Origin: Peptococcaceae bacterium
GTDB lineage: Bacteria > Bacillota > Peptococcia > DRI-13 > PHAD01
Length of the DNA: 41,809 nucleotides
Direction of reading: 5' to 3'
NCBI GenBank assembly: GCA_024655825.1
Contig: JANLFJ010000029.1
Coordinates: 1 to 41,809 of the forward strand
Both the position numbers and the translations under genes were made by a program. Each line of letters opens with the position of its first letter. The first letter of the stretch is position 1. The notes beneath the pieces were generated by a model. It searched no databases. It saw only the letters and a list, made by a program, of their open reading frames with translations, and was not told where the DNA came from. Of this stretch, positions 1 through 41,809 are shown in pieces.

Positions 1-68
1 ATGCTTGATTTGCGATTAGAAAATCATAAAAATAGCTTACATCGCAAAAAGCTCGTTTAAAACAAACC

Positions 69-97
69 TTGACACGTCTGGCGCCGTGTATTAAAAT
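69..97 (+). promoter_or_regulatory. Housekeeping promoter of rplM-rpsI
   Basis: A consensus -35 TTGACA lies at 69-74 and a -10 TAAAAT at 92-97, with exactly 17 bases between them. Transcription would begin near 104, about 90 bases before the rplM start, leaving room for the leader hairpin described next. Seen directly; activity is inferred. Confidence 0.75.
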
Positions 98-103
98 ACT
101 TTT

Positions 104-192
104 ATGAGTCTTTCTGCGGGTATACGTGGCTTCACAGCCCCGGGGCCATGATATATGCGGCAAAAAGGAACCGTCACATGTTGGGAGGGGAC
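104..192 (+). ncRNA. Candidate ribosomal protein L13 leader
   Basis: The untranslated leader before rplM folds into a helix in which 120-130 pairs with 145-156, with a bulged A at 151 and a G-C rich loop between. The rplM ribosome binding site (183-190) follows. Firmicutes rplM-rpsI operons commonly carry the L13 leader motif, an autoregulatory RNA bound by L13. The position and hairpin fit, but I could not score the consensus, so the family assignment is an inference. A purely structural 5' hairpin is the alternative. Confidence 0.5.
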
Positions 193-633
193 ATGAAATT
201 GCGTACCTTCATGGCGAAGGCACAGGAAATCAAAAGGAAATGGTACATCATCGACGCCGCGGACAAGACGTTGGGCCGCCTGGCGTCTGAAGCCGCCAGC
301 ATCCTGCGCGGCAAGCACAAACCGACATTTACGCCGCACGTGGACAGCGGCGACCATGTTATAATCATTAATGCTGAAAAAGTGCGTCTGACCGGTAAAA
401 AACTGTACAAGAAAGAGTACGTCAGGCATACCGGCCATCCCGGCGGCCTGAAAAGGACAAGTTACAGCGTCCTTTTAAAAACAAGGCCGGAACTGGTCCT
501 GGAAAAGGCCATCAGGGGGATGCTGCCCCATAACCGCTTGGGCGACGCACTTTATAAAAAGCTGAAGGTATACAGGGGGCCGCAGCACCCGCACCAGGCC
601 CAAAAACCGGAAACATGGGAATTAAAGGGTTAA
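193..633 (+). CDS. rplM: 50S ribosomal protein L13
   Basis: Large-subunit ribosomal protein L13, an early assembly protein that binds 23S rRNA. The 146-residue product has the usual family length (B. subtilis L13 has 145). It shows the family blocks [57 protein letters not shown] and [14 protein letters not shown]. The ATG at 193 was chosen because GGGAGGGG lies just upstream and the product then begins MKLRTFMAK as in homologues. An in-frame ATG at 148 would add 15 residues and fall inside the leader hairpin. It is followed after 19 bases by rpsI in the conserved L13-S9 operon. Confidence 0.98.
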
Positions 634-652
634 GGAGAAGGGAGGTTTAACA

Positions 653-1045
653 GTGGCGCAAGTGCAGTATGCAGGAACCGGACGTCGTAAAACTTCCGTA
701 GCCAGGGTGCGTCTTGTACCCGGCGAAGGCAAGGTTATCATAAACGGCAGGCCCCTGTCCGAGTACTTTGGCAAAAAGACGCTGGAGATGATTGTCAAGC
801 AGCCCCTGGTTCTCACCAGTACGGAGTCCAGGTTTGACATCCTGGCCAAGGTCGAGGGTGGGGGAATCACCGGCCAGGCGGGAGCAATCCGCTTGGGGAT
901 CGCCCGTGCCCTTCTCAAGGCTGATGCGGGAATGAGGCCCGCTTTGAAGAGGGCGGGCTTCCTGACGCGCGACCCGCGCATGAAAGAACGCAAGAAATAC
1001 GGTTTGAAAGGAGCCCGCCGCGCTCCCCAGTTCTCCAAACGTTAA
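653..1045 (+). CDS. rpsI: 30S ribosomal protein S9
   Basis: Small-subunit ribosomal protein S9, whose C-terminal tail reaches the P-site tRNA. The 130-residue product has family length and carries [16 protein letters not shown] near the N terminus, [19 protein letters not shown] in the middle, and the basic tail ending [12 protein letters not shown], in which the last two residues are the conserved Lys-Arg. It starts with GTG behind the strong site GGAGG at 641-645. It is co-transcribed with rplM, and a terminator immediately follows the stop. Confidence 0.98.
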
Positions 1046-1074
1046 AAAAATCCCTCAGGCGAGGGATTTTTTTA
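1044..1074 (+). terminator. Rho-independent terminator of rplM-rpsI
   Basis: ATCCCTC pairs with GAGGGAT around an AGGC loop, flanked by seven A on the left and a run of seven T on the right. It lies directly after the rpsI stop. The A/T symmetry means it could also work on the other strand. Confidence 0.9.
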
Positions 1075-1168
1075 ATGCCCAATAATCCGTAAGTAATAAA
1101 TAAGGGGAATAATACTTAAACTAACCGGGAAAGAACACGAATAAACGCACTTGCGTTTGGAGGGGGAA

Positions 1169-2803
1169 ATGTTCGGTCTCCGTTGGCTGGGTAGAAAAAG
1201 AACGCGTGGGAAAATGGGGAAAAAGACCCGGGAATTTATAAATGGCGGCGAGTTGCCGAAGCCAGGTGGGGGTAATGACGCTCTAAGCACCGACCTTGAA
1301 GAAAACCTCCGGCAGATAAAAAAACTCCTTGATAAGTGCAGCGACGTGGTTTACCGGGAATTTGTCTTTGCCCAGCTTGAGAAGATCAGGCTGGTCCTGA
1401 TCTACGTGGACGGCCTGGCTGATAAGGGCCAGATCAGCGAGCAGATAATGCGGGCGCTGGCCCTGGAAGTGCCTATGGCCGTTCCCGGCCGGAAGATAAG
1501 CAGGGCGGAAGCCCTTGAATTCATTAAGCGGCGCGGTTTGTGCATGCACCAGGTCAAGGAGACCGGCAGGCTGCAGGACGTCATCCAGGCAATACTCAGC
1601 GGCGATACCGCCCTGCTTGTTGACGGGCATGCCACCGCTTTGATCAACGGGTCCAAAAAATGGGAAAAGCGGGCTATCACCGACCCGGAAGCGGAGCCGA
1701 CGGTGCGAGGTTCCAGAGAGTCCTTCATTGAGAGCCTGCGGACCAACACGGCGCTGGTTCGCCGGAGGATAAAAAGCCCCGCCCTGAAAATCGAGACACT
1801 GCAGCTGGGCGAGCTCAGCAACACCGATGTGGCTTTGCTGTATATCGAAGGTCTGGCGAACGAGAAGCTGGTGGAAGAAGTGAAAAACAGGCTGGCCAGC
1901 ATCAGGATTGACGCCGTGCTGGAAAGCGGATACATCGAGGAACTGATCGAGGAAAACCCCTGGAGCCCTTTTCCCACCGTGAACCACACCGAAAAGCCCG
2001 ATCACGTTGCAGCAATGCTGCTGGAAGGGAGGGTGGCCATCCTGACGGACGGGACTCCGTTCGCCCTGACCGTACCCAACCTGTTTATCGAGTACCTCCA
2101 GGCTTCCGAGGACTATTACGAGCGCTTCCTGTTCAGTTCGGCCGTGCGGGTGGTAAGGTTCATATCCATGCTCGTTTCTCTTATGCTGCCTTCGATTTAC
2201 ATCGCCGTGGTCAGCTACCACCACGAACTGTTTCCCAGCACGCTCCTCCTGAGCATTGCCGCGCAGCGGGAGGCTGTGCCCTTTCCTGTCTTTATCGAAG
2301 TGGTCGCTATGGAACTCACCTTTGAAGTCTTGAGAGAGGCGGGGATCCGCCTGCCCCGTCCCATCGGCCAGGCGGTGAGCATCGTCGGGGCCCTGGTCAT
2401 CGGAGAGGCCGCCGTTCGTGCCGGCTTCGTGGGCGCAGCCACCGTAATTGTGGTGGCTTTCACGGGTATTGCCTCTTTTGTTTTTGCCTACAGCGCCAGC
2501 ATCGCCTTCCGCCTGCTCAGGTTTACCATGATGGTCTGCACGGCCGGCCTAGGACTGTTCGGGCTGGTCAGCGGTGTCGCGGTCATCGGGATACACTTGT
2601 GCTCGCTTCGCTCATTCGGGGTGCCTTACCTCTCGCCGCTGGCTCCGACCACCGGCGCCGACATGAAGGATACGGCCGTACGCGCTCCCTGGTGGGCCAT
2701 GCTCACCCGCCCCCGGCTGATTGCAAGACGTGAACAGATCAGGCAGGAGCGGAGGTTGAAACCGGCTCCCCCGCAGGTCCGGCCGAGAGGGGGAAAGAAG
2801 TAA
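1169..2803 (+). CDS. Spore germination protein, GerA family (A subunit)
   Basis: A subunit of a Ger-type germinant receptor in the spore inner membrane. The 544-residue product has a charged N-terminal soluble half (to about residue 310) followed by several membrane helices. Family blocks are visible: LIYVDGLAD, LLVDGHATALI, AILTDGTPFAL, AAQREAVPFP, LREAGIRLPRPIGQAVSIVGAL and the Pro-rich PYLSPLAP near the end. GerA-family proteins assemble with B and C subunits, and recent work treats them as ligand-gated ion channels. ATG at 1169 was chosen because GGAGGGGG sits at 1159-1166; an in-frame TTG at 1151 has no ribosome site. It is first in a four-gene operon. The germinant (amino acid, nucleoside or sugar) cannot be read from sequence. 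Confidence 0.95.
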   Translation: MFGLRWLGRKRTRGKMGKKTREFINGGELPKPGGGNDALSTDLEENLRQIKKLLDKCSDVVYREFVFAQLEKIRLVLIYVDGLADKGQISEQIMRALALEVPMAVPGRKISRAEALEFIKRRGLCMHQVKETGRLQDVIQAILSGDTALLVDGHATALINGSKKWEKRAITDPEAEPTVRGSRESFIESLRTNTALVRRRIKSPALKIETLQLGELSNTDVALLYIEGLANEKLVEEVKNRLASIRIDAVLESGYIEELIEENPWSPFPTVNHTEKPDHVAAMLLEGRVAILTDGTPFALTVPNLFIEYLQASEDYYERFLFSSAVRVVRFISMLVSLMLPSIYIAVVSYHHELFPSTLLLSIAAQREAVPFPVFIEVVAMELTFEVLREAGIRLPRPIGQAVSIVGALVIGEAAVRAGFVGAATVIVVAFTGIASFVFAYSASIAFRLLRFTMMVCTAGLGLFGLVSGVAVIGIHLCSLRSFGVPYLSPLAPTTGADMKDTAVRAPWWAMLTRPRLIARREQIRQERRLKPAPPQVRPRGGKK

Positions 2804-2804
2804 G

Positions 2805-3905
2805 GTGTGGGAACAGGCTAAAATCGACGGCAAACAAGCGGTTATGCTCATGTTAAGCATGGTCCTGCCCACCGCCATCCTCACCGTTCCTTCGCTGACG
2901 GTCCGCCTGGCCAAGCAGGACGCGTGGCTTTCGATTGCGGTCGCGGTCCTGGCCGGGTTGTTGATTGCCCGGCTGGCGGTGAGCCTGAGCCTGCTTTTCC
3001 CCGGCAAGACGCTCCTTGAATATTCGGAGGAAATTCTTGGCAAGGCGGCGGGGAAAGTGGTCGGCCTCCTTTACATCTGGTGGTTTCTGCACATGGGTGC
3101 CGTGGTGATCAGGGAGTTCGGGGTCTTCCTGGTTACGGCGATCATGCCCGAGACCCCGATTATCGTTTTTCACATCGTGGTGGCGGCCGTGGCGGCCTAC
3201 GCGGTTCGCAGCGGGCTGGAGGTTTTGAGCCGCTTCAACCAGCTGTTTATCCCCTTGACAGGCTTTCTGGCCGTTGCCTTCGTTTTGTCCGTCAAAGACA
3301 TGCAGATGGTCAGGCTGCTGCCGGTCTTCGACACGGGGCTGCTTCCCGTTCTCAAGGGGGCTGCCGTGCCTGCAAGCTGGATGGGTGAAATCGTCGTCTT
3401 CACCATGTTTATCCCCAGCCTGAAAAACCCCGGGGAGGCCCACCGGCTTGCCGCCCTTTCCGTGCTGCTGATCGGTTTTTTCCTAACCTTGAGCATCCTT
3501 GAGGCGCTGCTCATCTTTGGGCCCGAAATAACGGCCGCCTGGCTCTTTCCCACTTTCAACGCGGTCAGGGTGGTTTCCATCGCCGGTTTCCTGGAAAGGC
3601 TGGAGTCGGTCATTACAGTGGTCTGGGTAGCGGGTGGTTTTATCAAAGTCGGGGTGTTTTACTACGCCGCCGTCCTGGGGAGTGCCCAGTGGGCCGGACT
3701 GAAGGATTACCGGCCGCTGGTGATCCCGGTCGGGGTTGTGCTGGTATCGCTGTCTATCCTTCTCCATGAAAACGTCGCGGACATGTTTGCCTTTTTAGCC
3801 CTGACCTGGCCGCCTTACGCCTTGCTCGTCTTTGAAGGGGGTATCCCGCTGCTGCTTTTGGCTGCGGCCCTGGCCGGAGGGAAGGGGAGGAAGGGCGGTC
3901 GATGA
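2805..3905 (+). CDS. Spore germination protein, GerB family permease-like (B subunit)
   Basis: B subunit of the germinant receptor, a member of the spore-permease branch of the APC superfamily. The 366-residue product has about ten hydrophobic helices and begins with a short polar stretch followed by the family-typical segment AVMLMLSMVLPTAILTVPS. B subunits are the usual determinants of germinant specificity. The GTG start is one base after the gerA stop and uses the purine-rich end of gerA as ribosome site. Its last four bases overlap the start of the C subunit gene, so translation of all three subunits is probably coupled. Confidence 0.95.
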   Translation: MWEQAKIDGKQAVMLMLSMVLPTAILTVPSLTVRLAKQDAWLSIAVAVLAGLLIARLAVSLSLLFPGKTLLEYSEEILGKAAGKVVGLLYIWWFLHMGAVVIREFGVFLVTAIMPETPIIVFHIVVAAVAAYAVRSGLEVLSRFNQLFIPLTGFLAVAFVLSVKDMQMVRLLPVFDTGLLPVLKGAAVPASWMGEIVVFTMFIPSLKNPGEAHRLAALSVLLIGFFLTLSILEALLIFGPEITAAWLFPTFNAVRVVSIAGFLERLESVITVVWVAGGFIKVGVFYYAAVLGSAQWAGLKDYRPLVIPVGVVLVSLSILLHENVADMFAFLALTWPPYALLVFEGGIPLLLLAAALAGGKGRKGGR

Positions 3906-5089
3906 AAAGAACTGCAGTCTTCCTTTTGCTGGCGCTTTTGGCTGTTCCTCAAGCCGGCTGCTGGAGCCGCCGGGAGATCAACGAGCTGGCCATCGTGCTC
4001 GGAGCGGGGATCGACCTGGCGGCGGAAGGACAGATGCGCCTTACCGTACAGTTTGCCAAGCCCGCCTCTTTTGCGGGCAGCGGCGAAGGCAGAGGCGAAG
4101 GCGTAAAAGGCGCAAGTTGGGTTGTTTCGGCGGAAGGCAAGACCGTTGACGAGGCTGCAAAGCATTTAGCCTGGAAGGTGCCGCGCGATATTTACTGGAG
4201 CCACTGCATTGTCCTGGTGCTGGGAGAAGGGATGGCCAAAAAAGGCATACGCGAAGTGGTGGATTTTTTCCAGCGCGACAGGGAACCGCGCGAGACGATG
4301 TGGGTGATGGCGGCCAAAGGCGAAGCCAAGGACTTTTTGGAAACCTTTTCGACCCTTGAGAACACTTCGGCCCAGGCCGCCGGTTTAATAAACAAGATGA
4401 AAACCGGCTGTCCCGTCCAGCTGAGGGAGCTTGCCGAGATGCTGTCCAGCGAGGGCATCCAGCCGGTAATCCCCTGCGCTGAAGCGAAGTATGAAGGCAT
4501 AAGCCCGGGGCAAGGGCAGGAAAACGCTCCCGCGTTCAAGCAGGTGGAAATTGCGGGCGCCGGAGTGTTTAAAGAAGATAAATTGATCGGGTGGCTGGAC
4601 GACGAGGAAACTGCCGGCTTATGCTGGCTGAAGGCAAAGCCGGTCAGGGAAGAGGTCTCCGTGAAAAGCCCGGACGAGCCGGATAAAAAGGCGTCAGTCG
4701 AAATAAGGCGGAGCAAAACAAGGATAAAAGCGCAGTACGACGGAAACAAGCTCCGGTATAACATAAAAATAACGGTGGAAGGAGACATGGTGGAACTGCA
4801 AAGCCGCGAGGACGTTGCCGAGCCCGCCAGGCTCAAGGTCCTGGAAATGGAACTGGGGAAGACGGTCGAGACAATAATCGCCGCCCTGGTGGCAAAAGCC
4901 CAGCATGAGTTCGAGGCGGACATTTTTGGTTTTGGCGAGGCCTTTCACCGGCAGTACAAAAAAGAATGGCGGGTCTTGAAAAAGCGGTGGGACAAAGAAT
5001 TCGCGCAGGCTGAAGTGAATATCGATGTGGAAGCGCATATACGAGAAATAGGTCTTATGACCAGATTAACCTGTCTTTCGGGAAAATAG
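3902..5089 (+). CDS. Spore germination lipoprotein, Ger(x)C family (C subunit)
   Basis: C subunit of the germinant receptor, anchored as a lipoprotein on the outer face of the spore inner membrane. The 395-residue product starts with a signal peptide MKRTAVFLLLALLAVPQAG followed by the lipobox Cys at residue 20 and the family sequence WSRREINELAIVLGAGID. Further family blocks include an RDREPRETMWVM segment and the C-terminal FGFGEAFHRQYKKEW. Length fits the family (about 370-400). The ATG overlaps the B subunit stop as ATGA. Residues 55-68 have a small Gly/Glu/Ser-rich insert that looks like a linker. Confidence 0.95.
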   Translation: MKRTAVFLLLALLAVPQAGCWSRREINELAIVLGAGIDLAAEGQMRLTVQFAKPASFAGSGEGRGEGVKGASWVVSAEGKTVDEAAKHLAWKVPRDIYWSHCIVLVLGEGMAKKGIREVVDFFQRDREPRETMWVMAAKGEAKDFLETFSTLENTSAQAAGLINKMKTGCPVQLRELAEMLSSEGIQPVIPCAEAKYEGISPGQGQENAPAFKQVEIAGAGVFKEDKLIGWLDDEETAGLCWLKAKPVREEVSVKSPDEPDKKASVEIRRSKTRIKAQYDGNKLRYNIKITVEGDMVELQSREDVAEPARLKVLEMELGKTVETIIAALVAKAQHEFEADIFGFGEAFHRQYKKEWRVLKKRWDKEFAQAEVNIDVEAHIREIGLMTRLTCLSGK

Positions 5090-5118
5090 AATGAAAAAAT
5101 GCGCATTGACATTGAGAG

Positions 5119-5343
5119 GTGATAAACACGGTTTTCCTGCTAAGCGGTTTTTTTCTCTTTGTTATCCTCATTGAAGTGCCGGTCCTTGCCAGGAAAAAGA
5201 TGTGGCGGGAACTGGCGGCTTTTTCGGTTTATCTGCTCCTTGGGATGACCCTGAGCTTCCCGCAGGTGCTGGGAGCGAAAATACCCAACCCCACAAGAAT
5301 AATCGAGGCCGTTTTCAAGCCCGTTGCAGAGCTGTTGAAATGA
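5119..5343 (+). CDS. Small two-helix membrane protein, probable D-type germinant receptor accessory
   Basis: A 74-residue protein with two hydrophobic segments at about residues 4-24 and 32-50, separated by a basic loop (ARKKMWRE), and a short polar C-terminal tail. It lies 29 bases after the C subunit gene and before the operon terminator. Small two-helix D proteins of this length are known from several Bacillus and Clostridia ger operons, where they modulate receptor function. The assignment rests on size, topology and position, not on a recognised motif. The start is uncertain: GTG at 5119 overlaps the AGGTGAT element that would serve as ribosome site, and no ATG follows at a good distance. 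Confidence 0.7.
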   Translation: MINTVFLLSGFFLFVILIEVPVLARKKMWRELAAFSVYLLLGMTLSFPQVLGAKIPNPTRIIEAVFKPVAELLK

Positions 5344-5365
5344 GCGGGGTGAAAAAACGCCGTTT

Positions 5366-5400
5366 AAACAGGCCGGATCAGCTGATCCGGCCTGTTTTCT
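5366..5400 (+). terminator. Terminator of the ger operon
   Basis: A perfect 16-bp inverted repeat with no spacer runs from 5366 to 5397 (AAACAGGCCGGATCAG and its exact complement) and ends in T-rich sequence. It starts 23 bases after the last ger gene. Confidence 0.85.
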
Positions 5401-5468
5401 GTCATACCCTTCTTTCTTGACTAATATCTTGTTAAAGGAAAACAGATGCGAAGGGGAGTATACAAGCG

Positions 5469-6224
5469 ATGGCGAACATAAAAAACAGGGCGGCGGTTTG
5501 GCTGGCCCTGGCGGGGACGGTTGCTTTCGCTGCCGGCGCTTTTTTTTACTGGGCGGAAAAACATGATTTACAAGCAATTAAGTCCATGTCCTGGGTAGTG
5601 GCGGGACGCGTTTTGGTCATCGATCCGGGTCACGGCGGCGAGGACCCTGGGAAGGTCAGTCCTTCCGGGGTATACGAAAAGGACATAAACCTGGCCGTTG
5701 CCAAAAAGCTATACACTCTTCTTGCCGGCGGCGGGGGCAGGGTAGTCCTCACCCGCGACAGCGATGAAGCATTGAGCGGTGGTGAAAGCACGGTCCGGGA
5801 AAGAAAACGGGCCGACCTGGAAAACAGGCTGAAACTGGCCGAAAGCTCGGGGGCGGACCTTTATTTGGCCCTGCACTGCAATTCTTTCCCGCAGGGGAAG
5901 TGGTACGGCGCCCAGACCTTTTACGCACCGTCGATACCCGGGAGCAAGGAACTGGCCTCGTGCGTGCAGGAAGAACTCGTGGCGTACCTGGGAAACACCA
6001 CGCGCCAGCCTAAAGAGGATACGACCTCGATTATTTTTAAAAACGCCAGTATTCCCACAGTCAACGTCGAAATGGGTTTTCTGTCCAACCCGCGCGAGGA
6101 GAAGCTTTTACAGGACCCCGCCTACCAGGACAAGGTGGCCTGGGCGATATACAGCGGGATAGTCAAGTACCTTGTCAACTATGGCGACAAATACGTACCC
6201 ACCCTGCAGCTGGAAAGAAAGTAA
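5469..6224 (+). CDS. cwlD: Spore cortex N-acetylmuramoyl-L-alanine amidase CwlD
   Basis: Zinc amidase of the Amidase_3 family. CwlD removes the peptide from muramic acid during cortex synthesis, the first step in making muramic-delta-lactam, which cortex-lytic enzymes need at germination. The 251-residue product has one N-terminal membrane segment (about 9-28) and then the catalytic domain. Zinc ligands are visible as His in IDPGHGGEDPG, Glu in YEKDINL and His in LALHCNSFP; the catalytic Glu is in NVEMGFLSNP. The position directly after a ger operon supports CwlD rather than a vegetative autolysin. ATG at 5469 follows a GAAGGGGAG ribosome site. Confidence 0.93.
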   Translation: MANIKNRAAVWLALAGTVAFAAGAFFYWAEKHDLQAIKSMSWVVAGRVLVIDPGHGGEDPGKVSPSGVYEKDINLAVAKKLYTLLAGGGGRVVLTRDSDEALSGGESTVRERKRADLENRLKLAESSGADLYLALHCNSFPQGKWYGAQTFYAPSIPGSKELASCVQEELVAYLGNTTRQPKEDTTSIIFKNASIPTVNVEMGFLSNPREEKLLQDPAYQDKVAWAIYSGIVKYLVNYGDKYVPTLQLERK

Positions 6225-6278
6225 AGAATAAACGCGTCTTAAACCCTTGAATTGGTGTCTTGAGTGTTTCCTGCTGTC

Positions 6279-6309
6279 AAAAATGAGGGCTTCAAGCCCC
6301 CATTTTTTT
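6279..6309 (+). terminator. Terminator after cwlD
   Basis: AAAAATGAGGGCTT pairs with AAGCCCCCATTTTT around one C (one mismatch in the stem) and is followed by T's. It separates cwlD from the convergent DUF1540 gene and may serve both strands. Confidence 0.85.
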
Positions 6310-6326
6310 GCCTATGAGTAATTATG

Positions 6327-6578
6327 TTAAGACATCTTCTTTATTCCGTCCACCCTGGCTTTTTCGGAATCCTTTATAATGTAAGTTTTGCAGCAGGTGG
6401 ACATACGGCTTCCGGCTTTCTGCGGGGAAAGTTCGGCAGCCATTTCGGAGTTCACTGTATCCGGCTGCTCTTCGTCAAAAGAATCCGTGGCCACCAGTAT
6501 TTCGCTGGCGCTGCACCTGTTCCCCTGGCTCCAGTAGTGGCAGTCGTTGACGATGCAGTGAATGTGCTGCTCGTTCAT
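6327..6578 (-). CDS. DUF1540 domain protein
   Basis: An 83-residue Cys-rich protein of unknown function. The N-terminal block CIVNDCHYWSQGNRCSASEI matches the DUF1540 pattern (C-x4-C-x-Y/F-x4-G-x2-C-x-A), which probably binds a metal. The remainder carries a second pair of Cys (STCCKTY). The family is common in spore-forming Firmicutes, sometimes in two copies per protein; here there is one clear copy. ATG at 6578 was preferred over an in-frame TTG two codons upstream because it has a GGGATGA ribosome site. It is transcribed alone, convergent with cwlD. Confidence 0.8.
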   Translation of the reverse strand: MNEQHIHCIVNDCHYWSQGNRCSASEILVATDSFDEEQPDTVNSEMAAELSPQKAGSRMSTCCKTYIIKDSEKARVDGIKKMS

Positions 6579-6683
6579 AAACAATCATCCCTTTCCTTTG
6601 TTTTAATGGTTTTCACCAGTAGTCTGCCCTGTTTTTGCCAGTATTATTAATCTGTTTTCACTTTTATCCAATTCTTGCGGTCC

Positions 6684-8096
6684 TCAATCCCCTTCGAACC
6701 AGGCCTTGTTAAGAAGCCTGACGGCCGGGACGATGTCTTCTTTGGGGATGCCCCCGTATGACAGGAGCACCTGGGGGAATTTGCTTGCCGTTTTTTCGAT
6801 GGAGTAACTGGAGATGGGAATAACCCTCACACCCGCCTTTTCGGCCAGCTCGACGATCTTTTCAACGGTGAGGGCCGACTTGATTTCCAGGAGGAGATGG
6901 AGCCCCGTCCCCTGTCCCCTGATGACTACCTTGTCTTTCATGATCTTGCCGAACGATTCGGTGAGAAGCTGGTTTTTTTTGGCGTAGATTTTTCTCAACC
7001 TGCGCAGGTGTTTCTCCATCAGGCCGTCTTTCATGAACAAAGAAAGGGCGATCTGTTCGATTGTCGAGGAGGTCTGGTTATAGCGGGCTGCTTTTTCCAG
7101 GTAGTTTGAAAGCAGTCTTTCAGGGAGCACCATATAGCTTATTCTCAGTGAAGGTAAAAATATCTTGGAAAAAGTGCCCATGTAAATAACGTTGGCCCCG
7201 TTATTCAAGCCCTGGAGCGAAGGAATAGGCCTTCCGAAATACCTCAATTCGCTGTCGTAATCGTCCTCGATGATCATCCCTTCGCTGGCCTGGGCCCATT
7301 TCAGGAGCTGGACGCGCTTGTTGACGGGCATAATTGAACCTGTCGGGAACTGGTGGGAAGGGCTCACATGCACGAGCTTCGCTCCGCATGCGGCCAGTGC
7401 GTTCACATCGATACCGTCGTTTTCCAGCCTGATGGGGATAATCCGGAAATTGTGGTCCTTAAAAATGTACTGGGCCTTTTTAAACCCGGGGTCCTCGAAA
7501 GCAATCGTTTCATAACGCGGTTTCAAAACCTCGCAAAGCACATGGAGCAGGCTTTGGACCCCCGCTCCGATGGCGACCTGTTCGGCTGAGCAGATGACGC
7601 CGCGGGAATGCCGCAGGTATTTGGCGATTTCCCTGCGGAGTTCCGGTTCTCCCAGGTGGCTGCCGTAAGAAAGGTACCGCTGCGGGTCTTTCATGGCCTT
7701 GCCGATGAAGCGTTTCCATAAGGAAAAGTTGAAGCTTTCCTCATCCAGGTAATCACTGCTGAAGTCGTAACGGGCAAGGTTATTGCCTGCACACGCGACG
7801 GCGGCCTGTTCGTTGGATGCGGTCGATGCGTGGAGGTCGGCAATGTTTTCTATTCTATTGACAAAATAACCGGCCTTCGGCTCGCTGACGAGGTACCCCT
7901 CGGCACAAAGCTGCTGGTACGCGGTTTCCACCGTATTTTTGCTTATGTTCAGGTAGGCCGAGAGTTCCCTGATGGAGGCCATTTTCAGGCCTGTCTCCAT
8001 CCGGCCGGCGGTTATCTCTTTTTTTATATGATTGTACAGCTGCAGGTAAACCGGGGTTTTCGCTTTTTTGTCAAGCCTGACGGCCATTTCCAGCAT
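6684..8096 (-). CDS. MocR/PdxR-type transcriptional regulator (GntR helix-turn-helix fused to aminotransferase domain)
   Basis: A 470-residue regulator with a GntR winged helix (about residues 12-80: VYLQLYNHIKKEI, MASIRELSAYLNISKNTVETAY, GYLVSEPKAGYF) joined to a class I aminotransferase fold. PLP-site features are present: SPSHQFPTG, EDDYDSELRY and the Schiff-base Lys in GTFSKIFLPS. MocR proteins use PLP as effector, and many control vitamin B6 synthesis or transport. The gene is divergent from an ECF vitamin-transporter S component, its likely target. ATG at 8096 has a GTGAGGG site; an in-frame upstream start at 8120 lacks one. Regulation of B6 uptake is an inference; other MocR proteins control GABA, taurine or ectoine genes. 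Confidence 0.9.
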   Translation of the reverse strand: MLEMAVRLDKKAKTPVYLQLYNHIKKEITAGRMETGLKMASIRELSAYLNISKNTVETAYQQLCAEGYLVSEPKAGYFVNRIENIADLHASTASNEQAAVACAGNNLARYDFSSDYLDEESFNFSLWKRFIGKAMKDPQRYLSYGSHLGEPELRREIAKYLRHSRGVICSAEQVAIGAGVQSLLHVLCEVLKPRYETIAFEDPGFKKAQYIFKDHNFRIIPIRLENDGIDVNALAACGAKLVHVSPSHQFPTGSIMPVNKRVQLLKWAQASEGMIIEDDYDSELRYFGRPIPSLQGLNNGANVIYMGTFSKIFLPSLRISYMVLPERLLSNYLEKAARYNQTSSTIEQIALSLFMKDGLMEKHLRRLRKIYAKKNQLLTESFGKIMKDKVVIRGQGTGLHLLLEIKSALTVEKIVELAEKAGVRVIPISSYSIEKTASKFPQVLLSYGGIPKEDIVPAVRLLNKAWFEGD

Positions 8097-8125
8097 CGGT
8101 ACCCTCACTCCTGTCACCAAGGAAT

Positions 8126-8179
8126 ATTATAAAACTGTCCCTTTTATTGAGGACAGGCATTTGATTAAATTATAATCAA
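8126..8179. promoter_or_regulatory. Divergent overlapping promoters with two inverted repeats
   Basis: For the ECF-S gene (+), TTGAGG at 8147-8152 and TATAAT at 8171-8176 are 18 bases apart. For the regulator gene (-), a TATAAT reads at 8131-8126. Two inverted repeats lie across them: CTGTCC-N10-GGACAG (8135-8156) between the two promoters, and TTGATTA-N5-TAATCAA (8161-8179) covering the -10 of the ECF-S promoter. Either could be the MocR operator, letting the regulator control both genes. The repeats are seen; the function is inferred. Confidence 0.65.
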
Positions 8180-8215
8180 AACAAAAAAACAATACAATAC
8201 AACGGGGTGATGAAT

Positions 8216-8737
8216 ATGAAAAGATTTGACTCCAAACAGCTGGCAGGGGCCGGGCTGATGGCGGCCCTGGTAATGGTCGGGACAATGCTTGTCCAGGTCC
8301 CGACCCCGACGAAAGGGTATATCCACGTTGGCGACAGCATGGTCTACCTTTCCGGGATCCTGCTGGGACCGGCCGCCGGGGCACTGGCGTCGGCCGTCGG
8401 CTCTCTGCTGGCCGATGTTTTTTCCGGCTACGGGATTTACGCGCCGGCAACGTTTTTTATCAAGGGGCTCGATGCCCTGGCCGCAGGCTTGTGTTATCGC
8501 CTGCTCGTTTCAAGCGAAAGCCTCTGCTCCCGCAAGCTCCTGGCCTTCGGGGCTGCCGTGCTGGCGGGCGGCGCCGTCATGGTTTCCGGGTACCTGGCCT
8601 ACGAGACCTTTCTCTACGGCTTCGGCACAGCTGTTTTGGGCGTGCCGGCAAATATCACGCAGGCCGCGGGAGGCGGCATCCTGGCGGCACCCCTTTTGCT
8701 GGCCCTGGACAGGATGAAATTTCTGAAAGATAGCTGA
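8216..8737 (+). CDS. ECF transporter S component (possible vitamin B6 uptake)
   Basis: Substrate-binding membrane component of an energy-coupling-factor importer. The 173-residue product has six hydrophobic segments and the S-component signature region TPTKGYIHVGDSMVYLSGILLGPAAGALAS followed by LLADVFSGYG. S components capture a vitamin and work with a shared EcfA-EcfA'-EcfT module, none of which is encoded here. The substrate is inferred from the divergent MocR-type regulator as possibly pyridoxine or a relative; thiamin precursors or other vitamins remain possible. ATG at 8216 is spaced well from GGGGTG; nearby in-frame GTG (8207) and ATG (8210) overlap that site. Confidence 0.85.
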   Translation: MKRFDSKQLAGAGLMAALVMVGTMLVQVPTPTKGYIHVGDSMVYLSGILLGPAAGALASAVGSLLADVFSGYGIYAPATFFIKGLDALAAGLCYRLLVSSESLCSRKLLAFGAAVLAGGAVMVSGYLAYETFLYGFGTAVLGVPANITQAAGGGILAAPLLLALDRMKFLKDS

Positions 8738-8808
8738 CAAATATATCTCAACTAAATAAAATTGTGTTTATTTTGACATATTTCCCTAAATATCGACAAA
8801 ATCTCTCA

Positions 8809-8837
8809 AGGACAAAAGGAAAATCTTGTAGTATAAT
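8809..8837 (+). promoter_or_regulatory. Candidate promoter of the agr-type locus
   Basis: TATAAT at 8832-8837 is preceded after 17 bases by AGGACA at 8809-8814, a four-of-six match to the -35 consensus. Transcription would start near 8844. No other promoter-like sequence was seen before the five following genes, so they may form one transcript. Confidence 0.5.
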
Positions 8838-8924
8838 GCAGTTTAGATAGGGATTTGCAGGAAAAGCAAACAATTTGACAGCATGGAAAAAAAGGAGTGG
8901 AAATCCGGAAGAGAGGCTGAATGG

Positions 8925-9458
8925 ATGCCCCTGAAAATTCCTTTGGCGGTATGGATTTTTAATACTATTCCCGAAGGCATGAGTTTGGCGGCGGTTATTT
9001 TAAGCCTTGCCTCAAAAAGGGTGAAGCGGGAACATGTGCTGATACTCGGGCTGGTGCACGCTGTTTTCGTATACGTGTTCCGGCTGTTGCCGTTGCCGTT
9101 TTTTTCTCATTTCTTCATGCTGATGGTGACCATGGCTGTTTCGACGTCATGGGTGGCTGGCATCGACATCAGGGTTTCCCACCTGTGCACCGTGGCGACC
9201 TTTGCCGGCTTGTACTTTTGCGAGTTGGGCTATTTTAGAATATTAAACGGCTTGGGGCTCATCACCCTCGAAGATATTGCCCGAAGCCCTGTTTGCTGGA
9301 TCATAATGGGGACGCCGCAGGTGCTCACCCTCTTCCTGGCGGCCTGGGTTATAGGCCGGGTCAAGCGGGGGGCGGTTTTGGAAAAACTGGCGGCGGCAAT
9401 TCGCCAGGCCCTGCAGGGCAGGTTTCCAAGGCTAGTGTTCAAGGAAGGCGAGGAGTGA
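8925..9458 (+). CDS. Polytopic membrane protein, kinase-less AgrC-like sensor paralogue 1
   Basis: A 177-residue membrane protein with about five hydrophobic helices. It is clearly paralogous to the next two genes. Shared features are an N-terminal IP-x8-IPEG motif, VYVFRLLPLPFFSH in the second/third helix, an acidic E-L at the fourth, and a C-terminal GTPQVLTLFLAAW. This pattern resembles the transmembrane sensor half of AgrC-type histidine kinases, but the protein stops after the last helix with a short basic tail and has no kinase domain. Start: ATG 8925 behind GAGAGG gives the same N terminus as the paralogues; ATG 8883 would add 14 polar residues. Role as peptide receptor is inferred from the agrB and agrD genes downstream. 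Confidence 0.7.
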   Translation: MPLKIPLAVWIFNTIPEGMSLAAVILSLASKRVKREHVLILGLVHAVFVYVFRLLPLPFFSHFFMLMVTMAVSTSWVAGIDIRVSHLCTVATFAGLYFCELGYFRILNGLGLITLEDIARSPVCWIIMGTPQVLTLFLAAWVIGRVKRGAVLEKLAAAIRQALQGRFPRLVFKEGEE

Positions 9459-9952
9459 ACGCGTTGGAGATCCCTCTCCCGGCCTTTTTCCTGCAATCCA
9501 TACCGGAATGCCTGGGCACAGCGGTTTTGGTTATTTCCCTCGGCTACGGGCGGCTGTACTGGAAACCTGCTTTATCCATCGGGCTTATCCAGGCCGCGCT
9601 GGTTTACATGATCAGGCTTCTGCCGCTCACCTTCGGCATCCACACCATTGTCCTGATTCTGACGCTGGCGGTTTTATCCACCGTCATCGGCAGGATCGAA
9701 CCCCGCAGATCCATGATTTTCGCCAATGCGGCCATATTGCTGCTGGCAATAAGCGAATTGATATTTTTCTTCCTTTTTACTCATTTTGGAATTTTTAACT
9801 TTTATGAAATGCAAAATAATGTTTTGATAAGGATTATTGCAGGGACCCCGCAAGTCCTGTTCCTCTTTTTGGCGGCATATGTTTACAGGAAGAGAGAAGA
9901 TATTTGCCGTCTAATCTCGAATGCAAAAAAAAATATGGGAAAAGAAGGGTAA
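9455..9952 (+). CDS. Polytopic membrane protein, kinase-less AgrC-like sensor paralogue 2
   Basis: A 165-residue member of the same trio. It starts MNALEIPLPAFFLQSIPE and has VYMIRLLPLTFGIHT, ISELIFF and AGTPQVLFLFLAAYVY in the same order and spacing as paralogue 1. About five membrane helices, then a short Lys/Arg-rich tail. The GTG start overlaps the stop of paralogue 1 by four bases, which suggests coupled translation; a TTG at 9464 with GAGGAG upstream is an alternative. In-frame open sequence extends back to 9293 inside paralogue 1 but is not part of the gene. Confidence 0.7.
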   Translation: MNALEIPLPAFFLQSIPECLGTAVLVISLGYGRLYWKPALSIGLIQAALVYMIRLLPLTFGIHTIVLILTLAVLSTVIGRIEPRRSMIFANAAILLLAISELIFFFLFTHFGIFNFYEMQNNVLIRIIAGTPQVLFLFLAAYVYRKREDICRLISNAKKNMGKEG

Positions 9953-10011
9953 CGTCGGGTGTTTAGCGAAATAAGCTTCATGATAAATTAAAAATAAGGA
10001 GCGTGAGGCTT

Positions 10012-10491
10012 TTGGCACAGATACCGTTTCTACCGTGGGTTTTTCAAGTGATACCAGAAGGCATTGCCTTAGCAACCTTGACCATGGCCTTGGGGACCGG
10101 GCAGCTTCCTTGGAAGAAAAACGTTTTAATCGGCTTCATTTTTGCTATCTTTGTATATATTGTCAGGATAATGCCTTTTACCCCCGGGGTGCATGTGATC
10201 GTGCTGGCCGCAGTGCTTGGCGTCCTCTGCATTTACCTGGGTGGTCTTGAAATGAGAAGGAGCCTTTCTTTCAGCGCAATGGCAATGGCCTGTCTGGTGC
10301 TGCTGGAATTCGCTTTTGTATCTTTCTATTTAAAATCGGGCTTGTTTTCCTTTGACGAACTGATGGGGAACCCCCTAAACAGAATTATTACCGGCAGCGC
10401 GCATACCATAATGCTGTTTTTATTAGCGTATATTGTGAAAAAGAAACAAATAAACCTGAACTTCCTATTCAGGCCCAAGGAATGGATGTAG
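10012..10491 (+). CDS. Polytopic membrane protein, kinase-less AgrC-like sensor paralogue 3
   Basis: A 159-residue third copy of the same membrane domain, beginning MAQIPFLPWVFQVIPEG. It keeps VYIVRIMPFTPGVHV, LLEFAFV and a modified C-terminal motif (TGSAHTIMLFLLAYIV in place of GTPQV). The tail is short and basic with no kinase. TTG at 10012 was chosen because AAGGAG (9997-10002) is nine bases upstream; GTG at 10003 directly abuts that site. It ends four bases before agrB. Divergence among the three copies exceeds what recent duplication would leave, so they may have distinct ligands or partners. Confidence 0.7.
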   Translation: MAQIPFLPWVFQVIPEGIALATLTMALGTGQLPWKKNVLIGFIFAIFVYIVRIMPFTPGVHVIVLAAVLGVLCIYLGGLEMRRSLSFSAMAMACLVLLEFAFVSFYLKSGLFSFDELMGNPLNRIITGSAHTIMLFLLAYIVKKKQINLNFLFRPKEWM

Positions 10492-10495
10492 CATC

Positions 10496-11080
10496 ATGCC
10501 GTATTCAAAACTCAGCACAAGCATCAGCGAGTACATGGCCCGCGAGCTCAAGTTTGACGAAGAAAAGAAAGCGATTATTGCTTACTCTCTCGACAGTCTG
10601 TTTCTTTATTTAATCGGTTATGCAGTCGTTATTGCTATAGGGTGGTTAATAGGGATAACCACAGCAACCTTTTTTGCCCTCATAACCGGCGATGTTTTGC
10701 GAAAACTGAGCGGTGGCGCTCATTTTTCCACACCGTATCGCTGTTTGCTGTTCAGTGCGGCTGCTTACCCGGCGGTTAGCTGGGCCAGCGTGCGGGCCTT
10801 CTCTTTATGGGGCCGCGAACCGCTTTCCTGGGCATACATGCTTTTCATATGTTTCGCTTGCCTGGTTATAGTATTCGTTTTCGCGCCGGTCGATTCTGCA
10901 GCCAAGCCTATCGTCTCGGATAAATTCAGAAAAAAACTCAAGCGTTTATCGATAATTGCCCTCATGGGCTTCAGCGTGGGAGTTTTTCTGCTCAAAAACA
11001 CCTACATAGCATACTCCATAACGGCAGGGATGACCCTGCAGTCCCTTACTTTGCTTCCATTTTTTCAGCATAAAGCGTAA
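10496..11080 (+). CDS. agrB: AgrB-like peptide-processing membrane endopeptidase
   Basis: Membrane cysteine protease that trims an AgrD prepeptide and helps form its thiolactone. The 194-residue product has the family core RKLSGGAHFSTPYRC: Arg69, His76 and Cys83, the same spacing as the catalytic His77 and Cys84 of Staphylococcus aureus AgrB. Several membrane helices flank the core, and the N-terminal amphipathic segment (SEYMARELKFDEEKKAII) is typical. An AgrD-type peptide gene follows 113 bases downstream. The start has only a weak ribosome site (AAGGA, 13 bases away) and probably depends on translation from paralogue 3. Confidence 0.93.
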   Translation: MPYSKLSTSISEYMARELKFDEEKKAIIAYSLDSLFLYLIGYAVVIAIGWLIGITTATFFALITGDVLRKLSGGAHFSTPYRCLLFSAAAYPAVSWASVRAFSLWGREPLSWAYMLFICFACLVIVFVFAPVDSAAKPIVSDKFRKKLKRLSIIALMGFSVGVFLLKNTYIAYSITAGMTLQSLTLLPFFQHKA

Positions 11081-11128
11081 ACATAAAGATAGAGGATAAA
11101 TCAATATTTTGTTAAGTATCAAATTTTA

Positions 11129-11164
11129 GTAATTACAGCGGCGATTATGTCGCTGATTAATTAC
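11129..11164 (+). other. Stem-loop between agrB and agrD
   Basis: GTAATTACAGCG (11129-11140) pairs with CGCTG-AT-TAATTAC (11151-11164) with a two-base bulge and a ten-base loop. It ends 14 bases before the strong agrD ribosome site. It has no T run, so processing or stabilisation of the agrD message is more likely than termination. Function is inferred. Confidence 0.45.
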
Positions 11165-11193
11165 AACTATATTTTACTAGGAGGTGTGCTTAA

Positions 11194-11325
11194 ATGAGTA
11201 AGGTGAAATATGCGGCATTGACACTTGCTTCCACCGTTCTGCTGTTGTTTGCCTCCGCGACTTCCGTCTTTGCGTGCCTTTATGGTGCTTACCAGCCCGA
11301 AACACCCAAAAGCCTGATCAGGTAA
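11194..11325 (+). CDS. agrD: AgrD-type cyclic peptide autoinducer precursor
   Basis: A 43-residue prepeptide with a short basic start (MSKVKY), a hydrophobic leader (about 7-27), then ACLYGAYQPETPKSLIR. The single Cys28 and the C-terminal QPETPKSL match the AgrD/cyclic-lactone autoinducer pattern. Counting back from E-x-P-K-x-L, the residues fall in register with S. aureus AgrD (CDFIMDEVEVPKEL), which suggests a ring of about five residues starting at Cys28, though a six-residue ring ending at Tyr33 is possible. TAGGAGGTG seven bases upstream is a near-perfect ribosome site, in line with high expression. AgrB lies just upstream and would be the processing enzyme. Confidence 0.88.
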   Translation: MSKVKYAALTLASTVLLLFASATSVFACLYGAYQPETPKSLIR

Positions 11326-11330
11326 ACGTC

Positions 11331-11351
11331 GAGGTGGCTCACCCCCACCTC
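11331..11351 (+). other. Stem-loop after agrD
   Basis: GAGGTGG (11331-11337) pairs perfectly with CCACCTC (11345-11351) around a seven-base loop, five bases after the agrD stop. Only four T's follow a few bases later, so it may be a weak attenuator or a 3' stabiliser that makes agrD more abundant than the downstream enzyme. Confidence 0.45.
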
Positions 11352-11379
11352 ACACCACTTTTAAAGAGGGTAGGTACAT

Positions 11380-13032
11380 TTGAGAAGCATCGAGACCATC
11401 AGGGATAAAAAGATAGACGAATATGTGCATACCACGCGCCTTCTTTTTTTCCTCCTGGGGGGCATCCTGCTTGTCCGTGCCTTCCAACCCGGCGAGGGTT
11501 TCTTTACCAATGTCTATAAGAACGTGTTGCTGCTTTTTTTGCCGGCGGCGATCGTCTTGTTGGTTACGCTGGTCTTGCGGGGCAAAAAGGCGAATGAACT
11601 GCGGCGGTTGGAAAACATTATCAATGCTTGTTATTTGATCATTATCGTTCATTTGTTAACCCAGGAAAAGGAGAGCTTTTTTAAGTTTCTCCTTTTAATG
11701 CCGGTGATGGTTTCCGCTCTCCGGTACGGGACCAGGGCGGGATACTCCTGGGCTCTTCTGGCGACGGTGGGAATAGCCGTTATTGCTGTTGCCCATGGGA
11801 TGGGCCGTATGGATGTGGACATCCTGGTGGCGGGGGTCATCTGGCTGATGGCTTGGCTTATGGGCAAAATGTCGGAGACGGAACAGGAGACGAGGGAAGA
11901 ACTACGGCGCCAGGCCTCGCTTGACGAGCTGACGGGCGTGTACAACCACCGCAGTTTTCATACTTTTTTGGAGGAGTGTTTTGCCCGGGCCAGGCTTGAG
12001 GGCAGCTGCCTTGCCCTGGTTATGACCGACATCGACTTCTTCAAGTATTACAACGATGCGTACGGGCACCAAATGGGCGACGAGGTTTTGAAAAAACTGG
12101 CGGAAATTATTAAAGGAATAGTTGGAGAAAGAGGTATTTGCGCTCGCTACGGCGGGGATGAATTCGCGATCATTTTACCCGGCTGCGACGGCAAAGACGG
12201 GGTGGAGCTTGGGGAGACCATCAAGCGCGAGGTTGAAGGAACGGAATTTGAAGGGATGAGTATCCTGCCGAAAGGGCACCTGACGCTTTCCATAGGTGTT
12301 GCCTGCTATCCCGAGCACGCGCAGGAAAGGGAACTGCTGATCCAGAGGAGTGACGAGGCTCTCTTCAAGGCCAAGTGCACCAACATGAACAGGGTGGAAC
12401 TGTATTACAACGTTTTCGACGAAATTGCCCACCTATTGCAGGATCAGGAAAAGGAACTGCTCAACTCCATGCGCACGCTGCTGATGGTCGTAAACGCCAA
12501 GGACAGGTATACTTACGGCCATTCGGAACGGGTCATGCACTATACCGTGCAGATCGGCAGGAAGTTGGCCCTGTGGGAATGGGAGATCCAGAACCTGATG
12601 ATCGGGGCCCTGCTGCACGACATCGGGAAAATAGAGATCAGCCGGGACATACTGAATAAGCCGGGAAAACTTACCAAGAGCGAATGGGAACCTATTCGCC
12701 AGCATGCGGTGTGGGGGGCCGATATGATGCGTCCCATTTCTTCACTGAGCGGGGCTGTCAACATCGTGCTTTACCACCACGAGAATTACGACGGGACAGG
12801 TTACCCCCACGGGCTCAAAGGCGAGGAGATACCTCTGGGCGCAAGGATCTTGCGCCTGGCCGACAGCTTTGACGCCATGGTTACCAACCGGCCGTACAAG
12901 AAACCGAAAACGATCAGCGAGGCCGTGGGAGAACTGAAAAAATTGAAGAACGTTCACTATGACCCTGATGTCGTGGATGCTTTCATCGAGTATTTGGAAG
13001 AAACGGGCATTTTGGTCCTTGAAGTGTCCTGA
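11380..13032 (+). CDS. Membrane GGDEF / HD-GYP bifunctional cyclic-di-GMP protein
   Basis: A 550-residue membrane enzyme with about six N-terminal helices (residues 15-170), a GGDEF diguanylate cyclase domain (about 180-340) and an HD-GYP phosphodiesterase domain (about 360-545). The cyclase signature RYGGDEF is intact, as is DIDFFKYYND. The RxxD inhibitory site normally found six residues before GGDEF is absent (ERGICARY there instead). The HD-GYP part has LLHDIGK and HHENYDGTGYP, both intact, so synthesis and hydrolysis are both possible. TTG start behind AGAGGG. It lies 54 bases after agrD on the same strand, so it may be the output of peptide sensing; this link is inferred. Confidence 0.9.
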   Translation: MRSIETIRDKKIDEYVHTTRLLFFLLGGILLVRAFQPGEGFFTNVYKNVLLLFLPAAIVLLVTLVLRGKKANELRRLENIINACYLIIIVHLLTQEKESFFKFLLLMPVMVSALRYGTRAGYSWALLATVGIAVIAVAHGMGRMDVDILVAGVIWLMAWLMGKMSETEQETREELRRQASLDELTGVYNHRSFHTFLEECFARARLEGSCLALVMTDIDFFKYYNDAYGHQMGDEVLKKLAEIIKGIVGERGICARYGGDEFAIILPGCDGKDGVELGETIKREVEGTEFEGMSILPKGHLTLSIGVACYPEHAQERELLIQRSDEALFKAKCTNMNRVELYYNVFDEIAHLLQDQEKELLNSMRTLLMVVNAKDRYTYGHSERVMHYTVQIGRKLALWEWEIQNLMIGALLHDIGKIEISRDILNKPGKLTKSEWEPIRQHAVWGADMMRPISSLSGAVNIVLYHHENYDGTGYPHGLKGEEIPLGARILRLADSFDAMVTNRPYKKPKTISEAVGELKKLKNVHYDPDVVDAFIEYLEETGILVLEVS

Positions 13033-13046
13033 AAATAAAATAAATG

Positions 13047-13077
13047 TTTACATGATCCGCCCCTGCCAGGATATAAT
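13047..13077 (+). promoter_or_regulatory. Weak candidate promoter before the AmmeMemo gene
   Basis: TTTACA at 13047-13052 and TATAAT at 13072-13077 are 19 bases apart, slightly longer than ideal. It would place a start near 13084, about 48 bases before the GTG at 13132. Confidence 0.35.
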
Positions 13078-13131
13078 TTAGGTGGGGGTTTTTTCACGCC
13101 TGCCGCAATTTTTAACGGGTGGTGATTTCAA

Positions 13132-14532
13132 GTGTTAAAACTGGTCGCGCTTTTCCCCCACCCGCCTGTTGCCGTTCCTGAGGTGGGGGGCGCCGATTCG
13201 CGGAAGGTGGCCGCAACGGGAAAGGCAATGGCCAGCCTGGCCCGCGAGATTAAGGAATTGAACCCTTCCCTGCTGGTGGCCGTAACGCCCCACGGTCATG
13301 TGTTCAGCGATGCGGTCACCATAACCGCGCTGGATAGGCTGGAAGGCGACCTGGCGCAGTTTGGGGCGCACATGGTCAGGGTGGAATACGAATTTGACAA
13401 GGAGGCCGCGGAGGCAGTCAATGAACACGCGCGAAAGAATAAAGTTCCTTGCGCCCTGCTGGACGAGCCGTTGATTAAACAACGCCGGCTCGGTGGGAAG
13501 CTGGACCACGGCCTGGTTGTTCCCCTGTCCTTTGTGGCCAAAGCTGGCTGGCGGGGTAAGCTTGTTCCCGTAAACATGGGGTTCCTTCCTTATGAGGAGC
13601 TTTACCACTTCGGTGCGGTATTGAGAGAGGCCCTGGATTCCATTGACCGGGACTGGGTTCTGTTGGTAAGCGGCGATATGTCCCACTGCCTGCTGCCGGG
13701 AGCCCCGGCGGGTTACTCTCCACAGGGGGCCGTTTTTGACGGGATAGTCAGGCGGGCCATTAGGGAGGGTGATGCCAGGAGTCTCTTTAACCTGGAGCAC
13801 GATTTTGTGGAAGAAGCGGCCGAGTGCGGCTTACGCCCCCTGATCATTGGATTTGGCGCGCTGGACGGCTTCCGGGCGGAGGGAGAAGAACTCTCGTATG
13901 AAGGGCCCTTCGGCGTGGGCTACCTGACGGCGAAAATAAAGGTGGGCGAGCGCGCGCACGGCCGGGAACTGGTACGGGGCTTGTACAGGGAACGAAGAGA
14001 AAAGCTGGAAAGCCGCCGGGAAAACGAATCGCTGCCTGTCAGGCTGGCCAGGCTCAGCATTAGGGAATACCTGGAAAAAGGCCGCTTTTTGTCTGTGCCG
14101 GAAGAGGCCGCCTGCTTGAGAGGAGAAAAGGCGGGCGTTTTCGTGAGTCTTAAAAAGCACGGCAACCTGCGGGGATGCATCGGCACGGTGGAGCCGGTCC
14201 AGCATGATTTGGCCCTGGAGATTATCCACAATGCCGTATCCGCCGCGTTCCATGACCCGCGGTTTGAACCCCTGGAGGCCGATGAACTTGACGAGCTGGA
14301 AATATCGGTGGACGTTCTTGACAGGCCCGAACCGGTTGCGGGGATAAAGGAGCTTGACCCGCAGGAGTACGGGGTGATCGTTTCCCAGGGGAGCAGGCGC
14401 GGTTTGCTTCTTCCCAACCTTCCCGGCATCTCCAGCGCGGAAGAACAGGTGAAAATAGCCGGGCAGAAGGCGGGGATAAGTCCGGGCGAGCGGGTAAAGC
14501 TGGAGAAGTTCCGGGTGACCCGCTACACCTGA
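13132..14532 (+). CDS. AmmeMemoRadiSam system fused B-A protein (Memo-like dioxygenase fold plus AMMECR1)
   Basis: A 466-residue fusion. Residues 1 to about 270 form a LigB/Memo-type domain (class III extradiol dioxygenase fold) starting LVALFPHPPVAVPEVGG and containing TPHGHVFSD, DHGLVVPL and SGDMSHCL. Residues about 290-466 form an AMMECR1 domain with its hallmark NLRGCIGTVEP and ending VKLEKFRV. With the radical SAM gene that follows, these are the three parts of the AmmeMemoRadiSam system (amrB, amrA, amrS), whose substrate is unknown. In many genomes A and B are separate; here they are one polypeptide. GTG start behind GGGTGGTGAT. Confidence 0.92.
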   Translation: MLKLVALFPHPPVAVPEVGGADSRKVAATGKAMASLAREIKELNPSLLVAVTPHGHVFSDAVTITALDRLEGDLAQFGAHMVRVEYEFDKEAAEAVNEHARKNKVPCALLDEPLIKQRRLGGKLDHGLVVPLSFVAKAGWRGKLVPVNMGFLPYEELYHFGAVLREALDSIDRDWVLLVSGDMSHCLLPGAPAGYSPQGAVFDGIVRRAIREGDARSLFNLEHDFVEEAAECGLRPLIIGFGALDGFRAEGEELSYEGPFGVGYLTAKIKVGERAHGRELVRGLYRERREKLESRRENESLPVRLARLSIREYLEKGRFLSVPEEAACLRGEKAGVFVSLKKHGNLRGCIGTVEPVQHDLALEIIHNAVSAAFHDPRFEPLEADELDELEISVDVLDRPEPVAGIKELDPQEYGVIVSQGSRRGLLLPNLPGISSAEEQVKIAGQKAGISPGERVKLEKFRVTRYT

Positions 14533-14560
14533 AAACCTGCTGTGAAAAGGGGTGAAGACT

Positions 14561-15424
14561 GTGGAACCGGCCAGGTTCTGGATTGTGAAAGACAAGGAAA
14601 AAAATGAGGTGCAGTGCTTGCTGTGTCCCCACGTTTGCCGGATAGCGGAGGGAGGGACGGGGCTCTGCCGGGTTCGGTACAATCAAAAAGGAGAACTGAA
14701 GGTCGGCAATTACGGGAAAGTAACGGCGGCTGCCCTTGATCCGATTGAAAAAAAGCCGCTCAAAAAGTACCTGCCTGGTAAAATGATTTTCTCGCTGGGC
14801 ACTTTCGGCTGCAGCCTGTCCTGCGGCTTCTGCCAGAACTGGCGGATCGCCCACGGCGAAGACCCGCCATACGTGTACATGCCGCCGCAGGAGGCCGTGA
14901 AACGCGCGCTTCAACTGCTGGATTGCGATAACGCCGGTATTGCCTATACATATTCCGAGCCACTCATGTGGTACGAGTATGTTTTTGATACGGCCAGGCT
15001 TGCCAGGGAAGCGGGATTGAAAAACGTCCTGGTGACAAACGGGTACATCAACCCGAAACCGTTGAAAGAGCTGCTCGTTTATATAGACGCTGTCAACCTG
15101 GATGTTAAGTCTTTTGGCGACGAGTTTTACCGGGATGTTTGCCAGGGGCGGTTAAAACCCGTCCTGGAAAGCGCGAAGCTCTTTGCCGGCCGTTGTCACC
15201 TGGAGATAACGACGCTCCTGGTCCCCGGACTCAACGACAGCCCCGGAGAAATAAGGGAACTGGCCCGCTGGATTGCGGGGATTGACCGGGACATACCCCT
15301 TCACCTGACCCGGTATTTTCCCAATTATAAATTTAATCTGCCGGCCACGCCCCTTGAAACGATGAGGTTGGCAAAAAAAGAGGCGGAAAAATTTTTAACG
15401 AATGTGTTCTTGGGAAATGTATAA
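14561..15424 (+). CDS. amrS: AmmeMemoRadiSam system radical SAM enzyme
   Basis: A 287-residue radical SAM enzyme. The [4Fe-4S]-SAM cysteines are in GCSLSCGFCQNW (C-x3-C-x2-C). An additional N-terminal Cys cluster, CLLCPHVCRIAEGGTGLCRVR split over about 20 residues, is typical of pyruvate-formate-lyase-activase-like members of this system. TYSEPLMWYEY and VNLDVKSF are family blocks. It lies 28 bases after the fused B-A gene, probably co-transcribed. GTG at 14561 was chosen because AAGGGGTG precedes it at good spacing; GTG at 14552 abuts that site and would add three residues. The reaction is not known. Confidence 0.92.
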   Translation: MEPARFWIVKDKEKNEVQCLLCPHVCRIAEGGTGLCRVRYNQKGELKVGNYGKVTAAALDPIEKKPLKKYLPGKMIFSLGTFGCSLSCGFCQNWRIAHGEDPPYVYMPPQEAVKRALQLLDCDNAGIAYTYSEPLMWYEYVFDTARLAREAGLKNVLVTNGYINPKPLKELLVYIDAVNLDVKSFGDEFYRDVCQGRLKPVLESAKLFAGRCHLEITTLLVPGLNDSPGEIRELARWIAGIDRDIPLHLTRYFPNYKFNLPATPLETMRLAKKEAEKFLTNVFLGNV

Positions 15425-15516
15425 TAGTCTTTTTTTATTTTTCCGTTTCGCCAAGCAGGAAATAGAGGGCTGTAAAGAGAAAATATTCATATCACCGGGG
15501 AAAGAGGGGCGGCCTT

Positions 15517-15933
15517 ATGGAAGAAAAGCAGTACGTGATTTTTGGACTTGGCGATCAGGAATTCGGTATCGATATAATGTCCGTTCAGGAAATAATACGG
15601 CCTTTAAAAACAACCAAACTCCCCAATTCACCTCCTCACGTTCTTGGGGTGTTCAACCTGAGAGAGAAGGTTATCCCTGTTGTCAGCTTGAGGAGAGTCC
15701 TGGGGTTTGAGGATTCAGCCAGTGATGAAAAGACGAGGGTGATTGTCGTCAAAGTGGAGGACCGGCCTTACGGTCTCTTGGTTGACATTGTCCATGAGGT
15801 CCTGAGGATAAGTTCCGGCGATATCGAAAAGGGCCATGACGTGTACCAGGACATTGACAGCCGGTTTGTCAGTGGAATCGCCAGGGTCGAGGAGAGGTTG
15901 ATAATCCTGCTTAATCTCTCTTTCGTCCTGTAG
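15517..15933 (+). CDS. cheW: Chemotaxis coupling protein CheW
   Basis: A 138-residue single-domain CheW, the cytoplasmic adaptor that joins receptors to the CheA kinase. Blocks include YVIFGLGDQEFGIDIMSVQEI, VLGVFNLREKVIPVVSLRRVLG, YGLLVDIVHEVLRI and the C-terminal LIILLNLSFVL. No CheA or receptor is encoded nearby, so it probably serves an array encoded elsewhere or a signalling module with its HD-GYP neighbour 24 bases downstream. ATG start; spacing to the next gene suggests a two-gene operon. Confidence 0.94.
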   Translation: MEEKQYVIFGLGDQEFGIDIMSVQEIIRPLKTTKLPNSPPHVLGVFNLREKVIPVVSLRRVLGFEDSASDEKTRVIVVKVEDRPYGLLVDIVHEVLRISSGDIEKGHDVYQDIDSRFVSGIARVEERLIILLNLSFVL

Positions 15934-15957
15934 AAAACTGCTAAAAAGGGAGATGCT

Positions 15958-16998
15958 ATGCGTCCGATTGAAACAAGAAACCTCCAGGCGGGAATGAGAA
16001 TAGCAAGGACAATACACGATGACGGAGGGCGCGTTCTTTTGAGCGCCGGCTCCCGGCTTACAGACCGCTACATCAAGAAACTGGCTGAATTTGGCATACC
16101 CTTTATTTATATTGAGGACGAGCTGGTCGGGCCTCTTGAGGTTGAAGACGTCATTCATGACAGGGTCCGAATTCAAACGGTTGCCGCCCTGAAACAGATT
16201 GCCGAAAACATCCGCTTGAGCAAGGAAGTTGACTTCCGGCAGATCAGCGATTTAGTAAATAAAATCTTGGATGACCTGAGGGAGATTCCCAATCTTCTCG
16301 TGCAGCTTATGGACATTAGAAGCTCCAACATGTACAATTACAACCACGCCATCAGCGTTTGCGTGCTGAGCGCGCTGACGGGAAAGGTACTTATGCTTGA
16401 TGACCTGAAAATCAAGGCCCTGGGAATGGGAGCGATCCTGCATGATGTTGGCAAGACCATCAGCGAAGGGCCGGAACATACCCTGCACGGTTTTGAGATC
16501 TTGAGAAATAACCGGATGCTTAACGTGATGATCGCCCATGTGGCTTACCAGCACCATGAAAAGTATGATGGGAGCGGATTTCCCAGGCAGTTGAAGGCGG
16601 AAGACATTCACCTTTTCGCCTCGATTGTGGGTGTTGCCAATTGTTATGACAATCTTGTGTCCGCTGCTGATCCCGGCAAACGTCTCTATCCTTACCAGGC
16701 GCTGGAAAAGGTGACGGCTGAAAGCGGCAGGTCATTCCATCCCGAAATTGTGAAGGCCTTTTGCCAGAACATAGCTCCTTACCCCGTGGGTACGGCTGTC
16801 CGGCTTAACAACGGGGCGGTCGGCGTGGTTATAAAGGTCCAAAAGAACTTCCCGACACGGCCTGTGGTTAAGCTGATAACGAACCATGTCGGGGTTCTCC
16901 TTAACAACTTCCCGGAGATTGACCTGATGAAAGAAAGGACGCTTTTCATCAACCAGATCATCAGCGAACAGGAACGACAGGACATCGTTGCCGGGTAG
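15958..16998 (+). CDS. HD-GYP domain cyclic-di-GMP phosphodiesterase
   Basis: A 346-residue soluble protein. The N-terminal 120 residues resemble the small regulatory region found before HD-GYP domains (RPIETRNLQAGMRIARTI, LLSAGSRLTDRYIKKL). The HD-GYP core carries NHAISVCVLSALTG, ILHDVGK and HHEKYDGSGFP, with metal ligands intact, and a C-terminal beta-rich segment (VGTAVRLNNGAVGVVIKV). Predicted to hydrolyse c-di-GMP to pGpG or GMP. Its place behind cheW suggests a role in chemotaxis or adaptation. GYP reads SGFP, a common variation. Confidence 0.9.
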   Translation: MRPIETRNLQAGMRIARTIHDDGGRVLLSAGSRLTDRYIKKLAEFGIPFIYIEDELVGPLEVEDVIHDRVRIQTVAALKQIAENIRLSKEVDFRQISDLVNKILDDLREIPNLLVQLMDIRSSNMYNYNHAISVCVLSALTGKVLMLDDLKIKALGMGAILHDVGKTISEGPEHTLHGFEILRNNRMLNVMIAHVAYQHHEKYDGSGFPRQLKAEDIHLFASIVGVANCYDNLVSAADPGKRLYPYQALEKVTAESGRSFHPEIVKAFCQNIAPYPVGTAVRLNNGAVGVVIKVQKNFPTRPVVKLITNHVGVLLNNFPEIDLMKERTLFINQIISEQERQDIVAG

Positions 16999-17052
16999 GC
17001 GCTTTTGCGGCCCCTGGCGCGGCAGTTCAGAAAACCCGTTGCCCTGTTAAAG

Positions 17053-17079
17053 TGAACCCTGGTTTTTCCAAAGGGTTCA
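17053..17079 (+). terminator. Candidate terminator after the HD-GYP gene
   Basis: TGAACCCT (17053-17060) pairs perfectly with AGGGTTCA (17072-17079) with a T-rich loop, followed by TTTATCGTTTT. The T run is interrupted, so it is a moderate rather than strong terminator. Confidence 0.6.
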
Positions 17080-17103
17080 TTTATCGTTTTACTTAAATTT
17101 ATA

Positions 17104-17139
17104 TTGCATAAATATACAACAAAATGTATAATTATTAAA
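17104..17139 (+). promoter_or_regulatory. Arginine operon promoter overlapped by two ARG-box-like sites
   Basis: TTGCAT at 17104-17109 and TATAAT at 17127-17132 are separated by exactly 17 bases, a strong promoter. The -35 is the left part of a near-palindrome, TTGCATAAATATACAA (17104-17119). The -10 lies in a second similar site, ATGTATAATTATTAAA (17124-17139). Both resemble the ArgR/AhrC operator wTGAATwwwwATTCAw, with centres 20 bases apart, about two helical turns. ArgR with bound arginine would block the promoter. The match is by eye. Confidence 0.75.
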
Positions 17140-17165
17140 ACAGCTGGAAGAAAGGACGTATAAGC

Positions 17166-18209
17166 ATGGTGATCAATGCGAGCATAATCGGCGCAACCGG
17201 TTATACGGGGCAGGAACTGGTCAGGCTGTTGTGCCGCCATCCGGGCGTGAAAATAGCGGGCCTGGGAACGCAAACATATGCCGGCCGGCCTTTGTCCGAT
17301 GTGTACCCGCATTTCCGCGGCATTGTGGACAGCGCGTGCCGGGCCGCGGAGGACCCGGGACTACTGGAAGAGGCCGACGTAATATTCTTAGCGCTGCCTC
17401 ACGGCCTCAGCGTTCCTTACGTGGAAAGCGCGCTGCGGCTGAACAAGAGAGTGGTTGACCTGGGGGCCGATTTTCGCCTGAAGCGGCCCGGAGTTTATGA
17501 AGAATGGTACAACAAGGAAGGACCCGCTCCCGCCATCCTGAACGCTGCGGTTTACGGCCTGCCGGAAATATACAGGGAAGAGATTAAGAACGCCCGGGTA
17601 GTGGCCAATCCCGGCTGCTATCCCACCGCGGCCGTACTGGCACTGGCGCCGCTTATAAAGCACAATCTGGTGGACAGGAACATGATCATCATTGACAGCA
17701 AATCGGGCGTGAGCGGTGCCGGCCGCTCCCTGTCCACGAATTCCCTTTTCGCCGAGGTGGATGGCGACTTCAAGGCTTACGGCCTGCCGCGGCACCGCCA
17801 TACGCCGGAGATCGAGCAGGAGCTGGCAGCGCTGGCCGGGGAAGAGATCAGGGTGTCTTTCACCCCGCATCTTTTGCCCATGACCAGGGGGATGCTGAGC
17901 ACGATTTATACGGTACCCCATACGCATGTGGACCTTAAAAAAATAGAGCAGGTATACAGGGAGTTTTACAGCGGCGAGCCCTTTGTCAGGGTGCTGCCGG
18001 CAGGCCGCGTTCCCCAAACCAAATGGGTTTTGGGAACCAATTTCTGCGACATCGGGCTGGTCTGGGACGAACGGACAAAAAGGCTGGTCGTCATCTCGGC
18101 AATCGACAACCTGGTGAAAGGGGCTTCCGGCCAGGCCGTCCAAAACATGAACATCATGTGCGGGTTTGAAGAAAAGATGGGACTTGACATGATCGCGGTT
18201 TATCCGTGA
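17166..18209 (+). CDS. argC: N-acetyl-gamma-glutamyl-phosphate reductase
   Basis: Third step of arginine synthesis: NADPH-dependent reduction of N-acetylglutamyl phosphate to the semialdehyde. The 347-residue product starts with the nucleotide-binding INASIIGATGYTGQELVRLL and has the active-site Cys in VANPGCYPT, plus HRHTPEIEQEL and the C-terminal GASGQAVQNMNIMCG. Length is normal for the long-type ArgC. First gene of the operon; ATG start behind AAAGGA. Translation begins about 27 bases after the predicted transcription start. Confidence 0.97.
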   Translation: MVINASIIGATGYTGQELVRLLCRHPGVKIAGLGTQTYAGRPLSDVYPHFRGIVDSACRAAEDPGLLEEADVIFLALPHGLSVPYVESALRLNKRVVDLGADFRLKRPGVYEEWYNKEGPAPAILNAAVYGLPEIYREEIKNARVVANPGCYPTAAVLALAPLIKHNLVDRNMIIIDSKSGVSGAGRSLSTNSLFAEVDGDFKAYGLPRHRHTPEIEQELAALAGEEIRVSFTPHLLPMTRGMLSTIYTVPHTHVDLKKIEQVYREFYSGEPFVRVLPAGRVPQTKWVLGTNFCDIGLVWDERTKRLVVISAIDNLVKGASGQAVQNMNIMCGFEEKMGLDMIAVYP

Positions 18210-18226
18210 AAGGGGGTTGAAAGACA

Positions 18227-19438
18227 GTGCTGCAGCGAATAAAAGGGGGAGGGATAACATCTCCTCAGGGTTTCATGGCGGGCGTGGCCCAGGCCGGCAT
18301 CAAGCACCCCGGCCGCTATGACCTGGCTCTGGTATTATCGAAGGCGCCTGCTGCGGCAGCCGGGGTATTCACCACCAATAAATTCCAGGCGGCGCCGGTG
18401 CTGGTATCGAAGGAACACCTGGCCAGGGAAAAAGCGCGCGGTTTTGTGGTCAACAGCGGCTGCGCCAATGCGTGCACGGGAGAGCAAGGACTTGACGACG
18501 CGCGGGCGATGGCCGGCGAAGCGGCAAAAAGCACGGGCTGTGAAAGCGGTGAGATGCTTGTGGCCTCGACTGGCGTGATCGGGGTACCCCTGCCCATGGA
18601 TAAAATCCTGCTCGGGGTCCGGGAAGCCGCTTTTGGCCTTTCGGTGGAAAACGGAAGCCTAGCGGCCAGGGCCATTATGACCACCGACACTTTTCCCAAG
18701 GAAACGGCGGTCAGGTTTATGCTTAACGGGAAAGCCGTCACCATCGGGGGGATGGCCAAAGGTTCGGGGATGATCCATCCGGATATGGCCACCTTGCTGG
18801 GTTTTGTTGCCACAGACGCGGCGGTAACTCCGCGGTGCCTGAAGCTCGCCTTGAGGTCGGCAGTCGATTGTTCGTTCAATATGGTTACCGTAGACCGGGA
18901 CACCAGCACTAACGATTCCCTGTTTGTTTTGGCCAACGGCCTGGCCGGGAATGCGCCGGTTGATGACGAAAACAGCGAAGAATACGGCGTGTTCCAGGAG
19001 GCCTTGACTCAGGTCTGCGTTGAACTTGCCAGGATGGTCGCCCGCGACGGGGAAGGAGCCACCAAGCTGGTGGAGGTACGGGTAATCAATGCCCCTACGG
19101 AGGCCGATGCAAGAGCGGGCGCCCGGAGCATCGCCGCTTCGAACCTGGTCAAAGCGGCTGTTTTCGGTGAGGACGCCAACTGGGGGCGGATCGTTTGCGC
19201 CCTGGGCTATTCAGGAGCCAGCTTTGAACCCGCTCTTGTCGATGTTTACCTGGGTGACCTGCAGGTGGCCAGGAACGGGTGCGGTCTGGCCTTTGATGAA
19301 GAACGTGCTGCCGGCATACTGGCCGGGAATACCGTTGTAATCAAGGTGGACTTAAAACAGGGGAGCGCCGGGGCTGTGGCATGGGGGTGCGATTTGACAT
19401 ATGATTATGTGAAAATAAACGGGGCGTACCGCACATAA
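18227..19438 (+). CDS. argJ: Bifunctional glutamate N-acetyltransferase / amino-acid acetyltransferase
   Basis: ArgJ transfers acetyl from N-acetylornithine to glutamate, recycling the acetyl group, and in bifunctional forms also uses acetyl-CoA. The 403-residue precursor cuts itself between Ala and Thr in KGSGMIHPDMATLLGFVATDA; the nucleophile is Thr189. Other family blocks are VNSGCANACTGEQG, ASTGVIG, DRDTSTNDS and NWGRIVCALGYSG. Because no argE or argA is present in the window, the cyclic route through ArgJ is likely. GTG start behind AGGGGG at ten bases. Confidence 0.97.
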   Translation: MLQRIKGGGITSPQGFMAGVAQAGIKHPGRYDLALVLSKAPAAAAGVFTTNKFQAAPVLVSKEHLAREKARGFVVNSGCANACTGEQGLDDARAMAGEAAKSTGCESGEMLVASTGVIGVPLPMDKILLGVREAAFGLSVENGSLAARAIMTTDTFPKETAVRFMLNGKAVTIGGMAKGSGMIHPDMATLLGFVATDAAVTPRCLKLALRSAVDCSFNMVTVDRDTSTNDSLFVLANGLAGNAPVDDENSEEYGVFQEALTQVCVELARMVARDGEGATKLVEVRVINAPTEADARAGARSIAASNLVKAAVFGEDANWGRIVCALGYSGASFEPALVDVYLGDLQVARNGCGLAFDEERAAGILAGNTVVIKVDLKQGSAGAVAWGCDLTYDYVKINGAYRT

Positions 19439-19530
19439 ATGCTTTTCATTGCCTGTTTTCCGCATTGCAAGGCGGCAAACAGAAGGCGGAAAGCAGAGAA
19501 CGGATAATCGAGCACGAGGAGGCTTAAGAA

Positions 19531-20388
19531 ATGCTGTCTGCGGTGGAAAAGGCCGGTATCCTGATGGAGGCCCTGCCGTACATCCAGTCCTTTGCCGGCA
19601 AGACCATTGTAATAAAATACGGCGGGCACGCCATGACTGATACCCAGCTGGAAGAGATGGTCTTAAAAGACATTATCATGATGAAGCTTGTGGGAATGAA
19701 CCCCGTAGTAGTACACGGCGGTGGACCGGTTATTGATGACTGGCTCAAGAAGATCAATGTCGAGGCCAGGTTCGTCAACGGCTTGCGGGTCACCGACGAA
19801 ATCACCATGGAAGTGGTGGAGATGGTGCTGGCGGGCAAAGTGAACAAGGGTATCGTCAGCCGCATCAACAGTTTCGGGGGAAAAGCCGTTGGACTGTGCG
19901 GCAAGGACGGCAGGCTCATCATCGCGGAAAAAATAGGAGGGGCTGATAATCTCGGTCTGGTCGGGGAAGTTGCCGGGGTAAACCCCGGAATAATACATAC
20001 CCTTACCGGCGAGGGATATATCCCGGTGGTGGCTCCTGTCGGTGTGAGCCTTCAAGGGGAGACGCTGAACATCAATGCCGATTATGTCGCGGGCGCGCTG
20101 GGGGGCGCCCTCAAGGCTCACAAGCTTGTCTTGCTGACCGATGTGGAGGGCATTTATCTGGGCGATGGGCCTGAATCACTGGCCTCGCGCCTGACAAAGG
20201 GAGAAATCGCCGGACTTATCGAGGGCGGTGTGATCAGGGGGGGAATGATTCCCAAGGCTGAAAGCTGCCTTTTTGCCCTGGAAAAAGGCGTGGAAAACGT
20301 GCACATCGTGGACGGGAGAAAACCCCATTCCCTGCTCTTGGAGATATTTACCAGGGAAGGCATTGGGACAATGGTTGTAAATGAGTGA
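19531..20388 (+). CDS. argB: Acetylglutamate kinase
   Basis: Second step: ATP-dependent phosphorylation of N-acetylglutamate, often the arginine-feedback point. The 285-residue product has VIKYGGHAMTD, VVVHGGGPVID, RFVNGLRVTD, INADYVAGALGG and the C-terminal HSLLLEIFTREGIGTMV. The N-terminal extension of about 20 residues (EKAGILMEALPYIQSFAGK) is the type seen in arginine-sensitive hexameric enzymes, so feedback inhibition is likely. ATG start behind GAGGAGG; 92 bases separate it from argJ, with no clear promoter between. Confidence 0.97.
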   Translation: MLSAVEKAGILMEALPYIQSFAGKTIVIKYGGHAMTDTQLEEMVLKDIIMMKLVGMNPVVVHGGGPVIDDWLKKINVEARFVNGLRVTDEITMEVVEMVLAGKVNKGIVSRINSFGGKAVGLCGKDGRLIIAEKIGGADNLGLVGEVAGVNPGIIHTLTGEGYIPVVAPVGVSLQGETLNINADYVAGALGGALKAHKLVLLTDVEGIYLGDGPESLASRLTKGEIAGLIEGGVIRGGMIPKAESCLFALEKGVENVHIVDGRKPHSLLLEIFTREGIGTMVVNE

Positions 20389-20405
20389 AAAGGAGGAATA
20401 CTGGC

Positions 20406-21608
20406 GTGAATAACGATACTATTATTAACATGGGCCGGGAGTACGTCATGAACACCTATCCCCGCCATTCTTTCGCCCTCGTAAGGGGCCTGGGAAGTTA
20501 TGTTTGGGATGCTAACGGCAAGAAGTACCTGGATTTTGTGGCAGGGATAGCGGTCAACAACATCGGCCACTGCCACCCCAGGGTGGTGGAAGCGCTGCGC
20601 GAACAGGCGGGGATGCTGCTGCACTGTTCCAATCTTTACTGGATCGAGCCCCAGGTCAAGCTGGCCAAACTGCTGGTCGACAATTCCTTTGCCACTAAGG
20701 TTTTCTTTTGCAACAGCGGCGCCGAGGCCAACGAAACAGCCATTAAGCTGGCGCGTAAGTGGTCTTACAATAAATACGGGGCGGGCAGGTCCGTCATCAT
20801 CAGCGCCGTCAACTCCTTCCACGGCAGGACGCTGACCGCCCTGACCGCGACCGGCCAGGAAAAGTACCAGAAAGGATTCGAACCGCTTACCCCCGGGTTT
20901 ACCCATGTTCCATACAACGACCTGGACGCGCTCAAAGCGGCCATCACGCCGGAAACCTGCGCGGTGCTGCTTGAACCGGTGCAGGGCGAAGGCGGCGTTA
21001 ACGTGCCTGGAAGCGGCTACCTGGAGGGGGTACGGGAGCTGTGCGACAAGCATGACCTGCTGTTAATGCTGGATGAGGTCCAGACCGGCCTGGGGAGGAC
21101 GGGCAAGCTCTTCGGTTATGAGCATTACGGGATAACGCCCGATGTCATCACCCTGGCCAAGGGCCTGGGTGGCGGCGTGCCTATCGGGGCCTGCCTGGCC
21201 CGCGGCGAGGCGGCTGAGACCTTCCAGCCGGGAGAACATGCCGCCACCTTCGGGGGTAACCCCCTGGCCACAGCCGCCGCTCTTGCCGCCTTTTCGGTGA
21301 TCATCGACGAAAAGCTGCCTGAGCAGGCTCAAAAAAAGGGCGAATACATCATTTCCAGGGTCGAAGCGATGAAAAAGGACCACCGGGCCATACTCGGAGC
21401 GAGAGGCCAGGGGCTGCTGATCGGCATACCTCTTGCCGTCGAGGGTAAACCCATCCAGGATAAATGCCAGGGAAAAGGGCTGCTTATCAACTGCGTCCAA
21501 AGCAGCGTGCTTCGCCTCATTCCCCCGCTCAACGTCACGTACGAGGAGATCGACAAAGGTATGGACATCCTTGAAGAGGCCGTGGCGGAGGCGGAGGCCG
21601 GGAAGTAA
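20406..21608 (+). CDS. argD: Acetylornithine aminotransferase
   Basis: PLP enzyme converting N-acetylglutamate semialdehyde and glutamate to N-acetylornithine. The 400-residue product has the class III aminotransferase features FCNSGAEANETAIKLAR, NSFHGRT, EPVQGEGGV, DEVQTGLGRTGK and the PLP Lys in TLAKGLGGGVPIGA. GTG at 20406 is nine bases after AAGGAGG; an upstream GTG at 20385 overlaps the argB stop and would add seven residues before the family N terminus. Gene order and ArgJ/ArgB neighbours favour acetylornithine over other aminotransferase roles. Confidence 0.96.
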   Translation: MNNDTIINMGREYVMNTYPRHSFALVRGLGSYVWDANGKKYLDFVAGIAVNNIGHCHPRVVEALREQAGMLLHCSNLYWIEPQVKLAKLLVDNSFATKVFFCNSGAEANETAIKLARKWSYNKYGAGRSVIISAVNSFHGRTLTALTATGQEKYQKGFEPLTPGFTHVPYNDLDALKAAITPETCAVLLEPVQGEGGVNVPGSGYLEGVRELCDKHDLLLMLDEVQTGLGRTGKLFGYEHYGITPDVITLAKGLGGGVPIGACLARGEAAETFQPGEHAATFGGNPLATAAALAAFSVIIDEKLPEQAQKKGEYIISRVEAMKKDHRAILGARGQGLLIGIPLAVEGKPIQDKCQGKGLLINCVQSSVLRLIPPLNVTYEEIDKGMDILEEAVAEAEAGK

Positions 21609-21644
21609 AAAAAGCGGGACGAAAAGATAAGGGAGAGATATTGT

Positions 21645-24600
21645 TTGCCAAAGAAGGCCCACCTTAAAAAAGTGCTGGTTATCGGTTCGGGACCTGTGGT
21701 CATCGGGCAGGCGGCTGAGTTCGACTATGCGGGGACCCAGGCTTGCAGGGCCTTAAAGGAAGAAGGTCTGCAGGTCGTCCTGGCCAATTCGAACCCTGCC
21801 ACGATCATGACCGACGCAGGCGTCGCCGACCGCATTTATATAGAACCGCTTACTGCGCCTGCTGTTGCCCATATCATCGAAAAAGAACGGCCCCAGGGAC
21901 TGCTCGCGGGTCTGGGAGGACAGACCGCCCTGAATTTGGCTGTTGAACTGGCGGAAGCCGGGGTTTTGAACCAGTTCAGGGTAGAAGTGCTGGGGACTCC
22001 CCTGCCGGCGATCCGGAAAGCCGAAGACCGGGAAGAGTTCAAAAAAACCATGCTCGCCATCGGCGAGCCGGTTCCGGAGAGCGTAATCATTACCCGGCTT
22101 GAAGAAAGCTATGGCTTTGTGGAGAAGGTGGGATTCCCCGTGATCATCAGGCCAGCCTATACTTTGGGCGGTACAGGCGGGGGAATAGCCGGCAGCCGTG
22201 AGGAACTGGAACAACTGGTAACAGTCGGTTTAAGGGCGAGCAGGATCAACCAGGTTTTACTGGAACAGAGCGTGGCAGGCTGGAAAGAAATCGAGTTTGA
22301 GGTTATGCGCGACGGCAGCGATAACTGTATAACCGTATGCAGCATGGAGAACATGGACCCTGTCGGCATCCATACCGGCGACAGCATTGTCTTTGCTCCC
22401 ACCCAAACCCTCTCCGACAGGGAATTCCAGATGCTCCGGTCGGCTTCGCTGAAGATCATCCGCGCTTTGGAAGTCGAGGGAGGCTGCAACATCCAGTTTG
22501 CCCTTGAGCCAGGCAGCGGCAGGTACGTGGTTATTGAAGTCAATCCACGGGTAAGCCGCTCCAGCGCGCTGGCTTCCAAGGCAACCGGCTATCCTATTGC
22601 CAAGGTAGCGGCCAGGATAGCCCTTGGTTACACGCTGGATGAGATTGTAAACGCCGTCACAGGCAAAACCACGGCCTGTTTTGAACCGGCTATCGATTAC
22701 GTTGTGGCCAAAATACCGCGCTGGCCTTTTGACAAGTTCAGGACGGCCGACCGCCGTTTGGGCACCCAGATGAAATCCACAGGCGAAGTGATGGCTATTG
22801 ACCGCACCCTGGAAGGGGCCTTGCTGAAAGCGGTCCGTTCCCTGGAATGCGGCTTGCAGGGCTTTGCCGTGAAGGCGGCGGGCACATGGACGGAGGTTGA
22901 ACTGGAAAACAAGCTCTCGTACCCCGACGACGAGCGGTTGTTCGCGGTGGCCGAAGCCTTCCGCCGCCACTGGACTGTAGCGGAGATCTATGGCCGGACG
23001 AAAATCGACCCGTTTTTCCTGGAAAAGATCAGGAATATAGTGCTCCTGGAACGAGAGATCGAGGCGGGGGGAATGCGGGCGGACCTGGTCAGAAAAGCGA
23101 AAGCCCGCGGATTTTCCGACCTTCAGCTGGCCCGCCTTCTCCACAGCAGCGAAGACGAGGTCAGGAGATTTCGCCAGGAAAACGGGATAATCCCCGTCTA
23201 TAAAATGGTCGACACCTGCGCCGCCGAGTTCGAAGCGGCCACCCCGTATTATTACTCCACTTACGAGGAAGAAAACGAAGCAAGGGTTAAGCCTGGGAAA
23301 AAGGTCATCGTGCTGGGGTCAGGGCCGATCAGGATAGGGCAGGGCATCGAGTTCGACTACTGTTCGGTTCACTCCCTGTGGGCCTTGAAAGAGGCTGGTT
23401 TTGAGGCAATCATCATTAACAACAACCCGGAGACGGTCAGCACCGATTTCGACATGGGCGACAGGCTGTATTTCGAACCGCTTGCCCTGGAAGACGTCCT
23501 TAATGTTGTAGAACTGGAAAAGCCGCTGGGCGTTGTCGTGCAGTTCGGCGGGCAGACCGCCGTCAACCTGGCCGCGCCGCTGGCCAGGCACGGTGTGAAT
23601 ATCCTGGGCACGTCCATTGAGGGGATTGACCTGGCTGAAGACCGGAAGCGGTGCGAAGCCTTGCTCGGCGAACTGGGCATTCCCCAGACTGAAGGAAGGA
23701 CTGCCGCCAGGCCCCAGGAAGCGGTGGAAATTGCCGAATCGCTCGGGTTTCCGCTGGTCATGCGGCCGTCCTATGTCCTGGGCGGCAGGGCGATGGAAAT
23801 CGTTCACACGATGGAAGAACTGCTCAGCTATAAAGAATGGCCGGAAAGCCTCGCCTCAGGGCATCCTGTCCTCATTGACAGGTACCTGCCCGGCATCGAA
23901 GTTGAAGTTGACGCCTTAAGCGACAAGGAGGACGTGCTGGTGGCCGGAATTATGGAACACATCGAAAGCGCGGGAGTGCATTCCGGCGACAGCATGGCCG
24001 TCTATCCGGCGCATACGCTGGCAACCGGCCTGAAAGAGACGATTGTCCGGTACACCCGGCAGATTGGCAGGGCTTTCCGTATTGCGGGGATATTCAATAT
24101 CCAGTTCGTGGTATACCATGACCGGGTCTACGTGCTGGAAATCAACCCGCGAGCCTCGCGTACCGTTCCTTTCCTCAGCAAGGCTGCGGGGCTGCCCCTG
24201 GTCAGGGCGGGAACCGCCCTTATCCTGGGCAAAAGACTGGCTGATTTAAATTTGCGGGGAGGTTTATGGCCGGAACCTGACTTTTATACCGTCAAAGCTC
24301 CCGTGTTCTCTTTTGAAAAGCTGTCGAAGGTCGATACCTCCCTGGGACCGGAAATGAAGTCCACCGGCGAGGTGATGGGGTATGACTACACCCTGGGACG
24401 CGCGCTGTACAAGGCGCTCCTGGCCGTTTACGGGCGCGTGCCGCTGGGTGGAAACCTTCTTGTTTCCGCATCTGAAAAGGACAGCGAGAGAATAATACCA
24501 CTGCTGCGAGACTTCAGCAGACTGGGCTACAGGATATTTGTCACCGGCGAGACCAGCCGTTTCTTGAAGGGGGCAGGATTTGAGATTAAACGCGTTGATC

Positions 24601-24887
24601 TGGGGAGCTTAAGCGGGGCGGCGGGCATCGAAGCCGCCAGGAACCTGATCAAAAGCGGGGAAGTGCAGCTGGTGATAGCTATTCCCAGGAAGGAACACGA
24701 CCTGCTGGGCTTTGCCATCAGGCGCGCGGCGGTCGAGTACCGTATACCGTGCCTGACCACCATTGATACGGTGAAGGCTTTTCGAAATGTGCTGGAGTTC
24801 TTGGCGAGCCAGCCTTATCTGGAGGCAAGGGCCCTTCAGGACCTGCGAAAGTACGCCCCGCCCGTGCCGGAAGTGCCTGCCGTGTAA
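21645..24887 (+). CDS. carB: Carbamoyl-phosphate synthase large chain
   Basis: Makes carbamoyl phosphate from bicarbonate, ammonia and two ATP, for citrulline and pyrimidines. The 1080-residue product has full length: two homologous ATP-grasp halves, the first opening [23 protein letters not shown] and the second [22 protein letters not shown] near residue 554, then the MGS-type allosteric domain from about 930. It starts with TTG behind GGGAGAG. In B. subtilis carA precedes carB at this place in the arg operon; here argD is followed directly by carB with no room for carA. The glutamine-hydrolysing subunit must be encoded elsewhere, or ammonia is used directly. Confidence 0.97.
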
Positions 24888-24954
24888 CCCTCTTTTAAAT
24901 TATTGAACGCGGAATAGAAACGATAAAAATGTATTACGGGGAGTGAGTTGTATT

Positions 24955-25881
24955 ATGGATTTAAAAGGTCGTGATTTTATCAGCCTGGCTGACTTCAGCC
25001 GGCAAGAGATTTGGTATTTGCTGGAGCTGGCCCGCGATTTGAAGGACAAGCAAAAAAAGGGCATCCCGCACAGGCTCCTTGAGGGGAAAACCCTGGCCAT
25101 GATCTTTCAAAAGGCCTCCACCCGCACCAGGGTTTCCTTTGAGGTGGCCATGTACCATCTGGGTGGACTGGCCATGTTTTTGAGCAAGAACGACCTGCAG
25201 ATCGGCAGGGGAGAGCCCATCCAGGATACAGCCAGGGTACTGGCGCGCTACTGCGACGGGATACTGATCAGGACTTTCAGCCACCAGGAGGTCCTGGATT
25301 TGGCCAGGTATTCCGATGTCCCGGTCATCAACGGGCTGACCGACGATTTTCATCCCACCCAGGTCCTGGCGGACCTGCTCACCATCTGGGAACACAAGGG
25401 CGACCTGAACGGTTTGAAGCTTGCTTTTATCGGGGACGGGAACAACGTGGCCAACAGCCTGTTGACCGGCGGGGCCATCATGGGGATGGAAGTGGCGGTC
25501 GCCTCCCCGCCGGGTTTTGCTCCGGACCCGCGGGTGGTGGAGAAGGCCAGAACGCTGGCCGGCAGCACAGGTAAAATAAGCGTGGTTTGTGACCCCCAGG
25601 AAGCGGTAAAAGGGTCCCAGGTGTTGTATACTGATGTCTGGGCCAGTATGGGACAGGAGGAAGAAGCCGCTACGCGCCGGAAAGCCCTCGCCGGGTACCA
25701 GGTAAACCGGGAATTGTTAAAACTGGCCGGCGAAGACGCTGTGGTCATGCACTGCCTGCCGGCACACCGCGGGGAAGAGATCACCGACGAAGTGATGGAA
25801 GGCCCGCAGTCCGTTATTTTCGACGAGGCGGAAAACAGGCTTCACGCCCACAAGGCCATTTTGGCGGCCTTGCTGGGTTAG
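24955..25881 (+). CDS. argF: Ornithine carbamoyltransferase
   Basis: Joins carbamoyl phosphate and ornithine to give citrulline. The 308-residue product has the carbamoyl-phosphate site [14 protein letters not shown], the second binding block [23 protein letters not shown] and the ornithine-loop [11 protein letters not shown]. Length is normal. ATG at 24955 was preferred to GTG at 24943 because the product then begins [15 protein letters not shown] as in homologues and GGGGAGTGAG lies upstream. Directly downstream of carB, which supplies its substrate. Confidence 0.97.
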
Positions 25882-25919
25882 CGAACATATCAATATTTCT
25901 GGGATTGGAGAGGAAAGAA

Positions 25920-27134
25920 ATGAAGAAGATTGAAAAGGTTGTCCTGGCCTATTCGGGCGGATTGGACACCTCCATAATCATTCCCTGGCTGAAAGAGAAT
26001 TACGGCTGCGAGGTCATTGCCATGTCCGCTGACCTGGGACAGGGCGAAGACCTGGAACCGTTGAGACAAAAGGCGATCAGGACGGGAGCCAGCAAGATTT
26101 ATATCGAAGACGTGAAGGAAGAGTTTGTGACCGGTTACATTTTTCCAACCCTGAAGGCGGGGGCGGTGTACGAGGGCAAGTATTTGCTCGGCACTTCTTT
26201 CGCCCGCCCGCTCATCGCCAAGAAGCTGGTGGAAGTCGCCTTGAAAGAGGGCGCCCAGGCGGTGGCCCACGGAGCAACGGGAAAAGGAAACGACCAGGTG
26301 CGCTTTGAGCTGGCGGTTAAGGCCCTTGCTCCCGACCTGAAGATAATCGCGCCCTGGCGCGAGTGGAATATCAGGTCAAGGGAGCAGGCAGTGGATTATG
26401 CCGCGGCGCGCGGCATACCTGTGCCCGTGACCAAAGACCGGCCTTACAGCATGGACGGCAACTTATGGCACTTGAGCCACGAAGGCGCCGACCTGGAAGA
26501 CCCCGGCAAGGAGCCGCCTGGAGATGTCCTGCTTGTCATTACCCCTCCTGAAAAGGCTCCTGACAAGCCGGAATACGTGGAAATCGAGTTTGAAAAAGGC
26601 GTGCCGGTGGCCATCAACGGTGAGAAATGCGGCCCGGTCCAGCTGATCGAAAAAGCCAACACCGCAGCGGCCAGGAACGGTGTGGGGATCGCCGACATCC
26701 TGGAAAACCGCTTGGTCGGCATGAAATCGAGGGGAGTCTATGAGACGCCGGGAGGCACAGTCCTTTATCTTGCCCACCAGGAACTGGAACTCCTCACCCT
26801 GGACAGGATCACGCTCCATTACAAGCAGTTGATTGCTCTCCGTTATGCTGAACTGGTTTACGACGGCGTCTGGTTCCACCCGCTGCGCGAGGCTCTCGAT
26901 GCCTTTGTCGACGTGACCCAGCAGACGGTTACAGGGAAAGTGCGGATGAAGCTGTACAAGGGCAACTGCACGCCTGCCGGCGCCGAATCGCCCTATTCAT
27001 TATATAACGAGGCCTTTGCCACCTTCGGCGAAGACAAGGTATACAACCAGAAAGACGCGGAAGGGTTCATCAATCTTTTCGGCCTGCCGCTCAAAGTGCG
27101 GGCCCTGATGAAGAAGAAGGCGGGATTGGTTTAA
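25920..27134 (+). CDS. argG: Argininosuccinate synthase
   Basis: Condenses citrulline and aspartate with ATP. The 404-residue product has the N-type ATP pyrophosphatase loop [16 protein letters not shown] at its start, then [16 protein letters not shown]-like sequence ([16 protein letters not shown]), [23 protein letters not shown] and the tail with [16 protein letters not shown] at 25920 follows GGAGAGGAAAG; an in-frame TTG at 25905 overlaps that site. A strong hairpin lies in the 53-base gap to argH. Confidence 0.97.
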
Positions 27135-27147
27135 TAGGATAATAGGC

Positions 27148-27169
27148 GGCCGGCTGGCGACAGCCGGCC
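27148..27169 (+). other. Hairpin with GNRA loop between argG and argH
   Basis: Nine G/C-rich base pairs (GGCCGGCTG with CAGCCGGCC) close a GCGA tetraloop, a GNRA-type sequence that makes very stable RNA hairpins. There is no T run, so it is probably not a terminator. It could protect the upstream message or mark a processing point. It ends just before the argH ribosome site. Confidence 0.6.
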
Positions 27170-27187
27170 TGGCAGGGGGTGACGATT

Positions 27188-28600
27188 GTGAAAAAACTGT
27201 GGGGCGGCCGCTTCCAGAAAAACACCGACGCGCTGGCGGAGGATTTTCATTCTTCCATCAGCTTTGACCGGCGCTTGTACCGTCATGACATACGCGGCAG
27301 CATCGCGCACGCCAGGATGCTGGGGGAGGAAGGCATTATCACCCGCCGGGAAGCGGCGCAGATCATAGCGGGACTTGAGGAGATCCTGCAGGAGATCGAG
27401 GACGGCAAAATACAGTTCTCACAGGAAGCCGAAGACATCCACATGCACATTGAAGCGGTTTTGACGGAAAAAATCGGGCCGGCGGGCAAAAAACTGCACA
27501 CCGGCAGGAGCCGGAACGACCAGGTGGCCCTTGATACCAGGCTTTTTGTCAGGGAAGAGATTGAAAAAACCAGGCTCTTGCTCCTTGACCTGGTGGACGT
27601 CCTGGTCGGGCTGGCCGGCGAACATGCGGAGACCATCATGCCAGGTTTTACCCACCTGCAGATTGCCCAGCCGGTGACCCTGGGCCACCACCTGCTCGCC
27701 TACACGGAAATGTTCAAACGCGATTACGGGCGGCTGGAGGACTGCCGCCGGCGGGCGGACGTCATGCCCCTGGGTTCGGGCGCCCTGGCCGGGACCACGT
27801 TTCCCCTGAATAGGGAAAAAGTCGCGCGGGAACTGGGGTTTTCCAGGGTTTCAGAAAACAGCATGGACAGCGTTTCCGACCGGGACTATATTATTGAGTT
27901 CCTGGCGGCGCTTTCGCTGGTGATGATGCACTTATCGCGCCTGGCCGAGGAGATTATCCTTTGGGCTAGCCAGGGCTTCGCCTTTGTGGAACTGGACGAC
28001 GCGTACAGCACGGGTTCGTCTATCATGCCGCAGAAGAAAAACCCCGACGTAGCCGAACTCGTCAGGGGAAAAACGGGCCGTGTTTACGGCGATTTGCTGG
28101 CCTTGCTGGCGGTTATGAAGGGGCTGCCCCTGGCCTACAACAAAGACATGCAGGAAGACAAGGAAGCCCTTTTTGACGGCGTCGACACCGTGCAAAAATG
28201 CCTGCTGGTTTTTGCGCCGATGCTGGCCACAGCCGTTTTCAGGAAAGAAGAGATGTACAAGGCCGCCGGGAAAGGTTTTTCCAACGCGACTGACCTGGCC
28301 GATTACCTGGTAAGAAAAGGGATGAGCTTCCGCGACGCCCATCGCCTCGCCGGGAGCCTGGTCAGCTACTGCGTTTCCTGCGGCAAGGTCCTGGAAGAGC
28401 TGACGCTGGAGGAAATGAAAAAGGCCGGCCGGGATACAGGAATGGAACTTGCGGACCGCATCGACAGCGATGTTTACGAAGCCCTCAGGCTTGAGAACGT
28501 GGTGGGGCGTCGGCTCACCCATGGGGGCACCGCGCCGGTCCGGGTCAGGGAAGCGGTTGAGCGGGCCAGAAGGTGGTTGGAAGAAAAAAGAGCTGAGTGA
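27188..28600 (+). CDS. argH: Argininosuccinate lyase
   Basis: Last step: splits argininosuccinate into arginine and fumarate. The 470-residue product begins MKKLWGGRFQKNTDAL as in the family, and has HTGRSRNDQVALD, the fumarase-superfamily signature GSSIMPQKKNPD, and the catalytic-region block FTHLQIAQPVTLGHHL. GTG at 27188 was preferred to GTG at 27179 because GGGGGTGA then lies at normal spacing. Its last seven codons and stop lie inside a 46-bp sequence that is repeated exactly 912 bases downstream. Confidence 0.97.
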   Translation: MKKLWGGRFQKNTDALAEDFHSSISFDRRLYRHDIRGSIAHARMLGEEGIITRREAAQIIAGLEEILQEIEDGKIQFSQEAEDIHMHIEAVLTEKIGPAGKKLHTGRSRNDQVALDTRLFVREEIEKTRLLLLDLVDVLVGLAGEHAETIMPGFTHLQIAQPVTLGHHLLAYTEMFKRDYGRLEDCRRRADVMPLGSGALAGTTFPLNREKVARELGFSRVSENSMDSVSDRDYIIEFLAALSLVMMHLSRLAEEIILWASQGFAFVELDDAYSTGSSIMPQKKNPDVAELVRGKTGRVYGDLLALLAVMKGLPLAYNKDMQEDKEALFDGVDTVQKCLLVFAPMLATAVFRKEEMYKAAGKGFSNATDLADYLVRKGMSFRDAHRLAGSLVSYCVSCGKVLEELTLEEMKKAGRDTGMELADRIDSDVYEALRLENVVGRRLTHGGTAPVRVREAVERARRWLEEKRAE

Positions 28601-28623
28601 CAAAACCTCAGCTTTTTTCTTTC
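28578..28623 (+). repeat. 46-bp direct repeat, copy 1 (argH terminator)
   Basis: Identical at every base to 29490-29535. It contains the end of argH, a hairpin with AGCTGAG (28591-28597) pairing with CTCAGCT (28607-28613), flanking A and T runs, and so acts as the argH terminator. The A/T flanks make it bidirectional. See copy 2 for the matching end of the convergent gene. Confidence 0.95.
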
Positions 28624-28767
28624 AATAGAGGGGTCATCAGTTTACTTTTATGCGGGAATATAATATAATAAAAACCAAGAAACCAAGCGAGTAAAGAGAT
28701 AAGTATATTTTGGTATGGAGATGCATATAATATGTCTACGGCACTGCCTAAAAAGGGTTTGATAGAT

Positions 28768-29112
28768 ATGGAATCTCGGGTAATCAGGATATCATCCAAA
28801 AAGCAAATAACTATACCCCAGGCGTTTTATGAAAAGCTTGGCCTAGGCCGGGAGGCAGAATGCATCCTAAAGGGCGATGAGTTAATTATTAGGCGGCTTG
28901 ATAAAGCTAGTGATGACTATTCTGACCTGATATTGCAAGACTTGGTTAACCAGGGTTACACAGGTGAAGAACTTGTGGAGCAATTCCGGAAGATGAAAGC
29001 CGGAATAAGATTAGCAGCTCAAAGGATGATAGATGATGCCGTCGCTATCGCTAAAAAAGATACTCGTGATAGGGAGTCGGTCCATAAAGAAATTTTTTCT
29101 GACGTGGAGTAG
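28768..29112 (+). CDS. AbrB-family antitoxin
   Basis: A 114-residue protein with an N-terminal SpoVT/AbrB swapped-hairpin DNA-binding domain: RVIRISSKKQITIPQAFYEKLGL followed by ECILKGDELIIRRL. The helical C-terminal 70 residues (DDYSDLILQDLVNQGYTGEELVEQF...) probably wrap the toxin. The gene ends five bases before a RelE-type toxin, the usual antitoxin-first order. ATG at 28768 puts AbrB residues at the N terminus; ATG at 28732 would add 12 residues but coincides with a TATAAT at 28726-28731 that may be the promoter -10. Base composition is visibly A/T-richer than argH. Confidence 0.85.
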   Translation: MESRVIRISSKKQITIPQAFYEKLGLGREAECILKGDELIIRRLDKASDDYSDLILQDLVNQGYTGEELVEQFRKMKAGIRLAAQRMIDDAVAIAKKDTRDRESVHKEIFSDVE

Positions 29113-29117
29113 TTGAT

Positions 29118-29417
29118 ATGCTACCCGTGCAATATTTGCCACAGGCCGAAAAATACTTCAAGAAGATCCGTGATCCCAAGCTTAAACGACGGTTTAAAGA
29201 GGCCATTGATGAGATAAGGGCAAACCCGGAAGCAGGAAAGATTAAAAAATATGACTTAGCCGGTATCATGGGTTATGACGTATACTACAATAACACCAAT
29301 TATGAAATAGCCTACAAGGTCGTTGAAATTGATGGAGAAACAATATTAATCATCCTGGCTGGAACCAGGGAAAACTTTTACGATGAGTTAAAAAAATACT
29401 TGAAAAGCCAAAGATGA
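29118..29417 (+). CDS. RelE/ParE-family toxin
   Basis: A 99-residue toxin of the RelE/ParE superfamily. The pattern is typical: PQAEKYFKKIRDPKLKRRFKEAIDEI, NPEAGKIKKYDLAGIMGYDVYYN, YEIAYKVVEIDGETILIILAGTRENFYDELKKYLK. RelE members cut mRNA on the ribosome and ParE members poison gyrase; the sequence does not settle which. The start is five bases after the antitoxin stop, and the pair is flanked by the 46-bp repeats. It is probably autoregulated by the AbrB partner. Confidence 0.85.
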   Translation: MLPVQYLPQAEKYFKKIRDPKLKRRFKEAIDEIRANPEAGKIKKYDLAGIMGYDVYYNNTNYEIAYKVVEIDGETILIILAGTRENFYDELKKYLKSQR

Positions 29418-29489
29418 GACTATTATTACAGAAAGACCGCCACATTATATTATGTTATATTATGCTATAGATTTATTAAGCACAGTAGC

Positions 29490-29535
29490 TGGAAGAAAAA
29501 AGAGCTGAGTGACAAAACCTCAGCTTTTTTCTTTC
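29490..29535 (+). repeat. 46-bp direct repeat, copy 2 (shared by the tauE-type gene end)
   Basis: Exact copy of 28578-28623. The stop codon of the convergent TauE-type gene (complement of 29520-29522) lies inside it, and its hairpin serves as that gene's terminator. So each copy supports one flanking gene: copy 1 holds the argH end and copy 2 the tauE-type end. Before the insertion one copy would have served both. Confidence 0.95.
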
Positions 29536-29879
29536 CTTTTGCTGAAAAACTCGTAAAATCCCATGATAACCAAAAACAAGCCGAATGTCTTTCTCAAAAG
29601 TCCCGCCTCGAACCTGTTGGCCAGGGTGGCGCCGAGCACGGCGCCTGCCAGCGTGCCCACGGTGAGAAAGGCGGCCAGCTTCACGTTTATGTTGTTCTGC
29701 CTGTAATGGGTGACGACGGCCACCAGCGCCGTGGGGATGAACGAGGCCAGGCAGACTCCCTGGGCCGTGTGCTGGTCGATATTCATCAAAATGACCAGGG
29801 CCGGAACCAGCAGGGTACCGCCGCCGATGGCCATCCCGCTCAAGATGCCTGTAAAAAGGCCTATTATATACACCATCAT
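29520..29879 (-). CDS. TauE/SafE-type permease, second half-protein
   Basis: A 119-residue membrane protein with four helices: VYIIGLFTGILSGMAIGGGTLLVPALVIL, then CLASFIPTALVAVVTHY, LAAFLTVGTLAGAVLGA and LRKTFGLFLVIMGFYEFF. This is one half of the usual eight-helix TauE/SafE (sulfite exporter/anion permease) fold, with the family Gly-Gly-Gly motif and the HTAQGVCLASFIP block. ATG overlaps the stop of the preceding half by one base (TGATG), so translation is coupled. The two halves probably form a heterodimer. Substrate (sulfite, sulfonate or similar anion) is inferred only from the family. Confidence 0.85.
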   Translation of the reverse strand: MMVYIIGLFTGILSGMAIGGGTLLVPALVILMNIDQHTAQGVCLASFIPTALVAVVTHYRQNNINVKLAAFLTVGTLAGAVLGATLANRFEAGLLRKTFGLFLVIMGFYEFFSKRKEKS

Positions 29880-30247
29880 CAAAAAATCATCCTGATTCCC
29901 GCCAAAAACATAAAAATCCCGAAAATCTGCTTCAGGCGAGGGGCGGGAATTGTCTCCATCAGCCTGGCGCCAAGATAGCCCCCGGCCATCCCGCTTAAGG
30001 CTATTTTCAGAGCCAGTCCCCAGTCGAGGTGCTGGCTGGTCTGGTAAATAAAAGCGCTGACGGCTGCCGTCGGCAGGATAATGGCCAGAGAAGTCCCGTG
30101 CGCGATATGCTGTTTTTCCCCCAGGAGCAATATCATTGACGGTATGAGAATGGTACCGCCGCCTATTCCGATAAACCCGTTGACAAACCCGGCAATGAAC
30201 CCGATTAATCCCAGCCGGCAGCCTGCCTGCAGCGAAAGCCGTATCAA
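29879..30247 (-). CDS. TauE/SafE-type permease, first half-protein
   Basis: A 122-residue membrane protein with four helices and the same repeat pattern as its partner: GLIGFIAGFVNGFIGIGGGTILIPSMILL, AHGTSLAIILPTAAVSAFIY, LKIALSGMAGGYLGARL and LKQIFGIFMFLAGIRMIF. Full TauE proteins are about 250 residues and arise from an internal duplication, so this and the next gene together equal one. TTG start behind AAGGAGG at eight bases. The open frame seen further upstream on the other frame is a shadow. Confidence 0.85.
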   Translation of the reverse strand: MIRLSLQAGCRLGLIGFIAGFVNGFIGIGGGTILIPSMILLLGEKQHIAHGTSLAIILPTAAVSAFIYQTSQHLDWGLALKIALSGMAGGYLGARLMETIPAPRLKQIFGIFMFLAGIRMIF

Positions 30248-30372
30248 ACAAAAAACCTCCTTGCCGCATTTAGTTTTTGCCGGAAGAAGGGATTTAATAC
30301 CGGCCTGAGAGGCGGCTGGCCGGCGGTCGCTGGCAGCTGGCGGCGCTGGTGGGTGTTAAAAGAGACTGGATG

Positions 30373-31113
30373 TTAATGTTGAAAGACTGTGAGTAAAAGA
30401 ATGAGCAATATGCCAAGCAAAAACCCGGTGCGGGCAAAGCTGGGGTGCCACCGGTACGCTTCAGGGATCAACTCGTTTTTTACAATGAAGGCCATTGCTC
30501 CGCCGGCCAGGGCCAGCAGCAGGCAGATGAACCTCCCGGAAATGGATACAAGCAAAAGTCCGAGGCAGGAGCCCAGGGGGGTGAAAAGGCTTATGGCAAG
30601 GCAGGTCAGGATTATACCCCGCTTCGACATCCCGCCCATATTGAGGGGCGCTGCAGTGGCCATGCCCTCAGGGATGTTGTGCAGACCTATGGACAGGGCA
30701 ATAAGAATTCCCAGGCTTTCTTTGGCCGAATAACCGACAGCGATGGCGATCCCCTCGGGCAGGTCGTGAAGCGCGATCCCCACGGCGATGAGATAGCCCA
30801 TTTTTAAAAACCGGCCCTGCAGGCCAAGAGGTCCGGCGTTTTGTAAACCGGGAAGCAGAGATATGACCAGGTCGAGTCCCAGCATAAACAGCAGCCCGAG
30901 AAGAAAGCCGCTCCAGGCGGTGAGCATGCTGCCGTAGTCAAGCGCTGAAGGGATGAGGTCAAAAACCACAACCGCTGTCATCACCCCGCCGGCAAACCCC
31001 AGAAGAACCGCCAGGACTCGTTCGCCCGGCCGCCCGAGGGCGACCACCGCCAGCGCTCCCAGCACGGTAGCCAGGCCTGCCAGCGTGCTTTGCCAGATCA
31101 CTTCATAAGCCAT
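30373..31113 (-). CDS. ZIP-family metal transporter
   Basis: A 246-residue zinc/iron permease of the ZIP family (GufA-like branch), which moves Zn or other divalent metals into the cytoplasm. Eight hydrophobic helices. The metal site is visible as IALHDLPEGIAIAVG in helix IV and LHNIPEGMATAAPL in helix V; the two HxxPEG motifs are the family hallmark. E in KNELIPEAY lies in helix VII. ATG start with GGGAG upstream. It runs in the same direction as the two TauE-type genes, but a 125-base gap separates them, so a shared transcript is uncertain. Confidence 0.93.
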   Translation of the reverse strand: MAYEVIWQSTLAGLATVLGALAVVALGRPGERVLAVLLGFAGGVMTAVVVFDLIPSALDYGSMLTAWSGFLLGLLFMLGLDLVISLLPGLQNAGPLGLQGRFLKMGYLIAVGIALHDLPEGIAIAVGYSAKESLGILIALSIGLHNIPEGMATAAPLNMGGMSKRGIILTCLAISLFTPLGSCLGLLLVSISGRFICLLLALAGGAMAFIVKNELIPEAYRWHPSFARTGFLLGILLILLLTVFQH

Positions 31114-31307
31114 TGCTTCTTCTCCCTGGAACCATCTCGTTTAATAACAAGATAGTAGGAGACGGCCTTAATTATTACAGCAAGTTGATTCTATTTTATT
31201 CGCCATTCCTTTTTCATCTACCCTCAAGGACAGGTTTGGATTTACAATATAATTAAGAAATGCTTCATAAGGCAAACAAAGCTCTTGCAAATATGACATA
31301 AAGCAGA

Positions 31308-31334
31308 TGCAACCTTAAGCCTGGGTTTGGTGTA
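31308..31334 (+). promoter_or_regulatory. Possible autoregulated ECF-type promoter
   Basis: TGCAAC (31308-31313) and TGTA (31331-31334) are 17 bases apart upstream of the sigma factor gene, similar to the AAC/CGT type sites used by ECF sigma factors. A conventional TATAAT also occurs at 31248-31253. Tentative. Confidence 0.25.
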
Positions 31335-31369
31335 TAGAACGGTGTGAGAAGATAAAGGGGTTTTCAAAT

Positions 31370-31945
31370 GTGGCCGATATAAATCTGAGCCTGATCCGCC
31401 GCTGTAAGCGGCGTGACAGGGAAGCCTTCTCCCTGCTGCTGTCCAGGTACGAAGGCGACCTGTTCCGGTTGTGTTGCAAGTACCTGGGAAACAAAGAAGA
31501 TGCCCTGGACGCCGTGCAGGACATTTTTATTAAGGTTTTCAAAAACATCGGCTCCTTTGATGAAAGCCGCGAATTTTTGCCCTGGTTGAAAAGGATAGCG
31601 GTTAATACCTGTTTGAATTACCGCCGGGACAAAGGAAAGAAACAGCACCTGTCGTTGGATTATGAGAATGAAAAGGGCTGGTCGATTGTCCAGAGTATTT
31701 CTGCGGCGGAAAATGTGGAAGAACAGGTTGCTGGTTTAACCGCGCAGGCGGCAATCCGGGAAGGACTGGCGCTTTTGCCCCCAGGTCCAAGAATGGTCCT
31801 AACGCTGCATTACCTGGAAGGGTTTTCTTACCAGGAGATGGCCGAAATCCTCAACCAGCCGCTGGGGACGGTAAAAAACAGCCTTTTCCGGGCTCGCGGC
31901 CTGCTGAAATCGGTTCTTCTCAGGAAAGGTTTGCTGGAGGTATAG
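31370..31945 (+). CDS. RNA polymerase sigma factor, ECF (SigW-like) family
   Basis: A 191-residue sigma-70 family protein with only regions 2 and 4. Region 2: FSLLLSRYEGDLFRLCCKYLGNKEDALDAVQDIFIKVFKNI. Region 4: LVLTLHYLEGFSYQEMAEILNQPLGTVKNSLFRARGLLK, with the helix-turn-helix. GTG start behind AAAGGGG. A zinc-finger anti-sigma gene follows after two bases, and ytfI and ytfJ follow that, so the four probably form an operon. The stimulus is unknown; the ytfIJ link suggests a sporulation or envelope role. Confidence 0.93.
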   Translation: MADINLSLIRRCKRRDREAFSLLLSRYEGDLFRLCCKYLGNKEDALDAVQDIFIKVFKNIGSFDESREFLPWLKRIAVNTCLNYRRDKGKKQHLSLDYENEKGWSIVQSISAAENVEEQVAGLTAQAAIREGLALLPPGPRMVLTLHYLEGFSYQEMAEILNQPLGTVKNSLFRARGLLKSVLLRKGLLEV

Positions 31946-31947
31946 GC

Positions 31948-32358
31948 ATGTGCAAGGTTAGTACGGAAATTTTAAACGAATATATCGACGGGACGATTGA
32001 TCCCCTGGAAAGGGTAGTCTTGGAAGAACACCTCAAGTCGTGCCCGCAGTGCCGCGGGGAATTAAACCGCCTGAAAATAGTCGATTGGGAGATGAGGCGG
32101 TTTTTCAACGAAGACCATGAAATTCCGCCTGAGCTTCCTTTGCTCACAGCCGTGGTTTTGCAAGCGTGTTTTAAGAGCGAAGCGGAAGAAGCGGAAAACA
32201 AAGGGTTTTCATTCAAAGACGCGGTGGAACTTCAGGTGCGCAATTTTCGAAATTCCTTCAAGTTTCTCAGCCTCCTGCCCGGCATAAACCGGCCCGAAAA
32301 GGCTTCCTTACCGCCAAGAAAAAAGAAATCCGTGCTGCGCAGGATTATCGGCTTATGA
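31948..32358 (+). CDS. Zinc-finger anti-sigma factor, apparently without membrane segment
   Basis: A 136-residue partner of the sigma factor. The ZAS motif H-x3-C-x2-C is visible in EEHLKSCPQCRGEL, after NEYIDGTIDPLERVVLEEHL. Typical members of this family have one membrane helix after the zinc domain; here the rest (residues 50-136) is charged, with only a modestly hydrophobic stretch (FRNSFKFLSLLPG) and a basic tail (RKKKSVLRRIIGL). It is therefore probably cytoplasmic, and the release signal may be internal, such as redox at the Cys-zinc site. The start is two bases after the sigma stop. Confidence 0.82.
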   Translation: MCKVSTEILNEYIDGTIDPLERVVLEEHLKSCPQCRGELNRLKIVDWEMRRFFNEDHEIPPELPLLTAVVLQACFKSEAEEAENKGFSFKDAVELQVRNFRNSFKFLSLLPGINRPEKASLPPRKKKSVLRRIIGL

Positions 32359-32373
32359 GATTCAGGTGATAAT

Positions 32374-33036
32374 ATGACTGGCTTATCGATTGTTGTTTTG
32401 TTTTTCGGCTCCCTTATTGTTATTCTGTTGCTGGCGCTCATTGCGCCAGTTCATTGCGTGTTTTACGGCACCTGGCGGGAAAAGGCGGCCGGGAGGCTGG
32501 CTGTCCGGATCGGCCCTGCTGAGATGGAAGCGACCTGGACGGGAGATTCCGGCAGCCGCATTACTGCCAGGGTAATCGGGCTTCGAGTGGTTGACAGAGA
32601 AGTCACCGGCAGTAAAAAGGAAAAGGAGACGACCCGGGAAAAGAAAAGAGATGGTTTTTCGCCGGCTGATTCGCTGGTCTTCATGGACCGGCAGTTTATT
32701 CGCTCACTGGCGGAGACGATGGTCAGGATTATTAAGTCAGCCGCGCCGCGCGTATTGGAAACGAAAGGGTTCCTGGGGTTTGGAGACCCTTATTATACAG
32801 GGCTTTTTGCTGCTGTAAGAAGCGTTGTTCCCGGGATTGGCATAGAACCGGACTTTACGCGGGAGGTGCATGACATTTCCGCCAAGCTGGAGGGAAGAAT
32901 AATTCTGATTGTCCTGCTGTTTCACGCGGGGAGATTTATCATTTCCAAGGAAGCCAGGCCGGTTTTGAAAAAAATGCTCCGGCGAAAAAAGGCTCAAAAG
33001 TTTGCAACCGGCACCGGCTCTCCGGTGTATAGATAG
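32374..33036 (+). CDS. ytfI: DUF2953 domain protein (YtfI-like)
   Basis: A 220-residue protein with one N-terminal membrane helix (about 5-24) followed by a soluble region and a hydrophobic hairpin near the end (IILIVLLFHAGRFI). The family signature G-F-L-G-x-G-D-P-Y-x-T-G is present at about residues 131-142, as FLGFGDPYYTGLF. In B. subtilis ytfI lies next to ytfJ, as here, and both are expressed in the forespore. The function is not known. It lies 15 bases after the anti-sigma gene. Confidence 0.85.
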   Translation: MTGLSIVVLFFGSLIVILLLALIAPVHCVFYGTWREKAAGRLAVRIGPAEMEATWTGDSGSRITARVIGLRVVDREVTGSKKEKETTREKKRDGFSPADSLVFMDRQFIRSLAETMVRIIKSAAPRVLETKGFLGFGDPYYTGLFAAVRSVVPGIGIEPDFTREVHDISAKLEGRIILIVLLFHAGRFIISKEARPVLKKMLRRKKAQKFATGTGSPVYR

Positions 33037-33083
33037 GTGCATGAATAAACGAAAAATAATATAGAAAGAAGGAGGCGTGAAGT

Positions 33084-33431
33084 ATGGATTATAAAGAGAA
33101 CCTGGAGACGCTTTTTGAAAAACTGGAGAGGTTTTTCCGGACAGAAACGGTGGTTGGAAAACCGTTGACTGTAGGCGATGTCACTCTCGTTCCCATCATT
33201 GAGGTGACCTTCGGCCTGGGGACAGGCGGCGGTTCCGGCAAAGACTCCAAGGGCAACGACGGGACAGGCGGCGGCGCCGGCGTGGGTGGAAAAATAGCTC
33301 CCAACAGCGTGCTGGTGATCAAAGGGGATGAGGTCACTTTAATGGCCCTGAAAGACAAGGGTTCGCTGGAAAGAATAATCGACATGGTCCCCGAAATCAT
33401 CAGCAAAGTCAAGGCGGACAAGGAAGAATAG
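33084..33431 (+). CDS. ytfJ: GerW-family sporulation protein YtfJ
   Basis: A 115-residue sporulation protein of the GerW/YtfJ family. Blocks are FRTETVVGKPLTVGDVTLVPIIEVTFGLGTGG, a Gly-rich loop with GGGAGVGGKIAPNSVLVI, and a C-terminal segment (LERIIDMVPEIISKV). YtfJ is made in the forespore; in several species loss affects germination. ATG start behind GAAGGAGG. It is the last gene of the sigma operon. Confidence 0.95.
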   Translation: MDYKENLETLFEKLERFFRTETVVGKPLTVGDVTLVPIIEVTFGLGTGGGSGKDSKGNDGTGGGAGVGGKIAPNSVLVIKGDEVTLMALKDKGSLERIIDMVPEIISKVKADKEE

Positions 33432-33470
33432 CCCCATATGCCAGCCCAAATGGCTAGCGTAATATTAATC

Positions 33471-33498
33471 TTGGCTCTATTTGAAAATGGCTTATAAT
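33471..33498 (+). promoter_or_regulatory. Promoter of a candidate small RNA or leader
   Basis: TTGGCT at 33471-33476 and TATAAT at 33493-33498, 16 bases apart. Transcription would start near 33505, in front of the structured stretch that ends in a terminator at 33638. Confidence 0.55.
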
Positions 33499-33504
33499 AA
33501 ACAC

Positions 33505-33638
33505 TGTAGCAATTAAGCCTTCAGGAAACGTGAATCCTGGAGGGCGAGGCCATGCGAACCGTTTTCTATTCTCCCAGCCAAAGCGCAGAAGACAGGCAGT
33601 CGGGTGTTGATAAACACCGCGTGCCTGTTTTTGTTTTT
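33505..33638 (+). ncRNA. Candidate structured RNA with its own terminator, family unknown
   Basis: About 134 bases with three ordered pairings and no credible ORF. First helix: GCCTTCAGGA (33517-33526) with TCCTGGAGGGC (33535-33545), loop AACGTGAA. Second: GTTTTCT (33561-33567) with AGAAGAC (33587-33593), a G-U pair included. Third: the terminator at 33592-33638, whose left edge overlaps the second helix by two bases. That overlap makes an either/or switch possible, as in a riboswitch controlling the methylase gene 119 bases downstream. I tested it by eye against c-di-GMP, SAM, cobalamin, glycine, purine and fluoride patterns and saw no match. Confidence 0.5.
33592..33638 (+). terminator. Strong terminator before the methylase gene
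   Basis: ACAGGCA (33592-33598) pairs with TGCCTGT (33622-33628), and GGTGTT (33603-33608) with AACACC (33613-33618), with a small bulge between. It is followed by TTTT-G-TTTTT. Confidence 0.85.
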
Positions 33639-33756
33639 GCCACATACTTGCAAGGAGGCAGGCCATCGGTCACGGATTGTTTTTAACCCGTGTTTCAAAT
33701 ATAATTTTTTGTATGATGGATAAAATCAGGTATATGATGAAGACTGAGGGACGGCC

Positions 33757-34590
33757 ATGGCAAAGGGGAAGCTGGTTGCGCCGGTGCTGAAATGGGCCGG
33801 CGGAAAGAGGCAGGTATTAAAACACATCAAAAAGTACGTTCCAAAATCCTTTTCTGTTTATTATGAACCTTTCCTGGGCGGCGGCGCCCTGTTATTTGAA
33901 CTGCAGCCCCAGGAAGCGGTGGTCAATGACATCAACGGCGAATTGATAAATATTTACAGGGTTATAAAGGACAGTGTCGGGGAATTGATCGAAGACCTTA
34001 AGCGGCACCGGAACGGAGAGGAATACTTTTACCGGCTCAGGGAACAGGACCGTGACCGGGAACAGTATGAAAGATTGACCGCCGTCCAGAAAGCATCGAG
34101 GATAATTTACCTCAACAAGACATGCTACAACGGGCTGTTCAGGGTCAACAAAGCCGGAGAATTCAACACGCCCTTTGGGGGCTACACGCATCCCAATATC
34201 GTCAATGAAGCCGTCTTAAGGGCGGTGAGCGATTATTTCAACAAGGCCAGGATCACCTTTACCAGCTTGGATTTTGAAGACGCGTTAAAGGATGTGAAAA
34301 GCGGCGCCTTTGTGTACCTTGATCCTCCGTACGACCCGGTTTCGGATACCGCAAGCTTCACAGGATACGATAAGGGCGGGTTCGACCGGTACGAGCAAAA
34401 GAGGCTGAAAAAAACGTGCGACCGGCTCAATGAAAAAGGCGTAAAGTTCATCCTTTCCAATTCGGCCACCGGCTTTATCAAGGACCTTTACAAAAACTAC
34501 AAAATCATCGTGATAAACGCGAAAAGGCCGGTCAATTCCCGCGCTGATAAACGCGGTGAAATTGACGAGGTGCTGGTGATGAATTATTGA
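33757..34590 (+). CDS. Dam-family DNA adenine methylase (class D12, M.DpnII-like)
   Basis: A 277-residue N6-adenine methyltransferase. It opens VLKWAGGKRQVLKHI and has the SAM-binding YEPFLGGGALLF, NDINGELINIYRVI, NKTCYNGLFRVNKAGEFN and the catalytic DPPY in FVYLDPPYDPV. The order is that of the alpha group, whose members mostly modify GATC. No restriction endonuclease gene is next to it, so it is probably solitary and could have a regulatory role, or belong to a decayed restriction or phage module. ATG start with GAGGG upstream. Confidence 0.93.
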   Translation: MAKGKLVAPVLKWAGGKRQVLKHIKKYVPKSFSVYYEPFLGGGALLFELQPQEAVVNDINGELINIYRVIKDSVGELIEDLKRHRNGEEYFYRLREQDRDREQYERLTAVQKASRIIYLNKTCYNGLFRVNKAGEFNTPFGGYTHPNIVNEAVLRAVSDYFNKARITFTSLDFEDALKDVKSGAFVYLDPPYDPVSDTASFTGYDKGGFDRYEQKRLKKTCDRLNEKGVKFILSNSATGFIKDLYKNYKIIVINAKRPVNSRADKRGEIDEVLVMNY

Positions 34591-34764
34591 AAAAGAAAGA
34601 AAACAAGCCTCTCTTTGATACCTATTTATGGAAATAGAAATTGACTATTCTTTCAAATCTTGACGGCCATGAGACAAAAGAAATGGAATATATGTCCCTG
34701 GCTTCATCGACTGGTTGAGTGGCCTGAAACTTTTAGCTTTTCACGGCCGGTTTTTCCGTGTCGT

Positions 34765-35091
34765 TTATTCTTTCTCTTCATTCCGGTTTTTATATACTAT
34801 GGCGGGGCTAGATAATCCCCGGTAGCAGTGAATATGAGCTTTGACGAAAGTTGTATATCCCATTAGTTCATGGATATGGCCACCGGCAATAGCAATTGCA
34901 GGTCCTGTTATTCCAACGAAATTGTGAACGTGTCCTAAATCTTGAGATGTTGTGCCTGTATAATAGTGGACATGTTGATCTAATCCGCCCGGATCAGCAG
35001 ATGTTGCTCCACGCATGCAGTGAGTATGGGCTAATTCCAAGGAAGTTCGAGTATCATAATCATGAAAATGGGCTGGTTCCATTTCAGCCAT
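34765..35091 (-). CDS. YmaF-family histidine-repeat protein
   Basis: A 108-residue protein of six His-x-His units (HFH, HTH, HVH, HVH, HIH, HIH), spaced 14-19 residues apart and each followed by an aromatic/Gly/Thr patch. This is the pattern of the YmaF family of unknown function. Regular His pairs suggest metal binding or stacking in a beta-repeat fold; this is an inference. No signal peptide is visible. ATG follows a GGGGGG ribosome site, and a promoter on the same strand lies just upstream. It stands alone at the left edge of the accessory region. Confidence 0.75.
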   Translation of the reverse strand: MAEMEPAHFHDYDTRTSLELAHTHCMRGATSADPGGLDQHVHYYTGTTSQDLGHVHNFVGITGPAIAIAGGHIHELMGYTTFVKAHIHCYRGLSSPAIVYKNRNEEKE

Positions 35092-35120
35092 AAAAAAGCA
35101 CCCCCCTTTCTTGACGTTAT

Positions 35121-35150
35121 ATAATATGCGAGTAATTAGGAAGAGTACAA
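35121..35150 (-). promoter_or_regulatory. Promoter of the YmaF-family gene
   Basis: On the minus strand TTGTAC (35150-35145) and TATTAT (35126-35121) are 18 bases apart, placing the transcription start about 23 bases before the coding start. Confidence 0.55.
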
Positions 35151-35217
35151 AGTTTCGAGGATAAAATTATAACAGGGGAGTAATTAGCTGTTGCAGATAA
35201 TATTTAGCCCTCAATAG

Positions 35218-35334
35218 ATTTTAGGGCATACATCCCTGGAGATGGTAAGGAGATATTTTGATTTGGCTTCAGCTTATACCTTGGATAAGCATAAGATGTA
35301 TTCGCTTTTGGATAATTTGCAAAAAAGGGAATGA
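35218..35334 (+). pseudogene. C-terminal remnant of a tyrosine recombinase
   Basis: An open stretch of 38 codons after a stop reads ILGHTSLEMVRRYFDLASA and then TLDKHKMYSLLDNLQKRE before its own stop. The LGHTSLEMVRRY part is the conserved end of XerC/D-type integrases, with the nucleophile Tyr in RRY, and the xHxxYSxxDNL tail is also typical. Everything upstream of this (catalytic Arg, Lys, His) is missing. It marks the decayed edge of an integrated element and is not the same protein as the integrase fragment at 37849. Confidence 0.65.
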
Positions 35335-35434
35335 TTTAAATATTATGTAGTGAAATATGGTCTAAAATGGTAAAATAAAGTATGAAAGAGCATAAAAAGC
35401 TATAACTTATATGTTGTTTTTTTATTTATATGTA

Positions 35435-35463
35435 TTGTCATTATAACTTATGGGTAATATAAT
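35435..35463 (+). promoter_or_regulatory. Promoter of the HigB-HigA-SecB-like operon
   Basis: TTGTCA (35435-35440) and TATAAT (35458-35463) are 17 bases apart. The start site would be near 35470, only about ten bases before the coding start, so the GAGGT ribosome site sits at the very 5' end of the message. Autoregulation by the HigA-like protein is likely, but no clear operator palindrome was seen. Confidence 0.65.
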
Positions 35464-35480
35464 ATTAGTGAGGTCTACTA

Positions 35481-35894
35481 ATGGAAAACATCAAAAACAT
35501 TGTATATCCAGAAGAATTCCGCAGCGGATATATTAAGGAACATTGGGACTATAAAAAAGACCTCGAAGACATTTTAGAAAAAAGTGGTTTAATAAATAGT
35601 TTTAGTGGAGTATATAAACAGAGGTTGAAATGGCTGGAAGAAAACAAAGAAGACAGTATAAAAAGGAATAAATGGTTTGAGAAGCTTAAACGAGCTCCTG
35701 ACCTATATTCAATGAAATTCGAAAGAACTGCTAAAAATATTAGGATTCTTTATGCTTTTGTTTCTTATGGTAAAGAAATAAAAGCCGTATTATTATACCC
35801 TTTTGAAGAAAAAGAAGATACAAAAAGGGGACAGAAAAGTTATTCTTGTGCTATAGAAATTGCTCAAAGAAGACTAAAGGAGGTTAAAGGATGA
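35481..35894 (+). CDS. HigB-like (RelE superfamily, Gp49 type) toxin
   Basis: A 137-residue toxin. The central part KQRLKWLEENKEDSIKRNKWFEKLKRAPDLYSMKFERTAKNIRILYAFV resembles the phage-derived Gp49-like/HigB toxin pattern, in which short RelE-fold proteins cut mRNA on ribosomes. The sequence continues with a basic C terminus (AIEIAQRRLKEVKG). It precedes its antitoxin, the reverse order typical of hig loci, and overlaps it by four bases. Base composition is strongly A/T-rich against the arg region. Confidence 0.78.
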   Translation: MENIKNIVYPEEFRSGYIKEHWDYKKDLEDILEKSGLINSFSGVYKQRLKWLEENKEDSIKRNKWFEKLKRAPDLYSMKFERTAKNIRILYAFVSYGKEIKAVLLYPFEEKEDTKRGQKSYSCAIEIAQRRLKEVKG

Positions 35895-36262
35895 TTGATT
35901 TTAATAACTTGCCCGATGCATGGGCTACGGTAGAAACAATATTTAGCGGGAAAGAGAATAGTGATAGTTTATATGATATTTATTATCAGATATCATCTGC
36001 AATTTTTAGATATCGGGAAAAATATAATATGTCACAAAAACAATTAGCAGAAAAGCTTGGGGTTACTCAAGCGATGGTGTCAAAACTTGAAAGCGGAGAT
36101 TATAATTATACGATTGAGCAGCTTTGGAAAGTAGCAACAAAGCTCAATTTTGATCTTGCTATTAAATTTGCAGAGAAAGAGGAAGACTCATTAATGACAG
36201 TATTTAACAATGATCAGGGTCCTACTATTGATAATGAACCTGTTTTTTCGGTGGCAGCATGA
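35891..36262 (+). CDS. HigA-like antitoxin with Xre helix-turn-helix and extended C-terminal tail
   Basis: A 123-residue antitoxin. The helix-turn-helix is at about residues 46-75 (MSQKQLAEKLGVTQAMVSKLESGDYNYTIEQL). The N-terminal 40 residues may neutralise the toxin. The last 28 residues (from about 96) are acidic and then moderately hydrophobic (TVFNNDQGPTIDNEPVFSVAA). Extensions of this kind act as chaperone-addiction sequences in TAC systems. It overlaps both neighbours by four bases each. Confidence 0.82.
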   Translation: MIDFNNLPDAWATVETIFSGKENSDSLYDIYYQISSAIFRYREKYNMSQKQLAEKLGVTQAMVSKLESGDYNYTIEQLWKVATKLNFDLAIKFAEKEEDSLMTVFNNDQGPTIDNEPVFSVAA

Positions 36263-36720
36263 ATACAAAAGAGATAAGCGCTGATTTTCAATTTCTTGGA
36301 AATAGGGTCTGTAAGTTCAAACTGGAAACATTCCCTATTAATGTTAGGGAAAAAGCTGAAGTTAATTTTGAGATTGATTACAAAATTGGGGATATAAGTG
36401 AGGAAAATAATACACTAATCGGACGTATTGTATTAAAGGAACAAATAAAAGCAACAGTAAAGAAAAAGACGCTATATAAGTGCCAGGTTGAAGTAGAAGG
36501 AGTATTTGCCGGAAACCCTGAGGTTCTAAATCGTGAAAAATTTAAAAAAATGGTAGAGCTTAATGGGTTGGTGACCCTTTTTCATATTTTAAGAGCATAT
36601 TTAATAGGTGTGTCTGCACAATCTGGTATTAATCCCCCCATTAAGACGCCCATGATAAATGTAATGAAGATTATTGAAGCAAAAAGTAGTATGGTTTCGC
36701 CACAAAAAGGAGAAAGTTAG
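36259..36720 (+). CDS. SecB-like chaperone of a toxin-antitoxin-chaperone operon
   Basis: A 153-residue protein resembling SecB. Beta-rich segments (CKFKLETFPINVREKAEVNFEIDY, TLIGRIVLKEQIKATVKKK, YKCQVEVEGVF) are followed by a C-terminal helix region, LNGLVTLFHILRAYLIGVSAQSG then PPIKTPMINVMKI. The last part matches the SecB end (a helix, then x-PP-x-x-x-P-x-x-N). Firmicutes generally lack housekeeping SecB, so a SecB homologue directly coupled (ATGA overlap) to HigA suggests a TAC system like Mycobacterium HigBA-Rv1957, where the chaperone protects the antitoxin. Based on pattern recognition, not an alignment. Confidence 0.75.
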   Translation: MNTKEISADFQFLGNRVCKFKLETFPINVREKAEVNFEIDYKIGDISEENNTLIGRIVLKEQIKATVKKKTLYKCQVEVEGVFAGNPEVLNREKFKKMVELNGLVTLFHILRAYLIGVSAQSGINPPIKTPMINVMKIIEAKSSMVSPQKGES

Positions 36721-36748
36721 TTAATAATCAATAGAAGATAATAGAAAA

Positions 36749-37612
36749 ATGAGCCAAGATGATTCATTTTTTGAGCAGATTCTGGCACTTCATGAGTTCG
36801 TACCAACCGACGATAATCAGTTCTTTTATACCCGGGAAGGCCGGGTGGCACAACGACGTTTCATCTTCTCATTTGACGTTTCCCGTTTTTTTGAGGATAT
36901 TGCTTCACGGGAGCAACGGATTGCGAAAGTTATGGCTTGGATTGCTGAGCAAAATGCCAAACTAGCTTTAGCCAAGAAATCACGCCAAAAGGAATTGCTG
37001 GAACGCGATGTACATAAAATGCTATCCAAACACAAACTCAAGTCATTGGTGAACGTAACTATTACACCCATTGAGGTAGAAGTGAGCAAAATAGACGGCT
37101 CAATTCGAATAGTCCATTCGTTTCAGTTATCGGCGGAAATTGATAAAACTAGGGAAAGAAAAATCCGACGATTAGATGGTATGACTTGTTTTATTACCAA
37201 CGATTTAACGATTCCTCAAGCCCAGATCATTCAGAAATACAGAGAGAAAAACAAAATAGAAGAGGCATTTCGGGAAATGAAGTCCCAGTTGTCCTTAAGG
37301 CCGATTCATTTAACTCGTCCCGAACGGGTCAAGGCCCATGTCACCATTTGCATTTTAGCTTATCTACTACTAAATACGATGGAGATAATTCTCAAGAGGA
37401 CTGGACATTCAATATCCCCTATCGACGTTTTGAAAAAAGTGCAAACCTGCCAGTTAAATCGAGTAGGCATTAAAGGCTCAACCAGTTATTCTCTAACCGT
37501 AACACAAATGACGGAGCAACAAGTAGAGTGGACAAAACTGTTTCAATGTGAATACCTGTTGAATCCAAAGGTTATAAAACAGATAACAAAATTCCTGGAA
37601 AATGCGCTGTAG
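36749..37612 (+). pseudogene. Truncated IS1634/IS4-type transposase (C-terminal half)
   Basis: 287 codons that match the second half of an IS1634-family DDE transposase. The third catalytic residue with its signature is visible in YREKNKIEEAFREMKSQL (Y-x2-K-x3-E...K type), followed by RPIHLTRPERVKAHVTICILAYLLLNTMEI. Full transposases are about 550 residues; the part with the first two Asp is missing, so this cannot move by itself. Open frame extends back only to 36728. The ATG is incidental. T-rich sequence after the stop (up to about 37692) probably includes the right end of the element. Confidence 0.8.
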
Positions 37613-37848
37613 TGACAAAATCAATATTGTTCTATGGCTCAATACCTTGCTACATCTAATGTTGGAAATTTTTTACGCCAAACTTGGGTTCTAAGGAAAA
37701 TGAACAGCTAAACGTGAAGAGCCGGTACCCCAGGGTAACCGACTCTTTTCTTTGCCGCAAGCCATTTGATGAAAGGACGGACTGATAGACTGACGGACGT
37801 AGTCCAAATTAATCTGCTTATTCCAGTCCAGAATAAAGAGATTGCTAA
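37613..37848. other. Intergenic stretch after the IS1634-type remnant
   Basis: It contains probable IS end sequence up to about 37692, a terminator (37717-37747) and then about 100 bases with nothing recognised before the integrase fragment. Confidence 0.4.
37717..37750 (+). terminator. Terminator between IS remnant and integrase fragment
   Basis: AAGAG and CGGTACCC pair with GGGTAACCG and CTCTT around CA, with one mismatch and one bulged A; the right side continues TTTTC-TTT. Confidence 0.65.
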
Positions 37849-38401
37849 CAGTATCTTTCTGAGGATGCAACAAGAATTCCACGGAAAAAGGAAGTACGCA
37901 AAAAAGTAAAAGGGATGAGCAAAAAAGCAGTACAGGTATTGTTATCAGTTCCGGATTTATCCACAAAAGCAGGGCGAAGGGATCTAGCACTTATGATTAT
38001 CATATACAGCACTGCCGCCAGAATGGATGAAATCCTGTCTTTAAAAACAGAACAACTGCATTTGGATGCGGAAAAGCCGAATGTCACCATCATTGGAAAG
38101 GGAAGCAAAATAAGAACCCTGCATCTTCTACCTAAGGCAGTTGCACATTTAAAGAAATACCTGAAAGAATTTCATGGTGATACTCCAAATCCGGAAGCTT
38201 ATGTTTTTTATTCAAGGAATACCGGGTCACATGGAAAGATGAGTCAGACTGCAGTAAACAAGCAACTGAAAAAACATGCCAGAGCCGCACATGAAATGTG
38301 TGATGAAGTGCGACGGGATCTTCATGCTCATCAGCTGAGGCATGCCAAGGCCTCCCACTGGTTGGAAGACGGCATGAATATCGTACAGATTTCATTTCTG
38401 T
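37849..38401 (+). pseudogene. Tyrosine recombinase/integrase fragment cut by IS66
   Basis: Reading frame open from 37849. Recognisable catalytic residues are Arg in YSTAARMDEILSL, Lys in IIGKGSKIRTLHL and HQLRH (His-x-x-Arg) in DLHAHQLRHAKASHWLEDG. The frame then reads NIVQISFL and at once enters the IS66 left end; the last part with LLGH and the nucleophile Tyr is gone. The N-terminal SAM-like domain is also missing (only about 20 residues before the ATG at 37915 look related, RIPRKKEVRKKVKG). The C-terminal continuation is not found after the right end of IS66. Confidence 0.82.
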
Positions 38402-38425
38402 GTAAGCGTCAAACCGTACCCACCT
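38402..38425 (+). repeat. IS66 left inverted repeat
   Basis: Starts GTAAGCGTCAAAC and ends CCCACCT. It matches the right end (40826-40849, read on the other strand) at all of the first eight and last six bases with a few differences between. Confidence 0.88.
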
Positions 38426-38486
38426 GGTTGGATTCCCGAGAATATAAGATAATCTTCCTCAGAACACGAAATGAGGAGGATTTTTT

Positions 38487-38810
38487 ATGCCGAAAACAGA
38501 ACTGCAAAAAGAATGGGAGATTAGGATTGCCGAATATCGAGCCAGCGGACAGACAGCAAAAGAATGGTGCGCAGCCCATAATGTAACGCCCAGGCAATTA
38601 TGGTACTGGCTGCGGAAATTTAAGAACAAGGAAGATGCTTCCCCCGTTAAGCCGACCCGGTGGCTGCCGGTAGAAGTATGTGAGCAGGTATCCATGGAGC
38701 AAAGCAATGCCTTATTGGTTAAAGTGGGACAGGCTGGCATCGAGGTACGGCCCGGCTTTGATCCGGCCCTGCTCTCACAGGTCGTGCGCATACTGACAAC
38801 GTTATGCTAA
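38487..38810 (+). CDS. tnpA: IS66 accessory protein TnpA
   Basis: A 107-residue helix-turn-helix-like protein, with the family start EWEIRIAEYRASGQTAKEWCAAHNVTPRQLWYWLRKF. It is needed with TnpB for IS66 transposition and probably binds DNA. It overlaps tnpB by seven bases, as is common in IS66. ATG start behind GAGGA. Confidence 0.92.
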   Translation: MPKTELQKEWEIRIAEYRASGQTAKEWCAAHNVTPRQLWYWLRKFKNKEDASPVKPTRWLPVEVCEQVSMEQSNALLVKVGQAGIEVRPGFDPALLSQVVRILTTLC

Positions 38811-39157
38811 ACGCAGGTGTTGAGCGGGTTTATCTCGCCTGCGGCGCCACCGATTTGCGCAAGTCCATTGACGGGCTGGCGGTACTCGTGAAGGAAGTAT
38901 TCAAACTGGACCCGTTTTCCCCGTGTCTGTTTGTTTTTTGCAATCGCCAGCGCGACAAGCTCAAAATTCTCCAGTGGGACCACAATGGTTTTTGGCTCCA
39001 TTATCGCCGGCTGGAGCGAGGAAAATTTCCTTGGCCGATGGAAACCGGTTCGAATACTGTGACGATTAGCCCCCGGCAGTTGCGCTGGTTGCTCGACGGT
39101 CTCTCCTTAAAGCAGCCCCAAGCGCATCCTGAGGTGAAAGCACGCATCATCTTGTAA
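38804..39157 (+). CDS. tnpB: IS66 accessory protein TnpB (Orf2)
   Basis: A 117-residue protein of the IS66 Orf2 family: VYLACGATDLRKSIDGLAVLV, FVFCNRQRDKLKILQWDHNGFWLHYRRLERGKFPWP and ISPRQLRWLLDGL are the family blocks. Unrelated to the RNA-guided TnpB of IS200/IS605 despite the name. Full length. Confidence 0.94.
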   Translation: MLNAGVERVYLACGATDLRKSIDGLAVLVKEVFKLDPFSPCLFVFCNRQRDKLKILQWDHNGFWLHYRRLERGKFPWPMETGSNTVTISPRQLRWLLDGLSLKQPQAHPEVKARIIL

Positions 39158-39227
39158 AGGACAATATTTTTTTAGTCCCGTGGTTCATTTTGGAGGAAAT
39201 GGCTGTAATTTGTCGAATAGCTAAAAT

Positions 39228-40796
39228 ATGAACAGCACATCGAATGTTGCCGCAATGACCATAGAAGAACTGCAAAAGCGCTGTGTTCAACTGGAACGGG
39301 AAAATGCTGAACTGACCGCGAAGCTGAACTGGTTTATGGAGCAGTTTCGCTTAATTAAACACCGGCAGTTTGGTGTTTCCAGCGAACGGATCGAACAGCA
39401 GCAGCTTTTTCTTTTTAATGAGGCGGAAGCGGAAGCCCGCCCGGTTCCGGTTGAGCCGACAGTGGAAACGATCACTTACCGGCGCCGCAAACAACGCGGC
39501 CACCGTGAGACAGTGCTTGAAAAGGTGCCGGTTGAAACGATCGAGTACCGCCTGCCGGTCGAAGAGCAGGTTTGCTCGTGCTGCGGCGGTCCTTTGCATG
39601 AAATGAGCACCGAGGTAAGGCAAGAACTTAAGGTTATTCCGGCCCAGGTGAAAGTGGTCAGGCATGTACGTTACGTTTATGCCTGCCGCCGTTGCGAGCG
39701 TGAGGATATAACAACGCCTATTGTCACGGCGCCGATGCCGGCTCCTGTGCTTCCCGGAAGTCTGGTGTCTCCTTCTCTTATGGCTTACATCATGAACCAA
39801 AAATATACAGAAGGATTGCCGCTGTACCGCCAGGAACAGCAATTTGCCAGTTTTGGCATCGAGTTGTCACGTCAGACGCTCGCCAACTGGGTGCTTTACG
39901 GGGCAAACAACTGGTTGGCTCCGGTTTACGACCGCTTGCATGAACATCTGCTCAAGAGGGATATCCTGCATGCCGACGAAACGACCCTGCAGGTCTTGCG
40001 CGAACCGGGCCGAGCCGCTGAAACGCAGTCATACTGCTGGCTTTATCGTACCGGGCGGGATGGGCCACCAATCATTCTTTACGAATACCAGACCACCCGG
40101 GCCAGTAAACACCCCCGCCGGTTTCTGTCAGGCTTCAAAGGCTATTTGCATGTTGACGGTTATGCCGGTTACAATGATCTGCCTGATATAACCCTGGTTG
40201 GCTGTTGGGCCCATGCCCGGCGCAAATTTGATGAGGCGCTGAAGGCCCTGCCGGATTCAAAACGCTCGGCAGGCGTGGCCGCCAAAGAGGGGCTGGAATT
40301 CTGCAATCGCCTCTTTGCCATTGAGCGCGACATAAAAGACGCTGCTCCGGATGAACGTTATAAAATCCGCCTGGTGCGCAGCCGACCCGTGCTGGATGCT
40401 TTTTTGGCATGGCTTAAAAGCCAAAAACCGCAAGTGCTTCCTAAAAGCTCCTTTGGTCAGGCAATCAAGTATTGCCTGAGCCAGTGGAACAAGCTCGAAG
40501 CCTTTTTGCAAGATGGGCGCTTGGAACTCGATAATAACCGCAGTGAACGCTCCATCAAGCCCTTTGTCATTGGTCGCAAGAATTGGCTCTTTGCCAACAC
40601 TCCCCGCGGAGCACAGGCCAGCGCCATTACATACAGCATTATAGAAACGGCTAAAGAGAATAGTCTGAGTCCCTTCCACTATCTTTGCTATCTTTTTGAG
40701 AAGCTTCCCAATATGGATATCAAAGACAAGAATGCCTTGGATAAGCTGCTCCCCTGGTCCGATTCTTTACCCCCTGTATGCCGGCTCATTAAATAA
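39228..40796 (+). CDS. tnpC: IS66 transposase TnpC
   Basis: A 522-residue DDE transposase. The N-terminal coiled coil ([19 protein letters not shown]) is followed by the zinc-finger-like [11 protein letters not shown] and a second Cys pair CRRCE, then the catalytic core: Asp in [11 protein letters not shown], Asp in [11 protein letters not shown] and Glu in [22 protein letters not shown]. Length and all three catalytic residues fit an active enzyme. ATG 71 bases after tnpB. Confidence 0.94.
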
Positions 40797-40825
40797 GCCT
40801 GTCTGAGTCCCCCGCCATATTGTCT

Positions 40826-40849
40826 AGGTGGGGGTTATTTTACGCTTAC
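40826..40849 (-). repeat. IS66 right inverted repeat
   Basis: On the plus strand reads AGGTGGGGGTT...ACGCTTAC and is the inverted partner of 38402-38425. It also overlaps the T-rich sequence after tnpC. Confidence 0.88.
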
Positions 40850-41206
40850 CGCAATACCACGGTGAAAGTCCGCCGAGAGACTGAGGTTGCCATACGTGCT
40901 GAATTTAACAATTCTGATCACAAAGTGCAGGCATAATGGCTCGGATGCCAAAACAGGGGACATATCAACGCCTGATGAGTTGGCTTGGTATGTGATACGC
41001 CTTCCAAAGAGGAAACGCTAAGAGTCTTTTTCGACGGTACCTTTATTGAAAGACAAAAAAGCAAAATGCTGTGTATGTGTTTATATGTGTCATTTTTGTT
41101 AGCAGAAAAAATCACAAAAAAGAGGACAGATATCTTCACTATTCTTGCTATTATTCGATGTTTCGTATATAATACATTTGGAAATACATTCCTCCGAGGT
41201 GGCATA
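40850..41206. other. Degraded intergenic stretch between IS66 and the helix-turn-helix gene
   Basis: 357 bases with no intact gene. 40859-40890 has GGTGAAAGTCCGCC..GAGACTGAGG, loosely reminiscent of group II intron 5' sequence. 40971-41022 reads in one frame PDELAWYVIRLPKRKR and then a stop, perhaps the end of a lost protein. The right side holds the promoter of the next gene. I cannot assign the rest. Confidence 0.35.
41145..41173 (+). promoter_or_regulatory. Promoter of the small helix-turn-helix gene
   Basis: TTGCTA (41145-41150) and TATAAT (41168-41173) are 17 bases apart, putting the start near 41180, and a CGAGGTGG ribosome site follows. Confidence 0.65.
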
Positions 41207-41530
41207 ATGGAATATATCACAGCAAAAGAAGCTGCGGGAAAATGGGGTATATCACAACGTAGGGTGCAAGTGTTATGTGAGCAAGGACGGATACAGGGTG
41301 CGTTTCGTTTAGGGTGGGCTTGGGCCATACCTAAAGATGAAAATAAGCCTTCAGATGCTCGAAAAATGAAAACGAAAATAATACGTGTAAACGTCAATAT
41401 CAAATGTACCAAAAACGCTAATATTTTTTGTACCACTTTGAGCCAATTTCTACCAATAAAATTCCCAGTAATTAATTTCCAAAAATGGTTTTTCGATTTT
41501 CTAGTCTGTAGCTTGGACCATCCAGGGTAA
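41207..41530 (+). CDS. Small helix-turn-helix (excisionase-like) protein, 3' end replaced by IS21-type sequence
   Basis: A 107-codon frame. Residues 1-53 (MEYITAKEAAGKWGISQRRVQVLCEQGRI followed by GAFRLGWAWAIPKDENKPSDARK) form a MerR/excisionase-type DNA-binding domain that usually makes a protein of about 60-75 residues. From about residue 67 the frame runs into the end of an IS21-type element (from about 41405), and the last 41 residues are unlike the family. The gene is thus probably nearly complete but ends in foreign sequence. ATG start behind CGAGGTGG. A role in element regulation is inferred. Confidence 0.7.
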   Translation: MEYITAKEAAGKWGISQRRVQVLCEQGRIQGAFRLGWAWAIPKDENKPSDARKMKTKIIRVNVNIKCTKNANIFCTTLSQFLPIKFPVINFQKWFFDFLVCSLDHPG

Positions 41531-41809
41531 ATATCTCACACTGGTGGGCCAGACGGTCGAGGATTGCGGCGGTTATCATACTGTCACCTATGAACTCACT
41601 CCATTCCTCGAAGCTTTTGTTACTGGTCAAGATGATAGATGTTTTTAGATACAGTAAATTCACTAATTCATATAGCTTGTTTGCGTCCTGTTTAGAGATG
41701 GGCAAGAAGCCCACCTCGTCCAGGATGACCAGATCACTGTTCTTTATGGCCTTGACCCTTCTTGCGGATCCTAAAGACTTCGGAAATCAGCCCCAGGGCC
41801 GCAAGAAGG
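41405..41809 (-). mobile_element. End of an IS21-type element, cut by the window edge
   Basis: It includes the istB-like gene reading leftward and about 65 bases of non-coding end containing two GTACCA repeats (41406-41411 and 41425-41430). The proposed boundary is TGTACC at 41405, as IS21 elements begin TGT; exact limits cannot be fixed without the other end. Confidence 0.65.
41472..41809 (-). pseudogene. IstB-like ATPase of IS21 family, partial and apparently frameshifted
   Basis: The C-terminal part of the IS21 helper ATPase. In the frame ending at 41472 it reads SDLVILDEVGFLPIS (Walker B), then LTSNKSFEEWSEFIGDSMITAAILDRLAHQCE and SYRLENRK, all IstB blocks. Upstream that frame meets a TGA near 41788. 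The adjacent frame from the window edge reads LLAALGLISEVFRIRKKG, which would fit the preceding IstB segment, so one frameshift near 41755-41760 is likely. The gene continues beyond the window, so it is incomplete in any case. Confidence 0.7.

What the first reader, a model, noticed from the sequence alone, without database searches (positions are those of the whole stretch)
28578..29535. Toxin-antitoxin cassette inserted into a shared terminator with a perfect 46-bp duplication
28578-28623 equals 29490-29535 at all 46 bases. Copy 1 carries the argH end and terminator; copy 2 carries the end and terminator of the convergent TauE-type gene. The 866 bp between hold only an A/T-rich AbrB/RelE pair. 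So an ancestral single copy served both genes, and the insertion duplicated it and harmed neither. No transposase or inverted ends are visible. It may be a small mobile TA unit that targets convergent gene ends or terminators.
Basis: partly seen in the sequence, partly recalled or inferred. Interest (0 to 1): 0.8.

Follow-up and report, generated by a model that had tools for sequence, protein, structure and literature searches.

The report
Toxin-antitoxin unit inserted by duplicating terminator
A tiny foreign toxin-antitoxin gene pair with no visible transposase has jumped into the shared stop signal of two neighbouring genes and copied that signal to both sides, and the same footprint occurs around its relatives in several unrelated bacteria, which bears on the open question of how such gene pairs spread.

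Summary
In detail: 28578-28623 equals 29490-29535 at all 46 bases, the only direct repeat of 30 bp or more in the window and found only here in the genome. Between the copies lie 866 bp of low-GC DNA with its own promoter, a MazE/AbrB-like antitoxin and a ParE-like toxin. Five relatives carry the argH/tauE junction uninterrupted; the closest layouts have one shared hairpin. A 78%-identical TA copy sits elsewhere in one of them without the hairpin. So the TA unit inserted and duplicated its target. The footprint recurs: of 145 relatives of this TA, 7 are tightly flanked by exact direct repeats of 24 bp or more (one is an integron-like array), against 0 of 20,880 mismatched flank pairs. Most duplicated segments are whole hairpins at native gene ends. 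Units are about 775-870 bp (one 1236), without transposase, terminal inverted repeats or shared end motif. Best reading: transposase-less TA DNA joined to staggered ends at a hairpin, duplicating it, and kept by addiction. Insertion and duplication are well supported; hairpin preference is likely; the cutting mechanism is inferred. A 2020 review says how TA systems integrate is unelucidated, so this footprint makes the question testable.

The parts
27179..28600 (+). argH (argininosuccinate lyase); its last 23 nt lie in repeat copy 1
28578..28623 (.). repeat copy 1: hairpin at the end of argH (target duplication)
28624..29489 (+). inserted 866-bp TA unit, GC 0.39, no terminal inverted repeats
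28641..28669 (+). promoter-like TTTACT-17-TATAAT of the TA operon, 17 bp inside the insert
   Evidence: consensus match only
28732..29112 (+). antitoxin, MazE/AbrB-like N terminus, 126 aa
29118..29417 (+). toxin, ParE-like (PF15781/PF05016), 99 aa
29490..29535 (.). repeat copy 2: same hairpin, now at the end of the TA operon and of the convergent tauE
29520..29879 (-). TauE/SafE half-gene, convergent; its last 16 nt lie in copy 2

Best explanation
A horizontally acquired, minimal type II TA unit (promoter, antitoxin, toxin, short tail) was inserted at the hairpin shared by argH and tauE, and the hairpin was duplicated. Shown: the empty ancestral site, the exact duplication, the foreign composition, recurrence in unrelated genomes, no transposase and no conserved ends. 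Inferred: the hairpin extrudes as a cruciform, as expected at negatively supercoiled palindromes; the two strands are opened or joined at opposite feet of the hairpin, leaving long staggered ends; the TA DNA is joined and gap filling copies the whole hairpin to both sides. Both old genes keep an end, the TA operon gains a terminator it did not bring, and addiction keeps the insert.
For: Empty junctions in five relatives; the 78% TA relative in G002 lies elsewhere and lacks the hairpin. Exact flanking repeats of 24 bp or more in 7/145 TA loci against 0/20,880 cross pairings and 1/457 shifted windows, that one being the same integron-like array as one of the 7. Independent clean cases: L067, nanE hairpin, 34 bp, convergent neighbour; L081, radical-SAM gene end, 36 bp, convergent; L065, M18 peptidase terminator, about 49 bp; L069, YoeB gene end, 46 bp; L068, 28 bp. 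Duplicated segments of window, L065, L067, L081 and L069 fold better than 97-100% of random segments in comparable flanks. No terminal inverted repeats and no common end motif. The IS1272 paper states that joining at the 5' feet of a cruciform would duplicate the whole stem-loop (PMC5678879).
Against: No enzyme identified and no insertion event observed. L140 and L305 duplications are not strong hairpins. L069, L081 and L319 show weaker similarity beyond the exact core, so the original duplications may have been longer than the hairpin. Exact cores could be hairpins preserved by selection. Empty sites were found only for the window; relatives of L067, L068 and L081 gave none.
Confidence: 0.6

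Rival explanations
1. Non-specific capture: DNA is joined anywhere at breaks with long staggered ends; only insertions whose duplication leaves both neighbours with a complete terminator survive, so hairpin association is a survivor effect.
For: L305 (31 bp, no hairpin, at a mazF end) and L140; no conserved ends; the clean cases lie between genes or at gene ends.
Against: Five duplications are in the top 0-3% for hairpin stability even compared with the same flanks, and the younger ones are little longer than the hairpin.
Confidence: 0.27
2. Non-autonomous transposon moved in trans by an insertion-sequence transposase that makes long target duplications (IS1634/IS1549 or IS1202 type).
For: IS1549 and IS1634 duplicate 8-514 bp (PMC2266710); IS1202-group elements 16-28 bp (PMC10132070).
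Against: No terminal inverted repeats in six units and no shared end motif; the homologous part of related units stops about 55 bp before the antitoxin and at the toxin stop.
Confidence: 0.07
3. Integron-type cassette: TA with its own attC-like hairpin, inserted by an integron integrase.
For: Homologues of this TA do lie in repeat arrays that look like integron cassette arrays (L134/L167, L181, L248).
Against: In the window the hairpin encodes the ends of argH and tauE, is unique in the genome and lacks attC core boxes; a cassette would not bring the host's gene ends.
Confidence: 0.02
4. The hairpin was tandemly duplicated first and the TA inserted between the copies later.
For: Cannot be excluded from the window alone.
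Against: No relative shows a tandem copy of the gene-end hairpin; the same coincidence would be needed in L065, L067, L069 and L081.
Confidence: 0.04

Closest known systems
Chromosomal type II TA modules inserted between genes (ccd in folA-apaH, parDE in relA-mazG; PMC7167474)
   Same: TA pair placed between housekeeping genes, absent in relatives, neighbours intact
   Different: Here the insertion left a long exact target duplication of a hairpin; the review says the integration mechanism is unelucidated
IS1272 (PMC5678879)
   Same: Target is a stem-loop of any sequence, 21-85 bp; [quoted passage not shown]
   Different: IS1272 encodes a transposase, has inverted-repeat ends, and replaces the stem-loop without duplication
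IS1549/IS1634 (PMC2266710)
   Same: Long, variable direct repeats on insertion
   Different: They encode a transposase and have terminal inverted repeats
Integron TA cassettes
   Same: Same TA family found in cassette-like arrays with hairpin repeats (L134, L181, L248)
   Different: No attC-like site and no array in the window

Membership tests
Type II toxin-antitoxin module (ParE-like toxin with MazE/AbrB-like antitoxin) | Toxin of the RelE/ParE superfamily | tested here: met
   PF15781 76.8 bits, PF05016 29.5 bits, both over cut-off
Type II toxin-antitoxin module (ParE-like toxin with MazE/AbrB-like antitoxin) | Antitoxin gene directly upstream, MazE/AbrB DNA-binding domain | tested here: inconclusive
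   Gene pair conserved in most homologous loci; PF04014 hit in 2 of 5 homologues, not in the window protein
Type II toxin-antitoxin module (ParE-like toxin with MazE/AbrB-like antitoxin) | Toxicity neutralised by the antitoxin | not testable with these tools
   needs expression in a laboratory strain
Insertion sequence or MITE | Transposase gene inside the element (autonomous forms) | tested here: not met
   Only the two TA genes fill the 866 bp
Insertion sequence or MITE | Terminal inverted repeats | tested here: not met
   Longest exact match of end regions is within the range of shuffled sequence in six units
Insertion sequence or MITE | Target site duplication | tested here: met
   46 bp exact; empty sites in relatives
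Integron gene cassette | attC site with RYYYAAC/GTTRRRY core boxes | tested here: not met
   Not present in the 46 bp by reading; no dedicated attC model was run
Integron gene cassette | Array of cassettes with similar attC sites | tested here: not met
   Only two copies in the genome

The most novel reading that the evidence does not exclude
Type II TA pairs spread as transposase-less mobile units that join to DNA hairpins (terminators, palindromic operators) and duplicate the whole hairpin, a structure-directed insertion route that is general for TA modules.
Probability: 0.4. Interest if true: 0.87.

Novelty: new variant of a known kind. Interest (0 to 1): 0.72.

Why it matters
TA modules are among the most mobile bacterial genes, yet a 2020 review states that how they move and integrate is unelucidated (PMC7167474). 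A recurrent footprint (hairpin duplicated on both sides of a bare TA pair) gives a scannable signature, shows why neighbours survive (each keeps a terminator and the newcomer receives one), and points to hairpins as entry points. It can be tested by genome surveys and simple insertion assays.

Tried and rejected
Terminal inverted repeats or shared end motifs: none. More copies of the cassette or hairpin in the genome: none. The two other ParE-type TA loci fetched from the same genome (L287, L288) show no flanking repeats. Empty sites for L067, L081 and L068 in 25-30 relatives each: flanking genes not adjacent there. Near relatives of the TA in G002 and of L068 in G896 carry no flanking repeat, so the footprint is not always left or has decayed. 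Hits that are not insertions of this kind: repeat arrays L134/L181/L248, CRISPR in L088, IS ends in L082, paralogous or repeated genes in L182, L109 and L262. The same junction in G010 and G001 holds another gene without direct repeats. Looser repeat scoring (45 bits or more) gives a weaker contrast, 11/147 against 6/277, because arrays and paralogues enter the controls. Literature searches found no description of hairpin duplication by TA units. No solved structure matched the toxin or antitoxin profile.

Full report
OBSERVATION. The repeat is exact over 46 bp (28578-28623 = 29490-29535), 51 bp at 96%, and is the only direct repeat of 30 bp or more in the window. The hairpin core occurs nowhere else in the genome even with three mismatches, and the cassette is single copy. 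The insert (28624-29489, 866 bp) has GC 0.39 against 0.56 in its flanks. It holds a promoter-like site, a 126-aa antitoxin and a 99-aa ParE-like toxin. The antitoxin's own Pfam hit is only a sub-threshold YwpF match; two of five homologues hit MazE_antitoxin. The 46 bp is a hairpin: folded as DNA, z -3.3. The last 23 nt of argH and the last 16 nt of the convergent TauE half-gene are both encoded inside this one segment, so the outer halves of the two copies together rebuild a normal argH-hairpin-tauE junction.

EMPTY SITE. argH followed by convergent tauE without a TA is present in G002, G003, G009, G014 and G016, members of other families of the same order. In G009 and G003 the junction is little more than one hairpin, in G009 with the argH stop codon inside it, the layout inferred for the ancestor. 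G002 also carries a 78%-identical copy of the TA elsewhere in its chromosome, without this hairpin. The single hairpin is therefore ancestral, the TA is the newcomer, and the second hairpin arose with the insertion. In G010 and G001 the same junction received a different gene without direct repeats.

RECURRENCE. I collected homologues of the TA from named bacterial genomes, viral contigs and unnamed whole genomes. For 145 distinct loci I compared the DNA just upstream of the antitoxin with the DNA just downstream of the toxin. Seven share an exact repeat of 24 bp or more: the window, L065, L067, L069, L081, L140 and L134. Among 20,880 mismatched left/right pairings there is none, and among 457 windows shifted within the same loci there is one, in L134. 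L134 (Thermincola) is a repeat array that looks like an integron cassette array and is set aside. Leaving out the window as the discovery case and L134, 5 of 143 remain. L068 has a further exact 28-bp repeat with its right copy 396 bp after the toxin. Older-looking cases are L076 (76% over 58 bp) and L098.

ANATOMY OF THE OTHER CASES. L067: nanE ends just before copy 1, a convergent fucose-isomerase-like gene ends just after copy 2, and the 34-bp duplication is the hairpin itself. L081: radical-SAM gene and convergent membrane-protein gene, 36-bp hairpin. L065: terminator of an M18 aminopeptidase, about 49 bp with one mismatch, copy 2 reaching the contig end. L069: hairpin after a YoeB toxin gene; a third, weaker copy (77%) lies before that pair, as expected if TA units pile up at one hairpin. 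L068: 28 bp with a 23-nt palindrome. Among 90 loci of the wider ParE superfamily, L305 shows a 31-bp duplication at a mazF end (no hairpin) and L319 a 29-bp palindrome inside a roughly 55-bp duplication at another TA's promoter. Five duplications are more stable, per base, than 97-100% of random segments from comparable flanks.

WHAT THE UNIT LACKS. Five of the six clean units are 774-871 bp; L068 is 1236 bp. They start 108-161 bp before the antitoxin and, except L068, end 11-72 bp after the toxin. None shows terminal inverted repeats beyond shuffled expectation, and the ends share no motif. Where two related units at different places can be aligned, homology covers only the genes and about 55 bp upstream. 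There is no transposase or integrase gene.

MECHANISM. Shown: insertion, target duplication, recurrence, hairpin enrichment. Inferred: the hairpin is opened or joined at opposite feet on the two strands, so that repair synthesis copies it to both sides. The IS1272 paper drew this pathway for a cruciform target (joining at the 5' feet duplicates the whole stem-loop) although IS1272 itself replaces its target (PMC5678879). Long direct repeats without a mechanistic model are known for IS1549 and IS1634 (PMC2266710). The main rival is unspecific capture at long staggered breaks followed by survival only where both neighbours keep a terminator; L305 and L140 fit that better. In both readings the TA is retained by addiction and uses the duplicated hairpin as its own terminator.

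LIMITS. Empty sites are proven only for the window locus. Exact cores could partly reflect selection on hairpins, since L069, L081 and L319 show faint similarity beyond the core. Near relatives of the TA in G002 and G896 show no repeat. The simple terminator scan does not call the 46 bp because its loop is long. Literature search was limited to open-licence papers; none found describes this footprint, and a 2020 review states that TA integration mechanisms are unelucidated. The array loci were judged integron-like by reading their sequence, not with an attC model.

Noticed in passing
window 29520-30247 (-): TauE/SafE transporter is encoded as two half-length genes (about 120 aa each), and the same split is seen in relatives.
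   Followed up: no
L134/L167 (Thermincola), L181, L248: Homologues of this TA sit in arrays of long hairpin repeats that look like integron attC sites.
   Followed up: partly
L041:1280-2335 (G010) and L037:1573-3357 (G001): The argH-tauE junction in these relatives holds a copper-amine-oxidase-domain-like secreted protein gene; in G010 the leader looks like a c-di-GMP riboswitch (not tested).
   Followed up: no
L319:1475-2445: A RelE-type TA lies between two copies of a palindromic operator/promoter segment of a neighbouring TA (29 bp exact, about 55 bp in all).
   Followed up: partly
L305:125-955: Phd/RelE pair flanked by a 31-bp exact repeat at the end of a mazF gene; no hairpin.
   Followed up: partly
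L084:67-1004: An acetyltransferase gene flanked by a 44-bp exact repeat (spacing 824 bp), possibly the same footprint with non-TA cargo.
   Followed up: no
L034:1195-1340 (G002): The argH-tauE junction of G002 contains repeated and inverted copies of a GTCAAGGGGACGGTTCTTCTGACACGGT-type sequence.
   Followed up: no

Follow-up and report, generated by a model that had tools for sequence, protein, structure and literature searches.

What does a SecB-like protein do when its gene lies directly behind a toxin-antitoxin (TA) pair in a Gram-positive bacterium? The question is raised by three small genes on a 41,809-nucleotide contig of a Peptococcaceae bacterium (JANLFJ010000029.1; this whole stretch is called the window below), which an earlier note, made from the sequence alone, had read as a toxin-antitoxin-chaperone (TAC) operon. 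Using profile searches, structure prediction and a comparison of related loci, we consider it highly probable that the genes form a horizontally acquired HigBA-type TAC module whose chaperone guards the antitoxin. The premise that Firmicutes generally lack SecB holds only roughly, since the literature records SecB-like genes, frequently linked to TA genes, in Firmicutes and elsewhere beyond the Proteobacteria; TA linkage applies to about 7.5% of SecB genes, and to 63% of those outside the alpha-, beta- and gamma-Proteobacteria (PMC4257090). Because of these known Firmicute genes, the module is less unusual than had been implied (PMC4257090). TAC modules are a published class, also outside the Proteobacteria, and the window operon is a divergent member of it, with a host type, an operator layout and a Glu110 substitution of its own.

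Operon layout and a predicted SecB fold for the chaperone

Three open reading frames of 137, 123 and 153 amino acids lie where the earlier note had placed them, on the forward strand: the gene for a Gp49/HigB-like toxin of RelE-type fold (35481-35894, behind a Shine-Dalgarno-like gagg at 35470-35473), that for a HigA-type HTH antitoxin (35891-36262, ggagg at 35879-35883) and that for the SecB-like chaperone (36259-36720). Both junctions are ATGA overlaps of four bases (35891-35894 and 36259-36262), as had been described, so that the chaperone start overlaps the antitoxin stop. Unlike the other two genes, the chaperone gene has no obvious Shine-Dalgarno sequence on reading, and it is probably translationally coupled. 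The proposed single promoter corresponds to a sigma-A-type promoter-like site, TTGTCA-17-TATAAT (35435-35463, forward strand), which matches at 11 of 12 positions and is the best of eight local hits, with 8.2 expected by chance at the lower threshold of the scan; overall, sites were no more numerous than in shuffles.

The chaperone scores under the curated cut-offs for SecB, both in Pfam (PF02556, E 0.0012, 19.2 bits against 26) and in the canonical export family TIGR00809 (14.2 bits against 102.8), and better against the PADLOC model of the CmdTAC chaperone, PD-T4-9_C (E 1.1e-6). PDB sequence searches with the chaperone, and with the A7 and A8 profiles, returned neither SecB nor HigB; only fold comparison found them. 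As the single-protein sequence evidence is weak for both toxin and chaperone, confirmation needed structure prediction and family alignments. Structure prediction, which had been set beforehand as the test that could overturn the SecB reading, gave a SecB fold: the AlphaFold2 model, built from 21 family members (pLDDT 87), shows four long strands followed by two helices. Its top Foldseek match in the PDB is the complex of Rv1957, the TAC chaperone of Mycobacterium tuberculosis (Mtb), with a ChAD peptide (5mtw, 1e-6), and E. coli SecB (1qyn, TM 0.73/0.82) and H. influenzae SecB are also among the best. The third protein, as modelled, thus has a SecB fold, at a very low sequence identity (11% to Rv1957 in the Foldseek alignment). 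The SecB-like proteins of five other loci (L004 and L019-L022) exceed the Pfam SecB cut-off and align with the window chaperone, which ties the family to SecB by sequence too. The PPIKTPMIN-type tail that had been singled out earlier is present at residues 126-134 and is conserved across the family.

In E. coli SecB, L75 and E77 are, we presume, SecA-contact residues. They align to Lys74 and Gln76 of the window chaperone; since the hhalign comparison of the family with a single E. coli SecB sequence is not significant (probability 0.7%), this difference is only suggestive.

Toxin and antitoxin

The toxin scores E 0.0085 and 16.6 bits against Gp49/DUF891 (PF05973), under the gathering cut-off of 23.9, and its profile aligns with the type member, N15 gp49, at an hhalign E value of 1.2e-5. 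The predicted structure (pLDDT 82.5) has a RelE-type arrangement with a long C-terminal helix. Foldseek alone gave a weak match (E 0.026), and VIA-align ranked S. pneumoniae HigB (Z 12.8 over 107 residues) and the Mtb TAC toxin HigB1 (7nbu, third in the list; Z 11.8 over 103 residues) at the top, above other RelE/ParE toxins. The earlier description of this protein as HigB-like is borne out in the fold and its C-terminal helix, but not in the catalytic site, where the lysine position of characterised HigB toxins appears as Glu110.

The catalytic residue of HigB1 is K95 (PMC9098466). Residues were mapped over a low-identity sequence bridge, from the toxin via N15 gp49 to HigB1 and S. pneumoniae HigB, without structure superposition; on this mapping HigB1 R68, R77 and F93 align with K79, R88 and F108 of the window toxin, Mtb HigB E66 falls on S77, and K95 (K92 in S. 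pneumoniae) would correspond to Glu110. Nearly all aligned intact toxins carry F-x-E-[K/R] at this site, where HigB has F-x-K. With the predicted departure from lysine to Glu110, ribonuclease activity of the toxin is not assured, and we regard the protein as a divergent Gp49/HigB-type toxin that probably stops growth.

The assignment of the antitoxin as HigA-like is upheld by an HTH_3 domain (Pfam, E 1.9e-14) and by its best PDB match in phmmer, S. pneumoniae HigA (6af3_B, E 4.8e-5), the partner of the HigB that best matches the toxin in structure; the match to the NCBIfam HigA model TIGR02607 (E 0.041) lies under its cut-off. Because the 97-residue S. pneumoniae HigA covers residues 9-97 of the window antitoxin, the last 26 residues (98-123; 36182-36259, forward strand) form an extension, which ends in VAA. 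Judged by sequence, this extension is a candidate chaperone-addiction (ChAD) tail, and its end a candidate ClpX-like degron. The ClpX degron of Mtb HigA1 is its Val-Ala end (PMC8165232), and CmdA of the CmdTAC system, which has LAA at its C-terminus, is broken down by ClpP once its chaperone is lost (PMC11618068). ClpX is encoded in the host genome. Among relatives the tail is variable, with one aromatic or hydrophobic position kept (W in many, F in the window antitoxin), and the ends (VAA, LAA, GEAA, LAVGS/A, EIA and others) consist of small, mostly hydrophobic residues.

How does this module compare with known systems? The Mtb TAC (HigB1-HigA1-SecB, Rv1955-1957) has the same toxin-antitoxin-chaperone order, a RelE-fold toxin with a C-terminal helix, an HTH antitoxin with a C-terminal extension and hydrophobic degron, and a SecB-fold chaperone. 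The window module differs in its monoderm spore-forming host, in Glu110 for the catalytic K95, in one or two ATAACTTATAAGTTAT operators and in its tail of about 26 residues, compared with a longer ChAD with two Trp motifs in Mtb. HigBAC of E. coli C496, likened here from its description in the literature, shares the toxin class and the three-gene logic, and its trigger is the lambda major tail protein (PMC11980606). CmdTAC (PD-T4-9), triggered by the T4 capsid protein (PMC11618068), likewise has a SecB-like third gene, but its toxin is an mRNA ADP-ribosyltransferase and its antitoxin is unrelated, whereas the window toxin has a predicted RelE-type fold, has no PADLOC match and gave no CmdT-type ADP-ribosyltransferase assignment. 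The closest solved toxin (by VIA-align) and antitoxin (by phmmer) are those of S. pneumoniae HigBA (6af3/6af4), whose HigA ends where the extra tail of the window antitoxin begins. We take S. pneumoniae HigBA to be a two-component system without a chaperone.

Operator, related loci and host

A scan of genome contigs yielded 24 related loci, in Syntrophomonas, Desulfosporosinus, Caldanaerobacter, Caloramator, Thermoanaerobacterium, Thermosediminibacter, Thermovorax and uncultured Clostridia. Antitoxin and chaperone genes keep their order in 22 of the 24, so the three-gene arrangement is far beyond chance; 21 of those 22 have a recognisable toxin frame, and in most loci the chaperone start overlaps the antitoxin by four bases. 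Six of these loci (L025, L031, L038, L040, L043 and L045) have a toxin frame that is broken or carries an internal deletion, next to open antitoxin and chaperone frames, which suggests that an intact toxin is costly; the support is only moderate, as assembly errors could account for some of the breaks and the search admitted only loci with a recognisable chaperone.

In most loci checked, the -10 box before the toxin gene adjoins a palindrome that closely matches ATAACTTATAAGTTAT, and the TATAAT of this box is itself found in most relatives. Shuffled upstream regions rarely or never score as high. In the window, the proximal copy ATAACTTATGGGTAAT (35443-35458, forward strand) is a candidate operator between the -35 and -10 boxes and the only match with at most one mismatch in the 3.16-Mb host genome, in which the degenerate form of ATAACTTATAAGTTAT also occurs once. 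A distal operator-like copy, ATAACTTATATGTTGT (35402-35417, forward strand), matches ATAACTTATAAGTTAT at 14 of 16 positions; such a second copy, lying 39-42 bp before the proximal palindrome, is shared within the clade of the window and seen in the Syntrophomonas/Caldanaerobacter/Caloramator-type loci. Three loci that seemed to lack the palindrome (L041, L044 and L045) carry it inside an over-extended toxin frame, which places the true toxin start downstream. The peptide ITYKLYN in these frames is the translated palindrome, and toxin starts annotated from the longest frame would be too long. The most distant locus, L046, is the only one among those checked with no palindrome upstream. The natural reading of the layout is that the HTH antitoxin may autoregulate the operon through the palindrome. 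We found no description of this operator layout, or of an invariant Glu at the HigB catalytic lysine, in the literature on Firmicute TACs.

The host is a monoderm spore-former: its genome has Spo0A, the window holds a gerA-type germination operon, and neither LpxC nor Omp85 was found in the genome. The Gram-positive background assumed earlier is therefore supported, also by the absence of any other convincing SecB from the genome, where a possible second one (C46, 13.6 bits) fell below the cut-off. Nor does the host genome encode a toxin paralogue or another Gp49 protein. With LpxC, Omp85 and a further convincing SecB lacking, the chaperone is probably dedicated to the antitoxin.

Within the host's own class, only the host among 46 genomes has the family, one other carrying a distant CmdTAC-type chaperone, and a phylum-wide sample gave matches in 18 of 398 genomes, some of them only distant CmdTAC-type chaperones. 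Together with the GC content of the module (33%, compared with 54% over the window's first 33 kb) and with the transposase and integrase frames after it, this distribution points to horizontal acquisition. No relatives were found in viral contigs or plasmids, a phage collection held a single SecB-like match, weak and partial, and no match to the toxin, and the flanking genes of several relatives show no clear defence island beside the module.

A DDE transposase frame begins 28 nt past the chaperone stop and is followed by an integrase frame and an IS66 element (36749-38586 and 38487-40796); no terminator of the operon's own was seen before these frames. On the upstream flank, 33757-34590 and 34765-35091 (-), lie genes for a phage-type D12 class adenine methyltransferase and a YmaF-family protein, and the methylase gene and the module might share one mobile stretch.

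Several further arrangements surfaced in the scan. More distant Firmicute SecB-like proteins (genes at L004:1492-1926, L019:1495-1926 and L022:1420-1881) sit in CmdTAC-like three-gene modules with matches to PADLOC PD-T4-9_A and _C, whose middle proteins have no Pfam family and end in GVA, GVAA or KVA. In L021, another of these distant loci, the middle protein of the three-gene layout ends in GAA and the upstream gene has no Pfam or PADLOC match, so that a TAC with an undescribed toxin is possible. Genome G243 carries a HigB-type TAC of the present family (L014) and a CmdTAC-like module (L022) about 12.7 kb apart, and in Thermoanaerobacterium butyriciformans (L036/L047) a decayed copy shares a contig with a fragment resembling SecB. 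Marinitoga camini virus 1 (KP836355, L048:1357-2791, UF08_53 to UF08_51) has genes for a ParE-like toxin, a weak-HTH protein and a SecB-like protein in a row, all annotated as hypothetical and adjoining an RnlB-antitoxin homologue; this row is possibly a phage-borne TAC module.

Proposed mechanism and alternatives

How might the three proteins work together? At rest, the SecB-like chaperone would form a tetramer and bind the C-terminal tail of the antitoxin, protecting it against aggregation and against ClpXP, for which the VAA end would be the recognition signal. Once chaperoned, the antitoxin would neutralise the RelE-fold toxin and repress the operon via the promoter palindrome or palindromes. 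Should other clients titrate the chaperone, the likeliest being a phage structural protein or a surge of unfolded protein, the antitoxin would be degraded and the toxin freed to attack translation or mRNA, and growth would stop. The parts of this scheme that were computed are gene order, overlaps, predicted folds, HTH domain, tail, operators, family conservation, the lack of other SecB and outer-membrane markers in the host, and the presence of ClpX; chaperone dependence, ClpXP degradation, trigger and toxin target we infer by analogy with TAC systems already studied. Chaperone addiction via the antitoxin tail has been shown for examples from Mtb, Geobacter, Vibrio and Methylomonas (PMC5105189). 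The module probably serves against phages or stress.

Could the SecB-like protein instead serve chiefly in general chaperoning or export, its place behind a two-gene HigBA-type TA pair being coincidental and the antitoxin independent of it? Guarding an antitoxin need not preclude a general role, as the TAC chaperones examined to date retain the ability to complement E. coli secB (PMC5105189). As the main function, however, it seems improbable in a host with neither outer-membrane markers nor a solitary SecB, for a gene that follows the antitoxin directly, with the four-base overlap in most loci, and travels with both partners; the antitoxin tail, moreover, is absent from the two-component S. 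pneumoniae HigA, and Lys74 and Gln76 in place of SecB L75 and E77 are a weak further point, the profile alignment being non-significant. That the three genes are unrelated, form no TA system and encode no SecB is barely credible: the toxin and chaperone sequence scores do fall under curated cut-offs, but fold matches, the HTH domain and the conservation of operator and gene order speak against this reading, which the fold and synteny results refute.

A more serious challenge to a HigBA-type TAC module with a guarding chaperone concerns the toxin, which may have lost its activity with the catalytic lysine, the operon being kept as an autoregulated antitoxin-chaperone pair, or may use another chemistry or target. 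The near-invariant F-x-E-[K/R] in place of F-x-K, and S77 in place of Mtb HigB E66, fit such a change. We nonetheless think it unlikely, as Arg88 (HigB R77), Lys/Arg79 (R68) and Phe108 (F93) are retained, Glu110 and Arg88 are near-invariant, which speaks for selection and not decay, and the breakage of the toxin alone in six loci suggests that the intact protein is costly. A bolder proposal, doubtful but worth entertaining, is that these Firmicute modules form a clade of their own, in which an invariant Glu replaces the HigB catalytic lysine, the toxin cuts RNA by another chemistry or hits a different target, and the SecB-like protein plays no part in export in its hosts and serves solely to guard the antitoxin and sense phages.

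In conclusion, a monoderm host that lacks outer-membrane markers and any other convincing SecB makes it cleanly testable whether TAC chaperones need an export role, and concrete targets for mutation are at hand in the conserved operator, the short antitoxin tail and the exchanged catalytic residue.
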